This document shows positions 1 through 64,000 of a stretch of 64,000 bases of DNA, piece after piece. Within the stretch, counting starts at the first letter, position 1. Each line of letters begins with the position of its first letter. The DNA lies in the NCBI RefSeq assembly GCF_025787225.1, contig NZ_CP090958.1, positions 2,652,550 to 2,716,549 on the forward strand, written 5' to 3'. This DNA comes from Saxibacter everestensis. Its GTDB lineage: Bacteria; Actinomycetota; Actinomycetes; Actinomycetales; Brevibacteriaceae. A program made the position numbers and the translations under genes. A model generated the notes under the pieces. That model did no database searches and was not told where the DNA came from. It saw nothing but the letters and a program-made list of their open reading frames with translations.

Positions 1-1125
1 ATTCAGCCCGCCGGGAGCGCAATCTCCGACAGCCCCTACGTCGATGTCCTACCCGAAGACACCGCACTGATCGTGCCGACATCCGGTTCGACCGGCGCAG
101 CGAAAAAGGTGGTGCTGTCCCGGCGAGCGCTGATCGCCTCGGGCCGGGCGACGGCCGTCAGACTGGACGGCCCGGGCCATTGGCTCTTACCACTGTCCGT
201 GGCGCATATCGCCGGCCTCCAGGTGCTGATCCGCTCGGTACTGGCAGGCACCTCGCCGACCACGCTGGACACATCGATTCCGTTTGACGCCGAGGGATTC
301 GCGGAGGCGGTAGCCAGGATGCCGGCTGCGCCGACGCCGCGCTACACCTCACTGGTGCCGACCCAGCTGGCCCGGTTGCTGCACGAAACGGACTCAGGCT
401 GCTCTGCCGCCATCCGCGCTGCCCGGTCGTTCGAGGCGATCCTGGTCGGCGGCGCAGCACTGTCGCCACGCCTCGCGGAGGAAGCGGCCGCCGCCGGGTT
501 GCGGCTGGTGACCACTTATGGGATGAGCGAGACCTGCGGCGGTTGCGTCTACGACGGCGTGCCGCTGGACGGCGTGCAGGCACGTACCGACGCTGCCGGG
601 CGGCTCTCCCTCGGCGGGGAGGTCGTCGCCTCCGGTTACCTGCTCGCCGACGCTAACGGCTCGGCAGGGGTTTCCAGCGCCGAAGGAGCCCGACTCGGTC
701 AGCAGAGCTTCAGCACCGACCGGGCCGGCACCCGATGGTTTTCCACCAGCGACATGGGCACTGTGCACGACAGCCGGGTCACCGTGCAGGGTCGGGCGGA
801 CGACGTCATCATCTCCGGCGGGATCAATGTCGCGCCGGCTGCGGTTGAGGACGTGATCGGTTCGATGCCCGGAGTAGCCGAGGTGCTGGTTACCAGCGTG
901 CCGGACGACGAGTGGGGCCAGAAGGTCGTCGCGCTGCTGTGCACCGATTCACATCTGCCACCGATCTCACTGGCAGCTGTGCGCGATAGGGTCGGGCAGA
1001 CACTCGGTCGAGCCTCCGCTCCGCGGGAAATCATCACCGTACCGGCCATCCCATTGCGCGGCCTCGGTAAGCCCGACCGGGTCGCCGCCCGTGATCTCGC
1101 AGTCGACTACCTGCGGGTACGATAG
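1..1125 (+). CDS. menE: o-succinylbenzoate-CoA ligase MenE, 5' end cut off by the window
   Basis: ANL-superfamily acyl-CoA ligase. MenE activates o-succinylbenzoate with ATP and CoA in menaquinone synthesis. The frame is open from base 1, so the N-terminus lies outside the window; the first in-window GTG (73) falls inside the ATP-binding motif PTSGSTGAAKK and is not the real start. Also visible are the adenylate-binding YGMSET (about 520-535), the hinge region GRADDVIISGG (about 792-825) and the C-terminal catalytic lysine in GLGKPDR (about 1060-1080). The MenE call rests on the small size for the superfamily and on menA following 56 bases later; another small acyl-CoA ligase is the alternative. 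Confidence 0.85.
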   Translation: MQPAGSAISDSPYVDVLPEDTALIVPTSGSTGAAKKVVLSRRALIASGRATAVRLDGPGHWLLPLSVAHIAGLQVLIRSVLAGTSPTTLDTSIPFDAEGFAEAVARMPAAPTPRYTSLVPTQLARLLHETDSGCSAAIRAARSFEAILVGGAALSPRLAEEAAAAGLRLVTTYGMSETCGGCVYDGVPLDGVQARTDAAGRLSLGGEVVASGYLLADANGSAGVSSAEGARLGQQSFSTDRAGTRWFSTSDMGTVHDSRVTVQGRADDVIISGGINVAPAAVEDVIGSMPGVAEVLVTSVPDDEWGQKVVALLCTDSHLPPISLAAVRDRVGQTLGRASAPREIITVPAIPLRGLGKPDRVAARDLAVDYLRVR

Positions 1126-1181
1126 ATCGGCGGTCCACCTAGTCCAGGTACGCCACAACCCGTCACATGAAGGAACACCGT

Positions 1182-2123
1182 ATGGCCACCGCAGCTCAGT
1201 GGGTCGAAGGTGCACGCCTGAGAACACTGCCTCTTGCCGTTGCACCGGTCCTTATCGGCACCGGCGCAGCGATCGCCGAGGTCGGCGGACTGACAGATCA
1301 GTTCATTGGCTCAGTGGACGGCAGCGTCGCTCCCGGCAACAGCCTGTCTGTAGCAGCCTGGGTGCTGCATTTCGTGCTTGCACTCATCGTCGCCCTCGCA
1401 CTTCAGATCGGCACGAACTTCGCCAACGACTACTCCGACGGCGTGCGCGGCACTGACGACGTGCGGGTCGGCCCGCAGCGACTGACCGCGTCCGGCGTTG
1501 CCGCGCCATCCAGTGTGAAAAGGGCTGCATTCGCCAGCTTCGGTGTCGCCGGAATAGCCGGAATCACCCTCGTGCTCGTCTCACAAAGCTGGTGGTTCGT
1601 TCCGGTGGGTGTTCTGTGCGTGCTGGCCGCCTGGTATTACACCGGTGGCAAACACCCTTACGGTTATCTCGGCCTCGGCGAAGTCTTCGTCTTCATCTTC
1701 TTCGGGCTGGTCGCCACCCTGGGCACCACCTACACGCAGATCCACTCCCTATCGCCAAGTGCATGGGGAGGCGCCGTCGGCATCGGCCTGATCTCGTGTT
1801 CGCTGCTGATGGCCAACAACCTTCGCGACATCCCGACCGACCGTGAGGCAGGAAAAATCACCCTGGCGGTGCGGCTCGGCGAATCCCGGGCCCGGGTCGC
1901 CTACATGGCCGGCATGCTGCTGCCGTTTCTCTTGCTGCTGATCCCAATCCTGACCGGGCACCCGGCCGCGGTGCTTGCGCTACTGGCCCTGGTTATCGCC
2001 ATCGGCCCGGTGCGCACCGTGATGTCGGATGCGACCGGACAGCAGCTGATCCCAGTCCTGAAGCAAACCGGGATCGTCGCCCTGACCTACGGTTCGCTAT
2101 TGGCTCTCGGGCTCGCGCTCTAA
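1182..2123 (+). CDS. menA: 1,4-dihydroxy-2-naphthoate polyprenyltransferase MenA
   Basis: Membrane prenyltransferase that attaches the polyprenyl chain to 1,4-dihydroxy-2-naphthoate to form demethylmenaquinone. It is 313 residues with about eight hydrophobic segments. Both Asp-rich UbiA motifs are present: NFANDYSDGVRGTD near residue 90 and NNLRDIPTDREAGK near residue 210. An ATG at 1167 is also in frame, but the ATG at 1182 has GAAGGA 7 bases upstream and is preferred. It pairs with menE just upstream. The stop codon overlaps the stop of the convergent DUF4229 gene. Confidence 0.93.
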   Translation: MATAAQWVEGARLRTLPLAVAPVLIGTGAAIAEVGGLTDQFIGSVDGSVAPGNSLSVAAWVLHFVLALIVALALQIGTNFANDYSDGVRGTDDVRVGPQRLTASGVAAPSSVKRAAFASFGVAGIAGITLVLVSQSWWFVPVGVLCVLAAWYYTGGKHPYGYLGLGEVFVFIFFGLVATLGTTYTQIHSLSPSAWGGAVGIGLISCSLLMANNLRDIPTDREAGKITLAVRLGESRARVAYMAGMLLPFLLLLIPILTGHPAAVLALLALVIAIGPVRTVMSDATGQQLIPVLKQTGIVALTYGSLLALGLAL

Positions 2124-2419
2124 CGCTGATTGTCGTCCGGGTCATCCGGGTGATCCGCCCGGTCGACGATGTCGTCTTCGTACGCCGAGTCTCTATCGAC
2201 CTTCGTACGACGTTGTTCCGCACGTCGGGCAGAACGTTCCTGCACATACTTCACCACGTCGTCGCGCTGCCGGCGTAGAAGCAGGAATGACAGCAGAACA
2301 GCGATAACCGTGGCCAGCACGAGTGAGACCAATTCGTTGAAGCCGGCCACCCAGAGGGCGCCGAAGGCAAGGAAGAAGATTCCAAGCCGGAGCAGACTGT
2401 ACTTAACCACCGCGTTCAT
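2120..2419 (-). CDS. DUF4229 family small membrane protein
   Basis: A 99-residue protein with two predicted membrane helices (about residues 8-26 and 29-47) and a charged Arg/Asp-rich cytoplasmic tail ending in a DDPDD-like run. This matches the actinobacterial DUF4229 family, often found next to menaquinone genes; its function is unknown. It is convergent with menA and their 3' ends overlap by 4 bases. The start has no usable ribosome site. TACCCT (2431-2426) lies 6 bases before the ATG, suggesting a leaderless transcript. Confidence 0.75.
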   Translation of the reverse strand: MNAVVKYSLLRLGIFFLAFGALWVAGFNELVSLVLATVIAVLLSFLLLRRQRDDVVKYVQERSARRAEQRRTKVDRDSAYEDDIVDRADHPDDPDDNQR

Positions 2420-2501
2420 CCTTCAAGGGTAAGCGGCGGGGCGCGAACGTCCGCCAATGCCTACACACCTCACGCTCAGCGAAGTCGCCTAAACTTAAGA
2501 C

Positions 2502-3020
2502 ATGTCACCGCGAGTAACCCTGTTCATCATCGTTTTGGTTCTGGCGTTGATGATTTACGCCCTGATCGATTGCGGTCGCCGCCCGGCGCACGAGATCCGG
2601 ACCCTGCCGAAACCCGCGTGGCTCGCGGTGATTTTCCTGCTGCCCGCAATCGGCACCGCCCTGTGGTTCGTGATGGGACGCGCGCGAGTCGCCGGCGCCA
2701 GTTCGGCGCCGCGACGGTCGCCGGCTCCGGCCGCACCGGACGACGACCCCGAGTTCCTCCGCCAGATCGAGCTCTCCCGCCGGCAGCGCGAACGCGAACA
2801 GCAGTTGAAGGAGCGCGAGCAGGACGGGAACGGACAGCCGAAGCCCCCTGCCCCGGGACCTATCGCGGGCACGCCGGCACCCCACGACAAGCCGATCGGC
2901 GGCACCGGCGGAGACAACGCAGTCGAGGAGCCGGACAGCGGCAACGACTCGAAGAAGCGCAAGCGCCGCGATCCGCATGACGCGCCGAGCGGCAGCTCTG
3001 ACGACGACGACAAAAAGTAG
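2502..3020 (+). CDS. PLDc_N-domain membrane protein
   Basis: A 172-residue protein with two N-terminal membrane helices (about residues 4-20 and 40-58) in the PLDc_N arrangement: a short loop with DCGRRP, then KPAWLAVIFLLPAIG and a WFVMGR end. The remaining two thirds is a hydrophilic tail rich in Arg, Glu, Pro and Gly, ending in an acidic run. PLDc_N is a two-helix anchor found alone in many actinobacteria; the role is unknown and no phospholipase D catalytic motif is present. TAAACT (2490-2495) sits 6 bases before the ATG, so the transcript is probably leaderless. Confidence 0.7.
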   Translation: MSPRVTLFIIVLVLALMIYALIDCGRRPAHEIRTLPKPAWLAVIFLLPAIGTALWFVMGRARVAGASSAPRRSPAPAAPDDDPEFLRQIELSRRQREREQQLKEREQDGNGQPKPPAPGPIAGTPAPHDKPIGGTGGDNAVEEPDSGNDSKKRKRRDPHDAPSGSSDDDDKK

Positions 3021-3024
3021 CTTC

Positions 3025-3933
3025 GTGCCTAAAATCTACGCACTACACGAAAATCCCGAGTGGTTCCCGCCCTTTGCCGAGGCCCTCGAAGCGGTCGGCC
3101 TCGACTACGAGGAATGGATGCTCACCACTGGCAGCATCGATCTGGATGCCGAGCCGCCCGAGGGAATTTTCTGGTCCCGCTTCAGCGCCTCCTCACATAC
3201 CAGGGGCAATGTGCTGGCAAAGGACTACGCCCGCACCCTTTTCGACTGGCTTCAGGCGCACGGACGGCGAGTGGTCAACGGACGTGACGTGCTCGAACTC
3301 GAAGTCAGCAAGGTACGCCAACTGACGTTCCTGAAGGCGTTCGGAATCGATGTTCCGCGCACGGTTGCCGTCACAGGCGATGACGAACTGCTCAGCGCCG
3401 CCGGCAAGCTTCCCACCCCATTCATCACCAAGCACAATCAGGGCGGCAAGGGTCTAGGAGTGCGGAAGTTCGAAAGCGTTGCCGAACTGTCTGACGCGCT
3501 GCCCGGGCTTGAACGGCCCGTGGATGGCGTCATGTTGCTGCAGGAGTACGTGGAGCCGCTCAAGCCGTTCATCACCCGGGTGGAGACGGTGGGCTACGAA
3601 TACGTCTACGCAATAACCGCGGACACCGGTCGCGGCGGATTCCAGCTCTGCCCGGCCGACGCCTGCGAGATCGGTCCGGACGGGCAACCGATCGAGGATG
3701 ACAGCCTCTTCGCGCTGCGGGAGGGATTCGACCATCCGATCATCGAAAAGTACCTCGCCTTTGCCCGGAAGTACCGGCTGGAAATTGCCGGCTTCGAATT
3801 CATCGAGTCCGCCGACGGGCGGATCGTGACATACGACGTCAATACCAATACGAACTACAACGCCGACGTCGAGGCCGATGCGCCGGCGTCCGGCCCAGCT
3901 TCGATCGCCAGGTACCTGAAGAGCCTGCTGTAG
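3025..3933 (+). CDS. ATP-grasp family ligase, RimK-like
   Basis: Probable ATP-dependent carboxylate-amine ligase of the ATP-grasp fold, 302 residues. Visible features are a nucleotide-binding segment FITKHNQGGKGLGVRKF, the adenine-contacting LLQEYVEPLKPFITRVE, and a metal-binding C-terminus with GFEFIESADGRIVTYDVNTN followed by TNYNADVEADAP. The substrate cannot be read from the sequence. The frame extends back to an ATG at 2977 inside the preceding gene; I prefer the GTG at 3025, just after that gene's stop, because VPKIYALHENPEWF begins the conserved part. It stands alone between a membrane protein and the convergent ccsB. Confidence 0.72.
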   Translation: MPKIYALHENPEWFPPFAEALEAVGLDYEEWMLTTGSIDLDAEPPEGIFWSRFSASSHTRGNVLAKDYARTLFDWLQAHGRRVVNGRDVLELEVSKVRQLTFLKAFGIDVPRTVAVTGDDELLSAAGKLPTPFITKHNQGGKGLGVRKFESVAELSDALPGLERPVDGVMLLQEYVEPLKPFITRVETVGYEYVYAITADTGRGGFQLCPADACEIGPDGQPIEDDSLFALREGFDHPIIEKYLAFARKYRLEIAGFEFIESADGRIVTYDVNTNTNYNADVEADAPASGPASIARYLKSLL

Positions 3934-3946
3934 CGCTGGCGTCCGG

Positions 3947-3990
3947 CCTGGCTTGGCAGCTGGCCCAGCCTGGCCTGGCAGCTTGCCCCA
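3947..3990. repeat. 22-bp tandem duplication
   Basis: Two near-identical 22-base units (3947-3968 and 3969-3990), each starting CCTGGC and containing TGGCAGCT, lie directly behind the ATP-grasp stop codon in a non-coding gap. They differ at three positions or so and have no coding potential that I can support. Confidence 0.6.
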
Positions 3991-4020
3991 TCCGGCGTCC
4001 GCACCCAGCCCGGGCCCCAG

Positions 4021-4097
4021 AAGCGAAACGGTCCACTAAGTCGTCTAGGACGTCACAGAATGTGACTACCTGAACGACAAAGTAACCCGTTTCGCTT
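4021..4097. terminator. Nested inverted repeats between convergent genes
   Basis: AAGCGAAACGG (4021-4031) is the exact reverse complement of CCGTTTCGCTT (4087-4097). Inside this pair lies a second perfect dyad, GTCACA-gaa-TGTGAC (4052-4066). The structure sits between the ends of the ATP-grasp gene and ccsB, which suits a bidirectional terminator, but there is no T-tract on either side, so the role is inferred. Confidence 0.4.
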
Positions 4098-4117
4098 TCG
4101 CCGGAGTTGGAGCCGAC

Positions 4118-5155
4118 CTAGTCGAGGCCGGAATAGGCGTGCAGTCCATTGAAGTACACGTTGACAACAGTGAAGTTGAAAACGACGCAGAGGAATCCGA
4201 CGATCGACAGGATGGCGATCCGGTTGCTGCTCCAGCCCCGGGTAGCCCGGGCATGCAGATACGACGCGTAGACCACCCAGATGACGAATGTCCAGACTTC
4301 CTTGGTGTCCCAGCCCCAGTAACGACCCCAGGCGGCTTCTGCCCAAATCGCACCCGCGATTAGAGTGAAAGTCCACAGCACGAAGCCGACCGCGGCAATC
4401 CGGTAGGACACGTTCTCCAGCTCGGCCGACCCCGGAACGCCATTGAGAAATGCCATCGGCGGCCTCTTTACCGATGAGCTGCGGTTCTCGCGGTAGGTCT
4501 GCAGCAGCTGGAGGGTCGATAGCGCGAACGCGAGCGCGAGAAGGGCTGAGGCTAGCGTCGCAACGGACACGTGAATGACGAGCCAATAGCTCTGCAGCGC
4601 GGGGACGAGCTCCGCCGCCGGGGTGTAGAACGCGATCATCCCGATGCCGAGCATAAGCAACGCGAACCCGGTGACGAAGGTGCCGAGGAACCGCAGATCG
4701 CGGATGAACAGCACCACGAGGTACACGACGGCCAGCAGCATCGATGCGGTGAGGCAGAACTCGTACATATTGCCCCATGGCACGCGGGTGACCGAGAGCC
4801 CACGGGTGACAACGGCGCCGAGGTGCAGCAGCGCGCCGAGCGCGGTCAGGCCGGTGGCCACCCGCGCCAGCCGTCGAACCGGCTCCGACGCCTCGCCGGC
4901 GGTGCCGTCGTTCGTTGCAGCGTTACCTGATTTTGCGCCGTCGAAACGGGCGGTGATCCGGCCGGGTCGTCCGGTCGCACCGGCTGACACCAGGTCACGC
5001 TTGCGTTCCGCCGGGTGGCTCCCCATCACTTCAACGGTGCGTTTGCTACCGCCGACCATGTCGAAGGCATAGCAGACGAAGGCAATCATGTAGACGGTCA
5101 TCGTCGAGTAGACCAGAGTGTTCGACCAGCCGGCCAAGGCCTCGTAGGTGCTCAT
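4118..5155 (-). CDS. ccsB: Cytochrome c biogenesis protein CcsB (CcsA/ResC type heme handler)
   Basis: Membrane protein of system II cytochrome c maturation that, with ResB, moves heme across the membrane and joins it to apocytochrome c. It is 345 residues with about eight membrane helices. The tryptophan-rich heme-handling motif is clear: WGRYWGWDTKEVW near residue 275. Conserved histidines are seen in LLHLGA, VIHVSVAT and YLHARATRG. The ATG overlaps the resB stop by 4 bases (ATGA), so it is translationally coupled as the last gene of the resA-ccdA-resB-ccsB set. Confidence 0.93.
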   Translation of the reverse strand: MSTYEALAGWSNTLVYSTMTVYMIAFVCYAFDMVGGSKRTVEVMGSHPAERKRDLVSAGATGRPGRITARFDGAKSGNAATNDGTAGEASEPVRRLARVATGLTALGALLHLGAVVTRGLSVTRVPWGNMYEFCLTASMLLAVVYLVVLFIRDLRFLGTFVTGFALLMLGIGMIAFYTPAAELVPALQSYWLVIHVSVATLASALLALAFALSTLQLLQTYRENRSSSVKRPPMAFLNGVPGSAELENVSYRIAAVGFVLWTFTLIAGAIWAEAAWGRYWGWDTKEVWTFVIWVVYASYLHARATRGWSSNRIAILSIVGFLCVVFNFTVVNVYFNGLHAYSGLD

Positions 5156-6915
5156 TTTTCTCCTTGCACATCAACCGATGCGAATGTTCCCAGTGCGTGC
5201 CGCAAGTCCTCGGCAACCTGGCGTGTTTCGACCTCTAGTCGATTATCTTCTCCACGGGCGAGGCCGGCGACCTCCACGGTCAGACCTGTGCTCTTGCCAT
5301 TTGTAACTTTCACCCAGATCCGCCGACGCGGGATAAAGAGCGATGCGGCGAGCCCGGCGAGGCCAAGCAGCGCGAACACCAAGACGAAAATCTGACCCGG
5401 ATCGTACCTCACATCGAGTGAAACATACCGCTTCACTCCGTCGAAGCTGACCGACCCGAGATTGTTCGGCAGGTCAGCGGACTCCCCCGGCGCGAGTTCA
5501 AGCGCCATCGGCTTACCGTCCTTGTCGGTCATCTCCGTCATGTTCTCCGGGTTGAGGGTATAGACGGACTGTGCGACACCGTCATCTAGGCCGAGGTCGC
5601 CGTAGTACCCGCTCAGCACCATGTAGGGGTTGTACAGGTCAGCAAACGTCGAGGTCACCTGCCCGTCGTCGCCCTTGCCAGCCGTTGGGAAGAAGATCCC
5701 GACCAGGCCGAGTTGCTCAGGGCTGGCGTCTGCCGACTTGACCACACCACGGGACATATATGCGCCGGTCTGGGGCAGGAATACAGTGGGGCCGGAGAAC
5801 ACCACATTTCCCTCTCCATCGCGAAGCGTGATCACCGGGGCATAGCCGTTTCCGGTCAGGTACATGTTCGAACCGCCAACGTGCAGCGGATCATTGACCT
5901 CGACGACCTCCTTCTTCTCCTCGCCGTTGTGGCGGGTGGTCACATCTGCCCTGAACGAACGAGGCTGGCCGAACTGATTGTCCAGTCCGCCATTTTCCTC
6001 AAATGTCGCCTCAAACTTGTCGAGTGTGACGGCGTAGTCGGTCAACCGGTCCGGATCGTAGTAGGTCCCCTTATCGAACGAATCGAATCCGAGCAGGGAA
6101 TTCGTGAATGTCTCGCCTTCCACCAGGACGCGCTGACCCGAATAGCCGAACAGCCCGCCGATCGCCATCGCGATGACGACGCCGACGACGGCGACATGGA
6201 AGAGCAGGTTGCCGGTTTCGCGCAGATACCCGCGTTCCGCCGAGACAGTGTTGCTGTCGTGCACGACCCGGTATCGACGACGGCGCAGAATCCGTTCCGC
6301 CTCCGTAAGCACCGTGGCACGATCCGACTCGTCAGTCTCGCCGGCGCCGGCGTCAGCAGTCTCGCCGGCGCCGGCAGTCTCGCCGGCGTCGACAGTGCCT
6401 CCCGGCTCAGCGGCTCCGGCCGGGGCTAGCTCAAGCCTCGCGAATGCCGGCATCCGCGACATCCTGCGTGGCGCTTTCGGCGGTTTGGCCCGCATCGCCT
6501 TCCAGTGGATCTTCGTCCGGGGAAGGATGCAGCCGATCAGCGAGACCAACAGCAGGATGTAGATCGCGGAGAACCAGGCTGAGGAATAGACGTCGAACAG
6601 CTGGACCTTGTCCATCCATTCAGCGGTAGTGCCCTTGTCGGTGATGTACTGGGTGACCTCCGCCGGATCCTGAATCCGCTGCGGGAAGATCGACCCGGGA
6701 ATTGCGGCCAGCGCGAGCAAAAGCAACAGCATCAGCGCAACCCGCATCGTGGTGAGCTGACGCCATGCCCAGCGCAGAATGCCGACTACGCCAATTTTCG
6801 GCTGCGTCACCACAGACGTGTCATCACCCGGACCGGGAACACCGTCGGAGGACGCGGAATCCGCGGCCTCACCGTACTGATCCCGTCGGTCCGAAGGACC
6901 GCGCGTTGTCACCAC
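5152..6915 (-). CDS. resB: Cytochrome c biogenesis protein ResB
   Basis: Partner of CcsB in the system II heme export and cytochrome c synthetase complex. It is 587 residues with membrane helices near residues 58-76, 110-130, 235-255 and 525-545, and a large extracytoplasmic domain (about 255-520) typical of ResB. Between the second and third helices is a low-complexity Ala/Gly/Glu/Thr stretch encoded by an 18-bp repeat. The GTG start shares one base with the ccdA stop (TAGTG), so translation is coupled. Confidence 0.9.
   Translation of the reverse strand: MVTTRGPSDRRDQYGEAADSASSDGVPGPGDDTSVVTQPKIGVVGILRWAWRQLTTMRVALMLLLLLALAAIPGSIFPQRIQDPAEVTQYITDKGTTAEWMDKVQLFDVYSSAWFSAIYILLLVSLIGCILPRTKIHWKAMRAKPPKAPRRMSRMPAFARLELAPAGAAEPGGTVDAGETAGAGETADAGAGETDESDRATVLTEAERILRRRRYRVVHDSNTVSAERGYLRETGNLLFHVAVVGVVIAMAIGGLFGYSGQRVLVEGETFTNSLLGFDSFDKGTYYDPDRLTDYAVTLDKFEATFEENGGLDNQFGQPRSFRADVTTRHNGEEKKEVVEVNDPLHVGGSNMYLTGNGYAPVITLRDGEGNVVFSGPTVFLPQTGAYMSRGVVKSADASPEQLGLVGIFFPTAGKGDDGQVTSTFADLYNPYMVLSGYYGDLGLDDGVAQSVYTLNPENMTEMTDKDGKPMALELAPGESADLPNNLGSVSFDGVKRYVSLDVRYDPGQIFVLVFALLGLAGLAASLFIPRRRIWVKVTNGKSTGLTVEVAGLARGEDNRLEVETRQVAEDLRHALGTFASVDVQGEK
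6333..6392. repeat. 18-bp in-frame repeat within resB
   Basis: Three 18-base units beginning CAGTCTCGCCGGCG on the plus strand (6333-6350, 6357-6374 and 6375-6392, the last diverged) encode the Gly-Glu-Thr-rich linker of ResB. Since 18 is a multiple of three, gain or loss of units would keep the frame. Confidence 0.7.
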
Positions 6916-7694
6916 TAAATCACCGTCACAAATCCGCCGATCATTCCCTGGAGGCTAGCCACCCAGGTCGTCCACAATCCACTCACCAAGAGCACGCCAA
7001 TCACAATCAGCATCGCTCCGCCAAATCGCATCACACCGATCCGGTGGTCCCGGAAGAACTTCAGCCGGCCCATGCCCCGTCGCATCAGCATCGCCACGAT
7101 CAGGAACGGGATGCCCAGACCAAGGCAGTACACGAATGTGAGCAACGCGCCTCTAGCGACTCCCGGACCAGCCGTTGCACCCATACTCGTGGAGAGCGCG
7201 ACGACCGCGGCCAGGGTCGGTCCGGTGCAGGGCGCCCAGCCCAGGCCGAACGTTATGCCCAGCACCGGCGCTCCCCACAGCCCCGCGGGCGGCCGGGAGT
7301 GGATCCTGCGATCGCGCTGCAGCCAGGAGAACCCGCCGAGGAAAACGACGCCGGCCAGAATGACCACCAGGCCGAGGATCCTAGTGATCGGGTCGATCCA
7401 TGGCTTGAGCCAGACGCCGGCGAGGCTGAACACCAGGCCGATTGAGACGAAGACCGCGGCGAATCCGAGTACGAACAGCCCTACGCCGAGCAGCACCCGA
7501 CGCGACTTCTGCTGTTCAAGATCCGTTCCGCTCAATCCGGTCACGTAGCCGACGTATCCCGGAACCAGCGGCAGCACGCAGGGTGAAAGAAAAGAGACCA
7601 CCCCAGCAAGCGCCGCGACCGGGATGGCGAGCAGCATCGGGCCGGTCAGCACTGTCTGCTGAAAGCTCTCGCCTATTGAGACGGGGAACGTCAC
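6915..7694 (-). CDS. ccdA: Thiol-disulfide transporter CcdA
   Basis: Six-helix membrane protein (259 residues) that passes reducing power from cytoplasmic thioredoxin to extracytoplasmic thiol proteins, here most likely the ResA-like protein encoded just upstream. The two redox cysteines are visible: SFLSPCVLPLVPGY near residue 38 and GLGWAPCTGPT near residue 155. The GTG start overlaps the resA stop (GTGA), and its own stop overlaps the resB start. Confidence 0.92.
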   Translation of the reverse strand: MTFPVSIGESFQQTVLTGPMLLAIPVAALAGVVSFLSPCVLPLVPGYVGYVTGLSGTDLEQQKSRRVLLGVGLFVLGFAAVFVSIGLVFSLAGVWLKPWIDPITRILGLVVILAGVVFLGGFSWLQRDRRIHSRPPAGLWGAPVLGITFGLGWAPCTGPTLAAVVALSTSMGATAGPGVARGALLTFVYCLGLGIPFLIVAMLMRRGMGRLKFFRDHRIGVMRFGGAMLIVIGVLLVSGLWTTWVASLQGMIGGFVTVI

Positions 7695-8308
7695 GCCTCC
7701 TCGTCCAAAACGTCGCCGATAAGGGCTTTCAGCGTCGACTCATCCACTTCGCCGACGACCCGGGCAGCCGGCCGCCCCTCATGGTCGAGTACGAGGGTCG
7801 ATGGCGTCGCCTGTGGAGGCAGCGCACCATTCAGTGCGGAGACCATCTTGCCGTCCGAGTCGAGCATCGCTGGGTAGCTGATCCCGAAAGTCTTTTCGAA
7901 GGCCAGCGCCGCGTCCTTTGCGTCGCGGACGTTGACCCCGAGGAACACGACGTCGTCCTCCTTGAAACGCTCGTAGTTCGCCTGCAGCCCGGGAGCCTCC
8001 TTGCGGCACGGCGGACAGGCGGCGTACCAAAGATTGAGAACGACGACCTGACCGCGCCAGTCTTCGAGGCTGAACGCCTTGCCGTCAAGGGTCTCACCAG
8101 CGGCCACGATAGGGTCGCCGCGCTTGCCGGATTCGACCTGGGTGATCACGCCATCGCCAGCAATATAACCCTTGTCGTCGCCAGCATCAGCCTGTTCTGC
8201 GAGCGCATCGCTTTCCGGACTGCACGCCGCCAGCGACACCAGGGCGGCGCCAAGTCCAGCTCCGGTAATTGCCTGGAGCGCGCGACGACGAGAAATGCTG
8301 TCCGTCAT
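7691..8308 (-). CDS. resA: Thioredoxin-like lipoprotein, ResA/TlpA type
   Basis: Membrane-anchored disulfide reductase that keeps apocytochrome c cysteines reduced for heme attachment. It is 205 residues from the ATG at 8308. The N-terminus has SRRRALQ followed by a hydrophobic stretch and the lipobox SLAAC, so a Tat-exported lipoprotein is plausible. The active site WYAACPPCRKE has the CxxC motif, and the cis-proline region is QATPSTLVLD. The frame extends upstream to 8419, but 8308 overlaps the phosphatase stop (ATGA) and places the signal peptide correctly. Confidence 0.9.
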   Translation of the reverse strand: MTDSISRRRALQAITGAGLGAALVSLAACSPESDALAEQADAGDDKGYIAGDGVITQVESGKRGDPIVAAGETLDGKAFSLEDWRGQVVVLNLWYAACPPCRKEAPGLQANYERFKEDDVVFLGVNVRDAKDAALAFEKTFGISYPAMLDSDGKMVSALNGALPPQATPSTLVLDHEGRPAARVVGEVDESTLKALIGDVLDEEA

Positions 8309-8940
8309 GCTCCTGGAACTGCCTTCGAAACGTAGAGGTTGGCCACCGGTTCCCGGTAGCTGATGGTGGACAGAATGCCGTTGTCGAATGTGAGCGATGT
8401 CAGGCTGGCCAGCCCGCATTCCCGCTTTCGCGGGTCATGCCAGAGCGGCCGGCCTTCGGCTTCCAGACGGGTGACCCAGATCGGCAGTTGATGACTCACG
8501 ATTACGCCGTGGGCACCGTCGACCCGCTGGGCCAGACTGGCAACTGCGGCGCGCATCCGGGCAGTCTGGGCGCGATATGACTCGCCCCACGACGGCCGGA
8601 ACGGGTTCCACAGTTTCGTTATCGTGTTGGGCCGGGCAAGCTGGGTCCGGTCCACCTTGAGACCTTCGAGCTGGTTACCGGCCTCGATGACCCGTTCATC
8701 GGTGCTGACCTGCAGGCCGAGTTTCTCCGCGAGCGGCCCTGCCGTCTCGCGGGCGCGCTCCAGCGGCGAGGAGACGATGGCCCGAATGTCGTATTCGCCG
8801 GTTCCGAGCACCTCGGCCATCCGGTTGGCCATCGCCAATCCGTTTTCGGAAAGGTGGAAGTCCGGGAGACGCCCATAGAGGATTCCCCGCGGATTATGTA
8901 CTTCACCGTGCCGGAGCAGGTGAATGGTCGTCATGGCCAT
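8305..8940 (-). CDS. Histidine phosphatase family protein
   Basis: Phosphoglycerate-mutase-like phosphatase of 211 residues. The catalytic LLRHGEVHNP motif is near residue 8, SSPLERARETA supplies the second phosphate-binding arginine, and the second histidine is in VIVSHQLPIW. The substrate is unknown. The stop overlaps the resA start by 4 bases, so it is in the cytochrome maturation operon; genes of this family are commonly found in front of resA in actinobacteria. The start may be the ATG two codons later. Confidence 0.85.
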   Translation of the reverse strand: MAMTTIHLLRHGEVHNPRGILYGRLPDFHLSENGLAMANRMAEVLGTGEYDIRAIVSSPLERARETAGPLAEKLGLQVSTDERVIEAGNQLEGLKVDRTQLARPNTITKLWNPFRPSWGESYRAQTARMRAAVASLAQRVDGAHGVIVSHQLPIWVTRLEAEGRPLWHDPRKRECGLASLTSLTFDNGILSTISYREPVANLYVSKAVPGA

Positions 8941-9017
8941 GCGGCCATTTTCGCAAATGTTCCTGAGAGCTTGCCACGCGGGGTTCGACGGCGTGTAGAA
9001 AACGGTCCAGCCGGATC

Positions 9018-9551
9018 CTACTTCAACAGGATCTTTTTACACGTGCGTAGATTTCGCGTCGTCGTGTTGACCCGGGCGGATGACTTGGCTGCGGCCTTCG
9101 CCAGCCCGCTGTCGACACTCTGCCCCCGCAGGACTTCCCAGTAGACCACCGGCAGGTCCGACTGCGATTCAGCGACCCGTTCGACGTCCACGTCGAGTCC
9201 CAGCGCTACCAGCTCAGCCAGGGCGTCAGGGTCCGAGCCGAAAATCAGGTAGGGATGGCGCTCGTCCTCATTCGTGTCGAAGGGATACTGCGCAACCGCT
9301 GCCGCCAGTGTCGCCTTCGGCACGACGATCACCCTCGCCTGGTACCGAAATGCCTCCCGCAGCACCTCCTCGCAGCGCCGCGAAATGTCGTTCAGCTCCC
9401 CCGACTGACACCGGAACAGTACGTTTCCACTGGCGAGCACGGTTCGCACATCGTCGAAGCCGCCCTCGGTGAAGGCATCCCGGACGTCGGCCATCTTGAG
9501 GTTCACCCCGCCGACATTCACGCCGCGCAGCAGCGCCACGAATTCCACCAC
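9018..9551 (-). CDS. DUF1697 family protein
   Basis: A 177-residue soluble protein matching DUF1697: it opens FVALLRGVNVGGVNLKMADVR, continues with ASGNVLFRC, and ends NTTTRNLRTCKKIL, the usual 'RN' end motif of this family. The function is not known. It begins with GTG 6 bases after the hemL stop, so it is probably cotranscribed with hemL. Confidence 0.82.
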   Translation of the reverse strand: MVEFVALLRGVNVGGVNLKMADVRDAFTEGGFDDVRTVLASGNVLFRCQSGELNDISRRCEEVLREAFRYQARVIVVPKATLAAAVAQYPFDTNEDERHPYLIFGSDPDALAELVALGLDVDVERVAESQSDLPVVYWEVLRGQSVDSGLAKAAAKSSARVNTTTRNLRTCKKILLK

Positions 9552-9557
9552 GATGGC

Positions 9558-10958
9558 CTACTCTTCTGGCCGAACCGCCTGCGCGGCGGCCGCGGCCTTC
9601 GCTGCCGCCGGAACCGCCGCCAGAATCCGATCGAGAATGTTGTAATCGTGTGCTGCCGAGAGGAACCAGGACTCGAACGCGCTCGGTGGCAGGTGAATGC
9701 CGGAGTCGAGCATGGAATTGAAGAACGCCGCGAAGGCCGGCGTGTGCTGCGCCCGGGCATCGTCGTAGTTGCGCACTCCCTCAGCCAGCCGGCGCTGCAG
9801 AGCCGTGTCACGCTCATCCATGAAGAAGAAGCTGAACATGGAACCGGCGGACTGCAGGACATATGGCGCTCCGGCGGCATCCAGCGCCTCGGAGACGCCC
9901 TTCCGGAGCACATCTGCCGCGCTCTCCAGCCCGGGATACACGTCGTGGCTGATCGTTCCACGCAGGGTGGCGAGTCCAGCGGCCGTCGCCACCGGGTTTC
10001 CGGAGAGAGTCCCTGCCTGGTAAACCGGTCCGTTCGGGGCGAGGTAGCTCATCACATCGGCCCGCCCTCCGAAGGCTGCCGCGGGGAATCCTCCGCCCAT
10101 GATCTTGCCGAAGGTAAACAGGTCTGCCGGTCCGTTCCGATATGGTCCCTCGTACCCGTACCAGCCCGAGGCGGAAACCCGGAAGCCGGTCATCACCTCG
10201 TCGGAAATCAGCAGCGCGCCGTGCTCAGCGGTAACCGACCTGAGTCGCTCGGTGAAGCCGGGCAGCGGCGGAACGACGCCCATGTTTCCCGGCGATGCCT
10301 CGGTGATCACGGCCGCGATCTCGTCTCCATGCCGGGCGAAAGCCTCGATCACCGCATTCTCGTCGTTGTACGGCAGCACTATCGTCTCGGCCGCCGAGGC
10401 CCCGGTGACGCCGGGTGTGTCGGGCAGCGCGAAGGTAGCAAGGCCGGAACCGGCAGATGCCAGCAGCGCATCGACGTGACCGTGATAGCAACCGGCGAAC
10501 TTGACGATCTTCGTCCGGCCGGTGAAGCCGCGCGCCAACCGGATCGCGCTCATAGTGGCTTCGGTGCCTGAGGAAACCAGTCGGACCTGTTCCACCGGAG
10601 CTACCCGGGAGACAATTTCCTCGGCCAGGAGCACTTCGTTTTCACTCGGCGTCCCGAATGAGAATCCCTTGCCGCTGGCCTCGGCCACCGCTGCCTCGAC
10701 GTCCGGATGCGCGTGGCCAAGGATCATCGGCCCCCAGGAACCGATCAGGTCAACGTACTCACGGCCATCGACGTCCGTCATCAGGGCGCCGCGGGCGGAG
10801 GCCATGAAGCGCGGCGTGCCGCCAACCGCATGGAAGGCCCGGACGGGCGAGTTGACGCCCCCAGGGGTCACGGCCTGGGCGCGGGCGAACAGCGCCTCTG
10901 ATTTCGCTGTGCTGTGGCTGACTGGCTGGGTTACTGGCGTTGGCTGGTTCTCACTCAC
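9558..10958 (-). CDS. hemL: Glutamate-1-semialdehyde 2,1-aminomutase HemL
   Basis: PLP enzyme that converts glutamate-1-semialdehyde to 5-aminolevulinate, the second dedicated step of the C5 heme pathway after HemA. The family start [13 protein letters not shown], the cofactor-binding [16 protein letters not shown] and the PLP lysine in [18 protein letters not shown] are all present. The frame extends to 10976; I place the start at GTG 10958 (MSENQPTP), where CACAAT lies 6 bases upstream and no ribosome site is visible. It is separated from hemB only by a marR gene. Confidence 0.94.
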
Positions 10959-11019
10959 CAGTCCATTGTGACGCACACGCCCGGTGAGGCGATTCGCCCG
11001 GTTGACGAGAGACGCCGAT

Positions 11020-11523
11020 TCAGAGCGACCGGAGTTCCCGGAGGTGGTTCGACATCGATTCCATCGCGCGGCCCATCACAGCGATTTCACGTTCGGTAAG
11101 CCGGTCGATCACATGGCGTCGAACCCCGCGAACATGCACGGGCGCGGAATCCTGCAGCAAGGCATAACCGGCCTTCGTCATCCGGCACAGCACTCCCCGG
11201 CCGTCTTCCCGGATGGCGCTGCGCACCAGGAGGCCACGGAGTTCCATTCTGCCGACGATATGCGTCAGTCGCGATCGGGAGATCGCCACGTCCCTGGCGA
11301 GCACGGCCATCCGCATCGAGTGTTCCGGCTGCTCGCTGAGCCGGACCAGAAGCTCATACTCGCTTAGGCCTATGCCGTGCGATGCCCGCAGTTCCTGGTC
11401 GAGCTGCGCCATCAGCAGCAGGCTGGCTTCCATGTAATTGCGCCAGGCGTGCTGCTCGCTTGCGGACAACCATTCGACATCGTCTTTTCCGACATCAACG
11501 GCCTCAGCGACGTGATTCGACAT
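11020..11523 (-). CDS. MarR family transcriptional regulator
   Basis: A 167-residue winged-helix regulator. It has an N-terminal dimerisation helix, [20 protein letters not shown], the recognition helix region [20 protein letters not shown], and a wing with [15 protein letters not shown]. The usual DRR of the wing reads DGR. It lies inside the heme gene string between hemB and hemL with about 44 bases on each side, and has its own leaderless-type promoter (TATTGT, 11536-11531, 7 bases before the ATG). Whether it controls heme genes is unknown. Confidence 0.87.
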
Positions 11524-11530
11524 GAACTAA

Positions 11531-11536
11531 ACAATA
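11531..11536 (-). promoter_or_regulatory. -10 box of leaderless marR promoter
   Basis: TATTGT on the minus strand, 7 bases before the marR ATG, with no ribosome site between. No clear -35 element is visible. Confidence 0.45.
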
Positions 11537-11567
11537 CTCACTCCGGTTAGGAAGTGTGCGGCATGCG

Positions 11568-12587
11568 TCAGTCTTCGGAAGTGCGCGGCACGCGTGTGCC
11601 GGTTCCGCCGGTCAGGCTCTGCGCAACCTCGGTCGCCCAGTAGGTCAGGATCACGTCTGCACCGGCGCGCTTGAATCCGAGCAGCGATTCAATGATCGCC
11701 GGCCAGCGTTCGATTGCCCCGGCCGCGGCCGCTAGCTCGATCATCGCGTACTCGCCGGAGATCTGATAACTCCACACCGGGACATCGACGTGCGCGGAAA
11801 TGTCGGCAAGCACATCGAGATACGGCATCCCGGGTTTCACCATCACGATGTCGGCGCCCTGCTCGATGTCCAGCCGGACCTCCCGCCCGGCCTCGCGTCC
11901 GTTCGCTGCGTCCTGCTGGTAGGTGCGGCGATCGCCCTTGAGCTGGGATTCCACCGCCTCACGGAACGGGCCATAGAACGCGGAAGAAAACTTAGCGGCG
12001 TACGCCAGGATGACCACATCAATGAATCCGTACGCGTCAAGGGCGGCGCGGACGTGCGCGACCTGGCCGTCCATCATCCCCGACAGGCCAAGAACAGAGG
12101 CGCCCGCCCGGGCCTGGGCCAGCGCCATCGAGGCATAGCGCTCGAGTGTCGCGTCGTTGTCCACCACGCCTGCGTCGTCGAGCACGCCGCAGTGACCGTG
12201 ATCGGTGAACTCGTCGAGGCAAAGATCAGCCATGATCACCGTTTCATCGCCGACTGCCTCGGCCAGCGCGGAGATGGCACGGTTGAGGATGCCGTCGGGT
12301 GCGTCGGCCTGACTTCCCTCGGCGTCTCGCAGCGAAGGGATGCCGAACAGCATCAGCCCTCCGACGCCAGCCGCAACGGCTTCCTTGGCTGCGGCGACGA
12401 GGGAGTCAAGCGTGTGCTGCCGAACGCCCGGCATGGTTGTCAGGTCAATCGGCGTCTCGATGCCTTCCTTGACGAACATCGGGAGCACCAGGTCCGCTGC
12501 GTGCAGGCGATGCTCGGAGACCAACCGGCGGATGGCCGGGGTGGTGCGCAACCGGCGCGGCCGCTGTTCCAGGTCGACGGCCGCCAT
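11568..12587 (-). CDS. hemB: Delta-aminolevulinic acid dehydratase HemB
   Basis: Condenses two 5-aminolevulinate molecules to porphobilinogen. It is 339 residues with the Schiff-base lysines in [12 protein letters not shown] and [12 protein letters not shown]. The metal loop reads [12 protein letters not shown]: the outer two cysteines of the zinc site are kept, but the middle one is Asp, an intermediate between zinc and magnesium types that is common in actinobacteria. The ATG directly follows the hemD stop (TAGATG). Confidence 0.95.
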
Positions 12588-14207
12588 CTAACGGGCCCTC
12601 CGGCGCGCGGCACCCTTGCGCTGGCTCGGCCGCAGGACGGGTTCGCCTGCCTCGATCGCGGCGTCCCGGGCGGACTGAGCAAAGTCGGCAAGGCTTTCCA
12701 CCAGCGAGATCGCGTTGGTTTCGCTTGCCAGCACGTCGACCCTGAGCCCATGTTCTTCGGCGGTCTTGGCTGTAGCCGGGCCGATGCACGCGATAACGCA
12801 GCTCGCATGCGGCTTTCCGGCGATGCCGACCAGGTTGCGAACCGTAGACGAGGAGGTGAAAAGCACGGCGTCGAAGGTTCCGTTCTTGATCGCCTCACGA
12901 ACCGGCGCGGGGGGCGGCGACGCGCGGACCGTGCGGTAGGCGGTGACGTCGTCCACTTCCCATCCGCCTTCCTGCAGACCGGCCACGAGCGTCTCGGTGG
13001 CAATGTCAGCACGCGGCAGGAACACCCGGTTGATCGGGTCGAGCACCTTGTCGAATGGCGGCCAGTCAACCAGAAGTCCCTTGGCAGACTGTTCACCACT
13101 CGGAACGAGGTCCGGTTCGATGCCCCAGTCGCGCAGGGCTTGAGCGGTTACTCCACCGACTGCCGCGATTTTCAGCCCCGCGAATGCCCGCGCATCCAGG
13201 CCGAATTCGCTGAACTTCTCCTTGACGGCGCGAACCGCGTTAACCGAGGTGAAACCGACCCATTCGTAGCGGCCGGTGACCAGCCCCTTGATTGCCTTCT
13301 CCATTTGCTGCGGCGTCCGCGGCGGCTCGACGGAAATAGTCGGGACGATGGTACTGACAGCGCCGAACTCGGTAAGTCGTTCCGTGGTGGATGTGGACTG
13401 ATCCTTGGTGCGCGGCACCAGGACGTTCCAGCCAAACAGCGGTTTGGTCTCAAACCAGGAAAGGGCCGCCCGATGTGCGATCCCCGGACCGAGCATCGCA
13501 ACCAGGTCGGTACCCAGCTCACGGCGCCGGGCCAGCGCAGCCAACTGCGGCTTGACCTCGGCCAGAGTGGTCTCGACCGAGGCCTGCGAAACACGCGTGC
13601 CGTCAGCACTGATCACTATCGGCGTCTCGGGCTTCCAGCCGTCCTCGATCATCGCGGCCGAGGTTTCAATCAGTTCCCCGGCTGAACCGAGCAGCACGTT
13701 GGAAGTCTTCTTTCCACTGACGACGTTCTGCACGGCCTGGGGCCCGGCCTGCACCACGTGCACTCCGCGAACCCCATCAGCGGTCAGCGGGACACCGGCG
13801 TACGAAGCCACTGCCGCCGGAATTGAAACGCCCGGCACAACCTCGAACTGGATGCCGGCCTTGCGGCACGCCAGCCCTTCTTCGGCGAGACCGGCGAAAA
13901 CGGCGCCATCGCCATCCAGCAGCCGCACAACATGACCGTGGTCCTTCGCTGCCTTGACCAGTCGTTTGGCTCGGGCCGCGTTGGACATCGGAAGCGACGC
14001 GGCATCGGCTTCGATGCCGATCAGCTCGGCATCGTTCTTCGCGTACCGTTCGACGACCGCGGCGTAAATATCGCGGTCGTAGATGATCGCACCGGCTTGC
14101 TCGATCGCCTCAATCGCTCGCACTGTGAGAAGACCAAGGTCTCCGGGACCCACACCGACGAAGCTAATGGATCCCAGCGGCTTGCTATTGGCTTTAACCG
14201 TGCTCAC
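12588..14207 (-). CDS. hemD: Uroporphyrinogen-III synthase with N-terminal C-methyltransferase-like domain
   Basis: A 539-residue fusion. Residues about 12-245 resemble the SAM-dependent uroporphyrinogen-III methyltransferase fold, opening VGVGPGDLGLLTVRA. Residues about 260-515 are the HemD domain that cyclises hydroxymethylbilane, starting NVLVPRTKDQ and including VGFTSVNAVRAVKEKF and FTSSSTVRNLVG. In the first domain the usual GGDP loop reads DGDGAVFAG, so methyltransferase activity is uncertain. This fusion is known in mycobacteria and relatives. The GTG at 14207 has AAAGGAG 7 bases upstream and is preferred over the TTG at 14213. It follows the hemC stop by 2 bases. Confidence 0.9.
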   Translation of the reverse strand: MSTVKANSKPLGSISFVGVGPGDLGLLTVRAIEAIEQAGAIIYDRDIYAAVVERYAKNDAELIGIEADAASLPMSNAARAKRLVKAAKDHGHVVRLLDGDGAVFAGLAEEGLACRKAGIQFEVVPGVSIPAAVASYAGVPLTADGVRGVHVVQAGPQAVQNVVSGKKTSNVLLGSAGELIETSAAMIEDGWKPETPIVISADGTRVSQASVETTLAEVKPQLAALARRRELGTDLVAMLGPGIAHRAALSWFETKPLFGWNVLVPRTKDQSTSTTERLTEFGAVSTIVPTISVEPPRTPQQMEKAIKGLVTGRYEWVGFTSVNAVRAVKEKFSEFGLDARAFAGLKIAAVGGVTAQALRDWGIEPDLVPSGEQSAKGLLVDWPPFDKVLDPINRVFLPRADIATETLVAGLQEGGWEVDDVTAYRTVRASPPPAPVREAIKNGTFDAVLFTSSSTVRNLVGIAGKPHASCVIACIGPATAKTAEEHGLRVDVLASETNAISLVESLADFAQSARDAAIEAGEPVLRPSQRKGAARRRAR

Positions 14208-14209
14208 AG

Positions 14210-15169
14210 TCAAGCTCCTTTAGTGGACATTGTGGTGGGTAAGTTGCCATCGATCCGCTCGAGCAGCAGGTCGGCCAGTTCCTCGCCAAGCGTGCGGGCG
14301 TCAACCACCCGGCCCTGCACGGAATGACGAATCAGATGCCCGTCGGCATCTGCCAATACTGCCGCCAGCGACAGCTCGAGACCGGCGTCGCCTTCGACCA
14401 CCTCGGCCAGCGCCCCCAGCGGGGCAGAGCAGCCGGCCTCGGCCCGGGACAGCACGGCCCGCTCGGCGATGACGCACGCACGGCTTTCCGCGTCGTCGAG
14501 TTCGGCCAGCGCCTTGGCGATGAAACGTTCCTGGTCCGTGCTGGTCGCCGTGATGGCGCGGCATTCGACGGCGAGGGCGCCCTGGCCCGGAGCCGGCAAC
14601 ATCTGCAGAGGATCGATCACCTCGGTGATCCGATCAGTTTCACCGAGCCGGCGCAGGCCTGCATTCGCCAGCACAACGGCATCAGCAGCCCCTGAGGTCA
14701 CGGCCTCGATTCTGGTTCCGACGTTTCCGCGAATCCCGATCACCTCGATGCCGAACCCAAGCGCCTCAAGCTGAACCTGACGGCGGGGCGAGCCGGTCGC
14801 CACCTTCGAGCCAACCGGAAGCTCGCCAAGGGTCAGATTGTCGCGGGCGATCAGGGCGTCCCGAGGATCTTCCCGTCCGGGCACCGCGACCAGGTCGATT
14901 CCGGGTTCCGGGGTCGTCGGCAGGTCCTTCAGCGAGTGCACGACGAAGTCGACCTCGCCGCGAAGCAGCGCGTCCCGTACGGCGGAGACGAAGACTCCTG
15001 CGCCGCCCATCGTGACCAGCGGCGCCCGGTTGACATCACCCTCGGTCACGATATCGACGAGCTCGACCGGGATCCCCGTCACCGCGGTCAGTCGCTCGCC
15101 TACCAGCTTCGACTGTGTCCGGGCGAGTTTGCTGCGCCGAGTGCCCAGGCGCAGAACTGGGGTGGTCAT
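14210..15169 (-). CDS. hemC: Porphobilinogen deaminase (hydroxymethylbilane synthase) HemC
   Basis: Links four porphobilinogens into hydroxymethylbilane. It is 319 residues: LGTRRSKLARTQS at the start, the catalytic Asp in VDFVVHSLKDLPT, substrate-binding arginines in GSPRRQVQL and IRGNVGTRIEAV, and the cofactor-attachment cysteine in RAEAGCSAPLGAL near residue 250. The ATG overlaps the hemA stop by 4 bases (ATGA). Confidence 0.96.
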   Translation of the reverse strand: MTTPVLRLGTRRSKLARTQSKLVGERLTAVTGIPVELVDIVTEGDVNRAPLVTMGGAGVFVSAVRDALLRGEVDFVVHSLKDLPTTPEPGIDLVAVPGREDPRDALIARDNLTLGELPVGSKVATGSPRRQVQLEALGFGIEVIGIRGNVGTRIEAVTSGAADAVVLANAGLRRLGETDRITEVIDPLQMLPAPGQGALAVECRAITATSTDQERFIAKALAELDDAESRACVIAERAVLSRAEAGCSAPLGALAEVVEGDAGLELSLAAVLADADGHLIRHSVQGRVVDARTLGEELADLLLERIDGNLPTTMSTKGA

Positions 15170-16605
15170 GACTTCTCCTGAATCGAAATGTTGCCTGGCA
15201 AATGCTGCAGCTGCTCGCTGTCGAACACGGTGCCCGGTAACGGCAGTACGTCTAGCGGACCGGTGGCATCGATCGAGAGGTCGAAAAGCGCCCGGAGTGC
15301 ATCGGCGTAGCTCCCACCACCAGGTTCCGCGGCGAGTTCCTTCACCCGGACCGTCGGCGTGTGCATCAGCTTGTCGGCCAGCCGGTGCATGCTCTTGCGC
15401 ACCTCGTCGAGAACTCTCGCATCAACGTCCGGGCCGAGACGGGCAGCAAGCCGCGCGAACTCCTTGTCGCGGACAGCCTTTGCCCGGCCGCGCAGCGCTA
15501 TCACCGTCGGCGCAACCGAATTGGCGCGCCGCTTGCTGATCAGCTTTGCGGTCTCACTCGCGATGATGGCGCGAACCGCGGCAATCGCATTCGTGACGTC
15601 GGCGGCATCGTGATGCGGACCGGCGGCGAAAATCCGGCTGAGCTCCTCAAGCCCCACCAGCCTGACGTCGTCGATGTCGCCAACTTCGGGGGCGATATCG
15701 CGAGGAAGCGCCAGGTCGACAAAGAACTGCCGGCGCCGGGCATGCGCATCCCCTCGCTGCACCGACCGGGTCGTGCGAAGGTCGCGCGTCGTGCGCAGTT
15801 CGCGAGCAGCGGCGACTGAGTCGGCCCCGATGATTGTGCCCCTGGCTCCGGTGCAGGAGACGATCAGGTCCGCGTCCGCCACTTCGGCAACCAGCGTGTC
15901 CCGATCCAGTTCGACCGCTCGGCCGGCGACCGTAGCGGCGAGGCGTTGCGCGCCGTCAAGGCTGCGGTTGGCAATGGCGATCCGTCCGACGCCGAGCCTG
16001 CTGAGGTTCGCAACCACAAGGCTGCTCATCGCGCCGGCGCCGACCACGAGTGCGTTCACCGCGCCCAGATCGCCGAGCCAGCCGGGTGCCGAGTCGAGCG
16101 CGCCGCTCAGCAGTGATTGGGCCACCCGGTCCAGGCCAGTTTCGGAATGCGCCCGCTTGCCCACCCGCAGCGCCTGCTGAAGAATGCGTCCCAGCTCACT
16201 GCTCAGGTTTCCTTCGGCCTGTCCCAGCGAAAGAGTCGCGCGGAGCTGACCAAGGATCTGCGCCTCGCCGACCGCCATCGAGTCCAGGCCGCAAGCCACG
16301 GTGAGCAGGTGTTCGACCGCCCGCTCTTCGTAGTGCACATAAAGGTGCTCGCTGAGCGTCGTCCATTCAGTGCGGATCGCGTCGACCAGCGCACCCCCCA
16401 GGTCGGCGAGACCGCCGTGGAAGGTGCTGACGTCGGCAATTATCTCCAACCGGTTACAGGTAGCCAGCACGGCGACACCGTTGACGTAGCCACCTTCGGC
16501 GATCGCCCGGCTCAGCTCGCGGACCTGCGACTCAGAGAGCGCAGCCTTCTCCAGCACCGACATCGGAGCAGAGCGATGCGAGATTCCTACGATGAGGAAG
16601 GCCAT
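15166..16605 (-). CDS. hemA: Glutamyl-tRNA reductase HemA
   Basis: First enzyme of the C5 pathway: reduces glutamyl-tRNA to glutamate-1-semialdehyde with NADPH. It is 479 residues. It starts MAFLIVGISHRSAP, has the nucleophilic cysteine in VLATCNRLEI near residue 50, GEAQILGQ near residue 115, and an NADPH-binding region NALVVGAGAMSSLV. The ATG abuts the rex stop (TAGATG), which puts it directly under rex. Confidence 0.95.
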   Translation of the reverse strand: MAFLIVGISHRSAPMSVLEKAALSESQVRELSRAIAEGGYVNGVAVLATCNRLEIIADVSTFHGGLADLGGALVDAIRTEWTTLSEHLYVHYEERAVEHLLTVACGLDSMAVGEAQILGQLRATLSLGQAEGNLSSELGRILQQALRVGKRAHSETGLDRVAQSLLSGALDSAPGWLGDLGAVNALVVGAGAMSSLVVANLSRLGVGRIAIANRSLDGAQRLAATVAGRAVELDRDTLVAEVADADLIVSCTGARGTIIGADSVAAARELRTTRDLRTTRSVQRGDAHARRRQFFVDLALPRDIAPEVGDIDDVRLVGLEELSRIFAAGPHHDAADVTNAIAAVRAIIASETAKLISKRRANSVAPTVIALRGRAKAVRDKEFARLAARLGPDVDARVLDEVRKSMHRLADKLMHTPTVRVKELAAEPGGGSYADALRALFDLSIDATGPLDVLPLPGTVFDSEQLQHLPGNISIQEKS

Positions 16606-17352
16606 CTAGGACAACTCCTTGGCCATGACCAGTTCGTCGGCCGCGGCACGTTGCGCGTGAAAGGCGAGAATCTGGAGTTCGATCGACAGGTCGACTTTTC
16701 GCAACTGGACCCAGTCAGGCACCTGCAGCACGCTCGGGGCGAAATTAAGAATTCCGCGGATACCGGCAGCAACCGCCCGATCGCAGATTTCCTGCGCTAC
16801 CGGGCCGGGAACGGCCAGCACCGCAAGGTGTGCCCCGGTTTGATCGATAACTGTTTCGAGGTCATCGATGCTGCGCACCAGGACGCCGGAGACGGTCGTT
16901 CCGACGATTGCCTCGTCGGCGTCGAACATGGCGACAACTGTGAAGCCCCTTGAGGCGAAGCCGGAGTACTGCGCGAGGGCGGTTCCGAGGTTTCCGGCAC
17001 CGAAGATGGCGACGTTCCAGTCCTGGCTCAAACCGAGGTTTTCCGAGATCTGCTCAACCAGGACCTTGACCTCGTATCCGACGCCCCGGGTTCCGTAGGA
17101 GCCGAGATACGAGAGGTCCTTGCGCAGCTTGGACGAGTTCACGCCGGCGACCTCAGCGAGGTCTTCGGAGGACACAGTGATCACGCCGTCTTCCGCAAGT
17201 GTGCTGAGCGCTCGCAAATAGACCGGAAGCCTCGCGACGGTGGCGTCCGGAATGCCACGCTCGGCATCAAAAACGGTTCCATCCTTATCGGTGCCTGGCT
17301 TGGCGATAACCGCCGGCCAGCCCACCCGATCTGCGGACTCGGACTGCGACAA
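16606..17352 (-). CDS. rex: Redox-sensing transcriptional repressor Rex
   Basis: Represses respiratory and redox genes and lets go of DNA when NADH is high. It has an N-terminal winged helix (GIPDATVARLPVYLRAL, then NSSKLRKDLSYLGSYGTRG, the recognition part), a Rossmann NAD(H) domain with FGAGNLGTALAQY, and the conserved end RKVDLSIELQILAFHAQR. The frame extends to a TTG at 17430, but that lies on top of the Rex operator and upstream of the likely -10 box, so the true start is probably TTG 17352 (GGAG 12 bases upstream) or GTG 17325. It is followed without a gap by hemA. Confidence 0.9.
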   Translation of the reverse strand: MSQSESADRVGWPAVIAKPGTDKDGTVFDAERGIPDATVARLPVYLRALSTLAEDGVITVSSEDLAEVAGVNSSKLRKDLSYLGSYGTRGVGYEVKVLVEQISENLGLSQDWNVAIFGAGNLGTALAQYSGFASRGFTVVAMFDADEAIVGTTVSGVLVRSIDDLETVIDQTGAHLAVLAVPGPVAQEICDRAVAAGIRGILNFAPSVLQVPDWVQLRKVDLSIELQILAFHAQRAAADELVMAKELS

Positions 17353-17387
17353 GGGGGTCGGTGTCTCCTCGGCTGAATCGAACTGCG

Positions 17388-17393
17388 ATACTA
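17388..17393 (-). promoter_or_regulatory. Candidate -10 box of the rex-hem promoter
   Basis: TAGTAT on the minus strand, about 35 bases before the preferred rex start. The Rex operator lies 19 bases upstream, over the expected -35 region. No good -35 hexamer is visible. Confidence 0.45.
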
Positions 17394-17412
17394 TGCGATC
17401 CAGCCTAGGCGC

Positions 17413-17430
17413 TTGTGAAGGGAAGCACAA
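17413..17430. promoter_or_regulatory. Rex operator (ROP site)
   Basis: TTGTGAAGGGAAGCACAA matches the published actinobacterial Rex operator TTGTGAA-N4-TTCACAA at 12 of 14 defined positions, with a perfect left arm and the outer five bases of the right arm intact. It is placed to block the promoter of rex and the hem genes behind it, implying autoregulation. Confidence 0.8.
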
Positions 17431-17526
17431 AGTGGACGAATCCCCTGAAATGTGCTCCAGCGGCGCAATCTAAGGGCTCGGCACACCCGGACAGTGACGG
17501 GCTTCACATCCGGCTCGCCCGGTCAG

Positions 17527-17778
17527 TCAGGAAGATCCGGACTCCGGCGCCAGCGCCTTTCGCAACCGGTCGGCGTCCACTCGCCAAAACGCGTGCTGGA
17601 CACCGTCGATCAGCACCACCGGCACCTCGTCCGAATACTTCGACCGCAGCTGGGCATCCTGGTCGACGTCGACCTCAGCAAAGTGGTGACCGGTCTCCCG
17701 TGCCACCGCCTGCACGATCGGCCGCGCCTCGTCGCAGAGGTGGCAGTTGGCGCGGGAAACTAAAAGAACCTCACTCAT
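17527..17778 (-). CDS. Glutaredoxin family protein
   Basis: An 83-residue thioredoxin-fold protein: EVLLVSRANCHLCDEARPIV with a CxxC redox site, and EVPVVLIDG, the cis-proline segment. It fits the DUF836/glutaredoxin-like group. The frame runs on upstream to 18009, but the ATG at 17778 gives the correct fold start. It is divergent from the HAD gene, only 18 bases away, and appears to be leaderless, with TACCCT (17791-17786) 7 bases before the ATG. Confidence 0.85.
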   Translation of the reverse strand: MSEVLLVSRANCHLCDEARPIVQAVARETGHHFAEVDVDQDAQLRSKYSDEVPVVLIDGVQHAFWRVDADRLRKALAPESGSS

Positions 17779-17784
17779 AATTGC

Positions 17785-17791
17785 TAGGGTA
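17785..17791. promoter_or_regulatory. Shared divergent -10 box, TAGGGTA
   Basis: The heptamer TAGGGTA reads TAGGGT on the plus strand, 6 bases before the HAD ATG, and TACCCT on the minus strand, 7 bases before the glutaredoxin ATG. Both genes would be leaderless and share nearly the same -10 bases within an 18-bp gap. The promoter assignment is inferred from spacing. Confidence 0.55.
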
Positions 17792-17796
17792 ATGCC

Positions 17797-18636
17797 ATGC
17801 CGATTTCCGAGGTCGGAGGACAGGGCTCCACCCCGGCAGCGGCCGAGCCCTCTACCGCCGCAGCATTTTTCGACGTTGACAACACTTTCATGCGTGGGGC
17901 CAGTCTCTTCCATCTCGCCCGCGGAATGCGGCAACGGCGACTGCTGAGCTACCGGGACTTGGCCCAGTTCGCCTGGCAGCAGGTGAAATTCATCGCCCGC
18001 GGCGAGCACACCGTCAACCTCGAGGAGGTCCGCCAGCGAGCGCTCTCATTCGTGGCCGGATACACGGTCGCCGACATCAGGCAGATCGGCGAAGAGGTGT
18101 ACGACGAGTTCATGGATTCAAAAATCTGGCCCGGTACGAAGCAGTTGTCGGCAGATCACTTGAACAATGACCAACAGGTATGGCTTGTGACAGCAACGCC
18201 GGTCGAGATCGCCGAAGTGATCGCGGCCCGATTAGGGGTGACCGGTGGACTGGGCACAGTTGCTGAGCACGTCGACGGCGTCTACACCGGGCAGCTGACC
18301 GGACAGGTACTGCACGGGGAAGCGAAGGCCGCAGCCGTGCAGGCGCTTGCCGCAGAGCATGGCTTCGACCTTTCGATCAGCTACGCATACAGCGATTCGG
18401 CCAACGACATTCCGATGCTTTCCCTGGTTGGCAACCCCTTCGCGATCAATCCGGACCTCAAGCTGCGCATCTACGCGGAAGCACACGGCTGGGAGGTCAG
18501 GGATTTCCGCACCGCCGGCCGGAACACAAAGCGGGCGATCCAGGGCTTCGCCGGCGCCGGGGCACTCTACGGCGGATGGCGCGCCTGGCGACGACTGCGC
18601 GGTCGCCGCTCGATCGGCCAGTTCGAGCAAGAGTAG
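17797..18636 (+). CDS. HAD-IB family hydrolase
   Basis: A 279-residue SerB-like phosphatase. Motif I is AFFDVDNTFMRG (about residue 24; DxDxT type), motif II is LVTATP, the motif III lysine is in GEAKAAAV, and motif IV is YSDSANDIPML. The substrate is unknown; related proteins include phosphoserine phosphatase-like and lysophospholipid-linked enzymes. A short basic C-terminal tail (WRAWRRLRGRRS) could touch the membrane surface. Confidence 0.87.
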   Translation: MPISEVGGQGSTPAAAEPSTAAAFFDVDNTFMRGASLFHLARGMRQRRLLSYRDLAQFAWQQVKFIARGEHTVNLEEVRQRALSFVAGYTVADIRQIGEEVYDEFMDSKIWPGTKQLSADHLNNDQQVWLVTATPVEIAEVIAARLGVTGGLGTVAEHVDGVYTGQLTGQVLHGEAKAAAVQALAAEHGFDLSISYAYSDSANDIPMLSLVGNPFAINPDLKLRIYAEAHGWEVRDFRTAGRNTKRAIQGFAGAGALYGGWRAWRRLRGRRSIGQFEQE

Positions 18637-18655
18637 GACTAAGCGTTCAGACGCA

Positions 18656-18690
18656 AAAGTGCCTGCCAGCACACGCTGACAGGCACCTTC
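18656..18690 (-). terminator. Rho-independent terminator behind the bS22 gene
   Basis: GTGCCTG (18659-18665) pairs with CAGGCAC (18680-18686), with an inner CAGC-acac-GCTG extension and one mismatch. On the minus strand the stem is followed by TTTT, so it ends transcription of bS22; it may also serve the convergent HAD gene. Confidence 0.75.
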
Positions 18691-18715
18691 GAAAACCCAA
18701 GATTTCAGGCCAAAG

Positions 18716-18814
18716 TCACTTCTTGTTGCGGCGCTGGTGGCGCGTCTTCCGCAGCAGTTTACGGTGCTTCTTCTTAGCCATCCGCTTGCGACGCTTCTTA
18801 ATTACTGAACCCAC
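18716..18814 (-). CDS. 30S ribosomal protein bS22 (AURKAIP1/COX24 domain protein)
   Basis: A 32-residue, extremely basic protein starting MGSVIKKRRKRMAKKKHRK and ending RRNKK. It matches the actinobacterial small ribosomal protein bS22 seen in mycobacterial ribosome structures, which binds 16S rRNA near the decoding region. It starts with GTG at 18814 after AAAGGA 6-7 bases upstream. It is followed by a good terminator and lies downstream of the BldC-like gene, the usual actinobacterial neighbourhood. Confidence 0.93.
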   Translation of the reverse strand: MGSVIKKRRKRMAKKKHRKLLRKTRHQRRNKK

Positions 18815-18882
18815 GTGACATCCTTTTCACAAGTTTGGTGCTGAACGACCCCTCCGAAGAATACCTTCCGGAAGCGGAAAAC

Positions 18883-18911
18883 AAAAAAAGCCGTGCCTCG
18901 CGACTCGGGCT
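18883..18911 (-). terminator. Probable terminator of the helix-turn-helix gene
   Basis: On the minus strand, AGCC and GGCT bracket a GC-rich loop starting at the stop codon and are followed by seven Ts (A7 at 18883-18889 on the plus strand). The stem is short, so the call rests mainly on the T-tract. Confidence 0.4.
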
Positions 18912-19134
18912 ACCCTGCCGATCCCTGGCTCTGCCCGGGGTCGATATAGGCCGACTGAAGGTACTTCTGCACGGCATCTTCAGGCACCCGGTACGAGCGC
19001 CCGAAACGGACGGCCGGTAACTCCCCGGCATGCACCAGGCGATACACGGTCATCTTTGAGACACGCATCATCGCGGCGACCTCGGCCACGGTGAGGAACT
19101 GCATCTGGGACAGTCCTGCCACGTTACTTTCCAC
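18910..19134 (-). CDS. Helix-turn-helix protein, excisionase/BldC-like
   Basis: A 74-residue MerR-type DNA-binding protein: FLTVAEVAAMMRVSKMTVYR is the helix-turn-helix, then LVHAGELPAVRFGRSYRVPEDAV forms the wing and second helix, as in BldC and phage excisionases. No recombinase or phage gene lies nearby, and the gene sits beside bS22, so a chromosomal developmental or housekeeping regulator is more likely than an excisionase. GTG start with GAAGAG upstream. Confidence 0.88.
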   Translation of the reverse strand: MESNVAGLSQMQFLTVAEVAAMMRVSKMTVYRLVHAGELPAVRFGRSYRVPEDAVQKYLQSAYIDPGQSQGSAG

Positions 19135-19294
19135 CCGTTCTCTTCTTAGCCGCTCGGCCCACCGATCGGCAGGCAGCTTCGCGCGGCTATAACGACAAAC
19201 TTCACCGGGCGGAAAGGAAGCTCTGCATGGCGTCGGCGTGTCGCTCCTCTACTTTAGTGCCAGAAGTGGTAGTTGGGAAAGTTGTTGGCAATTC

Positions 19295-20497
19295 TTAATC
19301 AAAGTACGGGTCGAGCCCGTGAAACGGGAAGACGCTCTTTTTAGTCGCCATCACCGCCCGATCCAGTTCATTGTTCGGGTCGAAGCCCACTTTCCAGGAA
19401 CGCCACCAGAGCTCGACCTCGTCACCCATCAGCCGTGGGGCATCCCGCTGGGAGCGCTCATGAACGTAATCACGCCAGCTTTCCGGTGTCTGGGCCGTAA
19501 CCGCGATCGGCTTGCCGGCGGCTATCGCCACGAGGTGGGCCCAGCTCCGTGGCACGGCGTCCAGAAGGTCATACCCGCCACCGCCAACCGCCAGCCACCG
19601 GTTGCCGCAATGCGCGGCTGCGAGCTCATCGATCATGATCGCGGCCTGCCGGAGGGCATCGACGCTGAGCCTCAGGTGGGTCAGCGGATCATGCAGGTGG
19701 CCGTCACAGCCATGCTGACTCACGATCACCTCGGGCTCGAACGCACCGATCAACGGTGGAACAATGGCGTCGAACGCCCTCAGCCAATCACTGTCGGAGG
19801 TACGTGGCGGGAGGGCAACGTTGACCGCGCTGGCCTCGGCGGAGCTGCCGCCGATTTCATCGGCGAAGCCGGTGCCTGGGAACAGCATCCGTCCGGTTTC
19901 GTGCAGAGAAATCGTGAGCACCCTTGGGTCGTCCCAGAAAATCGACTCTGTCCCGTCGCCGTGATGAGCGTCGATATCGATGTAGGCGACCTTCTGCACA
20001 CCGGAGTCGAGCAGATGCGTGATCGCCGCGGCAACATCGTTGTATACGCAAAAACCGCTGGCCTTGTCCCGCCTGGCGTGGTGCATGCCGCCGCTGAAGT
20101 TCACTGCGTGCACCGCCTCCCCCGAGACGATCGCCTGGGCAGCCTGCACGCTGCCCTGCACGATCCGGGCGGATGCTTCGTGAATGTGGTCGAATCGCGG
20201 CACGTCATCAGTTCCGACGCCATACCGGATCCGGACGGCGTCATCGACGCTGCTGGTGCTCTCGGCAGCACGGATGGCGGAAATGTACTCGCTGCTGTGT
20301 ACAGTCTCGAGCAGCTCGTCGGTCGCGACCGAGGCAGAGTGCACTGTGACGTTTCGCAGGTCGAAGAGGCCGAAATCCTCGCACAACCGCGCTGTAAGGT
20401 CGAGGCGCAGCGGATGCATGGGGTGCGTGGGCCCGAAGTTGTACTGCCCGAATACCTTGTCCCAGACAATGTAAAGCGGCATTTGTTGCTCGACCAT
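19295..20497 (-). CDS. acuC: Acetoin utilization protein AcuC / class I histone deacetylase fold
   Basis: A 400-residue zinc-dependent deacetylase-fold protein. The metal-binding and catalytic residues are seen in GGMHHARRDKASGFC, AYIDIDAHHGDGTES and QHGCDGHLHDPL. In Bacillus, AcuC deacetylates and activates acetyl-CoA synthetase; a similar role here is inferred. No acuA or acs is nearby. TAGGGT (20510-20505) lies 7 bases before the ATG, with no ribosome site, so it is likely leaderless. Confidence 0.87.
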   Translation of the reverse strand: MVEQQMPLYIVWDKVFGQYNFGPTHPMHPLRLDLTARLCEDFGLFDLRNVTVHSASVATDELLETVHSSEYISAIRAAESTSSVDDAVRIRYGVGTDDVPRFDHIHEASARIVQGSVQAAQAIVSGEAVHAVNFSGGMHHARRDKASGFCVYNDVAAAITHLLDSGVQKVAYIDIDAHHGDGTESIFWDDPRVLTISLHETGRMLFPGTGFADEIGGSSAEASAVNVALPPRTSDSDWLRAFDAIVPPLIGAFEPEVIVSQHGCDGHLHDPLTHLRLSVDALRQAAIMIDELAAAHCGNRWLAVGGGGYDLLDAVPRSWAHLVAIAAGKPIAVTAQTPESWRDYVHERSQRDAPRLMGDEVELWWRSWKVGFDPNNELDRAVMATKKSVFPFHGLDPYFD

Positions 20498-20504
20498 GCT
20501 TGTT

Positions 20505-20510
20505 ACCCTA
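20505..20510 (-). promoter_or_regulatory. -10 box of leaderless acuC promoter
   Basis: TAGGGT on the minus strand, 7 bases before the acuC ATG. It is the same hexamer as in front of the HAD gene and the NlpC/P60 gene. Confidence 0.45.
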
Positions 20511-20582
20511 ACCGTCGCGGCGATCGACGTCTGTCCCGCTTAGACTCGGGTAGCGTCTTAGCAGCAGATGAAGGGGTTCTCG

Positions 20583-21998
20583 ATGGCCACACGACCTGGC
20601 GCCGACGGTCAGCCAGCCTTGCTTCGTCGTACCGTTTTGGCACCGGTCACCGCTGTGCGCGACTTCGTCGACGACGTCGCCAAGAGTTCACCGGCCCGGC
20701 TGGCCCTGGTGACGTTCACCGCCGTCGTACTTGTATTCGTCGGCCTGTTGATGTTGCCGATATCGACCCGCTCGGGCGAAATGGCGGAACTTTCCCATGC
20801 AGTGTTCGTCGCCGTGTCAGCGGTCTGCGTGACAGGGCTGACGCCTGTGGTTACCGAGGAATACTGGTCTGCTTTCGGTGTTTCCGTCATCACCCTCGCC
20901 ATCCAGCTCGGCGGACTGGGAATCCTCACCCTTGCCTCGATCATGGGCCTGGCCGTTTCCAGGAGGCTGGGCCTGCGACAGCGTCTGATCGCCGCGCAGG
21001 AGACCAAGGCACTCCGGCTCGGCGAGGTCGGCAGCCTGCTCCGTGCTGTTGCCCTGGCGTCGTTGATCTCCGAGGCAGTTCTGGCGCTGGCGATGTTTCC
21101 ACGATTCATCATCCGTGGCGAAGCGGTCGGTGACGCTGCCTGGCACAGCGTCTTTTACTCGATATCCGCCTTCAACAACGCGGGATTCACCATTCACCCC
21201 GGCGGTGCTGCCGCGTTCGCCGACGACCCATGGATTCTGATTCCGCTGATGATCGGGGTTTTCGTTGGCGCGCTCGGCTTCCCGGTGATCCTCACTGTCG
21301 CGCTTCACCTGTGGTCGCCGAAGTCCTGGGATCTGCATACCAAGCTCACCTTGGTGACCTCTGCGGCGCTCGTCGTTCTGGGCGCCCTGGCTATCGGCGC
21401 CTTCGAATGGAACAACCCCAAGACACTTGGCGATGACGCTGCGGGACAGACAGTACTGGAGACCATCTTCGCGGCCGTTATGCCCCGTTCCGGTGGCTTC
21501 GCCACGATGGACCTGTCAGAGATGCATCAGTCATCACACGTCGTTCTCGACATGCTGATGTTCATCGGCGGCGGTTCGGCGTCCACTGCGGGCGGCATCA
21601 AGGTCACCACGCTTGCCGTGATGTTCCTCGCCGCATTTGCTGAGGCCCGCGGCCTGGAGCACGTCGAGGTGTTCGGCCGCCGGATACCTCCGGCCACCCT
21701 GCGACTTGGCGTCTCTGTCACGCTGGCGGGCGCGACGATCGTCTCCGTCGCGACGATCACCTTGCTCAATCTGTCGGAGCTACCGCTGGATCTCGTCCTG
21801 TTCGAGGTCATTTCCGCGTTCGCAACCTGCGGGCTGACCTCAGGAGTCACCGAGCAGCTCCCGCCATCCGGGCTCTACGTGCTCTCCGTCGTGATGTTCC
21901 TCGGCAGAATCGGTACGATTACGCTGGCCGCCGCGCTCGCACTGCGAGAGCGGCAGCGGCTGTATCGCTACCCGGAAGAAAGGCCAATCGTTGGCTAA
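20583..21998 (+). CDS. TrkH/KtrB-type potassium channel subunit
   Basis: A 471-residue membrane subunit of a K+ uptake system with about ten helices and four P-loops. Filter segments are AVCVTGLTP, NNAGFTIHP, MPRSGGFATMD and ATCGLTSGV, each with the conserved glycine. The length suits the KtrB/KtrD group rather than the longer TrkH. The ATG at 20583 (after AAGGGG, 6 bases) is preferred over the in-frame ATG at 20568. The next gene, encoding the regulatory RCK subunit, overlaps its end by 8 bases. Confidence 0.93.
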   Translation: MATRPGADGQPALLRRTVLAPVTAVRDFVDDVAKSSPARLALVTFTAVVLVFVGLLMLPISTRSGEMAELSHAVFVAVSAVCVTGLTPVVTEEYWSAFGVSVITLAIQLGGLGILTLASIMGLAVSRRLGLRQRLIAAQETKALRLGEVGSLLRAVALASLISEAVLALAMFPRFIIRGEAVGDAAWHSVFYSISAFNNAGFTIHPGGAAAFADDPWILIPLMIGVFVGALGFPVILTVALHLWSPKSWDLHTKLTLVTSAALVVLGALAIGAFEWNNPKTLGDDAAGQTVLETIFAAVMPRSGGFATMDLSEMHQSSHVVLDMLMFIGGGSASTAGGIKVTTLAVMFLAAFAEARGLEHVEVFGRRIPPATLRLGVSVTLAGATIVSVATITLLNLSELPLDLVLFEVISAFATCGLTSGVTEQLPPSGLYVLSVVMFLGRIGTITLAAALALRERQRLYRYPEERPIVG

Positions 21999-22662
21999 AT
22001 CGGATACATCGCACACACCCGTGCTCGTGATCGGCCTCGGCCGATTCGGCTCGGCGACCGCCGCACGGCTGAGCCAGCTCGGGCGGGAGGTGCTTGCCAT
22101 CGAGCGGGACGCCCAGATGGTGCAGGACTGGTCCGGACGGCTTACCCACGTTGTTGAGGCAGACGCCACGAACATCGAAGCACTGCGGCAGGCCGGGGCG
22201 GGCGAATTCAGCGTCGCGGTGGTCGGCATCGGCACATCGATCGAGGCTAGCGTGCTGACCACGGCGAACCTGGTGGACCTTGGCATCGAACAGATCTGGG
22301 CCAAGGCGATCAGTCAGTCGCACGGCAAGATCCTCAGCCGGATCGGCGCCCATCATGTGCTTTACCCGGAGACTGACGCGGGCAATCGGGTCGCCCACCT
22401 GGTGTCCAGCCGGATGCTCGACTACATCGAGTTCGACGAGGGCTTCTTCGGCGTGGTGAAAATGCGTCCACCAAGGGAAGTGCAGGGTTTCAGCCTGCGC
22501 GAATCGGCAATTCGCAAAAAGTACGGCGTCACGGTTGTCGGCATCAAGACACCCGGACAGGACTTCACCTACGCAACACCGGAGACTCAGATCAACGCGC
22601 AGGACATGCTGATCGTCGCCGGCCACGTGGATCTGCTGAATCGGTTCGCGTCCCGGCCCTGA
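21991..22662 (+). CDS. TrkA/KtrA-type potassium uptake regulatory subunit
   Basis: A 223-residue cytoplasmic ring subunit that gates the K+ channel. The N-terminal RCK_N Rossmann domain has VLVIGLGRFGSATA and the acidic end of strand 2 in AIERD; the C-terminal RCK_C domain covers about residues 140-220. In firmicute KtrA/KtrC the RCK_C domain binds c-di-AMP; a diadenylate cyclase (disA) lies 10 kb away, but binding here is inferred. It starts with TTG inside the end of the channel gene, with GAAAGG upstream. Confidence 0.92.
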   Translation: MAKSDTSHTPVLVIGLGRFGSATAARLSQLGREVLAIERDAQMVQDWSGRLTHVVEADATNIEALRQAGAGEFSVAVVGIGTSIEASVLTTANLVDLGIEQIWAKAISQSHGKILSRIGAHHVLYPETDAGNRVAHLVSSRMLDYIEFDEGFFGVVKMRPPREVQGFSLRESAIRKKYGVTVVGIKTPGQDFTYATPETQINAQDMLIVAGHVDLLNRFASRP

Positions 22663-22698
22663 GGTCGCCAGTCCGGCCCAGCTCCACCGCGGGCCCGG

Positions 22699-23520
22699 CT
22701 AGCTGGAAAGTTCGGCGGATCGCCGCGCAGCCGCCTGTGCGGCCGCCAGCGCGATTTCGCGAAGGCCATGTTCCTCAAACACGTCCAGCGCCGCCTTCGT
22801 GGTTCCGCCCGGGCTGGTGACCTGTTCGCGCAGCTGCGCGGGATCCTTGCCCGTCTGCTCCATCAGGGCTCCGGCGCCCGCTGCTGTGCCCACCACAAGC
22901 GCCTTCGCCGTCTCCGGATCGAGGCCCAGCTGCTGCCCTGCATCGACCAGTGCTTCCGCGAGCAGGAAGAAGTACGCCGGTCCAGACCCGGAGATCGCCG
23001 TCACCGCGTCAAGCTGATCCTCCCGGACCTGACGGGTCATTCCGGCACCGGCCAGGATGGCGGCAGCACGATCGAGCGCATCCTGGTCGGCGGACTCCCC
23101 CGCGGCGATCGCAACAACGCCCGCACCTACAAGCGAAGGCGTGTTCGGCATCGCCCGCACCACTGCCGCACCCGGCAGTCGTGTTTCGATGGCGGACGTG
23201 GTGATGCCGGCTGCCACGCTGATCACAACGCAGTCCCGAGTGACCGCGTCGGAGATCTCGGACGCAAGGTCAAGGATTCCGTGCGGCTTAACCGCCAGAA
23301 TCACGATATCCGCCTCGCGGGCAGCGCTCTGATTGGCAGCGGCATCCGCTGAGGTATCGAGCACAGTCACGCCGGTGCGCTGACGCAGTTCGCTGGCGCG
23401 ATCAGGGCTTCGCACGGTGGCTGTGACGCTACCGGCCGGCAGCCCGGCCCGGAGAATCCCACTGAGCAGCGCCTCGCCCATCGAGCCTACGCCGAGTACG
23501 GCAACGGTTGGATCAGTCAT
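22699..23520 (-). CDS. proC: Pyrroline-5-carboxylate reductase ProC
   Basis: Last step of proline synthesis, NAD(P)H-dependent. It is 273 residues with VAVLGVGSMGEALLSG at the N-terminus, the VRAMPNTPSLVGAG motif near residue 118, and the C-terminal signature region AVTAISGSGPAYFF and SPGGTTKAALDVFEEHGL. Its start overlaps the preceding isomerase gene by 8 bases, so the two are coupled. Confidence 0.95.
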   Translation of the reverse strand: MTDPTVAVLGVGSMGEALLSGILRAGLPAGSVTATVRSPDRASELRQRTGVTVLDTSADAAANQSAAREADIVILAVKPHGILDLASEISDAVTRDCVVISVAAGITTSAIETRLPGAAVVRAMPNTPSLVGAGVVAIAAGESADQDALDRAAAILAGAGMTRQVREDQLDAVTAISGSGPAYFFLLAEALVDAGQQLGLDPETAKALVVGTAAGAGALMEQTGKDPAQLREQVTSPGGTTKAALDVFEEHGLREIALAAAQAAARRSAELSS

Positions 23521-24454
23521 GGCTTAGCTGTCCTAGATGCTCGCGAGCAAAACTCAGCGTGTGCAGCAGCAGGTCGTCGCGCTCCGCTATGGTCCGGCAC
23601 CGCCGGGTGTTGACTTCGGCGACTACCGCTCCGGTCCAGTCGCTGTGGCTCAATTTCTGCAGCGCCTCCGCGCATGGCTGGTTCCCGTGACCCGGCGCCA
23701 GATGCTCGTCCTTGAGCGACCCGGAGCCGTCAGCCAGGTGGATGTGAGCGAGCCGGTCGCCGAGGGTGTCGATCATTCCGAGGATGTCGGAACCCGCCGT
23801 GGCCGCATGGGAGAAATCAACGGTTATCTTGTCGTAGTCCTCATCCACCGGGTTCCAGTCCGGCAGGTACACCATCACTTCGCGTACCCCGGTGCGCCAC
23901 GGGAACATGTTCTCCACGGCAACGTTGATGCCGTAGTCCTTGCTGATCCTTCGCACACCCTCGTGGAATCCCTCGGCGTAGGATCCCTGCCAGCGAAACG
24001 GCGGGTGCACGACGACGGTGTCGGCTCCGACTTCGGCGGCCAGCTCGGACGAACGCTCGATCTTCGTCCAGGGGTCCTTCCCCCACACCCGCTGCATCAC
24101 CAGCAGGGTCGGCGCATGGATCGACAGCACCGGCAGTCCATAGTGCTCGCAGAGGTTGCGGATCGCCTTGGGGTCCTGGCTGATCGAGTTGCTCGACACC
24201 ATGACCTCGACCCCGTCGTACCCGAGATCGGCGGCGACCGCGAAACACTCCGATATCGACAACGGGTACACCGCCGACGACGACAGGCCGACCGGAATCC
24301 GGTTGGCTCCCTGCGTCGTCGGACCCAGGTCCGGGGCAGATTCGGCCCGGACGGCACGATGCCGTGCGGCCCTTGCCTTTGCCGAGTTCTTCGACGTCAA
24401 GGCGGGTCGTGCACCGGACTTCCTCGTCCCTCTGGGACTTTCTGCGCTTGTCAC
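23513..24454 (-). CDS. Sugar phosphate isomerase/epimerase (AP endonuclease 2 TIM-barrel fold)
   Basis: A 313-residue TIM barrel of the xylose isomerase-like family. Metal-binding positions are visible in VAVENMFPWRTG, TVDFSHAATAG and HIHLADGSGS, then APGHGNQP and VVAEVNTRR. The first 50 or so residues are Arg/Ala-rich and probably disordered. The substrate is unknown. It is coupled to the methyltransferase upstream (GTGA overlap) and to proC downstream; the same trio is common in Micrococcales. Confidence 0.8.
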   Translation of the reverse strand: MTSAESPRGTRKSGARPALTSKNSAKARAARHRAVRAESAPDLGPTTQGANRIPVGLSSSAVYPLSISECFAVAADLGYDGVEVMVSSNSISQDPKAIRNLCEHYGLPVLSIHAPTLLVMQRVWGKDPWTKIERSSELAAEVGADTVVVHPPFRWQGSYAEGFHEGVRRISKDYGINVAVENMFPWRTGVREVMVYLPDWNPVDEDYDKITVDFSHAATAGSDILGMIDTLGDRLAHIHLADGSGSLKDEHLAPGHGNQPCAEALQKLSHSDWTGAVVAEVNTRRCRTIAERDDLLLHTLSFAREHLGQLSHD

Positions 24455-25305
24455 TTCGCTAGATTAGTCCGTTCAGCCCCGCCGGTGCCAAAACTCCTGG
24501 GCTCGTCCGGCACCCGGCACAGCACTTCCCCGTTCACGATGGCGAACCAGCCGTCGTCTGATTGGGCCCAGTCGCCCCAAGCCCGGCTTAGCTCTTCCAG
24601 CTTCGCCGGATCGGCGAAGCCACGTTCGATCGCCTGTTTGGCGAAGCTCGAATTCACCACACGTTCGGCCCAGCTACCACCCCACCAGGCACGCTCCTCG
24701 TCGCTGGCGTAGCACCAGGTGTCGGCGGTGGCCACGATGTCGGTGAACCCGGCCTGCTTCGCCCAGGACAGCAGCCTGCGCCCCGCATCCGGCTCAGCCG
24801 AGTTCGAGCGCGCTACCTTCTGGTACAGCGTCATCCATTCATCGAGCTCGGCCGGCATCGGATACCAGATCATTCCGGAGTAGTCGGCATCACGTACCGC
24901 GACAATGCCACCGGGCCGGGCCACCCTCGCCATTTCGCGCAGTGCCCGAACCGGGTCCGACAAGTGCTGCAACACCTGGTGGGCATGGACCACATCGAAG
25001 CTGTTGTCGTCGAAGTCAAGTGAGTACACATCGCCCACGCCGAACTCCACATTGTGCAGCCCATGCTCTGCCGCAAGAGCCGTAGCTCCCGTGAGCGGTT
25101 CCGCGGCCGCATCAATTCCGACTACTTCGCGGACTCTTTCGGCGAAGCCGATGGTTATCGTGCCCGGACCGCAACCGACGTCGAGCAGCCGATCCGTCGA
25201 CGTCAGCGAGGAGAGAAGGTACGCCGCCGAGTTTTCGGCCGTCCGCCAACTATGCGCGCGCAGAACGCTCGGATGATGCCCATGCGTGTACGTGTCTTCA
25301 GCCAT
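24451..25305 (-). CDS. Class I SAM-dependent methyltransferase
   Basis: A 284-residue methyltransferase. Motif I LLDVGCGPGTITIGFA is near residue 43, the acidic strand 2 end is EVVGIDAAAE, motif II FDVVHAHQVLQHL, and motif III RPGGIVAVRD. The fold is like UbiE/MenG type enzymes, but the sequence gives no substrate. It lies between the ppx/gppA gene (7 bases) and the isomerase gene (4-base overlap). Confidence 0.87.
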   Translation of the reverse strand: MAEDTYTHGHHPSVLRAHSWRTAENSAAYLLSSLTSTDRLLDVGCGPGTITIGFAERVREVVGIDAAAEPLTGATALAAEHGLHNVEFGVGDVYSLDFDDNSFDVVHAHQVLQHLSDPVRALREMARVARPGGIVAVRDADYSGMIWYPMPAELDEWMTLYQKVARSNSAEPDAGRRLLSWAKQAGFTDIVATADTWCYASDEERAWWGGSWAERVVNSSFAKQAIERGFADPAKLEELSRAWGDWAQSDDGWFAIVNGEVLCRVPDEPRSFGTGGAERTNLAK

Positions 25306-25312
25306 GGCTTCC

Positions 25313-26278
25313 TCAGGCTACCGCGACGGTTCGCGGTGATGGGGATTGCTCCTCGGTCATCTTGTCCAACTTTCGCAGAATAACGCCCTCGCGGAGCGCC
25401 CATGGGCAGATCTGAATCTCGTCGACATCGAAAACAGCGCAGGCGGCCTCGGCGACTATGGCTCCGGCCAGAACCTGCTGGGCTCGCGCCTCGGACACCC
25501 CGGGCAGCTGGGCTCGCTCCTGCGGGGTCAGTGCGGCGAGTCTCGGGGTGAGTTCGGCCAGGTCCTTGTGCCGCAGGTAGCGGGGCACGTGGATGCCGTC
25601 GGCCGAGGGCGCCGCCCCGGTCAACCGGGCGAGTGAACGGAATGTTTTCGAGCTGCCGACGACCCGATCGGGCCTGCCGGCCCGGATGACGTCGCGGGCT
25701 ACCTTTCCGATCGTGGTCCGCGCATGCCGGCGCACGGTGGCTATCTCCTCGGGGGTGGGCAGATCGCTGGAGAACCAGTCATTCGTCAGTCGTCCGGCGC
25801 CCAGCGGCACCGAGACGGCGCAGTCAGCAGTCTCATCGCCGCCTGCTGCGATCTCCAGCGAACCGCCGCCGATATCGAAGAGCATGATGTGGCCCGCCGA
25901 CCAGCCGAACCACCGGCGGGTCGCCAGGAAGGTGAGCCGGGCTTCGTCGCTGCCGGAAAGCACCGTGAGGTCAACACCGGTCTGCTTTTTGACCCGGGCA
26001 AGGACCTGTGCGCCGTTGGGGGCTTCGCGAATCGCCGACGTGGCGAACGAAACCACAGCTTCGGCGCCCTGGTCCTCCGCGATGGTCAGCGCTTCGTGAA
26101 CGAAGTCGATCAGCATTCGTTCACCGACCTCAGAGATACTGCCGTCGGGTCCGAGGTATTCCGCGAGGCGCAGCAGCTCCTTGTGGGATGTGGCAGGTAG
26201 CGGCCGGGCGCCTTGATGGGCGTCAACCACGAGCAAATGGACGGTGTTGGAACCGACGTCGAGAACTGCTAAGCGCAT
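25313..26278 (-). CDS. Ppx/GppA family exopolyphosphatase
   Basis: A 321-residue ASKHA-fold phosphatase that removes phosphate from polyphosphate or pppGpp. It begins [18 protein letters not shown], has [13 protein letters not shown] and the second phosphate loop [11 protein letters not shown]. At this length it is the short actinobacterial form (as MTB Ppx1/Ppx2) lacking the C-terminal HD domain. An AT-rich upstream with TATATT 8 bases before the ATG suggests a leaderless start. Confidence 0.9.
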
Positions 26279-26308
26279 AAATACTAAATATATCGGCTTC
26301 GGGCGAAC

Positions 26309-27088
26309 TCAGCGTGCCCGTCGGTGCCATCCAGGCCGTTGAAGGACGCCATGGGCGGGAAAACGCGGGGCGCGCTTCTCGGCGAAGGCGGCCTTGCCCT
26401 CACGGAGTTCGTCCGCCGCCGCGCCGGACAGCGCTTCGTCAGCCTCCAGGTGATTGCCGAGCAGCGCCTGCTTCGTGAAAAACAGACTGAGCGACGAGCG
26501 GTCCTGCAAGGTGCCTGCGAGCTCCGTAACCTTGGCCGACACGTCGTCGCACAGGTAGTCGACCAGGCCGAGTTGCTGGGCCGTCTCGGCGTCCAGCTGT
26601 TCCCCGGTGAGCAGAATCCGGCGAGCGGCGCCGGGCCCGACCAGCTCTTTCAGACGCTCCGTCGGCCCGCTCGGATAGAGCACACCCAGTTTGCTCGCCG
26701 TGATGCCGAACCGGGCCGAAGGCGTGGCCACGCGAAGGTCGCACGCGACGGCGATCTCGCTCCCGCCGCCCACGCACACGCCCTCAATTGCAGCGATTGT
26801 CGGCAGCGGAAATCCGGCAATCGCGGCGTCTGCGGCGGAATTGATCTTCCAGAATGTTTGGAGGTCATCCGGAAGGTCGTAAATATCCGATCCAGCACTG
26901 AAGTTGCCGCCGCTGCCCCGAATGACCAGGACATCGATGTCTGCGGCTGTGGCAAGCTCATCCAGTATCCCCGGGATTGCCTGCCACATGGCGGTGGTCA
27001 GCGCGTTGAGCTTGCGGGGACGATCAATCGTCAGGGTTGCGACGCCGCCAGTGCGTGCGACGTCGAACCCTGACACGCTCGGCGTCAC
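26309..27088 (-). CDS. Crotonase-superfamily protein (enoyl-CoA hydratase/isomerase family), possibly methylmalonyl-CoA decarboxylase-like
   Basis: A 259-residue acyl-CoA enzyme. The oxyanion-hole segments are FSAGSDIYDLP and GVCVGGGSEIAVACD. The first catalytic Glu of enoyl-CoA hydratase is kept (GGSEI), but the second is replaced: the segment reads GITASKLGVLYPSG. This is like methylmalonyl-CoA decarboxylase (YgfG), which has a Tyr after LGV, although the YgfG histidine in SAGHDI is Ser here. It starts (GTG, AAGGA upstream) one base after the prpC stop, so it belongs to the propionate operon. True substrate unknown. Confidence 0.8.
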   Translation of the reverse strand: MTPSVSGFDVARTGGVATLTIDRPRKLNALTTAMWQAIPGILDELATAADIDVLVIRGSGGNFSAGSDIYDLPDDLQTFWKINSAADAAIAGFPLPTIAAIEGVCVGGGSEIAVACDLRVATPSARFGITASKLGVLYPSGPTERLKELVGPGAARRILLTGEQLDAETAQQLGLVDYLCDDVSAKVTELAGTLQDRSSLSLFFTKQALLGNHLEADEALSGAAADELREGKAAFAEKRAPRFPAHGVLQRPGWHRRAR

Positions 27089-27089
27089 C

Positions 27090-28211
27090 TTAGTCCTTGC
27101 TCGGAACCTGGCGTTGGTCTTCCCCGTTGTAGGCGCTCAGCGGGCGAATCAGTGCATTGGAGGCCTGCTGCTCCATGATGTGCGCGGTCCAGCCGGTGAT
27201 CCGCGCCATCACGAAGATCGGTGTGAACGCCTCGGTGTCGAAGCCCATCAGGTGGTAAGCCGGCCCCGACGGGTAGTCCAGATTCGGATAGATGCCCTTG
27301 CGATCGACGAAGTCCTTTTCGAAGGCGTTGTACAGCGCGAGCAGATCATCGGCGCCCTTGACCGCCGCCATCTTTTCGAAGGCCGCCCGCATGGTCGGCA
27401 CCCGGGAGTCGCCGTTCTTGTAGACCCTGTGTCCGAACCCCATGATCTTCTTCTTGCTGCTCAACGCTTCATCGAGCCACTCGGCCGCGCGGTCGGCCGT
27501 CTTTACCTCTTCGAGCATCGCCATGACTGCCTCGTTGGCGCCGCCATGCAACGGCCCCTTGAGCGCGCCGATAGCTCCGGTGACCGCGCTGTACAGATCG
27601 GACAACGTGGAGGTAATAACGCGCGCCGTGAAGGTCGAGGCGTTGAAGCTGTGCTCGGCGTACAGGATCATCGAGATGTCGAACGCGCGCACAACCTCGT
27701 CCTCAGGCACCTCGCCGAAGGTCATCTGGAAGAAGTTGGCGCTGAAGCCTAGCTCGGAGTCCGGGGCAATCGGTTCGAGTCCGTGCCGGCGCCGATGGTC
27801 GACGGCCACAAGTGTCGGGATCTGGGCCAGGAGGCGCTCGGCCTTGGCCTGATTCGCTTCCGTGCCGTCTTCCTCGGCTTTCGGATCGGCCGCGCCGAGA
27901 TACGACACCGCTGTACGCAGGACCTGCATCGGGTGCGCGTCCTTCGGCAGGCCGAGAATCAGTTCGATGACTCGTGGGTCGACCTGGCGCTGCGAGCGTT
28001 CACGGGCGGTGAATTCCCGTAGCTGCTCCTCACTCGGCAGCTCGCCGTTCCAGATCAGATAGGCGACCTCTTCGAATGAGCGGCTCGCCGCGAGTTCCTG
28101 TACCGGATACCCCCGGTACGTCAGGGAGTTGGTCTCCTGCACAACCTTCGAGATCGAAGTTGTGTCGACGACGACGCCGGCAAGTCCCTTGTGAATATTC
28201 TCTTCTGCCAT
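27090..28211 (-). CDS. prpC: 2-methylcitrate synthase PrpC
   Basis: Condenses propionyl-CoA and oxaloacetate to 2-methylcitrate. It is 373 residues, the short form. The catalytic residues of the citrate synthase fold lie in YAEHSFNASTF, KGPLHGGANEAV and YPNLDYPSGPAYH, with FGHRVYKNGDSR. The 2-methylcitrate assignment comes from being in one string with prpB and prpD; sequence alone does not exclude plain citrate synthase activity. ATG 28211 has GGGAG 8 bases upstream; the frame extends to 28244. Confidence 0.92.
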   Translation of the reverse strand: MAEENIHKGLAGVVVDTTSISKVVQETNSLTYRGYPVQELAASRSFEEVAYLIWNGELPSEEQLREFTARERSQRQVDPRVIELILGLPKDAHPMQVLRTAVSYLGAADPKAEEDGTEANQAKAERLLAQIPTLVAVDHRRRHGLEPIAPDSELGFSANFFQMTFGEVPEDEVVRAFDISMILYAEHSFNASTFTARVITSTLSDLYSAVTGAIGALKGPLHGGANEAVMAMLEEVKTADRAAEWLDEALSSKKKIMGFGHRVYKNGDSRVPTMRAAFEKMAAVKGADDLLALYNAFEKDFVDRKGIYPNLDYPSGPAYHLMGFDTEAFTPIFVMARITGWTAHIMEQQASNALIRPLSAYNGEDQRQVPSKD

Positions 28212-28240
28212 TTCTTGAACTCCCTTGCCTCTTGCGTTTC

Positions 28241-29134
28241 TCAAAGAGTGAAATTGAAGACGTCGGAATCGAAGCTGTTGTACGACTCATAATCGAGTAC
28301 TTCGTACAACCGGGCCCTGGTCTGCATCTTGTCCACGACACCCGCCTGCGTTCCCTCGTCACGGATCTGGGTCAGGCCTGCCTCAATGGCTCCCATTGCC
28401 AGCCGCAGCGTGGTTACCGGGTAGATCACCATTTGCACACCGGCATCCTGCAACTGACTGGCCGTGAAGAGTTCACTCTTGCCGAACTCCGTCATATTGG
28501 CAAGAATCGGCACATCCAGCGCCTCGGCAAATGCCTCGAACTCGCCGAGATCCTTCATCGCCTCCGGGAAGATCAGGTCCGCGCCGGCATCGGCATAGGC
28601 CTTGGCCCGGTCGATTGCCGCCGGCAGTCCTTCGCCGGCCCGGGAATCGGTCCGCGCAGAGATCACGAAGTTCTCGTCCCGTCGCCCCTGAACGGCCGCG
28701 CGGATCCGTTTTGTCATCTCTTCGATGGATACAACGTCCTTGCCGTCCAGATGGCCGCAACGCTTCGGATTGACCTGGTCTTCCAGGTGGCATGCCGATA
28801 GTCCGGCATCCTCCAGTAACTGAATGGTGCGGGCTACGTTCATCGGCTCACCGAAGCCGGTGTCGGCATCAATGAAAGACGGCAGATTGGTAACGCGGGA
28901 GATCTGCTGCCCGTGTTCGGTGACCTCGGAAAGCGTTGTCAGCCCGATGTCGGGCACGCCCATGGCGGCGGAGAAGGCACCGCCGGAGATATAGACGCCG
29001 TCGAACCCGAGCTGTTCGATCAGCTGCGCGGTCAGCGGGTTGATCGCTCCCGGAAACCGAAGAATCTGATCGCCGGCGAGCCCCTTGCGCAGGGCAAGCC
29101 TCCGCTCGGCGGCTGTGGATGTCGCTCCTAGCAT
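28241..29134 (-). CDS. prpB: 2-methylisocitrate lyase PrpB
   Basis: Splits 2-methylisocitrate into pyruvate and succinate. It is 297 residues of the isocitrate lyase fold with the signature loop NPKRCGHLDGK near residue 125 and metal-binding FIDADTGFGEP and HLEDQVN. The start shares one base with the prpD stop (TAATG), so translation is coupled. Confidence 0.95.
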   Translation of the reverse strand: MLGATSTAAERRLALRKGLAGDQILRFPGAINPLTAQLIEQLGFDGVYISGGAFSAAMGVPDIGLTTLSEVTEHGQQISRVTNLPSFIDADTGFGEPMNVARTIQLLEDAGLSACHLEDQVNPKRCGHLDGKDVVSIEEMTKRIRAAVQGRRDENFVISARTDSRAGEGLPAAIDRAKAYADAGADLIFPEAMKDLGEFEAFAEALDVPILANMTEFGKSELFTASQLQDAGVQMVIYPVTTLRLAMGAIEAGLTQIRDEGTQAGVVDKMQTRARLYEVLDYESYNSFDSDVFNFTL

Positions 29135-30630
29135 TAGAAGATCCCCTTCGTGTTCGCAGCAGGCAGGCCAGCGACCGACCAGGACAACTGGGCGACCTCG
29201 TCTGCTGTGAGTTCGGGCAGGCGCTGCGCCAGGTCGAGGAACCGATCCTGTTCCCCGGCAGCGATGACGCCGTCTGCGAGGGTGCGGAACTTCGCTACGT
29301 ACTGTTCCCGTGCGAATGGTCGGGCGCCGAGCGGGTGCGCGTCGGCGACCGCGATCTCATCCGTGATCACAGTGCCATCATTTAGTTCGACATCTACCCG
29401 GCCACCGAATGCCAGCTCATTTGGATCGGTGCTGTGGTAGCGCCGGGTCCACTCCGGGTCCTCGGTGGTTTCAACCTTGTGCCAGAGCGCAACCGTTTCG
29501 GGCCGGCCTGCGCGCTCAGGCGCGTAGGAGTGTTCGTGGTGCCAGCCCCCGTCTTCCAGGGCGACCGCGAAGATGTACATGATCGAGTGGTCGAGCGTTT
29601 CACGGCTGGCCGTCTGATCCATCTTCTGCGGATCGCGGGCACCCGTGCCGATCACGTAATGCGTGTGGTGCGAAGTGTGGATGGTGACCTTCTTCACCTT
29701 CGACAGGTCGCCGATCCTGGGGCCCATTCTGCGGGCCAGGTCGATAAGGGCCTGGCTCTGATACTCCGCGGAGTGCTCCTTGGTGTAGGTCTCCAGGATG
29801 CCGTGCTTGGCCTCACCCGGGCCGGGTAACGGAACCGTGTACTTCGCATCCTTGCCGGAAAGGATCCAGGCGATGAAGCCGTCTTCACCTTCGTAGATCG
29901 GCGAGGGCGATCCCTCACCCCGCATCGCGCGGTCAACTGCTTCAACAGCCATCTTTCCGGCGAAGGCCGGTGCGTGGGCCTTCCAGCTGGAGATCTCTCC
30001 CTTGCGGGACTGACGTGTCGTCGTGGTGACGTGCAGCGCCTGCTGAATCGCCTGGTAGATCACCTCGGTGGACAGCTTGAGCAGCGTTCCGATTCCCGCG
30101 GCTGCGGATGGGCCCAGGTGCGCTATGTGGTCGATCTTGTGCTCATGCAGGCAGATGCCCTTGACCAGGCCGACCTGAATTTCGTAACCGGTTGCGATAC
30201 CCCGAACCAGGTCGGCACCAGCGACGCCTGAGTGCTGCGCGACCGCCAGGATCGGCGGGATGTTGTCGCCTGGGTGCGAGTAGTCGGCGGCAAGGAAAGT
30301 GTCGTGGAAGTCGAGTTCGCGGACGGCGACGCCATTCGCCCAGGCGGCCCACTCGGGTGAAACCCGTTGGCTAAGCGGCAGGCCGAAGATCGGCGCGCCC
30401 GGAGCCAGCACGTGTGCTGCGGACTGCTGCCGCGCGTGCGAGACCGGGGCGCGCGTGAGGGATGCCGCCGCGACCGACGCATTGTCGATAATCCGGTTGA
30501 TGACCATATCGGTCACTTCCGCCTCGATCTCGACGGGGTCGGCAGCAACCTCGGCAATTTTCCACGCCAGCTGGTCTTCGCGAGCCAAACGTTCTTCGCT
30601 GCGGTAAACGCGTACCTGATGATCGACCAT
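29134..30630 (-). CDS. prpD: 2-methylcitrate dehydratase PrpD
   Basis: Dehydrates 2-methylcitrate to 2-methyl-cis-aconitate; iron-independent MmgE/PrpD family. It is 498 residues with the family segments [30 protein letters not shown], split across residues 90-120, [14 protein letters not shown] and [11 protein letters not shown]. It is the first gene of prpD-prpB-prpC-crotonase. The leader of about 110 bases holds a hairpin, and a perfect inverted repeat lies upstream at 30740-30766. Confidence 0.94.
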
Positions 30631-30976
30631 GACGGTGCAGTCTCCTTTAAGTCATCGCTGACAGCTGAGTGAAGCCGGGTCGCGGCTCACTTAAAGCCTA
30701 GCCTTCGGTGCCGACAGGCCCAATTGGCTTTAATTTTACCTTGTCGTCAAGATACTTGACGACAAGAGAATTGACCAATCGCCCCCTGGCCCTGGCGAGT
30801 TCGCTGGGGGTCGTCCGGCGCTCGATAACGGCGCTTAATCTCACCGTCCCGGTTCACCGCCGTGGCCGTCAGATCGCCTCCGGCACGACATAGCTCTGAC
30901 GCTAGACGGATCGCTTTTCCGGCCGGTTGAGGGTGTCGCCGGTTCCGAGCTGCGCGGGATTTGGTAGACAGGCAGT
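30631..30976. other. 346-bp regulatory gap between prpD and the NUDIX gene
   Basis: The gap carries a candidate SD (AAAGGAG, next to prpD), a leader hairpin with AGTGA and TCACT arms, two possible minus-strand promoters (TAAAAT just after the inverted repeat; TTGGGC and TAGGCT spaced by 17), the 27-bp operator at 30740-30766, and TAGACA 6 bases before the NUDIX ATG. No supported coding region is seen. A GntR-type regulator gene, often found here in related bacteria, is absent. Confidence 0.6.
30740..30766. promoter_or_regulatory. Candidate prp operator, perfect 12-bp inverted repeat with 3-bp spacer
   Basis: CTTGTCGTCAAG (30740-30751), ATA, then CTTGACGACAAG (30755-30766). Each arm is itself a partial dyad, CTTG-N4-CAAG. 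On the minus strand it sits immediately upstream of TAAAAT, a good -10 box, so it overlaps the -35 region of a probable prpD promoter. The form suits a dimeric repressor; GntR/FCD family is my guess. Confidence 0.65.
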
Positions 30977-31519
30977 ATGACCCGAACCGCAGTGGATACT
31001 TCCGATGGCTGGCTTGAGCCAGACGAACTCAGCGAGGCGCGCCGCCGGCTTCCGATGGTCTATGTGAATGGCGTGCCGGTGCGGGTCGACTCCGCGGGTG
31101 CGGTTCAGAGCATAGGCCTGCTTCTGCAATCGAGTGCGGACGGCGAGATCAGCAGAGAGCTGGTTTCGGGACGTGTTTTCTACCACGAGCGGATCCGGGA
31201 CGCCCTCTTGCGGCATATAGAAAAGGACCTCGGACCGATGGCGCTGCCGCAGGTTCCGCCGAGCCCGCAACCTTTCACCGTGGCCGAGTATTTCCCCACT
31301 GAAGGCGTCTCAGGCTATTTCGACCCGCGGCAGCACGCCGTGGCACTGGCGTACATTCTGCCGGTGACCGGTGATTTCAGTCCACGACAGGACGCGCTTC
31401 GACTCGACTGGCTCACGCCCGATGAGGCTGCGGGCTCAGCTGTGCAGGCGGAAATGGCCAGCGGGCAGGGCCTTGTGCTGCGCCAGGCGCTCGCGCACCT
31501 TGGCTTCCCCCCGGCCTGA
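30977..31519 (+). CDS. NUDIX-fold protein, DUF4916
   Basis: A 180-residue protein matching the actinobacterial DUF4916 family of NUDIX-like folds, with WLEPDELSEARRRLPMVYVNG at the start, QSIGLLLQ, and HAVALAYILPVTGDF. I cannot find a standard NUDIX box (GX5EX7REUXEEXGU), so catalytic activity is doubtful. It may be leaderless (TAGACA 6 bases before the ATG). Confidence 0.72.
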   Translation: MTRTAVDTSDGWLEPDELSEARRRLPMVYVNGVPVRVDSAGAVQSIGLLLQSSADGEISRELVSGRVFYHERIRDALLRHIEKDLGPMALPQVPPSPQPFTVAEYFPTEGVSGYFDPRQHAVALAYILPVTGDFSPRQDALRLDWLTPDEAAGSAVQAEMASGQGLVLRQALAHLGFPPA

Positions 31520-31566
31520 GCGCGGCCAGCGGCGCCACTGTCAGAGCCGAAGGCTACGTTTTACCC

Positions 31567-32976
31567 ATGAGTAGTTCACCAACGACCGGAACGCGATCCG
31601 CGCCCCGTGCCAAGCCCTCCCGGAAGCCCGTCGTGACTTATCGCTGCGGCGAGTGCGGATGGACGGCGGCAAAGTGGGTGGGTCGCTGTGGCGAGTGCCA
31701 GGCGTGGGGTTCCGTCGAAGAAGTCGGCTCTGCCGCCACAGCGCGCACCACGAGGCCCGCCGTCATCAGCTCGCCCGCACGACCGATCGCGGAAATCGAC
31801 ATCGAGGCGGCGACAGCTGTCGGAAGCGGCGTTGCCGAACTCGACCGGGTTCTTGGCGGCGGGTTGGTACCGGGTGCCGTTGTCCTGCTGGCTGGAGAGC
31901 CCGGAGTCGGCAAGTCGACTCTGCTACTCGACGTAGCCTCCCAGTCGGCACAACAGGGCAGGAAGATCCTCTACATCAGCGGTGAGGAATCCGCGGCACA
32001 GATCCGCCTGAGGGCCGAACGGATCGGCGCCCTCCGGCCCCGCCTTTTCCTCGCGGCCGAGACCGACCTGGCTACCGTGCTCGGGCATATCGAGAACACC
32101 GAGCCCGATCTGCTCATCGTCGATTCGGTGCAGACCATCGCCTCAGGCGAGGTCGAGGGATCTGCGGGTGGCGTCACACAGGTGCGTGAAGTGACATCCA
32201 GCCTGATCCGTGCGGCAAAAGACCGGAACATGTCGACAATCGTCGTCGGCCACGTCACAAAGGACGGCTCGATCGCGGGGCCGCGGATGCTGGAGCACCT
32301 GGTTGACGTCGTCTGCCAGTTCGAAGGTGACAGACATTCCAGGCTCCGAATGGTGCGGGCGATCAAGAACCGGTACGGCCCCACCGATGAGGTCGGCTGT
32401 TTCGACCTGACAGAGCAAGGCATCGTCGGTCTGCCCGACCCCAGCGGCCTGTTCCTTTCTCAATCCGGGGAACCGGTTTCCGGCACCTGCGTCTCGGTGA
32501 CGCTTGAAGGCAGGCGTCCGCTGGTCGCCGAGGTTCAGTCCCTGGTCGCGGATTCGGCCGGGGGATCGCCGCGTCGCGCGACCAGCGGCCTGGATAGCAA
32601 CCGGGTGGCGATGGTCCTCGCGGTACTTGGCAAGCGGCTGGAGATTCCGCTTGGTTCCAAAGATGTCTATGTCGCCACGGTCGGCGGATCGAAGGTCACC
32701 GAACCGGCGATTGACCTCGCGGCGGCTATCTCGCTCGCCTCGGCGTACCTGGACCGTCCGACCCACCATCGCCTGGTGGCGTTCGGTGAAATCGGATTGT
32801 CGGGTGAGCTGCGTTCAGTCCCAGGGGTATCCCGCCGACTATCGGAAGCGGCGAGAATCGGGTTTACCCACGCCCTCGTGCCGTCCCATGCGCTAGATCA
32901 GCTCGTCATACCGCAAGGCATGAAAGTCCGAGAGGTTAACAGCGTTCAGCAGGCGATAGACACGGTATTGCGCTGA
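31567..32976 (+). CDS. radA: DNA repair protein RadA (Sms)
   Basis: RecA-like ATPase that speeds branch migration during recombination. It is 469 residues: N-terminal C4 zinc finger with CGECGW and CGECQAWG, Walker A GEPGVGKSTLLLDV near residue 115, the RadA-specific KNRYG motif (usually KNRFG), and a Lon-like C-terminal domain with DLAAAISLASAYLDRP and GEIGLSGELR. disA follows 93 bases later, a conserved pairing. TACGTT lies 6 bases before the ATG, so it is probably leaderless. Confidence 0.96.
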   Translation: MSSSPTTGTRSAPRAKPSRKPVVTYRCGECGWTAAKWVGRCGECQAWGSVEEVGSAATARTTRPAVISSPARPIAEIDIEAATAVGSGVAELDRVLGGGLVPGAVVLLAGEPGVGKSTLLLDVASQSAQQGRKILYISGEESAAQIRLRAERIGALRPRLFLAAETDLATVLGHIENTEPDLLIVDSVQTIASGEVEGSAGGVTQVREVTSSLIRAAKDRNMSTIVVGHVTKDGSIAGPRMLEHLVDVVCQFEGDRHSRLRMVRAIKNRYGPTDEVGCFDLTEQGIVGLPDPSGLFLSQSGEPVSGTCVSVTLEGRRPLVAEVQSLVADSAGGSPRRATSGLDSNRVAMVLAVLGKRLEIPLGSKDVYVATVGGSKVTEPAIDLAAAISLASAYLDRPTHHRLVAFGEIGLSGELRSVPGVSRRLSEAARIGFTHALVPSHALDQLVIPQGMKVREVNSVQQAIDTVLR

Positions 32977-32977
32977 C

Positions 32978-33004
32978 CGGCAGGCGCCCGGCTTGCACCT
33001 GCCG
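32978..33004 (+). terminator. Hairpin after radA
   Basis: CGGCAGG (32978-32984) pairs with CCTGCCG (32998-33004) two bases after the radA stop. There is no T-tract, so it may only weaken or process the transcript before disA. Confidence 0.35.
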
Positions 33005-33069
33005 AGTCCTGAGGCGGAAACAACCGCCTAGAATGACCTCGGACATGTAAGAGTGGCGAAGGGACTTTA

Positions 33070-34152
33070 GTGGTCACGGAACGATCGACCGAGGACATGC
33101 TTCGTGCAACTCTTACCGCGGTGGCGCCAGGCACTGAACTGCGCGACGGGCTCGAGCGCATTCTACGTGGCAGAACCGGCGCACTGATCGTGCTGGGTTT
33201 CTCCCGGGCAGTGGAGAACATCAGCACCGGCGGATTCAAGATCGACATCGATTTCTCGGCCACCCGGCTACGTGAGCTCGCGAAGATGGACGGCGCGGTG
33301 ATTTGCGACCGCGATGCCACGCGGATCGTACAGGCGGCCGTCCAGTTGGTTCCTGATTCATCGATCGAAACCTCCGAATCCGGAACGCGCCATCGCACCG
33401 CGGAACGCGTCGCCAAACAAACCGGCCTCCCGGTGGTATCCGTCAGCCAGTCCATGCAGATCATCCAGATCTACGTCCACGATCGCCGTCATGTGCTCGA
33501 GGGTTCCGAGGTGATCCTGGCCAGGGCAAATCAGGCGCTGGCCACACTCGAACGATACAAGGCACGGCTCAACGAAGTTACCGCCACTTTGACCGCGCTT
33601 GAAATCGAAGATCTGGCCACCGTCAGCGATGTTTGCACCGTGCTTCAGCGGCTCGAAATGGTGCGACGCATCTCAGCCGAGATCGAAGCCTACATCGTCG
33701 AACTCGGAACAGACGGCCGCTTGCTCACACTGCAGCACGAGGAGCTCGTCGGATCGATCGGGCCGGCCCAGGAGCTACTCGTCCGCGACTACCAGGCGGC
33801 GACAAAACGGCCACGGCCGACCGAGGTGATCATGGCCGATATCGCCGCCCTGTCCAGCAGCGATCTGATCGATGTGAACCAGGTGGCACGGATCCTCGGC
33901 TCACCGATCGGCGGCGATGCCCTCGATTCGAACGTCAGCCCGATGGGATACCGGATGCTTGCGAAAGTGCAGCGGCTTCCCCCGGCTGTCACAGATCGGC
34001 TGGTCGCTCATTTCGGCGGCCTGCAGCAGCTGCTTGCGGCCAACCTGGACGATCTGATGACAGTCGACGGTATCGGCGAACAGCGAGCCCGCACGGTACG
34101 CGAATCGCTGTCCCGGCTTGCCGAAATCAGCCTGGTCGACCGATACACCTGA
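33070..34152 (+). CDS. disA: DNA integrity scanning diadenylate cyclase DisA
   Basis: Makes the second messenger c-di-AMP from two ATP and scans DNA for branched structures. It is 360 residues: the DAC domain has the catalytic DGA in AKMDGAVICDRDA and RHR in SGTRHRTAERVA, then a helical spine, and a C-terminal helix-hairpin-helix DNA-binding part (LLAANLDDLMTVDGIGEQRA). GTG start with GAAGGGA 5 bases upstream. Likely targets in this window include the TrkA-type subunit. Confidence 0.96.
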   Translation: MVTERSTEDMLRATLTAVAPGTELRDGLERILRGRTGALIVLGFSRAVENISTGGFKIDIDFSATRLRELAKMDGAVICDRDATRIVQAAVQLVPDSSIETSESGTRHRTAERVAKQTGLPVVSVSQSMQIIQIYVHDRRHVLEGSEVILARANQALATLERYKARLNEVTATLTALEIEDLATVSDVCTVLQRLEMVRRISAEIEAYIVELGTDGRLLTLQHEELVGSIGPAQELLVRDYQAATKRPRPTEVIMADIAALSSSDLIDVNQVARILGSPIGGDALDSNVSPMGYRMLAKVQRLPPAVTDRLVAHFGGLQQLLAANLDDLMTVDGIGEQRARTVRESLSRLAEISLVDRYT

Positions 34153-34159
34153 TCCCTCG

Positions 34160-34786
34160 CTAGCCGAGCGAGAAGGTTACCGGATCGCTGCTGGCCTTGC
34201 CGACTTTCGTGGTCAAGGTGTATGTGCCTGCCTTGGCCTCCGGCTGACCGGCCTTACAGCCCTCGGTCGAACGCATCCTGTTCCACTCCAGCTCGGAGCG
34301 CTTCTCCTCGCCGGGTTTGAAACTTACGACATTCTCCGCCGACTCCTTGTCTGCGTCCTTGTCGTAACAGTCCCTGCTCGACCAGATCCGGTCCGCGCCG
34401 GAGGCGATCAGGAACTCCTGCTGCGCCGTTCCAACATCAACGGTGCAGGTCACCGCGGACGTGTTCTTGACGATCAAGGACAGTTTCGGCTTCTCACTGC
34501 TCTGATAAGACTCAGCGTCGGTGTCCGCACTGAGCGCAACACTGGCGTCAATGCACTCAGCGTCTGCCTGCTGCGATTTGGCGGGCGTGGCTTCCGGCGC
34601 CGGGTCCTTCTGCTGCGTCACATCAGGCTCATCGCCGGCAAATATGCCCGATACTCCGCGAACCAGAGTTACGACGCCGGTGACGATCAGCGCCAGGATC
34701 ACCAACAAGATGAGCAGAGCAACAATCCGCCTACGCACGTAAACGGAATGCGGAAGCTGGCTGCGTGTCTTCTTGCTCGTACCCAT
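34160..34786 (-). CDS. Membrane-anchored hypothetical protein
   Basis: A 208-residue protein with a basic N-terminus (KKTRSQLPHSVYVRRR), one membrane helix (about residues 21-43), a Pro/Ala/Gln linker and an extracytoplasmic domain from about residue 75 that looks all-beta. Four cysteines (in AECID, VTCTV, RDCYD, EGCKA) could form two disulfides. It resembles small actinobacterial domains next to mutY, but I recognise no function. TACCGT lies 8 bases before the ATG. It is convergent with disA, 7 bases apart. Confidence 0.6.
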   Translation of the reverse strand: MGTSKKTRSQLPHSVYVRRRIVALLILLVILALIVTGVVTLVRGVSGIFAGDEPDVTQQKDPAPEATPAKSQQADAECIDASVALSADTDAESYQSSEKPKLSLIVKNTSAVTCTVDVGTAQQEFLIASGADRIWSSRDCYDKDADKESAENVVSFKPGEEKRSELEWNRMRSTEGCKAGQPEAKAGTYTLTTKVGKASSDPVTFSLG

Positions 34787-34855
34787 CGATTACGACGGTA
34801 GAGTCTTTCGCCCCGAACCGCTCGCAGGCTCGCCGAATGAGACAATTCTTAGGCT

Positions 34856-35902
34856 ATGTCTGACCATACGAAACTGCATCGGCCAGTGCTCAACTGGTTC
34901 CGGGCACACGCACGTGTCCTACCGTGGCGTGCCGACGATCGCACCGCCTGGGGAGTGCTGGTCAGCGAGATCATGCTCCAGCAGACCCCGGTCGCACGGG
35001 TCGAACCGGTGTGGCGAGCGTGGATGCAGATGTACCCGACACCGAAGGAACTCGCCGAAGCCTCCGCCGGTGATGTCGTGCGCAATTGGGGGAAGCTCGG
35101 CTACCCGCGTCGCGCCCTTCGGCTGCACGAGACAGCCAAGGCGCTCGTACGGGACCACGACGCACAGGTTCCGGACGACTACAGCACGCTGATTGGCCTG
35201 CCTGGGATCGGCAGCTATACCGCCGCCGCAGTGGCCTCCTTCGCCTTCGGCCAACGACACACCGTCGTCGACACCAATATTCGCAGGGTGCTTGCCAGGG
35301 CGATCAAAGGCGAGGCAGTCCCTCAGCCAACACTTACCGCTGCCGAGACCCGGCTGGCAGAGAAGCTCCTGCCGGCGACCCGGGCAAGGGCTGCCGAATG
35401 GAACGTCGCGGTGATGGAGCTCGGTGCCCTGATCTGCACCGCACGTTCGCCACGGTGCGATGCCTGTCCGATAAAGCGGAGTTGCCAGTGGCAGCTCGAT
35501 GGTGCGCCTGCTCCGGCCCCGGACCGAGCCGGGCGCAAACAGGCCTGGCACGGAACAGATCGGCAGTTGCGTGGAGCGGTGATGGATGTTTTGCGTGCCC
35601 CTGGCGGCGCGCTCCCGATAGACGCCCTTACCGACGCATCGGCCGGCGCGCTCCCGATAAACATCCTTGCCGACGCAACGGCCGGCGCGCTCCCGATAAA
35701 CATCCTTGCCGACGCAACGGCTGGTGTTCCGGCCGGCTCAGCAAGGCAGGCACTGCCTGTGCATAGCCCCGACCAGGCCGACGCTCTTGCCCGGCTGCGT
35801 TCCCTAGCCCCTGAGCAGTCCCGGCTGGCAAGGATCGTCGACGGGCTGGTGGCCGATGGGCTGGCCCGCGTGCGCGATGGCGCAATCAGCCTGCCGGATT
35901 GA
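34856..35902 (+). CDS. mutY: A/G-specific adenine glycosylase MutY
   Basis: Removes adenine mispaired with 8-oxoguanine. It is 348 residues: catalytic Glu in SEIMLQQTPVARV, helix-hairpin-helix LPGIGSYTAAAVASFA with the catalytic Asp in VVDTNIRRVLAR, and a [4Fe-4S] cluster motif C-x6-C-x2-C-x5-C in CTARSPRCDACPIKRSC. After residue 230 the C-terminal part is unusual: three 13-residue repeats (GALPINILADATA type) are inserted before the final winged region. It is longer than the usual 290-310 residues of actinobacterial MutY because of this. Confidence 0.94.
   Translation: MSDHTKLHRPVLNWFRAHARVLPWRADDRTAWGVLVSEIMLQQTPVARVEPVWRAWMQMYPTPKELAEASAGDVVRNWGKLGYPRRALRLHETAKALVRDHDAQVPDDYSTLIGLPGIGSYTAAAVASFAFGQRHTVVDTNIRRVLARAIKGEAVPQPTLTAAETRLAEKLLPATRARAAEWNVAVMELGALICTARSPRCDACPIKRSCQWQLDGAPAPAPDRAGRKQAWHGTDRQLRGAVMDVLRAPGGALPIDALTDASAGALPINILADATAGALPINILADATAGVPAGSARQALPVHSPDQADALARLRSLAPEQSRLARIVDGLVADGLARVRDGAISLPD
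35606..35722 (+). repeat. 39-bp in-frame tandem repeat in mutY, three copies
   Basis: Units 35606-35644, 35645-35683 and 35684-35722. The second and third differ only at the last base; the first is diverged at several positions. Each encodes 13 residues, so copy number can change without a frameshift. Confidence 0.9.
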
Positions 35903-36042
35903 TTGCGCCCAGAGATTTGCGCGGCCTAACTCGCCGGTAACCGCGAAGATCTCACGATGCGAGCGAAATCAGGGTCGCGTAACGGCCTAGCCGTCGCAAA
36001 TGTTGGGTGGATGCAGGCTCCGACGAGGCGCCAGCGACCCGT

Positions 36043-36564
36043 TCACAGGTGCTTGAGCATCCTGCTGTTGCCGAGCGTATTCGGTTTGACCCGGGCGAGG
36101 TCGAGGAACTCGGCGATCCCCTCGTCATGAGAACGCAGCAGCTCGGCATAGACCTCCGGCGTGACCGGCGTCCCATCGATCTCCACGAAACCGAGACCGG
36201 TGAAGAAGCTGACTTCGAAGGTCAGGCAGAACACCCTGCTGACTCCGACTTCCCGGGCGTTGTCCAGCAGTGCTTCGAGAAGCATTCGGCCTACCCCCCT
36301 GCCACGCCAGCTGGCAGAGGTCGCGACCGTGCGCACTTCGGCCAGGTCTTCCCAGAGCACATGCAAGGCTCCGCATCCAACGATCTCTTCGTTACCGTCC
36401 TCATCCCGGGCCACCACGAGGCGAAACTCCTGCAGACTTTCGAAGTAGGCCACAGCGTCCTTGGCGACCAGGATCCGCTCCTCGGCCAGCGGCTCCACCA
36501 GCGATCGAATGGATTTAACGTCTGCTGTTGTGGCGGATCGGATCGCCAGCTGAGAAGGAGCCAT
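36043..36564 (-). CDS. Amino-acid N-acetyltransferase-like GNAT protein
   Basis: A 173-residue GNAT enzyme resembling the short ArgA-type N-acetylglutamate synthases of actinobacteria (for example Rv2747). The acetyl-CoA loop is SWRGRGVGRMLLEA, preceded by AEVRTVATS, and CLTFEVSFFTGLGF follows; the family end KPNTLGNSRML is also kept. It lies next to clpC, as in mycobacteria. The frame begins at 36573; ATG 36564 gives the usual N-terminus. No ribosome site is clear for either. Confidence 0.8.
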   Translation of the reverse strand: MAPSQLAIRSATTADVKSIRSLVEPLAEERILVAKDAVAYFESLQEFRLVVARDEDGNEEIVGCGALHVLWEDLAEVRTVATSASWRGRGVGRMLLEALLDNAREVGVSRVFCLTFEVSFFTGLGFVEIDGTPVTPEVYAELLRSHDEGIAEFLDLARVKPNTLGNSRMLKHL

Positions 36565-36583
36565 AATCAACATTTTGGCACGC

Positions 36584-36613
36584 AGAACGCCCGGTCAGAT
36601 GACCGGGCGTTCT
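36584..36613 (-). terminator. Strong hairpin behind clpC
   Basis: AGAACGCCCGGTC (36584-36596) and its exact complement GACCGGGCGTTCT (36601-36613) with a 4-base loop: a perfect 13-bp stem, 30 bases after the clpC stop. No T-tract follows on either strand, so it may end transcription with Rho or protect the 3' end. Confidence 0.65.
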
Positions 36614-36642
36614 GGTACTACATAACTGCGGCCTTCGCGCTG

Positions 36643-39156
36643 TCAGCCTTTGCCTTCACCGGTGGAACCGCTGGTTGCAATCGGCGCGATCTCCGGTACG
36701 GCGGGCTTCGGTTCGCCGCGGAAGGTGAACTTCTTGTCGAAGCCTTCGCCCTCTACATCGATCAGCACGATTTCGCCGGCCTTGAGCTCTCCGAAAAGAA
36801 TCTTTTCGGAAAGCTGGTCCTCGATATCGCGCTGTATTGTGCGACGCAGCGGCCTCGCTCCCAGAACCGGGTCGTAGCCGCGGGTCGCCAGCTCGTCCTT
36901 GGCTTCCCTGGTGAGCTCGATGCCCATGTCCTTGTCTTTCAGCCGCTTGTCGAGCGCCTCGACGAACAGGTCGACAATTCTGACGATCTCGTGTGGTTCC
37001 AGCTGCGGGAACACCACGGTGTCGTCCACCCGGTTGAGGAACTCGGGGCGGAAGTGCTGCTTCAGCTCGTCGTTGACGCGCATCTTCATCCGGTCATAGG
37101 ACGTCTGCGCATTTCCTTCGATCTGGAAGCCCATCTGCTGACCCTTGGAGATGTCGCGGGTTCCAAGGTTCGTGGTCATGATGATCACGGTGTTCTTGAA
37201 GTCCACGACGCGGCCCTGCGAGTCGGTGAGCCGGCCATCCTCGAGGATCTGCAGCAGCGAGTTGAAGATATCGGCGTGCGCCTTCTCCACCTCGTCGAAT
37301 AGCACAACCGAGAACGGCTTGCGCCGGACTTTCTCGGTCAGCTGACCGCCCTCTTCGTAGCCGACATATCCGGGAGGCGAGCCGAAGAGCCGCGACACGG
37401 TGTGCTTCTCCGAGTACTCGCTCATATCGAGCTGGATCAGCGAGTCCTCGTCGCCGAACAGGAATTCGGCAAGGGCCTTCGCGAGTTCGGTCTTACCGAC
37501 ACCGGTTGGTCCAGCGAAGATGAACGAGCCACCCGGACGCTTGGGGTCCTTCAGTCCGGCACGAGTGCGTCGGATCGCCTGGGAGAGCGCCTTGACGGCC
37601 TCCTCCTGGCCGATGATCCGCTTGTGCAGCTCTTCTTCCATCCGGAGTAGTCGCGAAGACTCCTCTTCGGTCAGCTTGAAGATCGGAATTCCGGTTGCGG
37701 CCGCCAGCACCTCAGCAATGAGTTCCTCATCGACCTCGGCGATGACGTCCATATCGCCTGACTTCCACTGCTTCTCGCGCTCGTTCTTTTCATCGATCAG
37801 TTTCTTTTCGGTGTCCCGCAGGCCGGCAGCCTTCTCGAAGTCCTGCCCGTCGATCGCGGCTTCCTTCTCGCGGCGAGCATTGGCGATCCGCTCGTCCAGC
37901 TCCTTCAACTCAGGCGGCGTCGTCATCCTGCGGATGCGCAAACGTGCGCCGGCCTCGTCGATAAGGTCAATCGCCTTATCCGGCAGGAACCGGTCGTTGA
38001 TGTAGCGGTCGGCCAGATTTGCGGCGGCCGTCAGAGCGCCATCGGTGATCGTCACCCGGTGGTGCGCTTCGTACCGGTCACGCAATCCCTTGAGGATCTG
38101 GATGGTGTGCTCCAGCGCAGGCTCGGGCACCTGGATCGGCTGGAAACGGCGTTCGAGCGCGGCATCCTTTTCAATGTGCTTGCGGTACTCATCGATCGTG
38201 GTCGCACCGATCGTCTGCAATTCACCGCGGGCAAGCATCGGTTTGAGAATCGAGGCCGCATCGATGGCGCCCTCGGCGGCACCCGCTCCGACCAGAGTGT
38301 GAATCTCGTCGATGAACAGGATGATGTCGCCACGGGTGCGGATCTCCTTCAGCACCTTCTTCAGGCGTTCCTCGAAATCACCGCGGTACCTGGAACCCGC
38401 GACGAGGGCACCGAGGTCGAGCGTGTACAGCTGCTTGTCCCGGAGAGGCTCGGGGACTTCACCGCGCACGATAGCCTGCGCGAGTCCCTCGACGACGGCC
38501 GTCTTACCGACGCCCGGCTCACCGATCAGCACGGGATTGTTCTTGGTGCGGCGCGAGAGCACCTGCATGACCCGCTCCTGCTGCAACTCCCGGCCAATCA
38601 CCGGATCGAGCTTGCCTTCGCGAGCGGCAGCAGTCAGGTTGCGTCCGAACTGGTCGAGCACCAGGGAGCCCGACGGCTGACCTTCCTCACGGCCTCCGGC
38701 AACGGCCGGCTCCTTGCCCTGATAGCCGGAAAGCAGCTGAATAACCTGCTGGCGGACCCGGGTCAAGTCGGCGCCCAGCTTTACCAGCACCTGGGCTGCC
38801 ACTCCCTCACCTTCGCGGATCAGTCCGAGCAGGATGTGTTCTGTGCCGATGTAGTTGTGGCCAAGCTGCAACGCCTCGCGAAGACTGAGCTCAAGCACCT
38901 TCTTCGCCCGAGGCGTGAACGGGATGTGGCCGGAGGGCGCCTGCTGACCCTGGCCGATAATTTCCTGCACCTGCTCACGAACGGCGTCGAGCGATATTCC
39001 GAGCGACTCGAGCGCCTTCGCGGCAACGCCTTCACCCTCGTGGATGAGCCCGAGCAGGATGTGCTCCGTGCCGATGTAGTTGTGGTTGAGCATCCTGGCC
39101 TCTTCCTGGGCCAGGACGACAACGCGTCGTGCGCGGTCGGTAAATCTTTCAAACAT
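36643..39156 (-). CDS. clpC: ATP-dependent Clp protease ATP-binding subunit ClpC
   Basis: AAA+ unfoldase that feeds proteins to ClpP. It is 837 residues: two N-terminal Clp repeats ([17 protein letters not shown] and a second [13 protein letters not shown] copy), first Walker [14 protein letters not shown], Walker [11 protein letters not shown], a UVR/middle domain with coiled coil (about residues 410-480), second Walker [15 protein letters not shown] and Walker [12 protein letters not shown], then the D2 small domain. The frame runs to 39291, but ATG 39156 (GAGGAG, 4 bases upstream) gives the conserved [11 protein letters not shown] start. Confidence 0.97.
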
Positions 39157-39186
39157 GTCACTCCTCGCTTGCCCCCGCCGCAGGTT

Positions 39187-39204
39187 GAGGATCCTAGAAT
39201 CCTC
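39187..39204. promoter_or_regulatory. Small dyad in the clpC leader
   Basis: GAGGAT (39187-39192) and ATCCTC (39199-39204) face each other around a 6-base centre, about 30 bases before the clpC start. On the minus strand it contains TAGGAT, a possible -10. I found no convincing ClgR or HAIR box here. Confidence 0.3.
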
Positions 39205-39403
39205 GGCGGAATTATTCGATGCTAACCAGCCGAAAGCCCGTATGGACCAATTTTCGCCCACAGCGTGAGAGAAAATCGGCCATACGATCAAGTTCAGCTA
39301 ACAGCCGAAGCCCTTTAGAGGCCTACGAAGAGTACAACCGACCCGGTCAGACGTATGTTCCGGATCCAGGTACGCCCACGGCGAACCTGGAGTAGCCGAA
39401 GGC

Positions 39404-39742
39404 TCAGCTGCCCTTCGCAGCCCGGAACGCGTCGACGACCTCGGTGGGGATGCGGCCACGATCGCCGACCTCGTAACCATTGCTCCTGGCCCAGTCCCGA
39501 ATCTCGGCGGTCTCCTTCCGCGCCGTAGTGGTGGCGGCACCCCGGCGTCGACCCACCGGCTTGTCCGCCGATACGCGGCGGGCACTGGAGACCCATTGCC
39601 GCAACGAGTCGCGAAGCTCTTTGGCATGCTTGGACGAAAGGTCAATTTCGTAGCTGGAGCGATCAAGCGCAAATCGAACGGTCTCGGTGGCTTCGCCTCC
39701 GTCGACATCGTCGATCAAAATAACTTGCACTTTCTGAGCCAT
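39404..39742 (-). CDS. lsr2: Lsr2 family nucleoid-associated protein
   Basis: H-NS-like protein that binds AT-rich DNA, bridges it and silences genes. It is 112 residues with the N-terminal dimerisation domain (AQKVQVILIDDVDGGEA, TVRFALD) and C-terminal DNA-binding domain IRDWARSNGYEVGDRGRIP, where RGR is the AT-hook-like minor-groove contact. ATG 39742 has GGGGGA about 9 bases upstream; the GTG at 39751 is alternative. It sits between clpC and lysS as in many actinobacteria. Confidence 0.95.
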   Translation of the reverse strand: MAQKVQVILIDDVDGGEATETVRFALDRSSYEIDLSSKHAKELRDSLRQWVSSARRVSADKPVGRRRGAATTTARKETAEIRDWARSNGYEVGDRGRIPTEVVDAFRAAKGS

Positions 39743-39845
39743 AACAGGCACTCCCCCTCATGAGGCATGAAAACGATTTTGGAAGTAGAGCTATGCGCGT
39801 GCATAACGAAGTTCTTCCAACCAGACTAATCCCGATGTATACAGA

Positions 39846-39869
39846 ATAAAAACCGTTATCAGTTTTTAT
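39846..39869. repeat. AT-rich inverted repeat upstream of lsr2
   Basis: ATAAAAAC (39846-39853) and GTTTTTAT (39862-39869) around an 8-base loop, in a conspicuously AT-rich gap of about 150 bases between lsr2 and the small membrane protein gene. It could be a terminator for the upstream gene or an Lsr2 binding region in the lsr2 promoter. Confidence 0.5.
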
Positions 39870-39898
39870 CGGCAAACTAACAGCTTGTTCGAGACCGA

Positions 39899-40096
39899 TT
39901 AATCGCTTTTGCCTGGCCGAGCCGACTGCTCAGGACTTTCCGAAACCGGGGCGCTTGCCCTGTCCGCAGCCTGTGCCGCGTAGAAACGGTCGGTTTCCGC
40001 CCGCTCACGGCGATCAGCCTGCATGATCGAGCGCATCACCCAGAAAAAGATGAGGCCCACACCGGCGGAGGGAGCTAGAACGGCGAAATATTCCAC
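39899..40096 (-). CDS. Small single-helix membrane protein, hypothetical
   Basis: A 65-residue protein with one membrane helix (about residues 4-24, FAVLAPSAGVGLIFFWVM), a basic/acidic helix RSIMQADRRERAETDRF, and a disordered tail ending SARPGKSD. Similar short proteins follow lysS in other actinobacteria. No function known to me. Confidence 0.6.
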   Translation of the reverse strand: MEYFAVLAPSAGVGLIFFWVMRSIMQADRRERAETDRFYAAQAADRASAPVSESPEQSARPGKSD

Positions 40097-40154
40097 GGCA
40101 TCAGTCTAACGCCGCCGGGCCGCTCTTTGACAAAAAGCGAACCGGCGGGGCCGG

Positions 40155-41663
40155 CTACTCCGGCTTGACCAGCGGGAACAGGATAGTCTCCCTGATGCCG
40201 AGTCCGGTCATGGCCATCAGCAACCGATCGATACCCATGCCCATTCCGCCACTCGGCGGCATGCCATGTTCCATTGCGGTCAGAAAATCCTCATCGAGGC
40301 GCATCGCCTCGGCATCGCCTGCTGCCATGTCCTTCGCCTGGGCGTGGAATCGCGCTCGTTGAATCACCGGGTCGACAAGTTCGGAGTATCCGGTCGCCAG
40401 TTCAAAACCGCGAACATAGAGATCCCATTTCTCCACCACTCCTTCCTTTGTCCGGTGGTCCCGGACAAGAGGGGAGGTTTCGACCGGGAAATCCATCACA
40501 AACGTCGGCTCCCATAGCTGGTCCGCCACCAGGTGCTCCCAGAGTTCCTCCACGAGCTTTCCGTGGCTGCGCAGTATTCCATCCAGAGGCATATCGTGCT
40601 TGCCGGCCAGCCGCACCAGTTCATCGACCGATGTCGCGGGGGTGACATCGACACCTGCAGCCTCGGAAAGCGAGTCGTACATCCGCAGGGTCTTCCATTC
40701 CCCGCCCAATTCATAATTGCTGCCATCGGGCAGTATTACGGTGGTGGTGCCGAGCGCCGAAATTGCGGCGGTCTGGATCAGATCCTTGGTTAGCGCGGCG
40801 ATCGAGTTGTAATCGCCGTATGCCTCGTAGGCCTCGAGCATTGCGAATTCCGGTGAGTGCGTCGAGTCAGCACCCTCGTTACGAAAATTCCGGTTGATCT
40901 CGAATACCTTCTCGATGCCGCCGACCACCGCACGCTTCAGGAACAGTTCCGGCGCGATCCGCAGGAACAGATCGATATCGAAGGCATTCATATGTGTGCT
41001 GAACGGCCGGGCATTCGCACCACCGTGCAGGGTCTGCAGCATCGGCGTCTCGACCTCGGTAAACTCCCGCTCCTCGAAGGTGCGGCGCAGGCTGCGCATC
41101 ACGGCGGCCCGGGTAAATACCACGCTGCGCGCCTCATCCCGAACAATAAGGTCCACGTAGCGGCGCCTGACGCGTGACTCTTCCGACAGCTCGCTGTGCA
41201 TGGTTGGCAATGGACGTAGCGCCTTCGCGGCCAATTGCCATTCATCGGCGAGCACCGACAGCTCACCGCGCTTCGAGGCTATGACGGTGCCGCGGATAAA
41301 CACGTGATCGCCGAGATCGATGTCGTCCTTCCAGGCCTGCAGCCGGTCTTCGCCGATGTTCTTGAGGCTCAGCATCCCTTGCAGACGGGTACCGTCGCCT
41401 TCCTGCAGGGTGACGAAGCACAGCTTTCCGGTGTTTCGCACGAAAACAACCCGGCCGGTCACACCGACGACGTCGCTCGTCTCTTCGCCGGGCTCCAGGT
41501 CCGGATAGTTCGCACGGACCTGGACCAGGCTATGGGTGCGCGCAACCCCGACCGGGTAGGCGTCCTGACCGCTTTCGAGCAACCTGTCACGCTTCTCGCG
41601 GCGGATTCTTAGCTGCTCGGGAAGCTCGGTGCTGGCATGTTCGGAAGAAGGATCTGAAGGCAT
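40155..41663 (-). CDS. lysS: Lysine-tRNA ligase LysS, class II
   Basis: Charges tRNA-Lys. It is 502 residues: N-terminal OB-fold anticodon-binding domain ([19 protein letters not shown]), then the class II core with motif 1 around [25 protein letters not shown], motif 2 [20 protein letters not shown], and motif 3 [12 protein letters not shown] near the C-terminus. No clear ribosome site precedes the ATG. Confidence 0.97.
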
Positions 41664-41672
41664 GTTACGAGG

Positions 41673-42593
41673 CTACCGTCCCGGCACGGATCCGAGTATT
41701 CCGAGCAGCTTACGACCGGTTTCCTGCCCAATCATGCCCGCGGCCAGTGCCCGCTCCGTGGTGGCACGCGACATCAGGGCGTATGTGATGAGCAGCTCTT
41801 CGTTACCTGTCGCACGGGCGTGCTCGGTCAGCGCCTCGAGGTGAGCCCTGACTGTTTCCACATCTCCGCGGGATACCGGTCCGGTCAGCGCGGCCTGCCC
41901 CTTTTCGAGTGCGTTGTCGGCGCTGGCCCGCACCAGGGCGGCTAGTACCTGGCCCGGATCCTCGATGCCGATCGCTTCGAGCATCTCACTGGCCTGAGCG
42001 ATGACCGTGACGGTGTGATTTGACGCATGCGCGACCGCAGCGTGATAGGCCGGCCGGTCTGCCTCTGCGATCACGATCGGCTCGGCGCCCATTTCAACGA
42101 CGAGCGCCTGGGCGACCGGAAGCACCGGGGCCGCCGCAGTGACCCCGAACACCGCCTGCGACAAACGGGCCACATCGATGCTCGTACCGGTGAAGGACAT
42201 CACAGGGTGGATCGCCAGCGGTATCGCACCAAAGCCCAGCACGGGCCGAAGCACTTCAACGCCGTATCGTCCGGCACAGTGCGCTACCAATTGACCCTGC
42301 TGCCAGCAGCCTGCCGTGGCCAGGCCCTCGACGAGTTCTGGCAAGGCATCGTCGGGAACTGTCAGCAGAACAAGCTCGGACCGCTCGATCACTGTCGGAA
42401 TGTCCAGGATCGGTACCCCTGGCAGCAGGTTTTCAACCCGCTCGACGCTGGCATCCGAAGTAGCCGTGGCACCGACAACTGCATGGCCGGCGGCGCGCAG
42501 GGCATTTCCGATCACGGCGCCGACCCGCCCTGCTCCGACGATGCCGACGCCGAGACGTCCCGGTCGTGAAGTTGCTGAAGACATGGAAGTCAC
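41673..42593 (-). CDS. Rossmann-like and DUF2520 domain protein
   Basis: A 306-residue protein with an N-terminal NAD(P)-binding fold (LGVGIVGAGRVGAVIGNALRAAGH) and a C-terminal 6-phosphogluconate-dehydrogenase-like helical DUF2520 domain including HPVMSFTG and ADRPAYHAAVAHASNH. The family resembles ketopantoate or prephenate reductases and usually lies beside panC; here panC is absent. The GTG start overlaps the PH-protein stop (GTGA); ATG 42584 is also possible. Confidence 0.85.
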   Translation of the reverse strand: MTSMSSATSRPGRLGVGIVGAGRVGAVIGNALRAAGHAVVGATATSDASVERVENLLPGVPILDIPTVIERSELVLLTVPDDALPELVEGLATAGCWQQGQLVAHCAGRYGVEVLRPVLGFGAIPLAIHPVMSFTGTSIDVARLSQAVFGVTAAAPVLPVAQALVVEMGAEPIVIAEADRPAYHAAVAHASNHTVTVIAQASEMLEAIGIEDPGQVLAALVRASADNALEKGQAALTGPVSRGDVETVRAHLEALTEHARATGNEELLITYALMSRATTERALAAGMIGQETGRKLLGILGSVPGR

Positions 42594-44266
42594 TGTACTG
42601 GCGCTGGCGGCTGGTCCGGCGGTTGCGGCGGCCTGGCGGTCGCCGCCGGAGCGACTGGTGCTTCCAGCGACTCGGCGGCCTCAGCGGACGAGCCAGCTCC
42701 GCTGCGACCGGCCTCTCCCGCCTTGCGCATCCAGAGTTCGGGCCCGAGGGTCTTCCGAGCCCGGTGCCCGCGAATCGACTGTTGCTGGAGGAACCGTACT
42801 GCCTCCGGCCGCGCCAGGTGCGGAATCTGCGGAGAGACCGGACCGGCAGTTGTGTGCAGCGCCACGGAGGCCAGCCCGAGTCTGCGCTGCAGCGGGCCCT
42901 GCGACAACCGGATCGACTGGGTTCTCGCATGGGGCACGAAATCCACGATCCGGTTGATCCAGCCACGTCGGACCACCACGGCGGTCTCTGTGACACAGAA
43001 TGCCTGGCGTTTCCAGGCGAAAGGATCAACCCAGCGCGCTCGCCGTGGCACGGCTTCGAACCCGCCATCCGCACGTCGCCCGGTCAGCGCGGCATCGACC
43101 AGGCCAAGCGGATCCGTCACGCCTGGCTCGGGAAGCACAAGGGCCAGGACGGACAGCAGATCGCTCCGATTCCCAACCGGGAGCATGGCATTCTTTGCGG
43201 ACTCGCTACTGTCGCCGGTCGCGGCGATATTCACGCTGATCCGCCACCAGCCCGGAATTCGCCAGAGTAGCGGCTGGTAGATGCCCACGGCCTGGATCCG
43301 TCCGGGGGGCACTGTGTGCGCGGTGGTTTCGAGAAGTCCGCTATGAACTCTGATGCCGTCAGGAGAGTCAGCGATCCGGAAGTTGGATTCCGTCGCGAAT
43401 CGCTTCCACAAGGCAGCGATTCCACCAAGGATGCCGGGAATAGCGGCGGTCAGAATTTCGGGACGCCCAAATACGATCGCCAACACGATCAGCGCAGCCA
43501 CCGCGAGGGGAACGACAAGGCCCCAGAAGGTCAGTAATAGCGAGCCGAGTATCTTTCCCGGGCCGATGGCAAGCAGGTGCGCCTCGGGGGCCTCCGGCGC
43601 GTCTTCGCCGGCTGCGACCTCGATCCCGGCCGCGCCGGCCAGAAGCGCGGCGCGAAGCCGCTGTGCATCCTTGAGCGTGAGGAACGAAAGGTCGATCGAT
43701 GCTTCGCTGCCTCCTGCCACGTTGAACTTCAGCTGGGCCAGGCCGAGGATTCTCGCCACAAGCGGCTGGACGACGTCAATCGCCTGGACCCGGTCCAATC
43801 GCGCCTGCCTGTGCTGCCGGAAGAAGATCCCGCGCTCCACGATCACCGCTTCGGGCAGCACGCGATATCGGGTGAAGCGCCAGGAGAGATACATGAACGC
43901 GACGATGATCAGAACGCACAGCAAAACACCACCGGCAAGCGCGAACGGCAGCCAGGCATAGCCCGATTCCTGAATCCAGCGCAGGCCAGATGCGCCGCCA
44001 TTCCCGCCGCTTTCCAGCAGCTGGCGGATGCTGATGCCGACGATGGCGACCAGGATCAGCCAGCCGCGGACGAACGGAGTCGCTTTATGCACCTTGCGCC
44101 AGGCAGGTTCGCCCGGGCCACCGGGCTGCGCGGCTGCGTCATCCGGGCCACCGGGCTGCGCGGCTGCGTCATCCGGCCCACCGGCCTGCACGACTGCGTC
44201 GCCCGAGCCGCCGGTATTACCCGGCAGGGCATCGGCGCCGGGAGGGTTCGGATGCTGCTGGTTCAC
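42590..44266 (-). CDS. Bacterial PH-domain membrane protein (YdbT-like)
   Basis: A 558-residue membrane protein with repeated bPH2 (DUF304) domains alternating with membrane helix pairs (near residues 68-85, 112-135, 238-262 and 268-290). Each PH unit has segments like YRVLPEAVIVERGIFFRQHRQARLDRVQAIDV and VVRRGWINRIVDFVPHARTQSIRLSQGP (about residues 140-170 and 455-485). The first 50 residues contain 10-residue Gly-Pro-Asp-Ala repeats. The function is unknown. It is coupled to the smaller PH protein upstream (4-base overlap), the usual YdbS/YdbT pair. Confidence 0.83.
   Translation of the reverse strand: MNQQHPNPPGADALPGNTGGSGDAVVQAGGPDDAAAQPGGPDDAAAQPGGPGEPAWRKVHKATPFVRGWLILVAIVGISIRQLLESGGNGGASGLRWIQESGYAWLPFALAGGVLLCVLIIVAFMYLSWRFTRYRVLPEAVIVERGIFFRQHRQARLDRVQAIDVVQPLVARILGLAQLKFNVAGGSEASIDLSFLTLKDAQRLRAALLAGAAGIEVAAGEDAPEAPEAHLLAIGPGKILGSLLLTFWGLVVPLAVAALIVLAIVFGRPEILTAAIPGILGGIAALWKRFATESNFRIADSPDGIRVHSGLLETTAHTVPPGRIQAVGIYQPLLWRIPGWWRISVNIAATGDSSESAKNAMLPVGNRSDLLSVLALVLPEPGVTDPLGLVDAALTGRRADGGFEAVPRRARWVDPFAWKRQAFCVTETAVVVRRGWINRIVDFVPHARTQSIRLSQGPLQRRLGLASVALHTTAGPVSPQIPHLARPEAVRFLQQQSIRGHRARKTLGPELWMRKAGEAGRSGAGSSAEAAESLEAPVAPAATARPPQPPDQPPAPVQ
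44114..44203. repeat. 30-bp in-frame tandem repeat in the PH-domain gene
   Basis: Period of 30 bases: 44114-44143 and 44144-44173 are identical over most of their length; 44174-44203 is diverged. It encodes the GGPDDAAAQP units at the N-terminus. Confidence 0.8.
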
Positions 44267-44763
44267 AGCCCCGCGAGCCTTGCTTCGCCGCGGGAGGCGA
44301 GCTGTTCGCGCAGCCGCGCGGCCTCGTCGGCTGGCAGCCCCGGAATCGTCGCGTCGGTGCTAGCCGATGCTGTGTGCAGCTTGACGGTTGAGATTCCGAC
44401 CGACCGCTCCACCGGTCCGGCGGACATGTCGACGTACTGCATCCGGCCATAGGGCACGACGACGAGGGAGCGGAACATCACACCACGGGCTATCAGCAGG
44501 TCGTCGTCGCGCTCGGCGTACTTCAGCGCCCGAACCTGCCTGGGGATGATCCAGCACAGCCAGCCCAGGAGCAGCAGGGCGGCACCGGCCAAGGCCCAGA
44601 ACAGCCAGAACTGGAGCAGAATCGCCAGCACGATTGCCGCAATCAATGGAATTCCGCACCAGATCAGCGCGAAGATGAGCCGCACCTTTATCAATGCAGG
44701 CGAGACTGTCACCCACCGCAGACCCGGCGGGCTCAGCGGGTCATCGACCAGAGACTTAGACAC
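44263..44763 (-). CDS. Bacterial PH-domain protein (YdbS-like)
   Basis: A 166-residue protein with two adjacent membrane helices (about residues 25-70) and one bPH2 domain (LKYAERDDDLLIARGVMFRS, then VVPYGRMQYVDMSAGPVER). It pairs with the larger PH protein downstream. GTG 44763 (MSKSLVDDP) overlaps the DUF3180 stop by 8 bases; the frame also allows GTG 44775. Confidence 0.83.
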   Translation of the reverse strand: MSKSLVDDPLSPPGLRWVTVSPALIKVRLIFALIWCGIPLIAAIVLAILLQFWLFWALAGAALLLLGWLCWIIPRQVRALKYAERDDDLLIARGVMFRSLVVVPYGRMQYVDMSAGPVERSVGISTVKLHTASASTDATIPGLPADEAARLREQLASRGEARLAGL

Positions 44764-45235
44764 TGTCCTGAGCACCTTCTTTGTCGTTGTCGTTGTCGTC
44801 AGGTGGCAACTGACAGAACCGCTCGACCACCAATCCGGTTGTCACCAGGAACACGGCTGCCAGCACCGCGATCAGCATTTGCAGACCCTGCTCCCGCCTC
44901 GCCGCGGTGCCGACCGCGAAGAGCAGGTAGGCCGTGGATCCGGCGTACCAGCCGGCGATAAGCGACCCTGCGCCGCTCGCTGCTTTCGCCATCACGAGCG
45001 TGCGCGCAGCCCTGAGCGGGTCCAGCGGCTTGTCGCGGTCGCCCGAGGTCCAGCGGCGCACCGGCCAGCCGAAGACCAGGAGCGCCAGACCGAGGACGAC
45101 CATCCCGACAATGGCCACAACAGGAAGTCCCGGCAGCTGGCTGCCGGCTGCTTCCAGTATCCGGAAGACCACGAACCCGATGACTGCGCCGACCAGGGCG
45201 CCGAGCAGGAGATTACGGAACTTCGTTGCCTGCAT
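44756..45235 (-). CDS. DUF3180 family membrane protein
   Basis: A 159-residue protein with four membrane helices and a charged tail (PPDDNDNDKEG). The start MQATKFRNLLLGALVGAVIG and the middle LDPLRAARTLVMAKAASGAGS are typical of DUF3180, which follows folK in most actinobacteria. Function unknown. The ATG shares a base with the folK stop (TAATG). Confidence 0.85.
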   Translation of the reverse strand: MQATKFRNLLLGALVGAVIGFVVFRILEAAGSQLPGLPVVAIVGMVVLGLALLVFGWPVRRWTSGDRDKPLDPLRAARTLVMAKAASGAGSLIAGWYAGSTAYLLFAVGTAARREQGLQMLIAVLAAVFLVTTGLVVERFCQLPPDDNDNDKEGAQDSV

Positions 45236-45819
45236 TAACTGATTCCGAGTTCGATGTCCGCACGCAGGTAAACGGTGCCTGTCTCTGCGGCTTCTTCCGC
45301 GAGCCGGGCGACCTGGCCGGATCCGGGCAGGACGGCATCCGGTTCGATCCGGCGCCATGGCTCAAGCACAAAGGCCCGCTCGCTTGCGCGCGGGTGCGGC
45401 AGGGTCAGGGTGCTGTCGGCATGCAGCCTGCCGCCGAAATCGATGATGTCGATGTCGAGCGTGCGCGGGCCCCAGCGTTCGATGCGCACCCGGCCATGAC
45501 TTGCCTCGATCGTGTGAATCGCGGCCAACAGGTTCTTCGCGCTCAGGGAGGTTTCGCAGATCAGCACGGCGTTGAGGTATGCAGGCTGCTCCGGCCCGCC
45601 CACCGGCTCCGTCTCGAACACGGGCGAGACCTTTGTGACAGCAAGCTTGGGCAGCCCGTTCAGATCATCGACGGCTCGTTGCAGAGTAGCCTCGCGGTCG
45701 CCGAGGTTGGCGCCAATTGACAGTACGGCATGCACTGGCTTGCCCTTCTTCTTCGACGACTTCTTCTTCGGCTTACCAGTCGAGGCGGCGACATCAACGG
45801 CCGCCTTCGCTGAGCTCAT
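45235..45819 (-). CDS. folK: 2-amino-4-hydroxy-6-hydroxymethyldihydropteridine diphosphokinase FolK
   Basis: Transfers pyrophosphate from ATP to the pterin in folate synthesis. It is 194 residues. The core starts at about residue 29 (HAVLSIGANLGDRE) and includes SPVFETEPVGGPEQPAYLNAV and RWGPRTLDIDII, then LPHPRASERAFVLEP. Ahead of it is a lysine-rich tail (GKPKKKSSKKKGKP), not part of the enzyme fold. Starts 10 bases after folB. Confidence 0.93.
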   Translation of the reverse strand: MSSAKAAVDVAASTGKPKKKSSKKKGKPVHAVLSIGANLGDREATLQRAVDDLNGLPKLAVTKVSPVFETEPVGGPEQPAYLNAVLICETSLSAKNLLAAIHTIEASHGRVRIERWGPRTLDIDIIDFGGRLHADSTLTLPHPRASERAFVLEPWRRIEPDAVLPGSGQVARLAEEAAETGTVYLRADIELGIS

Positions 45820-45829
45820 CGGGGGAACC

Positions 45830-46192
45830 TCATCGCGGTGAACTCCGCCGGATCGCGACGCTCACGTCGGCAAACTCCCTGTCGATCGGCGCCTGGGGCT
45901 TGTGTACGGTGACTTCTGCTGCCTTCACCATCTCATGGCGCAGGCAGGCCGTGACGATGCGTGCGCCAAGCTTCTCCAGCAAACTTACCGGTTCTCCCTC
46001 GACGATTCGGGCGATCTCTTCGGCCAGTTCCCCGTAGTGCACGGTGTCGCGGACGTCATCGCTTTCGGCGGCGGCCGACAGATCAAGGTCCAGCACGACA
46101 TCCACGACGAATATCTGACCCTTGCGGCGTTCGAAATCGTACACCCCGTGATAGCCGTACACGGAAAGTCCCTTGAGCGTGATCCGGTCCAC
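45830..46192 (-). CDS. folB: Dihydroneopterin aldolase FolB
   Basis: Cleaves dihydroneopterin to the hydroxymethyl pterin and glycolaldehyde. It is 120 residues, with DRITLKGLSVYGYHGVYDFE at the start, the catalytic region LEKLGARIV, and VTVHKPQAPI with the conserved lysine. It lies 2 bases after folP. Confidence 0.94.
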   Translation of the reverse strand: MDRITLKGLSVYGYHGVYDFERRKGQIFVVDVVLDLDLSAAAESDDVRDTVHYGELAEEIARIVEGEPVSLLEKLGARIVTACLRHEMVKAAEVTVHKPQAPIDREFADVSVAIRRSSPR

Positions 46193-46194
46193 GG

Positions 46195-47142
46195 TCAGGT
46201 TCCTCTTGTTCCATGCGGCTCGGCGATGCCCGGCAGGGGCTCGGCGATACCGACGGCAGGCAGCGTTGCCTCATTCCAGGCACGCGCGACCTCGACAGCA
46301 ATTCGCGAACCGCGGGCATCGTGGACCCGAACACACCAGGCTCCGGCCCGGGCGGCCAGCGCGGTAACCGCCGCCGTTGCCGCATCCCGGTCCGCCAGCG
46401 ATGGCGAAACTATCGGCTCAGTTTCCGAAGGCCCGGCCGGCTGGCCCGGTTCGACGACCTCCGGCAGAACACCGCCAACCAGCGTGCTCAGGAAGCGCTT
46501 TCGCGACGCCGCAACCAGGACCGGAAAACCAAGTGCCTGTAATGAATCGAGCCCAGCGAGCAACGACCAGTTGTGCTCACCAGTCTTGGAAAAACCGAGG
46601 CCCGGATCGACGATGATCTTGTCGTCGCTTACGCCGGCTTCGCGTACGACGTCGAGCTGCGCGCGAAGTTCGTCCACCACATCCCGGACGACGTCGTCAT
46701 AGACAGCACTGCCCTGCATCGTCGCGCTGGCCTCGCGCCAGTGCATCACGATCAGCGGAACGTCCGCCTCGGCTGCCAGGGCCGCCATCGCCGGTTCGGA
46801 TTTCGCGCCGCTGACGTCATTGAGGATATGGGCGCCCGCCCCTAGCGCCAGCCGGGCAATATCGACCCGGGTTGTGTCGACGCTGACGGTGGCGCCCTCG
46901 GCGACAAGTGCCTCTATCACCGGCAGCACGCGCCGTTGTTCCTCCTCGCCACTGACCCTCGCCGAACCAGGCCGGGTCGATTCGCCGCCGACGTCGATTA
47001 TGTCGGCGCCGTCGGCCAGCAAGGCCAGGCCGTGCCGGATCGCCAGGTCATGGTCGAAGAAGCGACCGCCATCGCTAAATGAATCGGGAGTGACATTTAC
47101 AACGCCCATAATCCGGGTCCGCTGCACAGGGATCGAAATCAC
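46195..47142 (-). CDS. folP: Dihydropteroate synthase FolP
   Basis: Joins p-aminobenzoate to the pterin pyrophosphate; the sulfonamide target. It is 315 residues: MGVVNVTPDSFSDGGRF with the first phosphate/pterin loop, DIIDVGGESTRPGS, LNDVSG, DPGLGFSKTGEHN and a C-terminal VRVHD. The C-terminal part after residue 240 (PSETEPIVSPSLADRDAATA) carries a variable loop. GTG start; the real start could be later near IMGVVN. Confidence 0.95.
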   Translation of the reverse strand: MISIPVQRTRIMGVVNVTPDSFSDGGRFFDHDLAIRHGLALLADGADIIDVGGESTRPGSARVSGEEEQRRVLPVIEALVAEGATVSVDTTRVDIARLALGAGAHILNDVSGAKSEPAMAALAAEADVPLIVMHWREASATMQGSAVYDDVVRDVVDELRAQLDVVREAGVSDDKIIVDPGLGFSKTGEHNWSLLAGLDSLQALGFPVLVAASRKRFLSTLVGGVLPEVVEPGQPAGPSETEPIVSPSLADRDAATAAVTALAARAGAWCVRVHDARGSRIAVEVARAWNEATLPAVGIAEPLPGIAEPHGTRGT

Positions 47143-47217
47143 TCCCCCAGCCTAAGGGGTCGGCGCGGCGATGCGCTCCGGCAGAGTCGAATCTTCGATC
47201 CGCAGGACAATGCGCAT

Positions 47218-47820
47218 TTACCTGCCAATGATGAGGCTCATCGCCTCGGCCCGGCTCGTCCCTTCGCGCAGTTGCCCGCGGACCGCGGAGGTTATCGTCC
47301 GGGCACCCGGCTTACGGATGCCGCGCATGGACATGCACAGGTGTTCGCATTCGATCACGACAATGGCGCCACGTGGCTCGAGGCCGGTCATCAGCGCGTC
47401 GGCGATCTGCGTCGTCATCCGTTCCTGAACCTGTGGGCGCCGGGCGTATACCTCGACGAGCCGCGCGAGCTTGCTCAAACCAGTCACCCGGCCGTTCGCT
47501 CCGGGGATGTAGCCGACGTGCGCCACGCCGTGGAAAGGAACCAGATGATGCTCGCAGGTGGAGTACACGGCAATATCTCGGACCAGGATCATTTCATCGT
47601 GGCCGATATCGAAGTTCGCTGAAAGCACCTCGGCCGGGTCTTCGTGCAGGCCGGCGAAGGTTTCCGCGTAGGCACGGGCAACCCTGGCCGGGGTGTCGAT
47701 CAGGCCCTCGCGATCGGGGTCTTCACCGATTGCGATCAGAATTTCACGGACGGCGTTCTCGATTCGGCCAGAATCAACGGCCACTTTCCCGGGAAATTCC
47801 GCCACGTCAGTTTTCTTCAT
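47218..47820 (-). CDS. folE: GTP cyclohydrolase I FolE
   Basis: First step of folate synthesis: opens GTP to dihydroneopterin triphosphate. It is 200 residues, with [14 protein letters not shown], the zinc ligands in [12 protein letters not shown] and [11 protein letters not shown], and [20 protein letters not shown]. The frame runs to 48012 over the end of ftsH, but ATG 47820 gives the usual N-terminus and overlaps ftsH by 14 bases. Confidence 0.95.
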
Positions 47821-49870
47821 CTGTGGACAGTTTCCGGTCACCAGCCGGAGCGATCTGCTGTGGCGGATGTTGCGGGTCTTCGTCAGGGCCGGCGGCCGCA
47901 GCCTCGTCCTGCGGAGCCATCGGTCTGGCGTGCCCATTGCTGGCGCGGGCGGCGGCTTCCGCCAGTTCCTTCGGTGAAGTGACCGGCGGCTTGTCCGATA
48001 CGGGTCGGTCATCGCTGGAGAGCCAGACCGGACGGAGGTCGCGCTTAACCACCGGGGTGAAGACCTCGCTCAGCTCGGACTGGTTAAGTGTCTCCCGTTC
48101 AAGCAGTTCAAGCGCAAGCGTGTCAAGAACCTCGCGGTACTCCACGAGCACATCCCACGCCTCGTCATGCGCTTCTTCGATCAGCAGCCGAACCTCTTCA
48201 TCGATAATCGCTGAGACCTTCTCCGAATGGTCGGCCGCGTGTCCAGCCTCGCGTCCCACGAAAGGATCACTTCCGTCGGAGCCGAGCTTGACCATGCCGA
48301 CCTTGTCGCTCATGCCGTATTGGGTAACCATCTTCCGGGCGGTCGACGTGGCCTTCTCGATGTCGTTGGCCGCTCCGGTGGTCGGGTCGTGGAAAACGAG
48401 CTCCTCTGCGACACGGCCGCCGAGGGCATAGGCCAGCTGATCGAGCAGCTCGTTGCGGGTCGTCGAATATTTGTCCTCGCTGGGCATCACCATGGTGTAA
48501 CCGAGCGCACGCCCACGCGGCAGGATGGTCACCTTCGTCACCGGATCGGTGTGCCGCATCGCAGCCGCAACCAGGGCGTGGCCGCCCTCGTGGTAGGCGG
48601 TGATCTTGCGTTCCTTTTCGTTCATCAGCCGGGTGCGCTTTTGCGGTCCGGCAATAACCCGGTCGATCGCTTCATCGAGTGCGCGGTTGTCGATGATCTG
48701 CGCGTTGGAACGTGCTGTGAGCAGTGCGGCCTCGTTCAGCACGTTGGCAAGATCGGCACCGGAGAAACCCGGCGTGCGCTTGGCGACGGTCTTGAGATCG
48801 ACGTCGGCAGCCATCGGCTTACCCTTGGCGTGCACGTCAAGGATGTGCTCGCGTCCCTTGATATCGGGAGCATCGACCGAGATCTGCCGATCGAAGCGGC
48901 CCGGGCGCAGCAACGCAGGGTCCAGCACGTCCGGGCGGTTGGTCGCCGCGATCAGGATGATGTTTGTCTTGACGTCGAAGCCGTCCATCTCGACCAGCAG
49001 CTGGTTCAGGGTCTGTTCACGCTCGTCGTGTCCGCCGCCCATCCCCGCACCGCGCTGGCGGCCGACGGCGTCTATCTCGTCGATGAATATAATGCATGGC
49101 GCGTTCTGTTTGGCCTGCTCGAAGAGGTCACGAACCCGCGAGGCTCCCACGCCGACATACATCTCGACGAAATCGGAACCGGAGATCGAATAGAACGGGA
49201 CATTGGCTTCGCCGGCAACCGCGCGGGCCAGCAGCGTCTTTCCGGTGCCGGGTTGGCCGTACAGCAGGACGCCCTTAGGGATCTTGGCGCCAACAGCCTG
49301 GAATTTCGCCGGCTCGGCCAGGAACTCCTTGATCTCCTGCAGCTCCTCGACCGCCTCATCCACACCGGCCACATCGGCGAAGTTCACCTTCGGCGTCTCT
49401 TTCGACACCAGCTTGGCCTTGGACTTGCCGAACTGCATGATCTTCGAGCCGCCGCCCTGCATCTGGGAAAGGAAGAACCAGAACAGGGCGAGGATGATCA
49501 CGAAAGGCAGCAGGTTGAGCAGCAGGGTGGTCAGCCAGGACTGTTTGGGCACTTCATCGGTGAAGCCCTTGTCGGGGGCGGCATCGGTGACCGCCTTGAC
49601 GACCTCGTCGCCGCGAGGCGCCACATAGAAGAACTGGACCCGCTCGCCCTTGTCCTCGTAGTCCGCCTTCAGGGTCAGGTCGACGCGCTGGTCGCCATCG
49701 ATGATCTTGGCCTGATCCACCTTGCCGTCGGCAAGCAGCTTGAGACCCACATTGGTGTCGACTGCCTGGAAACCCTGGCCGGAAAGCACGGATGCGCCGA
49801 TCGTCACCGCGATCAGGGCAAGAACGATCCAGGCTATTGGCCCTCGGAAAATACGCTTAACGTCCATCAA
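47807..49870 (-). CDS. ftsH: ATP-dependent zinc metalloprotease FtsH
   Basis: Membrane AAA protease for damaged and regulatory proteins. It is 687 residues with two membrane helices (about 9-29 and 110-130) around an extracytoplasmic domain, Walker [17 protein letters not shown] near residue 210, Walker [12 protein letters not shown], the SRH region [20 protein letters not shown] (split), and zinc site [13 protein letters not shown] long hydrophilic C-terminal tail rich in Ala, Pro and Asp follows. A small GGGGC-accaa-GCCCC hairpin lies just before the start. Confidence 0.97.
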
Positions 49871-49988
49871 TCGGGGCTTGGTGCCCCGCCCTCTCTCTTT
49901 ATGCCTGATACTGCTCGGCCACCAGAAACAACGCGCCGGACCAGGCTATGGTTCCACGCAGTTCCTCGGCCGGAAAGCCTAAGTACCT

Positions 49989-50540
49989 CTAGCTGTAAAC
50001 GTGTGGCGCCAACGTGGCGACGAACGGCACGTTGCGGTATTTCTCGGAGTAGTCGAGCCCGTACCCGACGACGAACTCATTCGGCACGTCAAATCCAACG
50101 TACTTCACATCGATGTCGACCTTGGCGGCTTCCGGCTTGCGCAGCAGCGTGCAGACCTCGACGGATGCCGGGCCGCGCGAGTTGAGGTTTGCGATCAGCC
50201 AGGACAGGGTGAGCCCTGAGTCGATGATGTCCTCGACGATCAAGACATGCCGGTCGGTCAGGTCGGCGTCAAGGTCTTTCAGAATTCGCACCACGCCCGA
50301 TGACTGGGTTCCCGATCCGTAAGACGACACCGCCATCCAGTCCATCGTCACGTGGGAGTGCAGCGCACGAGCGAGATCGGCCATAACCATGACCGCTCCT
50401 TTAAGGACGCCGACGACCAGGATGTCCTTACCGGCGTAGTCTGCGTCGATGTCCGCGGCAAGCTCCCGAAGCCGGGAAGCGATCTGCTCCTCGGTGACGA
50501 GGATTCGCTCGATGTCGGTTCCCAGATCCTGGCTGTCCAC
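49989..50540 (-). CDS. hpt: Hypoxanthine phosphoribosyltransferase Hpt
   Basis: Salvages hypoxanthine and guanine to IMP and GMP with PRPP. It is 183 residues; the PRPP loop is VLIVEDIIDSGLTLSWL, with VVGVLKGAVMVMADL before it, the flexible loop SSYGSGTQSSG, and the purine-contact VGFDVPNEFVVGYGLDY. GTG start. It lies between tilS and ftsH, the normal bacterial order. Confidence 0.95.
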   Translation of the reverse strand: MDSQDLGTDIERILVTEEQIASRLRELAADIDADYAGKDILVVGVLKGAVMVMADLARALHSHVTMDWMAVSSYGSGTQSSGVVRILKDLDADLTDRHVLIVEDIIDSGLTLSWLIANLNSRGPASVEVCTLLRKPEAAKVDIDVKYVGFDVPNEFVVGYGLDYSEKYRNVPFVATLAPHVYS

Positions 50541-50578
50541 GGTTATTCTTGCTCCCTAGAGTTTGCGCTGCGACTGGT

Positions 50579-51613
50579 TCAAGGTTGCCACACAATTCCT
50601 TGGTCCGTGCAGTCAGCCCGTCCGATAACCAGCTGGTTGCCGCGCCGTCGTGCCGCCAGCCCCCCGGGCAGCGATATCGCTGCCGGAGCGTTCGACTTTC
50701 CCAGCAGCCGCTCGGTGGCAACCAGGTGCTCAAACGTCAGTCCACTCCCCGGCGCTCCGGCCGCGAGGACTCCCAGGCGCAACGCGCGGCGTCTGAGCGC
50801 CGGCGGCGCCTCGGCCAGCGTGGCCGCGAGCATGGCGGTCTCCGTCCGGGTGCCGGGCACCGCGGCGTCACGAAACAGCCTGTCGGCCTGCTCGTCAAGC
50901 AGAGCCGAATCATCGGCGAGCTGGCTCGCGGTCCGAGCAAGCGCGCCGGCGACGCCGGGCCCCAGCTCCTGCTCGAGCAGGGGCAATACCTCATGGCGCA
51001 CCCGGACCCGTAGATATGCCCGGTCGTCATTCATCGGGTCATGCCACGGAGTGAGCCCTTCGGCTTCACAGCTTCGAACTGTTTCGGCACGGCGCACCGC
51101 CAGCAACGGTCGGACAAAGAGCCCGCGACGGGCCCGCATCCCGGCCAGGGACCTTGCGCCCGAGCCACGAGCAAGTCCGAGCAGCACGGTTTCTGCCTGA
51201 TCGTCGAGGGTGTGGCCGAGCATGACCGCAACGGCTCCGGTTTCCTGTGCCGTCGCCGCGAGCGCCGCGTACCGCGCCTGGCGTGCGGCGTCCTCGACCC
51301 CCTGACCACCTACCTCGGTGACAACGCTGCGCACGGACGCCGCAATGCCGCGATCGAGCAGCTGAGCCGCGGTGCGGTCGGCTACCTCCCTCGATTGCGG
51401 TTGCAGCCCGTGGTCGATGATCACGGCACACACCTCGAATCCGCGCCGGGGCAGGGCGAACGCCGCTGCCGATGCCAGCGCCATCGAGTCCGGCCCGCCG
51501 CTGCAGGCCACGATGATCAGCCCGGATTGCGCATCGAGCAGTCCGAGGCTGGCAACCACCTCATTACGGATCCGGGCAACGGCAGGATCGAGGCGCGGCC
51601 GGCGCTCGGACAT
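50579..51613 (-). CDS. tilS: tRNA(Ile)-lysidine synthetase TilS
   Basis: Attaches lysine to C34 of tRNA-Ile(CAU) so that it reads AUA. It is 344 residues with the PP-loop VACSGGPDSMALA near residue 37, GHTLDDQAETVLLGLARGSG, and RPLLAVRRAETV. The C-terminal RNA-binding domain is the short actinobacterial type. ATG directly follows the DUF2342 stop (TAAATG). Confidence 0.95.
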   Translation of the reverse strand: MSERRPRLDPAVARIRNEVVASLGLLDAQSGLIIVACSGGPDSMALASAAAFALPRRGFEVCAVIIDHGLQPQSREVADRTAAQLLDRGIAASVRSVVTEVGGQGVEDAARQARYAALAATAQETGAVAVMLGHTLDDQAETVLLGLARGSGARSLAGMRARRGLFVRPLLAVRRAETVRSCEAEGLTPWHDPMNDDRAYLRVRVRHEVLPLLEQELGPGVAGALARTASQLADDSALLDEQADRLFRDAAVPGTRTETAMLAATLAEAPPALRRRALRLGVLAAGAPGSGLTFEHLVATERLLGKSNAPAAISLPGGLAARRRGNQLVIGRADCTDQGIVWQP

Positions 51614-52681
51614 TTAGCCCTGGACCCTGGTCAGCCACCTACGCGGTTCGGCGATTTCATCCAGCTCAGGCAGATTGTCCGGGCTCTCCCAGACCAGGTT
51701 CAGCCCTTCATGGCCGACCTCTTTCAGCACCGCGCGGACAAACCGGGCACCCTCCTGGTACTGCCGCATCTTGGCCTCGAGTCCGAGCAGACGCTTGATC
51801 AGCTGGTCGAATCCGCTGCTGCTATGCCTTCGCTCGTTGAACTTCCGCCGGATGCTGGCCACCGAAGGAATGACCTGAGGGCCGACCTCATCCATCACCA
51901 CATCGGCATGCCCTTCCAGCAGGCTCATAACCGCGGTCACCTTGTCGACCTGCCTGCGTTGCTCGGGCGTCTGGATCAGGTCAAGTGCCTGTTTGGAACC
52001 GGTGGGGCCGAACACCTCCGGCACCTGCCGCATCATCTGGTTCAGTCGCTCGACGATTCCCTGCTCACGAAGCAGCCCGGTGCCCAGCTCATTGATATGA
52101 CCCTGCAGGTAATCACGGAGCCAGGGTGCTGCCGCAAACTGAACCCGGTGGGTCTCTTCGTGCAGACAGACCCAGAGCCGGAAGTCATGCGCGTCAACAT
52201 TCAGTGATTTGCCGACCGCGACAACTGTGGGCGCCACCAGCAGCAGGCGTCCTTCCGGCGCGCCGAACGGGTCGTACTGTCCGAGTACCCTGGTGCCGAG
52301 GAAAGCCAACAGGCCGCCCAGTTCTGCCGCGGTGCTGCGCCGGGACAGCGTCGAGATCTTCTGGTCGTCTTTCCTGGAGTTCAGCGCAGCGGTGACCGAT
52401 TCATCGAGCATTGCCCGGAATGACTGCACGTTCGCCTTGGCCCAGCCCTGCCGGTCCACGACCAGGGTAGAGGTGTGCGCGAGAGCCGCGCTGACGTCGA
52501 GTCCGGTGACCCGCTGGACGTGCCCGGTGGAAACCTGGGCCGCCTGACGGAGTCCTTCAACATGTTCGGAGCGCTCGTGTTCGGTAAGGGTCGGACCAGC
52601 CGGCAACAGCTCGATCGCCGTGCGAAGTGCGAAGTCGACGTCAATGAGTTCATCTACCCGCGAGCCGTGCTCAGTGTCCAT
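51614..52681 (-). CDS. Zinc-dependent metalloprotease, DUF2342 family
   Basis: A 355-residue protein of the actinobacterial putative hydrolase/coenzyme F420-associated group (DUF2342). A zincin motif HEETH is seen in LWVCLHEETHRVQFAA, with the downstream EGHADVVMDEVG likely giving the third ligand. No signal peptide is seen, so it acts in the cytoplasm. Substrate unknown. It always sits between dacB and tilS in related bacteria. Confidence 0.85.
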   Translation of the reverse strand: MDTEHGSRVDELIDVDFALRTAIELLPAGPTLTEHERSEHVEGLRQAAQVSTGHVQRVTGLDVSAALAHTSTLVVDRQGWAKANVQSFRAMLDESVTAALNSRKDDQKISTLSRRSTAAELGGLLAFLGTRVLGQYDPFGAPEGRLLLVAPTVVAVGKSLNVDAHDFRLWVCLHEETHRVQFAAAPWLRDYLQGHINELGTGLLREQGIVERLNQMMRQVPEVFGPTGSKQALDLIQTPEQRRQVDKVTAVMSLLEGHADVVMDEVGPQVIPSVASIRRKFNERRHSSSGFDQLIKRLLGLEAKMRQYQEGARFVRAVLKEVGHEGLNLVWESPDNLPELDEIAEPRRWLTRVQG

Positions 52682-52727
52682 GAATCCTACTTCTCCTCGA
52701 TCGTCTAGGGATTACGGCAACCGTACG

Positions 52728-54146
52728 CTAACCGCTCCCGCAACCGCACCCGGCGAGCGCCGCGGTCACCGCGTCGATTGCCTTTCGTGCGCTGTCATTG
52801 CCACCCTTGGGAACATCGTCGGCAAGCACCGCGAAGACCAGTAGGCGACCGGACTTATCGGTCACCACCCCCGCCAGCGTCGACACTCCGGTCAGCGAAC
52901 CGGTTTTTGCCCGCACAAGCCCCGCGCCGTACTTCGACGCCGAATCCCCGTACCGGTCGGTGAGGGTTCCGCTGAATCCCGCCACCGGCAGGCTCGGAAT
53001 CAGCGAATCGAGTTCCGGGGTCTTCTGCTGGGCGGCGACGGTGAGCAATCCGGTCAGGGCTTGTGCCGTTATCCGGTTGCTGTGCGCCAGCCCCGAGACG
53101 TCGTGCAGGCTGACACCGGCCACGTCGACCCCGATTTCCTTCACCTGACTCTGCACCGCATCGGCCGCGTCGAGGAAGCTTCCCGAGCGTCCGGTGTCCA
53201 CGGCGACTAGCCGACCCAGGCCCTCGGCGACGACGTTGTCGGAATGCAGCAACATGTACTCGACGATGTCGCCAATGGACGCGGACTTGACCTCCGCTAG
53301 CTGCTCAGCATCGCTTTGCGCAGCCGATCGAGCGACCTTGCCGACGGCCTTGATGCCATTCTTCTTCAGCTGCTCAACGAAGATGCCGGCAGCGAAATCA
53401 GCTGGGGCGCTCGCCCGAGGCGTGCGCTGCCCAGGCTTTTCCTTCCCGGAATCAACCATCAGCGGCGAGATAGGCGCGACCTCGCCGTTGGCTACATCGT
53501 TGGCAGCCCATTCATCGCTGACGTCTTTACCCGAATAGAGGGTGTCGTCCAACCGGACCGCGACCTCAGTTGTTCCGGCCTCCCTGAGAGCGTCCGCCGT
53601 GGCCTTCGCCAGTGAGGCCAGGCCGGCGCGGCCATTGACCGCTGCCGAGTCGGAGTCGCCGCGACCCAGCAACATGTCCCCGCCGCCGACCACGGTGATT
53701 TCGTCCGACCCCGGTCCGGCGACGACGCGAGTCGTGAGTTGCCGGTCACTGCCAAGCGTTGTCAGCGCCGCCGCGGCAGTGAGGACTTTAGTGGTAGACG
53801 CCGGGAGGTGTCCTTCGTCGGCAGCCTTCGAGTAAAGCTCATCTCCGGTCAGCCCGTCCCTGATGTCGACCCCGACGCTCTTGCCGAGCGCCTTGTCCTT
53901 CAGTAGCGGATCAACGGTGCTCGCGACCCCATCCGGCTGCGCGTCCCCGGCATCAGCCGATGCGTCGGGCAGAACCGCGCCGGTTTTGTCCAGCGCCAGG
54001 TTCGGCGCCTCCGGAAATGGAGCCGGCGCCTCGCGAGGCGGCTTGGTCGTCAGCACTCCCGGCACGAGATCGGCCGTGTCTGCGGCGGCATACCCACCGA
54101 GAACCAGCACAATCGCGGCACAGGCGGCCGCTGCCTTCTTCGCCAA
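52728..54146 (-). CDS. dacB: D-alanyl-D-alanine carboxypeptidase/endopeptidase (PBP4, DacB type)
   Basis: Trims peptidoglycan peptides outside the membrane. It is about 472 residues: an N-terminal membrane segment (ACAAIVLVLGGYAAA), then the penicillin-binding motifs SxxK in PASTTKVLTAAAAL, SxN in LLHSDNVVAEGLG and KTG in RAKTGSLTGVSTLAG, with the class C insertion between the first two. The C-terminus is oddly Cys/Gly-rich (AGCGCGSG). TTG 54146 has GAAGGA 7 bases upstream; the frame also opens at GTG 54161. Confidence 0.92.
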   Translation of the reverse strand: MAKKAAAACAAIVLVLGGYAAADTADLVPGVLTTKPPREAPAPFPEAPNLALDKTGAVLPDASADAGDAQPDGVASTVDPLLKDKALGKSVGVDIRDGLTGDELYSKAADEGHLPASTTKVLTAAAALTTLGSDRQLTTRVVAGPGSDEITVVGGGDMLLGRGDSDSAAVNGRAGLASLAKATADALREAGTTEVAVRLDDTLYSGKDVSDEWAANDVANGEVAPISPLMVDSGKEKPGQRTPRASAPADFAAGIFVEQLKKNGIKAVGKVARSAAQSDAEQLAEVKSASIGDIVEYMLLHSDNVVAEGLGRLVAVDTGRSGSFLDAADAVQSQVKEIGVDVAGVSLHDVSGLAHSNRITAQALTGLLTVAAQQKTPELDSLIPSLPVAGFSGTLTDRYGDSASKYGAGLVRAKTGSLTGVSTLAGVVTDKSGRLLVFAVLADDVPKGGNDSARKAIDAVTAALAGCGCGSG

Positions 54147-54307
54147 ATGCCCATCCTTCACTTAAACTTCGAACCGCATCCGCTTGCGGTGTGCCCTATA
54201 AGCGAGACTAGTGCAGCATTACCGCCCATCCTGCGTCCGCCCGCGAGCATGAGGCAAGATGCTGCGGGTTCGCTAGCCATCAACGAACAAGATTTTGGAG
54301 AAATACC

Positions 54308-54799
54308 GTGGAGTTTGACGCCACCATCGAGATCCCCAAGGGTCAGCGCAACAAGTACGAGGTAGATCACAAGACAGGGCGCATTCGCCTTGACCGCTAC
54401 CTCTTCACCTCGATGCAGTATCCGGCGGACTACGGATACATTGAGGACACCCTTGGACTCGACGGCGACCCGTTGGACGTGCTGGTGCTGCTGGACGAGT
54501 CGGTCTTCCCCGGCGTAATTGTCGAGGCGCGGCCGATCGGCATGTTCCAGATGACCGACGAGGCAGGCGGCGATGACAAGGTGCTCGCGGTTCCGGCGGG
54601 CGATCCTCGTTGGGAGCGATTCCAGGACATTTCGGACGTCGACAAGTTCGAACTGGACGCCATCCAGCACTTTTTCGAGCGGTACAAGGACCTGGAACCC
54701 GGCAAGTTCGTCAAGGGGTCGAACTGGGTAGGCCGCGAAGCAGCCGAGGCCGAGGTGCTCGCCTCACAGAAGCGCCACCAGGAGAACCCCGACCACTGA
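54308..54799 (+). CDS. ppa: Inorganic pyrophosphatase Ppa
   Basis: Family I soluble pyrophosphatase, hydrolysing PPi from biosynthetic reactions. It is 163 residues with the metal-binding signature [10 protein letters not shown] near residue 54, the substrate lysines and tyrosines in [16 protein letters not shown] and [11 protein letters not shown], and [19 protein letters not shown] start with GGAG 7 bases upstream. It is divergent from dacB across 146-160 bases and followed by a strong terminator. Confidence 0.97.
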
Positions 54800-54920
54800 G
54801 GCTGATCGGTTAAAGTCGCGCGACGTCCGGCACTCCTCCACACGAAGGGAGCCGGGCACCGCCCGCGACGTCTGCCTCAATCCGGATTTCAAACAGGTTC
54901 GCCGAAGTCACCGGTAAAGC

Positions 54921-54961
54921 GCGGTGCGTCCCCCGATTCGGGGAACGCACCGCTTCTTTTT
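54921..54961 (+). terminator. Rho-independent terminator after ppa
   Basis: GCGGTGCGT (54921-54929) and CCCC pair with GGGG and ACGCACCGC (54945-54953), giving a stem of about 13 bp with a small loop, followed by TTCTTTTT. It lies about 120 bases after the ppa stop. It may also stop the NlpC/P60 transcript from the other side, where only TTT follows. Confidence 0.9.
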
Positions 54962-55002
54962 GGGGAAGTCTTTTGGGGAAGCCCTTGGTGAAGCGCGGCG
55001 AG

Positions 55003-56403
55003 CTACGGCCTGCCGGCCTGCGACATCACTCCGCTGTACCGCACGCTGACGATCCGCACCGAAGCGCCCGTGTATGGGGCCTCGATCATCTTGCCGCCGC
55101 CGATGTACATCGTCACGTGGTGGATGCCGGATGCCGTTCCGTTGCTCGAGTAGAACAGCAGATCGCCCTTGCGAATATTGCTGATCGAGACGTGATTCAG
55201 TCCGCGGTACTGGGCCCTTGAGTTCCGCGGGATCGACACCCCAGCCGACTCCCAGGAGCGCATGGTCAATCCGGAGCAGTCATACCGCGGCCCGGTGCCG
55301 CCCCAGAGATACGGCGTTCCGAGCTTGCTCTTGGCAAACGAAATCGCCTTCGACGAGGCCGAGCTGCCACCCTCTGACTTCGGCTTACTCTTCGGCTTAC
55401 TCTTCTGCCGGTGCTTCTTTTCCGGTGCCTGTTTCTGGCGCTCCTGCTTCGGGGCACTGTGCTCCTGCTTAGGCCGTTCCTGCTTCGGGGCGCTCTGCTC
55501 CTGCTTCTGCTGCTCCTCCTGCTGGCGATCCTCGCGGGCTCGTCGATCGGCCTCTTCTTTTTCTCGCTGCGCCTTTTCCTCGGCTTCAGCTTCCTGCCGG
55601 GCCCGCTCTTCGGCCTTCGCCTTCGCGGCTTCCTCGGCCTGGCGCTGCTTTTCAGCCTCCACGCCTTCCTGGTGCTCCTTCTCCAGGTCGACGGTGCGCT
55701 CGTTGATTTTCGCCAGCTCGCCAATCAGGCGTTCGCGTGTCGATGCCGTGGTCCTGACCTGCGCATCGGCGGCGGCGCTGGCAGCTGCGGCCGCCCGGGC
55801 CGCGTCCTCCTTGGCCGCGGTGGCTTCCTTCTGCTCTTCCCTGGCCTTGTCTGCCTGCTTCTGAAGCTGCTTCGCGCTATTGCTCGCCGCTTCCGATGCC
55901 GCAACGACCTTGTCCTTCTGCGCGCCGAGACGCTGCAGCGTGCCGTAGCGGTTTAGAGCCTCGGTGGCGCCCTTCCGGTTAAGCAGGCTTTTCAAGCCTG
56001 GACTGGCTCCGCCGTTCCGGTAAGCATCGGCGGCAATCTTGCCGGCGTCCGACTTGGCTGCGTCTGCCTTCTTAGTCGCCTCGGCTAGCGCTTTTTCCGC
56101 TTTGTCGACGGCCTGCTTCTTCTCATCCAGCAGCTGGCTGGCGGTCGCATAGTCCTCTGCGGCAACCTGCTCGGCCACCCGTGCCGCTTCCAGATCCGCG
56201 CTGGCCTGCGCCAGTTGATCCTCGATGTCGGCGATCTGACTGGATTTGTCGCTCGCCTCATTCTTGGACTGATTGACGTCATCCTGCGAGGGGTAATCCG
56301 GCTCGGCATGTGCTGGCAGAACGAGAATCGCGCTGAGCAGCATCGCGAGGAACGCCGTTGGCACCGCGGTTCGCCGCAATGACCCTTGGGGGAAGGCCGG
56401 CAT
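55003..56403 (-). CDS. Secreted NlpC/P60 peptidoglycan hydrolase, RipA-like
   Basis: A 466-residue secreted protein. Residues 1-33 are a signal peptide ending PAHAEPD. Residues about 40-280 are a long Ala/Glu/Lys coiled coil, followed by a Gln/Lys/Pro/Arg-rich linker (to about 345) and a C-terminal NlpC/P60 endopeptidase with the catalytic Cys in RYDCSGLTMRSW and His in SGIHHVTMYIG. This layout matches RipA/RPF-interacting endopeptidases that split daughter-cell peptidoglycan. ATG start with AAGGAG 6 bases upstream. Its upstream region has a promoter, a palindrome and MtrA-like sites. Confidence 0.92.
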   Translation of the reverse strand: MPAFPQGSLRRTAVPTAFLAMLLSAILVLPAHAEPDYPSQDDVNQSKNEASDKSSQIADIEDQLAQASADLEAARVAEQVAAEDYATASQLLDEKKQAVDKAEKALAEATKKADAAKSDAGKIAADAYRNGGASPGLKSLLNRKGATEALNRYGTLQRLGAQKDKVVAASEAASNSAKQLQKQADKAREEQKEATAAKEDAARAAAAASAAADAQVRTTASTRERLIGELAKINERTVDLEKEHQEGVEAEKQRQAEEAAKAKAEERARQEAEAEEKAQREKEEADRRAREDRQQEEQQKQEQSAPKQERPKQEHSAPKQERQKQAPEKKHRQKSKPKSKPKSEGGSSASSKAISFAKSKLGTPYLWGGTGPRYDCSGLTMRSWESAGVSIPRNSRAQYRGLNHVSISNIRKGDLLFYSSNGTASGIHHVTMYIGGGKMIEAPYTGASVRIVSVRYSGVMSQAGRP

Positions 56404-56425
56404 TGGGGACTCCTTGCAGGTTCTA

Positions 56426-56443
56426 AATTACAAGCTTGTAATT
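56426..56443. promoter_or_regulatory. Perfect 18-bp palindrome in the NlpC/P60 leader
   Basis: AATTACAAGCTTGTAATT is its own reverse complement with no spacer. It lies 22 bases before the NlpC/P60 ATG, between the likely transcription start and the ribosome site, and so could be an operator for a small dimeric regulator or an mRNA hairpin. Confidence 0.6.
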
Positions 56444-56489
56444 AATTTCGTACTAGCTGCGGCGTGTCGGCTTGACTTCGCCACGGTCG

Positions 56490-56519
56490 ACCCTACGTGA
56501 ACTTGTGTCGCTTTGGCAA
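56490..56519 (-). promoter_or_regulatory. Candidate promoter of the NlpC/P60 gene
   Basis: Minus strand: -35 TTGCCA (56519-56514), 18-base spacer, -10 TAGGGT (56495-56490). The transcript would start near 56483, leaving a leader of about 80 bases. Confidence 0.5.
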
Positions 56520-56570
56520 CAATTCTGTCCATTGGAACCAGAGAGCACATCAGAAACATTGACCTCATTA

Positions 56571-56597
56571 GTCACATTCGTTACAGCGGTTACAGCC
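56571..56597. promoter_or_regulatory. Tandem MtrA-like 9-mers
   Basis: Three consecutive 9-mers, GTCACATTC, GTTACAGCG and GTTACAGCC, resemble the direct 9-base motif GTCACAgcg reported for the mycobacterial response regulator MtrA. They lie about 50 bases upstream of the NlpC/P60 -35 box. MtrA controls cell-wall hydrolases in actinobacteria, which fits the downstream gene; binding is inferred. Confidence 0.6.
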
Positions 56598-56717
56598 GAT
56601 CTTTCGACCGAGTGGGAACGATCAAGGGGCCAGCGGCCTCAGGCCGACAGCGGGCCGCGAGGCAATGTAGGTAGCCCTAACAAGCGCTCGGGGTGCGACG
56701 TATGTCACTCTCTTGGT

Positions 56718-57356
56718 ATGCGCCTTGACCATGTGTCCTATGCCAGCGAGTCGGATGGCTACGTCGCCACGGCTCAGCGTCTCAGCGAGGCCCTTTCGGT
56801 GGAGCCACTTGACGGAGGTGTGCACCCGAGGTTCGGAACCCGAAACCTGATCCTTCCGCTGAGCGGCGGCAACTACGTCGAGGTAGTCGAAGCACTTGAG
56901 CATCCTGCGGCGCAGAAGACGCCGTTCGGCCAGGCGGTACGCACCCGTTCGGAAGCAGGCGGTGGCTGGATGGGCTGGGTGGTGTCTGTCAACGACCTAA
57001 GCGCCGTCGAAGAGCGCCTCGGCCGCGCTGCCGTCCCGGGCAATCGGACCCCGCCCGGCTGCGAGGAACTGAAGTGGAAGCAGATCGGCGTCAAGGGTCT
57101 GCTGGCCGATCCTCAACTGCCGTTCTTCATCTCCTGGATCTCCGCAGACGACAAGCATCCGAGCGCATCTGCCACCACGGACGTCCGTATCGCCGGTCTG
57201 CAGATCGCGGGCGACCCGCTCCGCGTCACCGACTGGCTCGGCGAGCCAGTGGACAAGCCGCTGGAAGAGATCAACGTCGATTGGTCAGCCCCACGCGGAA
57301 CGCCCGGCCTGATGTCGGTGACGTTCGCGACTCCGGCCGGAAACGTCACCATCTAA
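56718..57356 (+). CDS. VOC/glyoxalase-like domain protein
   Basis: A 212-residue protein matching the glyoxalase-like domain group (Glyoxalase_3): it opens MRLDHVSYASESDGYVATAQRLSEAL, has GTRNLILPLSGGNYVEVVEALEHPA with a metal-ligand-like Glu, and a second half TDVRIAGLQIAGDP. The reaction is unknown. The frame extends upstream to 56472, but ATG 56718 starts the fold. No ribosome site is obvious. Confidence 0.8.
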   Translation: MRLDHVSYASESDGYVATAQRLSEALSVEPLDGGVHPRFGTRNLILPLSGGNYVEVVEALEHPAAQKTPFGQAVRTRSEAGGGWMGWVVSVNDLSAVEERLGRAAVPGNRTPPGCEELKWKQIGVKGLLADPQLPFFISWISADDKHPSASATTDVRIAGLQIAGDPLRVTDWLGEPVDKPLEEINVDWSAPRGTPGLMSVTFATPAGNVTI

Positions 57357-57390
57357 GCCAGCGACATGCGCGGCTGACTGGTTGGCAGGG

Positions 57391-57409
57391 CTTCGGCGTC
57401 CGGCGGCCT
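57391..57409. repeat. 19-bp direct repeat, left copy
   Basis: CTTCGGCGTCCGGCGGCCT, identical to 58026-58044. The two copies flank the GNAT gene at 57437-57970. Confidence 0.75.
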
Positions 57410-57436
57410 GCGGCTTCGGTTTGCGGTGGCCGGATG

Positions 57437-57970
57437 CTACTTCGGCTCTATGCTGAACAGCTCACACTCACAGTTGTAGTAGTCGCGAGTCCGTCCGGCA
57501 TAGCTCATCCCGATCCGCCCAGCAACGGCCTGTGACGCGAAGTTGTCCTTGTTCGTCACCGCTAGTACTCGACCAAGTCCCATTGAGAAGGCATGAGCGA
57601 GAACGCCCTGTGCGGCTTCGCTGGCGTAACCGTGACCCCAGGCGTCCGGATGCAGATGCCAGCCAATCTCGATGTCGTCGGAGGGAGCTAAAGGAGTTTC
57701 CGACCCCGATGCTGGCAAGGGCTTGAGGAGCAACGTCCCGAATAGCGTTCCATCAGTCTTATCGGCGATGGCCCAGATGCCGAGCACGGGGTGCTCGAAC
57801 GCCGCATATCGGTCGGCCAGCACGCGGGCCTCGGAGGCATCCGCCATCACGCGAGGCGCCCGGCCAATGAAGCGCTGCACGTCCCAACGGGAATACATGT
57901 CGAAGATGAATTCCGCATCCTCCGTCGTGAAGCTGCGGAGCACAAGGCGATTAGTCTTCAGTTCCTTCAC
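57437..57970 (-). CDS. GNAT family N-acetyltransferase (RimJ/RimL-like)
   Basis: A 177-residue acetyltransferase of the RimJ/RimL group: LKTNRLVLRSFTTEDAEFIF at the start, EIGWHLHPDAWGHGYASEAAQGVL with the acetyl-CoA loop, and VLAVTNKDNFASQAVAGRIGMSYAG at the end. The substrate is unknown. GTG 57970 (MKELKTNRL) is preferred, with CGGTGG just upstream; the frame opens at ATG 57991. It is flanked by a 19-bp direct repeat. Confidence 0.85.
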   Translation of the reverse strand: MKELKTNRLVLRSFTTEDAEFIFDMYSRWDVQRFIGRAPRVMADASEARVLADRYAAFEHPVLGIWAIADKTDGTLFGTLLLKPLPASGSETPLAPSDDIEIGWHLHPDAWGHGYASEAAQGVLAHAFSMGLGRVLAVTNKDNFASQAVAGRIGMSYAGRTRDYYNCECELFSIEPK

Positions 57971-58025
57971 CGAACCACCGTACAGCGGCATTCGCTCAGT
58001 GCACTGGCCCCTCCAACGTCCGGCA

Positions 58026-58044
58026 CTTCGGCGTCCGGCGGCCT
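58026..58044. repeat. 19-bp direct repeat, right copy
   Basis: Identical to 57391-57409. It lies between the GNAT gene and the CPBP gene in a non-coding gap of about 260 bases. Confidence 0.75.
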
Positions 58045-58084
58045 CAGGTACCGGGGTCTAACTCGGATGGCGGGGCCGACATTT

Positions 58085-58163
58085 GCAGGGGCTAACTCGG
58101 CAGTGACCCGCAAAATCTCACCAGGCGAGCCAATCCAGGCCCGCTAACCGGCTTAGCCCCTGC
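58085..58163. repeat. Inverted repeat with 11-bp arms
   Basis: GCAGGGGCTAA (58085-58095) and TTAGCCCCTGC (58153-58163) are exact complements around 57 bases. The gap (57971-58249) shows no supported gene. It could fold as a large hairpin behind the CPBP gene. Confidence 0.55.
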
Positions 58164-58249
58164 ATTTGTCCCCGGGCCGGCGGGGACCCCGGAGACGAAA
58201 GGGCTGGCCCGGTCAGGGCGAGGTGCGAGCCCCGCCAGCGTCCCAGAAC

Positions 58250-59149
58250 TCAGCGGGCGAAGAGGCCGGGCAGGATTGTCAGGACCGCCGGGGCAAGAAA
58301 GCCGACGATATCGATCAGGCTATGTGCGATCACCAAGGGCATTACCCGGCGGTACTTCAGGTAGAACAACGAGAACAGGATGCCCAGCAGTACGTTGCCG
58401 ATGAACGGCCCTATCCCCTGGTACAGGTGATAGGAACCGCGCAGCAGAGCCGTGCTGAGCACAACCGTCACCATCGGCCAGCCAAAACGGGGAAGTCGGT
58501 CCATGAGATAGCCGACCATAAGGATTTCCTCAAGCAGGCCGTTCTTGATCGCGGCAAGAATGAGAACTGGCACCGTCCACCAGTAGGTGTTGAGCGCGTT
58601 CGGCACCACCTTGGCGGTGAGACCGAGCGCACTGCCCGCAGCGTACATGCCCAGGGTAGGCAGGCCGATCAGGGCCAGCAGTCCGATGCCGACTCCGAGA
58701 TCGCGCCAGGGACGGGACAGGTCGAGACCCATCCGACGCAATGCTCCCCGGCCGGACGCACTGAGGAAGTACAGGGCCAACAACACCGGCACCAGCGCGA
58801 AGCCGATACCCAATAGCTGGTAGGTCAGGTCGAAGTACTGCCGCTCCGACTGCGAGACGTTGATCCGCGCTTCCTGCTCCGCTAGCGGACCGGTGGTGAG
58901 CTTGTTGAGCAAGGAAACCACCGCGTACACGGCTGACTGCCCGAGGGACACCCCCAGCACCAGCAGGACTTCCCACTGGTACCGGCGGCGACCCTTCGGA
59001 ACTAGGCGGCCCTCCGGAGTTAGGGAGTCGTCCGGTTCCGCGGGTCCCGCCGCACCGGACGGGCTGCCGGGTCCCGCCGCACCGGACGGAAGGCGCGAAC
59101 CAGCGGCATCGGGATCAGGCGTCGCCCGAGTGCCTTCCGAGTCCTGCAC
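58250..59149 (-). CDS. CPBP family intramembrane glutamic endopeptidase-like protein
   Basis: A 299-residue membrane protein with about seven helices after a disordered N-terminus (about 60 residues, containing a short duplicated PSGAAGP unit). CPBP motif 1 is LLEEILMVGYLMDRL, where the usual Arg of EExxxR is Val; motif 2 has LRGSYHLYQG, motif 3 GNVLLGILF and motif 4 HSLIDIVGF. The Val form is common in actinobacterial members. GTG 59149 has GGGGGA 5 bases upstream and overlaps the RND gene end by 35 bases. Confidence 0.83.
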   Translation of the reverse strand: MQDSEGTRATPDPDAAGSRLPSGAAGPGSPSGAAGPAEPDDSLTPEGRLVPKGRRRYQWEVLLVLGVSLGQSAVYAVVSLLNKLTTGPLAEQEARINVSQSERQYFDLTYQLLGIGFALVPVLLALYFLSASGRGALRRMGLDLSRPWRDLGVGIGLLALIGLPTLGMYAAGSALGLTAKVVPNALNTYWWTVPVLILAAIKNGLLEEILMVGYLMDRLPRFGWPMVTVVLSTALLRGSYHLYQGIGPFIGNVLLGILFSLFYLKYRRVMPLVIAHSLIDIVGFLAPAVLTILPGLFAR

Positions 59150-62100
59150 CGCTGTCCCCCGCCGTCGCGTTTGTGCTGTCTGCGCCGAATCTAGCAGCAT
59201 CCTCGTCGGACGGGTCGTGCCGCTCCTCAACCTGCTGTTCGGCCTGCTCCGCCTTTCGCGCGGCCCGGCGTTCCCGCCTGCGTTCCAGCAGGGTGTAGAG
59301 CACCGGAACCAGGATGAGAGTCAGTACCGTCGACGAGATCAGGCCGCCGATGACCACGATGGCGAGCGGCTTCGAGATGAAGACGCCACCACCGGTGAGG
59401 CCTAGCGACATCGGAATCAGGGCACAGATGGTTGCGAGCGCTGTCATCACGATCGGTCGCAGGCGGAGCCGCGCGCCGTGCAGCACCGCGTCATCGACGC
59501 TGGTGCCCCTTTCGCGATACTGGTTGATCAGGTCGATCAGCACGATCGCGTTCGTCACGACGATGCCGATCAGCATCAACAGTCCGATCATCGCGGGGAT
59601 GCCGAGCGGCGTTCCGGTCGCCAGCAGCAGGCCGAGGGCTCCTGTCGCCGCGAATGGAATCGAGACCAACAGGATAAGTGGCTGCAACAGGCTGCGGAAC
59701 GTCGCCACCATGACCATGTAGACGATTGCGATAGCCACGAGCATCGCCAGGCCTAGCTGGACGAACGCCTCGTTCTGTTCCTCCGATACGCCACCGATCT
59801 TGGCGCTTACACCATCCGGGAGGTCGACGGAGTCGATTCCCTTCATGATGGCGGCATTGACGGCGGAGAGGTCGTCACCGTTTGGCGTGGCTGTCACCGT
59901 CACGGACCTGACGCCATCGATGCGGGTGATGGTGGCAGGCGCCTTTGTCTCTTCGACAGTAGCCACGTCCTTCACCCGCTTCGGGTCAGCCTCGGCCTTG
60001 GCAGCGTCTTTCTGCTCGTCGGCGAGTTGCTCGCTCTCCTCCTGTTGGCGGCGCTGGTCCTGCTGGGCCTCCTCCGCGGCGGCAAGTTGCTCGTCAGCCT
60101 GGGCGATCTGCTCACGAGTCTGCGAGATCGCCTTCCTCAGTTCGGCAATCTGCTGCGCTTGTGCTTGCTGAGACTGGCCTTCGGGCGATTGCTGCGGCTG
60201 GCCCGGCTGACCGGCACCATTCTGCAAAGCCTGTAGCTGGCTCAGCAGCTCATCGAGCTGCTCCTGCGCCTCCGACCTGCCCTTACGGATCTCGTCGGCC
60301 TGTTCCTCGGCCTGCTCATCCGCCTTGGCCTGCTGACGCTCGGCGATAGCCTCCTGCTTCTTTTCAACCTCGTCGGCCGCGTCCTTTTGTGCCTGGGCAG
60401 ACTGCACCTGGGTAACCGGCAGCTCAAGGTTCTCGATGTCCTTCATCGATTTCGGCGCTTCCGCCGTCTTGAGGATCAGGTCCTGTTCCTTGTCGTCGAT
60501 TGTGATCGTGCCGATGTTCGAACCGCGTAACGCCTCTGACACCGCCTGCCCGACCTGCGCCTCGCTGAAGCCGTACTTGGCGGCCTCGTCCTTATCGACG
60601 GAAACCTTCAACAAGGACTGACGTTCGGCAAGATCGCTGGTGACGTTACTCAGGCCGTCGATGTCGCCAAGCATCTTCGCCACGGCATCAGATCCTTCGC
60701 GCAGGGAATCGTCATCCTGGCCTTCGACCGCTATCGACACATCGCTGCTACCCGCGCCCGCTCCCCCGGCGGTGGCGACCTCGATCTCGCCGGCACCTTC
60801 CAGTTGACCGACCTGGTCACGGAGCCGCGTGGCGGCCGCCTCGCCGTCGGCATCCGGCTTCAGCGTCACGGAGACGGACGCCTCGTTGGAGCCGCCGCCA
60901 CCGCCCATAAATGCCTCTTCGGCGCTGCCACCACCGACAGTTGTGAGGTACGAATCGACATCGTCTTCCTCGGCGAGAATCGACTCGACCTGCTTCGCGG
61001 CCTTGTCGGTTTCCTCCAGGCTGGTGCCCTTCGGCATCTCCTGGGTGATCTGCAGGGTATTCTGCCCAGCTTCGCCGATGAAGTCAGTCTTCAGCTGGCC
61101 GGAGAGACCAACCGTCATTACAAACAACACCACCGCGATCAGCAGTGTCACGATCGGGCGTCGCAGTGCGGCCCGCAGAACGGGTAGATAGCCGCGTTGC
61201 AGCGCGTCCTGCGGCGAGGAATGTTCGGCATGCTCGACGCCCAAGGCAGCCCGGGATGATGGCGCGAGCGGATCCTTGCCTTTCTGCTCGCGCTTGGCAT
61301 TGACCTTGGCCAGCTTCGCCTCGGCACGGGCATTGACTCGTTCCAACCGCGCGGACTCGCGTGCCGCGAATGCTTCGTCGTTCCTTCGCTTACGTTCCGC
61401 ACGCGCCGGAGTCATCGGCTTCGACGGCCGTCCCATGAACCACGATGCCAGCACGGGCACGACCGTGAGCGATACCAGGAGCGAGGCGAGCAGCGCGATC
61501 GTAACCGTCACCGCGAACGGCCGGAACAACTCGCCGGTCTGCCCCGAGACGAAGGCGATCGGCAGGAACACCGCAACGGTTGTGATGGTGGATGCTGTCA
61601 CCGCACCCGAGACCTCGCGGACCGCGGAGATGATCGATGCCGCTCCCTTCTCACCCAGGCCCTGGTGCCGCTTGATGTTCTCAATCACGACGATCGAATC
61701 GTCGACGACCCGGCCGACCGCGACTGTGAGCGCGCCGAGCGTGAGGATGTTGAGGGTGTAGCCGCCGGTCCACAACCCGATCATCGCGATGAGCAGCGAC
61801 AGCGGGATGGAGATGGCGGTAATGATTGTCGACCGGAGCGACATCAGGAACAACAGAATGACCAGAACGGCGAACAGCAGACCAAGACCGCCCTCTACCG
61901 AGAGGTCGTGGATCGATTGTTCGATGAAGGGGGCCTGGTCGAAGACAGTGGTGATTTCGACGCCCGAGCCTACTTCATCCTTGAGATCCGGCAGCAGCTC
62001 CCGCACGGACTTCGCGACGTCGACTGTGTTGCCGTCCTGCTCTTTCACCACTGAAAGGCTCAGCGAGGGCTCGCCATTGGCTCGGGACAGCGAGGACTCA

Positions 62101-62894
62101 TCCACGGGTTCGTCGCTGACGTCGGCGATATCGCTCAGCTTGACCGGATCATCTTCGGCTGGGATCGACACCGCTTCGAGGTCTTTCACCGAATTCATCG
62201 TGTTGCCAACCTCGACGCTGAGGTCTTTCGCGTCTGCGGTGATCGAACCGGCGGGAACAACGACTCCGTTTGCCTTCAGCACTTCGCTGATGCTGGCCGG
62301 ATCGACGTTCTTCTTGTCGACGTCATCGGCACGCAGCCGGATGGTCACCTGCCTGACCTGTTCGCCGGACAGCGAGGCATCCCGAACGCCGTCGAGCGCG
62401 CGAAGCTTGGGCAGCGCGATCGTCGTCATCTTGCGTGCAAGTTCTGCCTGGTCGCCCTCGGAGGATACGGCCAGCTGAAGCACCGGGATGTCGTCGATAC
62501 TTCCGACCACTACCTCCGGGTCGACGTCCTGCGGCATATCGGTCTGGACCGAGGAGACGGCACGGCGAAGGTCGCTTTCGATCTTGTCACTGTCTTCGCC
62601 GAAGTCCCATTGCACCGAGATCTGCGAAACCCCGCTGCTCGAGGTCGACTGGACCTTGGTTATCCCGTTGACGCCCTTGATCGCGTCCTCCAGCGGAACG
62701 GTTACGTCATTCTGGATGGATGAGGGCGCGGCCCCCGGGTACGAACTGACAACGGACGCGCCGGGGAACTGCAGCGAGGGGAACAGCTCCTGCTTCAGCG
62801 AGGTCGTTGCAAAGAGGCCGAATCCGACAATGACGAGGGTGACGAGGCCGACGAGCGCCCGGTTGGCCAGGCTGAGGCGGGTCAAAAAACTCAC
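59115..62894 (-). CDS. RND superfamily efflux transporter, HAE1/SwrC type, with coiled-coil insertion
   Basis: A 1259-residue proton-driven transporter like AcrB or Bacillus SwrC. It has TM1 at about residues 12-30, porter domains, TM2-6 with the RND motif GRVVDDSIVVIENIKRH carrying the proton-relay acidic pair, a basic cytoplasmic loop (ARAERKRRNDEAFAARESA), then a second half with TM8-12. Between VTQVQSAQAQ and KRVKDVATV (about 60410-59985) lies an extra Gln/Ala/Glu-rich coiled coil of about 140 residues. GTG 62894 has AAAAGG 7 bases upstream. No membrane-fusion partner is nearby. Substrate unknown. Confidence 0.9.
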   Translation of the reverse strand: MSFLTRLSLANRALVGLVTLVIVGFGLFATTSLKQELFPSLQFPGASVVSSYPGAAPSSIQNDVTVPLEDAIKGVNGITKVQSTSSSGVSQISVQWDFGEDSDKIESDLRRAVSSVQTDMPQDVDPEVVVGSIDDIPVLQLAVSSEGDQAELARKMTTIALPKLRALDGVRDASLSGEQVRQVTIRLRADDVDKKNVDPASISEVLKANGVVVPAGSITADAKDLSVEVGNTMNSVKDLEAVSIPAEDDPVKLSDIADVSDEPVDESSLSRANGEPSLSLSVVKEQDGNTVDVAKSVRELLPDLKDEVGSGVEITTVFDQAPFIEQSIHDLSVEGGLGLLFAVLVILLFLMSLRSTIITAISIPLSLLIAMIGLWTGGYTLNILTLGALTVAVGRVVDDSIVVIENIKRHQGLGEKGAASIISAVREVSGAVTASTITTVAVFLPIAFVSGQTGELFRPFAVTVTIALLASLLVSLTVVPVLASWFMGRPSKPMTPARAERKRRNDEAFAARESARLERVNARAEAKLAKVNAKREQKGKDPLAPSSRAALGVEHAEHSSPQDALQRGYLPVLRAALRRPIVTLLIAVVLFVMTVGLSGQLKTDFIGEAGQNTLQITQEMPKGTSLEETDKAAKQVESILAEEDDVDSYLTTVGGGSAEEAFMGGGGGSNEASVSVTLKPDADGEAAATRLRDQVGQLEGAGEIEVATAGGAGAGSSDVSIAVEGQDDDSLREGSDAVAKMLGDIDGLSNVTSDLAERQSLLKVSVDKDEAAKYGFSEAQVGQAVSEALRGSNIGTITIDDKEQDLILKTAEAPKSMKDIENLELPVTQVQSAQAQKDAADEVEKKQEAIAERQQAKADEQAEEQADEIRKGRSEAQEQLDELLSQLQALQNGAGQPGQPQQSPEGQSQQAQAQQIAELRKAISQTREQIAQADEQLAAAEEAQQDQRRQQEESEQLADEQKDAAKAEADPKRVKDVATVEETKAPATITRIDGVRSVTVTATPNGDDLSAVNAAIMKGIDSVDLPDGVSAKIGGVSEEQNEAFVQLGLAMLVAIAIVYMVMVATFRSLLQPLILLVSIPFAATGALGLLLATGTPLGIPAMIGLLMLIGIVVTNAIVLIDLINQYRERGTSVDDAVLHGARLRLRPIVMTALATICALIPMSLGLTGGGVFISKPLAIVVIGGLISSTVLTLILVPVLYTLLERRRERRAARKAEQAEQQVEERHDPSDEDAARFGADSTNATAGDSGAGLGRHSGDA

Positions 62895-62973
62895 AGATGT
62901 ACCTTTTCGGTGTTGGGAACCCTCCAAGTATCGCGTGTCCGCCTAGCTGCTGAGGTCCCCCAAAAGGATGAAC

Positions 62974-63963
62974 ATGGCGGCGTCTGCTGGGGGCAGACAC
63001 GATGACAGAATGAGCCGCATGAGTGACATCAGGAAGGTTCTGCTCGATTGCGACCCCGGAATCGATGACGCGCTGGCGATTGCCCTGGCCATCGGCGACC
63101 CGGCGATCGACCTGCGGGCGATAACCACCGTCGGAGGAAATGTGGGCCTGCAACTGACGACAGAGAACGCGCTTCGGCTCCGGGAGTACTTCAACGCCGA
63201 TGTACCGATTTCCGCTGGGTCCGCCGCCCCGCTGATCCGCAACGTCGAGGATGCCAGTCATGTGCACGGCGTCGGCGGCCTCGGCGGTGCCGTGCTGCCA
63301 GCCTCGACGCTGCCGGTCGATCCGCGGCACGCGGCCCAGTTGATCATCGATACCCTGCGCAACGCTCCCGGTGAGGTGCACGTGGTGGCTATCGGGCCGC
63401 TGACAAACATCGCGCTGGCCATCCGGTTGGAACCACGCGTCGTCGAGTGGGCGGCGTCGTTCGTCATGATGGGCGGATCCTTCACCCGCGGTAACGCCAC
63501 GCCTGCGGCCGAGTTCAACGTATTCGCCGATCCGGAGGCCGCGCGGATTGTCTTCGGCGCTGGTTGGCAGGTGACCATGATCGGCCTGGATGTCACTCAT
63601 CAGGCCCGGGCCAACTCAGACGTGATCGCCCGGCTCGCCGCGATGGGCGACCTGGGAACGGAGCTGGTTGTGCCCGCACTGACCTTCTACGAGGACGCCG
63701 CGTCGGCCGACGGCCAGGGCCCCGCGGTGCACGACCTGTGTGCGGTGGCGTACATCTCGCATCCGGAGTTCTTCACCGCTGTTCCTGCCGCCGTCGACGT
63801 CGAGACGAGCGGCAGACTCAGCTACGGGATGACAGTTGTCGATTTCGATCCGCCACTGCCCAACGCCAACGTGCCAACCGGAATCGACAAGCCGGCATTT
63901 TGGGATTATGTCGTGGCCAGCTATGCAACGCATTTCACCGCGACCGGCAGGGTGGGGCAATGA
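62974..63963 (+). CDS. Inosine-uridine-type nucleoside hydrolase
   Basis: Splits ribonucleosides into base and ribose. It is about 329 residues. The calcium-binding Asp cluster VLLDCDPGIDDALAIALA is near the start, with VVAIGPLTNIALA, VMMGGSFTRGNATPAAEFNVFADPEAA and a C-terminal VHDLCAVAYI. ATG 62974 follows AAAAGG by 6 bases; ATGs at 63010 or 63019 would give a shorter N-terminus closer to the family norm, so the start is uncertain. It is divergent from the RND gene. Confidence 0.9.
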   Translation: MAASAGGRHDDRMSRMSDIRKVLLDCDPGIDDALAIALAIGDPAIDLRAITTVGGNVGLQLTTENALRLREYFNADVPISAGSAAPLIRNVEDASHVHGVGGLGGAVLPASTLPVDPRHAAQLIIDTLRNAPGEVHVVAIGPLTNIALAIRLEPRVVEWAASFVMMGGSFTRGNATPAAEFNVFADPEAARIVFGAGWQVTMIGLDVTHQARANSDVIARLAAMGDLGTELVVPALTFYEDAASADGQGPAVHDLCAVAYISHPEFFTAVPAAVDVETSGRLSYGMTVVDFDPPLPNANVPTGIDKPAFWDYVVASYATHFTATGRVGQ

Positions 63964-63982
63964 CGGTCAACCGGTTCGACCT

Positions 63983-64000
63983 ATGACTGAGATACATGAG
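63983..64000 (+). CDS. Possible start of the next gene, cut by the window end
   Basis: An ATG at 63983 opens MTEIHE and runs off the end. A nine-codon frame (ATG 63959 to stop 63985) overlaps the hydrolase stop and is probably not a gene. Too short to judge. Confidence 0.2.

Follow-up and report, generated by a model that had tools for sequence, protein, structure and literature searches.

A predicted Rex operator at the promoter of the rex-hem operon of Saxibacter everestensis and its uneven fate among relatives

The locus lies in a 64,000-nt stretch of the Saxibacter everestensis genome (contig NZ_CP090958.1, positions 2,652,550 to 2,716,549), which is called the window here and whose own numbering is used below. 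Five genes follow one another on its minus strand. The first, rex (16606..17352), encodes a protein of most likely 248 aa that matched the NCBIfam model NF003992 above its cut-off (E 9.4e-104). The product was aligned with solved Rex structures along both the DNA-binding and the dinucleotide-binding parts (E 2.7e-45) and is predicted to belong to the Rex family, carrying DNA-binding and NAD(H) domains. The genes hemA for glutamyl-tRNA reductase (15166..16605), hemC for hydroxymethylbilane synthase (14210..15169) and hemB for porphobilinogen synthase (11568..12587) were each identified by NCBIfam matches above cut-off. Between hemC and hemB, hemD (12588..14213) encodes a methyltransferase domain fused to uroporphyrinogen-III synthase; it was assigned by Pfam matches above cut-off (PF00590, residues 16-220; PF02602, residues 276-505), its NCBIfam matches being below their cut-offs. 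The stop codon of rex (16606) abuts the ATG of hemA (16605), hemC overlaps hemA, hemD overlaps hemC and hemB abuts hemD, so that the gapless order on one strand reported in the initial annotation was found as described. The methyltransferase domain of hemD is a tetrapyrrole methylase domain, and because of this fusion the operon may also feed the sirohaem or cobalamin routes.

A glutaredoxin-like gene (17527..17778, minus strand; PF05768, E 5.8e-19) lies upstream of rex, and a longer frame of this gene gave no NCBIfam match. On the other side, hemB is followed by a MarR-type regulator gene (11020-11523; PF12802, PF01047), flanked by gaps of 44 and 43 nt, and by hemL. Both intervene before the cytochrome c maturation genes, which were recognised by Pfam as encoding ResB, assembly and DsbD-type proteins. 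The suggestion that control might extend into these genes met with the two gaps around the MarR-like gene and with a weak hairpin in the first of them, between hemB and the regulator gene; terminator-like hairpins in the stretch were, with 7, no more numerous than in shuffles (7.8). Nothing in the sequence speaks for read-through from the hem genes into cytochrome c maturation, although it may still take place.

The longest open frame of rex starts at 17430, and the claim that this frame is wrong was upheld by comparison with a relative. Genome G002 carries an identical stretch of 21 nt (GGAGACACCGACCCCCTTGTC) at the start of rex, and an in-frame TAG is located 18 nt before the TTG. The long frame is not conserved, because this stop codon precedes the same TTG in G002. 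Sequence comparison thus indicates that the long frame is probably wrong and that the TTG at 17352-17350, which is preceded by a GGAG ending 12 nt before it, is the likelier start codon.

A predicted Rex operator, TTGTGCTTCCCTTCACAA, is located on the minus strand at 17413..17430. It agrees with the consensus TTGTGAANNNNTTCACAA at 12 of 14 defined positions, and the two mismatches are those expected from the original description of this 18-mer. From the base composition of the window, the analytically expected number of sites with at most two mismatches is 0.036 in 64 kb, and it falls to 0.00015 for the 174 nt (17353-17526) that separate the likely rex start from the upstream gene. When up to three mismatches were allowed, the count in the window was not significant (2 found against a mean of 0.87; 23 of 100 shuffles reached 2). 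The second of these matches, at 937-954 with three mismatches, lies inside the frame of an AMP-binding enzyme, presumably menE, and was set aside as expected by chance. Over the 4.05-Mb genome, 65 sites had up to three mismatches, compared with 30 for a reversed control pattern, and six had up to two (two with one mismatch and four with two, the rex site included). About 2.3 of the latter would be expected by chance, so that agreement at 12/14 is nothing unusual across the genome and the match score alone is not decisive. The weight is carried by the position and the conservation of the rex operator.

The position is that of a promoter. The left arm of the operator is the hexamer TTGTGC (17425..17430, minus strand), taken as the −35 element on account of its fixed distance to a TANNNT box and of the Streptomyces avermitilis footprint, which encompasses the −35 region. 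The probable −10 hexamer TAGGCT (17402..17407, minus strand) follows 17 nt after it, giving the array TTGTGC-N17-TAGGCT. A TANNNT lies 17 nt after the left arm in all seven near relatives that have the operator, the window included. In a larger named set of loci, the spacing was 17 nt in 71 of 80 and 18 nt in the other 9.

The box TAGTAT just downstream of the operator, noted earlier, is present at 17393-17388 on the minus strand; its role as a −10 box was not borne out, as it is without counterpart in relatives. It lies 31 nt from the left arm, a distance at which a TANNNT occurs in one of the seven near relatives with the operator (the window itself), in none of the other six and in none of the 80 named loci, and the conserved TANNNT starts 14 nt further upstream. 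TAGTAT is therefore probably not the −10 box of the rex promoter, judged from these alignments. When the placement of the S. avermitilis footprint is applied to the window, transcription is predicted to start near 17394 (minus strand, within 1-2 nt), and TAGTAT (17388..17393) would most likely belong to the 5′ leader. Another pair proposed by a promoter scan, TTCACA with CATAGT, was rejected: CATAGT overlaps TAGTAT and finds no support in relatives. By analogy, Rex bound at its operator would cover the −35 element and the spacer of the rex promoter.

For the survey of relatives, the operator was called present when at least 11 of 14 positions agreed within 300 nt upstream of rex. Under this threshold, 7 of the 28 rex loci of near relatives (39 genomes searched) have it, representing 7 of 11 genera. 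In the named set, which was not selected for the site, the operator and an adjacent hemA were found in 80 of 80 loci. An alignment-based scan gave 589 relatives, and the named set comprises the 80 best of them in similarity; most are Streptomyces and only 11 distinct operator sequences occur, so that the set is far from 80 independent cases. The strict array TTTGTGNNNNNNTTCACRANNNCYTANNNT was matched in 28 of 296 genomes of the class and its reversed control in none. Of 30 array loci taken, 29 had an adjacent rex, and the remaining one (L075) had only the glutaredoxin-like gene; the presence of the operator in 29 of 29 pattern loci is circular, because the array itself was the basis of their selection. 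Three of them (L047, L049 and L050) coincide in position with the relatives L019, L016 and L018. The full tally of 137 rows, made up of 28 loci from relatives, 29 found by the pattern and 80 from the named set, was drawn from 156 loci, from which L001-L015 and L046, collected for other purposes, and L044, L045 and L075, with no rex match, were left out. The operator counts given here were kept separate from the pattern-selected loci, which had been pooled with the others in the column frequencies. At the level of sequence, the site, the promoter geometry and their conservation thus bear out the proposal of a Rex operator on the promoter of rex-hemA-hemC-hemD-hemB.

The rex-hem operator is not conserved throughout the family of the window. 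It was absent from all 18 rex-bearing loci of the g2 group, where the best matches reached 7 to 10 of 14. G002, which a tree of SerA and Ndh makes the sister of the window genome, at weak support (0.444), keeps TTGTGC-N17-TAAGGT and has lost the right arm of the operator. G029 and G031 have neither the operator nor a nearby hemA. In the g2 loci (for example L026-L038), rex lies close behind the glutaredoxin-like gene, and neither operator nor array is found. The glutaredoxin-like gene there is itself preceded by a small basic gene, which we take to be AURKAIP1/Cox24-like.

Two further possibilities were considered for g2. A palindrome, CTGTG-N8-CACAG, lies some 290 nt upstream of the glutaredoxin-like gene and might be taken for a moved operator; it was provisionally set aside, since it sits before the small basic gene and 7 of the 18 rex-bearing g2 loci lack it. 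Nor is a changed specificity of the g2 Rex likely: all 18 rex-bearing g2 genomes retain the ordinary operator upstream of ndh.

The g2 loci also bear on how much the operator matters for haem. The site could be real and yet have little effect on haem synthesis, most hem mRNA arising from read-through of the glutaredoxin-like gene or from internal promoters, so that Rex would mainly tune its own expression; we consider this unlikely. In 27 of the 28 loci of near relatives, rex has the glutaredoxin-like gene upstream of it, and in the window this gene lies on the same strand, so that read-through could provide Rex-independent hem expression and could weaken the control of haem by Rex. In the g2 loci, moreover, hemA still follows rex although no operator or conserved promoter array was seen before it. 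Against this reading, the operator in the window, 96 nt past the stop of the glutaredoxin-like gene, begins a conserved promoter of its own, and rex and hemA are contiguous. In our main reading, the site on the promoter common to rex and the neighbouring haem genes is very probably the means by which Rex controls them all.

Whether the motif denotes Rex at all was examined at other genes. In the window genome, a site with one mismatch precedes the ATG of ndh by about 20 nt (L002:1501-1518; G000:C1:2413285-2413302), a gene recognised by Pfam as Pyr_redox_2 and presumably encoding the type II NADH dehydrogenase. A site of at least 12/14 within 50 nt of the ndh start was found in 21 of 21 rex-bearing genomes of the family and in none of the four rex-less ones (best 8 to 10 of 14). 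The latter form one clade (support 0.998), and the joint loss of rex and of the ndh site therefore counts as a single event, not four, whereas the Fisher value computed for these counts treats the genomes as independent. These four genomes (G006, G007, G012 and G020), a g2 clade without a convincing rex, are small (2.3-2.6 Mb). Outside the family the link was weaker, and the ndh site was present in one of three rex-bearing genomes (G029, not G031 or G037) and in neither of the rex-less G035 and G036. In the window's family, this motif is tied to the presence of rex.

Another site with one mismatch lies about 80 nt upstream of serA (L001:1501-1518; G000:C1:903311-903328). Among the 21 rex-bearing family genomes, the serA site matched at 13 or more of 14 positions in 11, at 11 in 4 and at 10 or fewer in 6; the best match in the four rex-less family genomes was 10/14. 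Outside the family, it was found neither in the two rex-bearing genomes searched (G029 and G038) nor in the rex-less G034. serA is no unreported Rex target, since SerA and SerC are already placed in the proposed Caldicellulosiruptor Rex regulon (PMC8579813). In 11 of 11 chosen rex-bearing genomes, 4 to 6 sites had at most two mismatches, and the reversed control gave 0 to 4. A further palindrome with two mismatches, TTGTGACGCCACTCACAA (L006:1501-1518; G000:C1:3822640-3822657), lies about 100 nt before a gene for a dehydrogenase E1 component (PF00676). No site was found in the 1.5 kb upstream of the cydA match of the window genome (best 8/14).

The consensus of Crp/GlxR-type regulators, TGTGA-N6-TCACA, lies inside that of Rex. 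The site might accordingly be read by such a regulator, with cAMP-type control in place of redox control; the half-site spacing is identical and the genome encodes Crp-type HTH proteins. This reading is very improbable. Five of the 7 near relatives with the operator and all 80 named loci have TTGTGC instead of TTGTGA as the left arm, and the window site, TGTGC-N6-TCACA, departs by one mismatch from the Crp/GlxR consensus. All four rex-less genomes have lost the ndh site and yet keep Crp-type regulators; this speaks against Crp as the reader of the motif, with the weight of one loss event. The counterpart in S. avermitilis was footprinted with Rex itself. That the site upstream of rex is a chance palindrome can be dismissed with near certainty, since, for all that some 2.3 such sites are expected per genome, only 0.00015 is expected within this upstream stretch and the site is kept in place and in phase with the −10 box across many families.

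The reading in which Rex acts on rex and the haem genes agrees with work on Streptomyces. In S. avermitilis, the footprint of Rex on the rex promoter spans −39 to −17, over TTGTGCACGCGTTCACAA, and takes in the −35 region; deletion of rex raises rex-hemAC1DB (PMC5355995). As in the window, rex is joined there with hemA, hemC, hemD and hemB in one operon, and the operator, which encompasses the −35 region of rex, has the same C at position 6. The S. avermitilis regulon also includes cydA1B1CD, atp and nuo, whereas cydA of the window genome is without a site. In S. coelicolor, Rex controls its own gene together with haem genes of the same operon, rex-hemACD, which unlike that of the window is named without hemB (cited in PMC5355995). 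The Firmicute Rex proteins of B. subtilis and S. aureus share with the window a palindrome of the TTGTGAA type, and ndh, which has a predicted Rex site in the window's family, is a target in B. subtilis. The Firmicute targets listed in one account of them comprise genes of fermentation and nitrate metabolism, cyd and ndh, and no hem genes figure in that list (PMC5355995).

We are highly confident that Rex represses rex-hemA-hemC-hemD-hemB from the −35 and spacer region of TTGTGC-N17-TAGGCT and that it is released by NADH. Bound to the −35 hexamer and spacer of the common promoter, Rex would block RNA polymerase. A rise of NADH relative to NAD+, for instance when oxygen is short, would release Rex, and the operon would then be transcribed to give more Rex and more haem-precursor enzymes. 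With a Rex operator on the rex-hem promoter, the NADH/NAD+ ratio should by analogy to S. avermitilis set transcription of the rex-hem operon. This scheme takes over from the Streptomyces work that Rex binds and represses, that NADH releases it, and where transcription starts; the site, the promoter geometry and conservation, the gene identities and the tie between motif and rex in the family were obtained by computation.

Such an arrangement is already known in Streptomyces. What is less ordinary is how unevenly the operator has fared within a single family, and haem control appears from the sequences to be the less stable part of Rex control in the window's family. Rex-haem control may have been ancestral in the class and yet expendable, the switch having moved to NADH recycling and serine synthesis; we regard the case for and against this as evenly balanced. 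At least two losses in the family lie behind it, the eroded right arm in G002 and the operator-less state of 18 of 18 rex-bearing g2 loci, and alongside these losses Rex sites were kept before ndh in 21 of 21 and before serA (at least 13/14) in 11 of 21 rex-bearing family genomes.

The analysis places a promoter, a likely start codon and an operator for the rex-hem operon of an actinobacterium outside the work on S. avermitilis and S. coelicolor. The promoter-operator array is widespread, and the C of its left arm is missed by the textbook consensus. In this family rex and the operator have each been lost in nature, which should help in asking why only some lineages couple haem synthesis to NADH.
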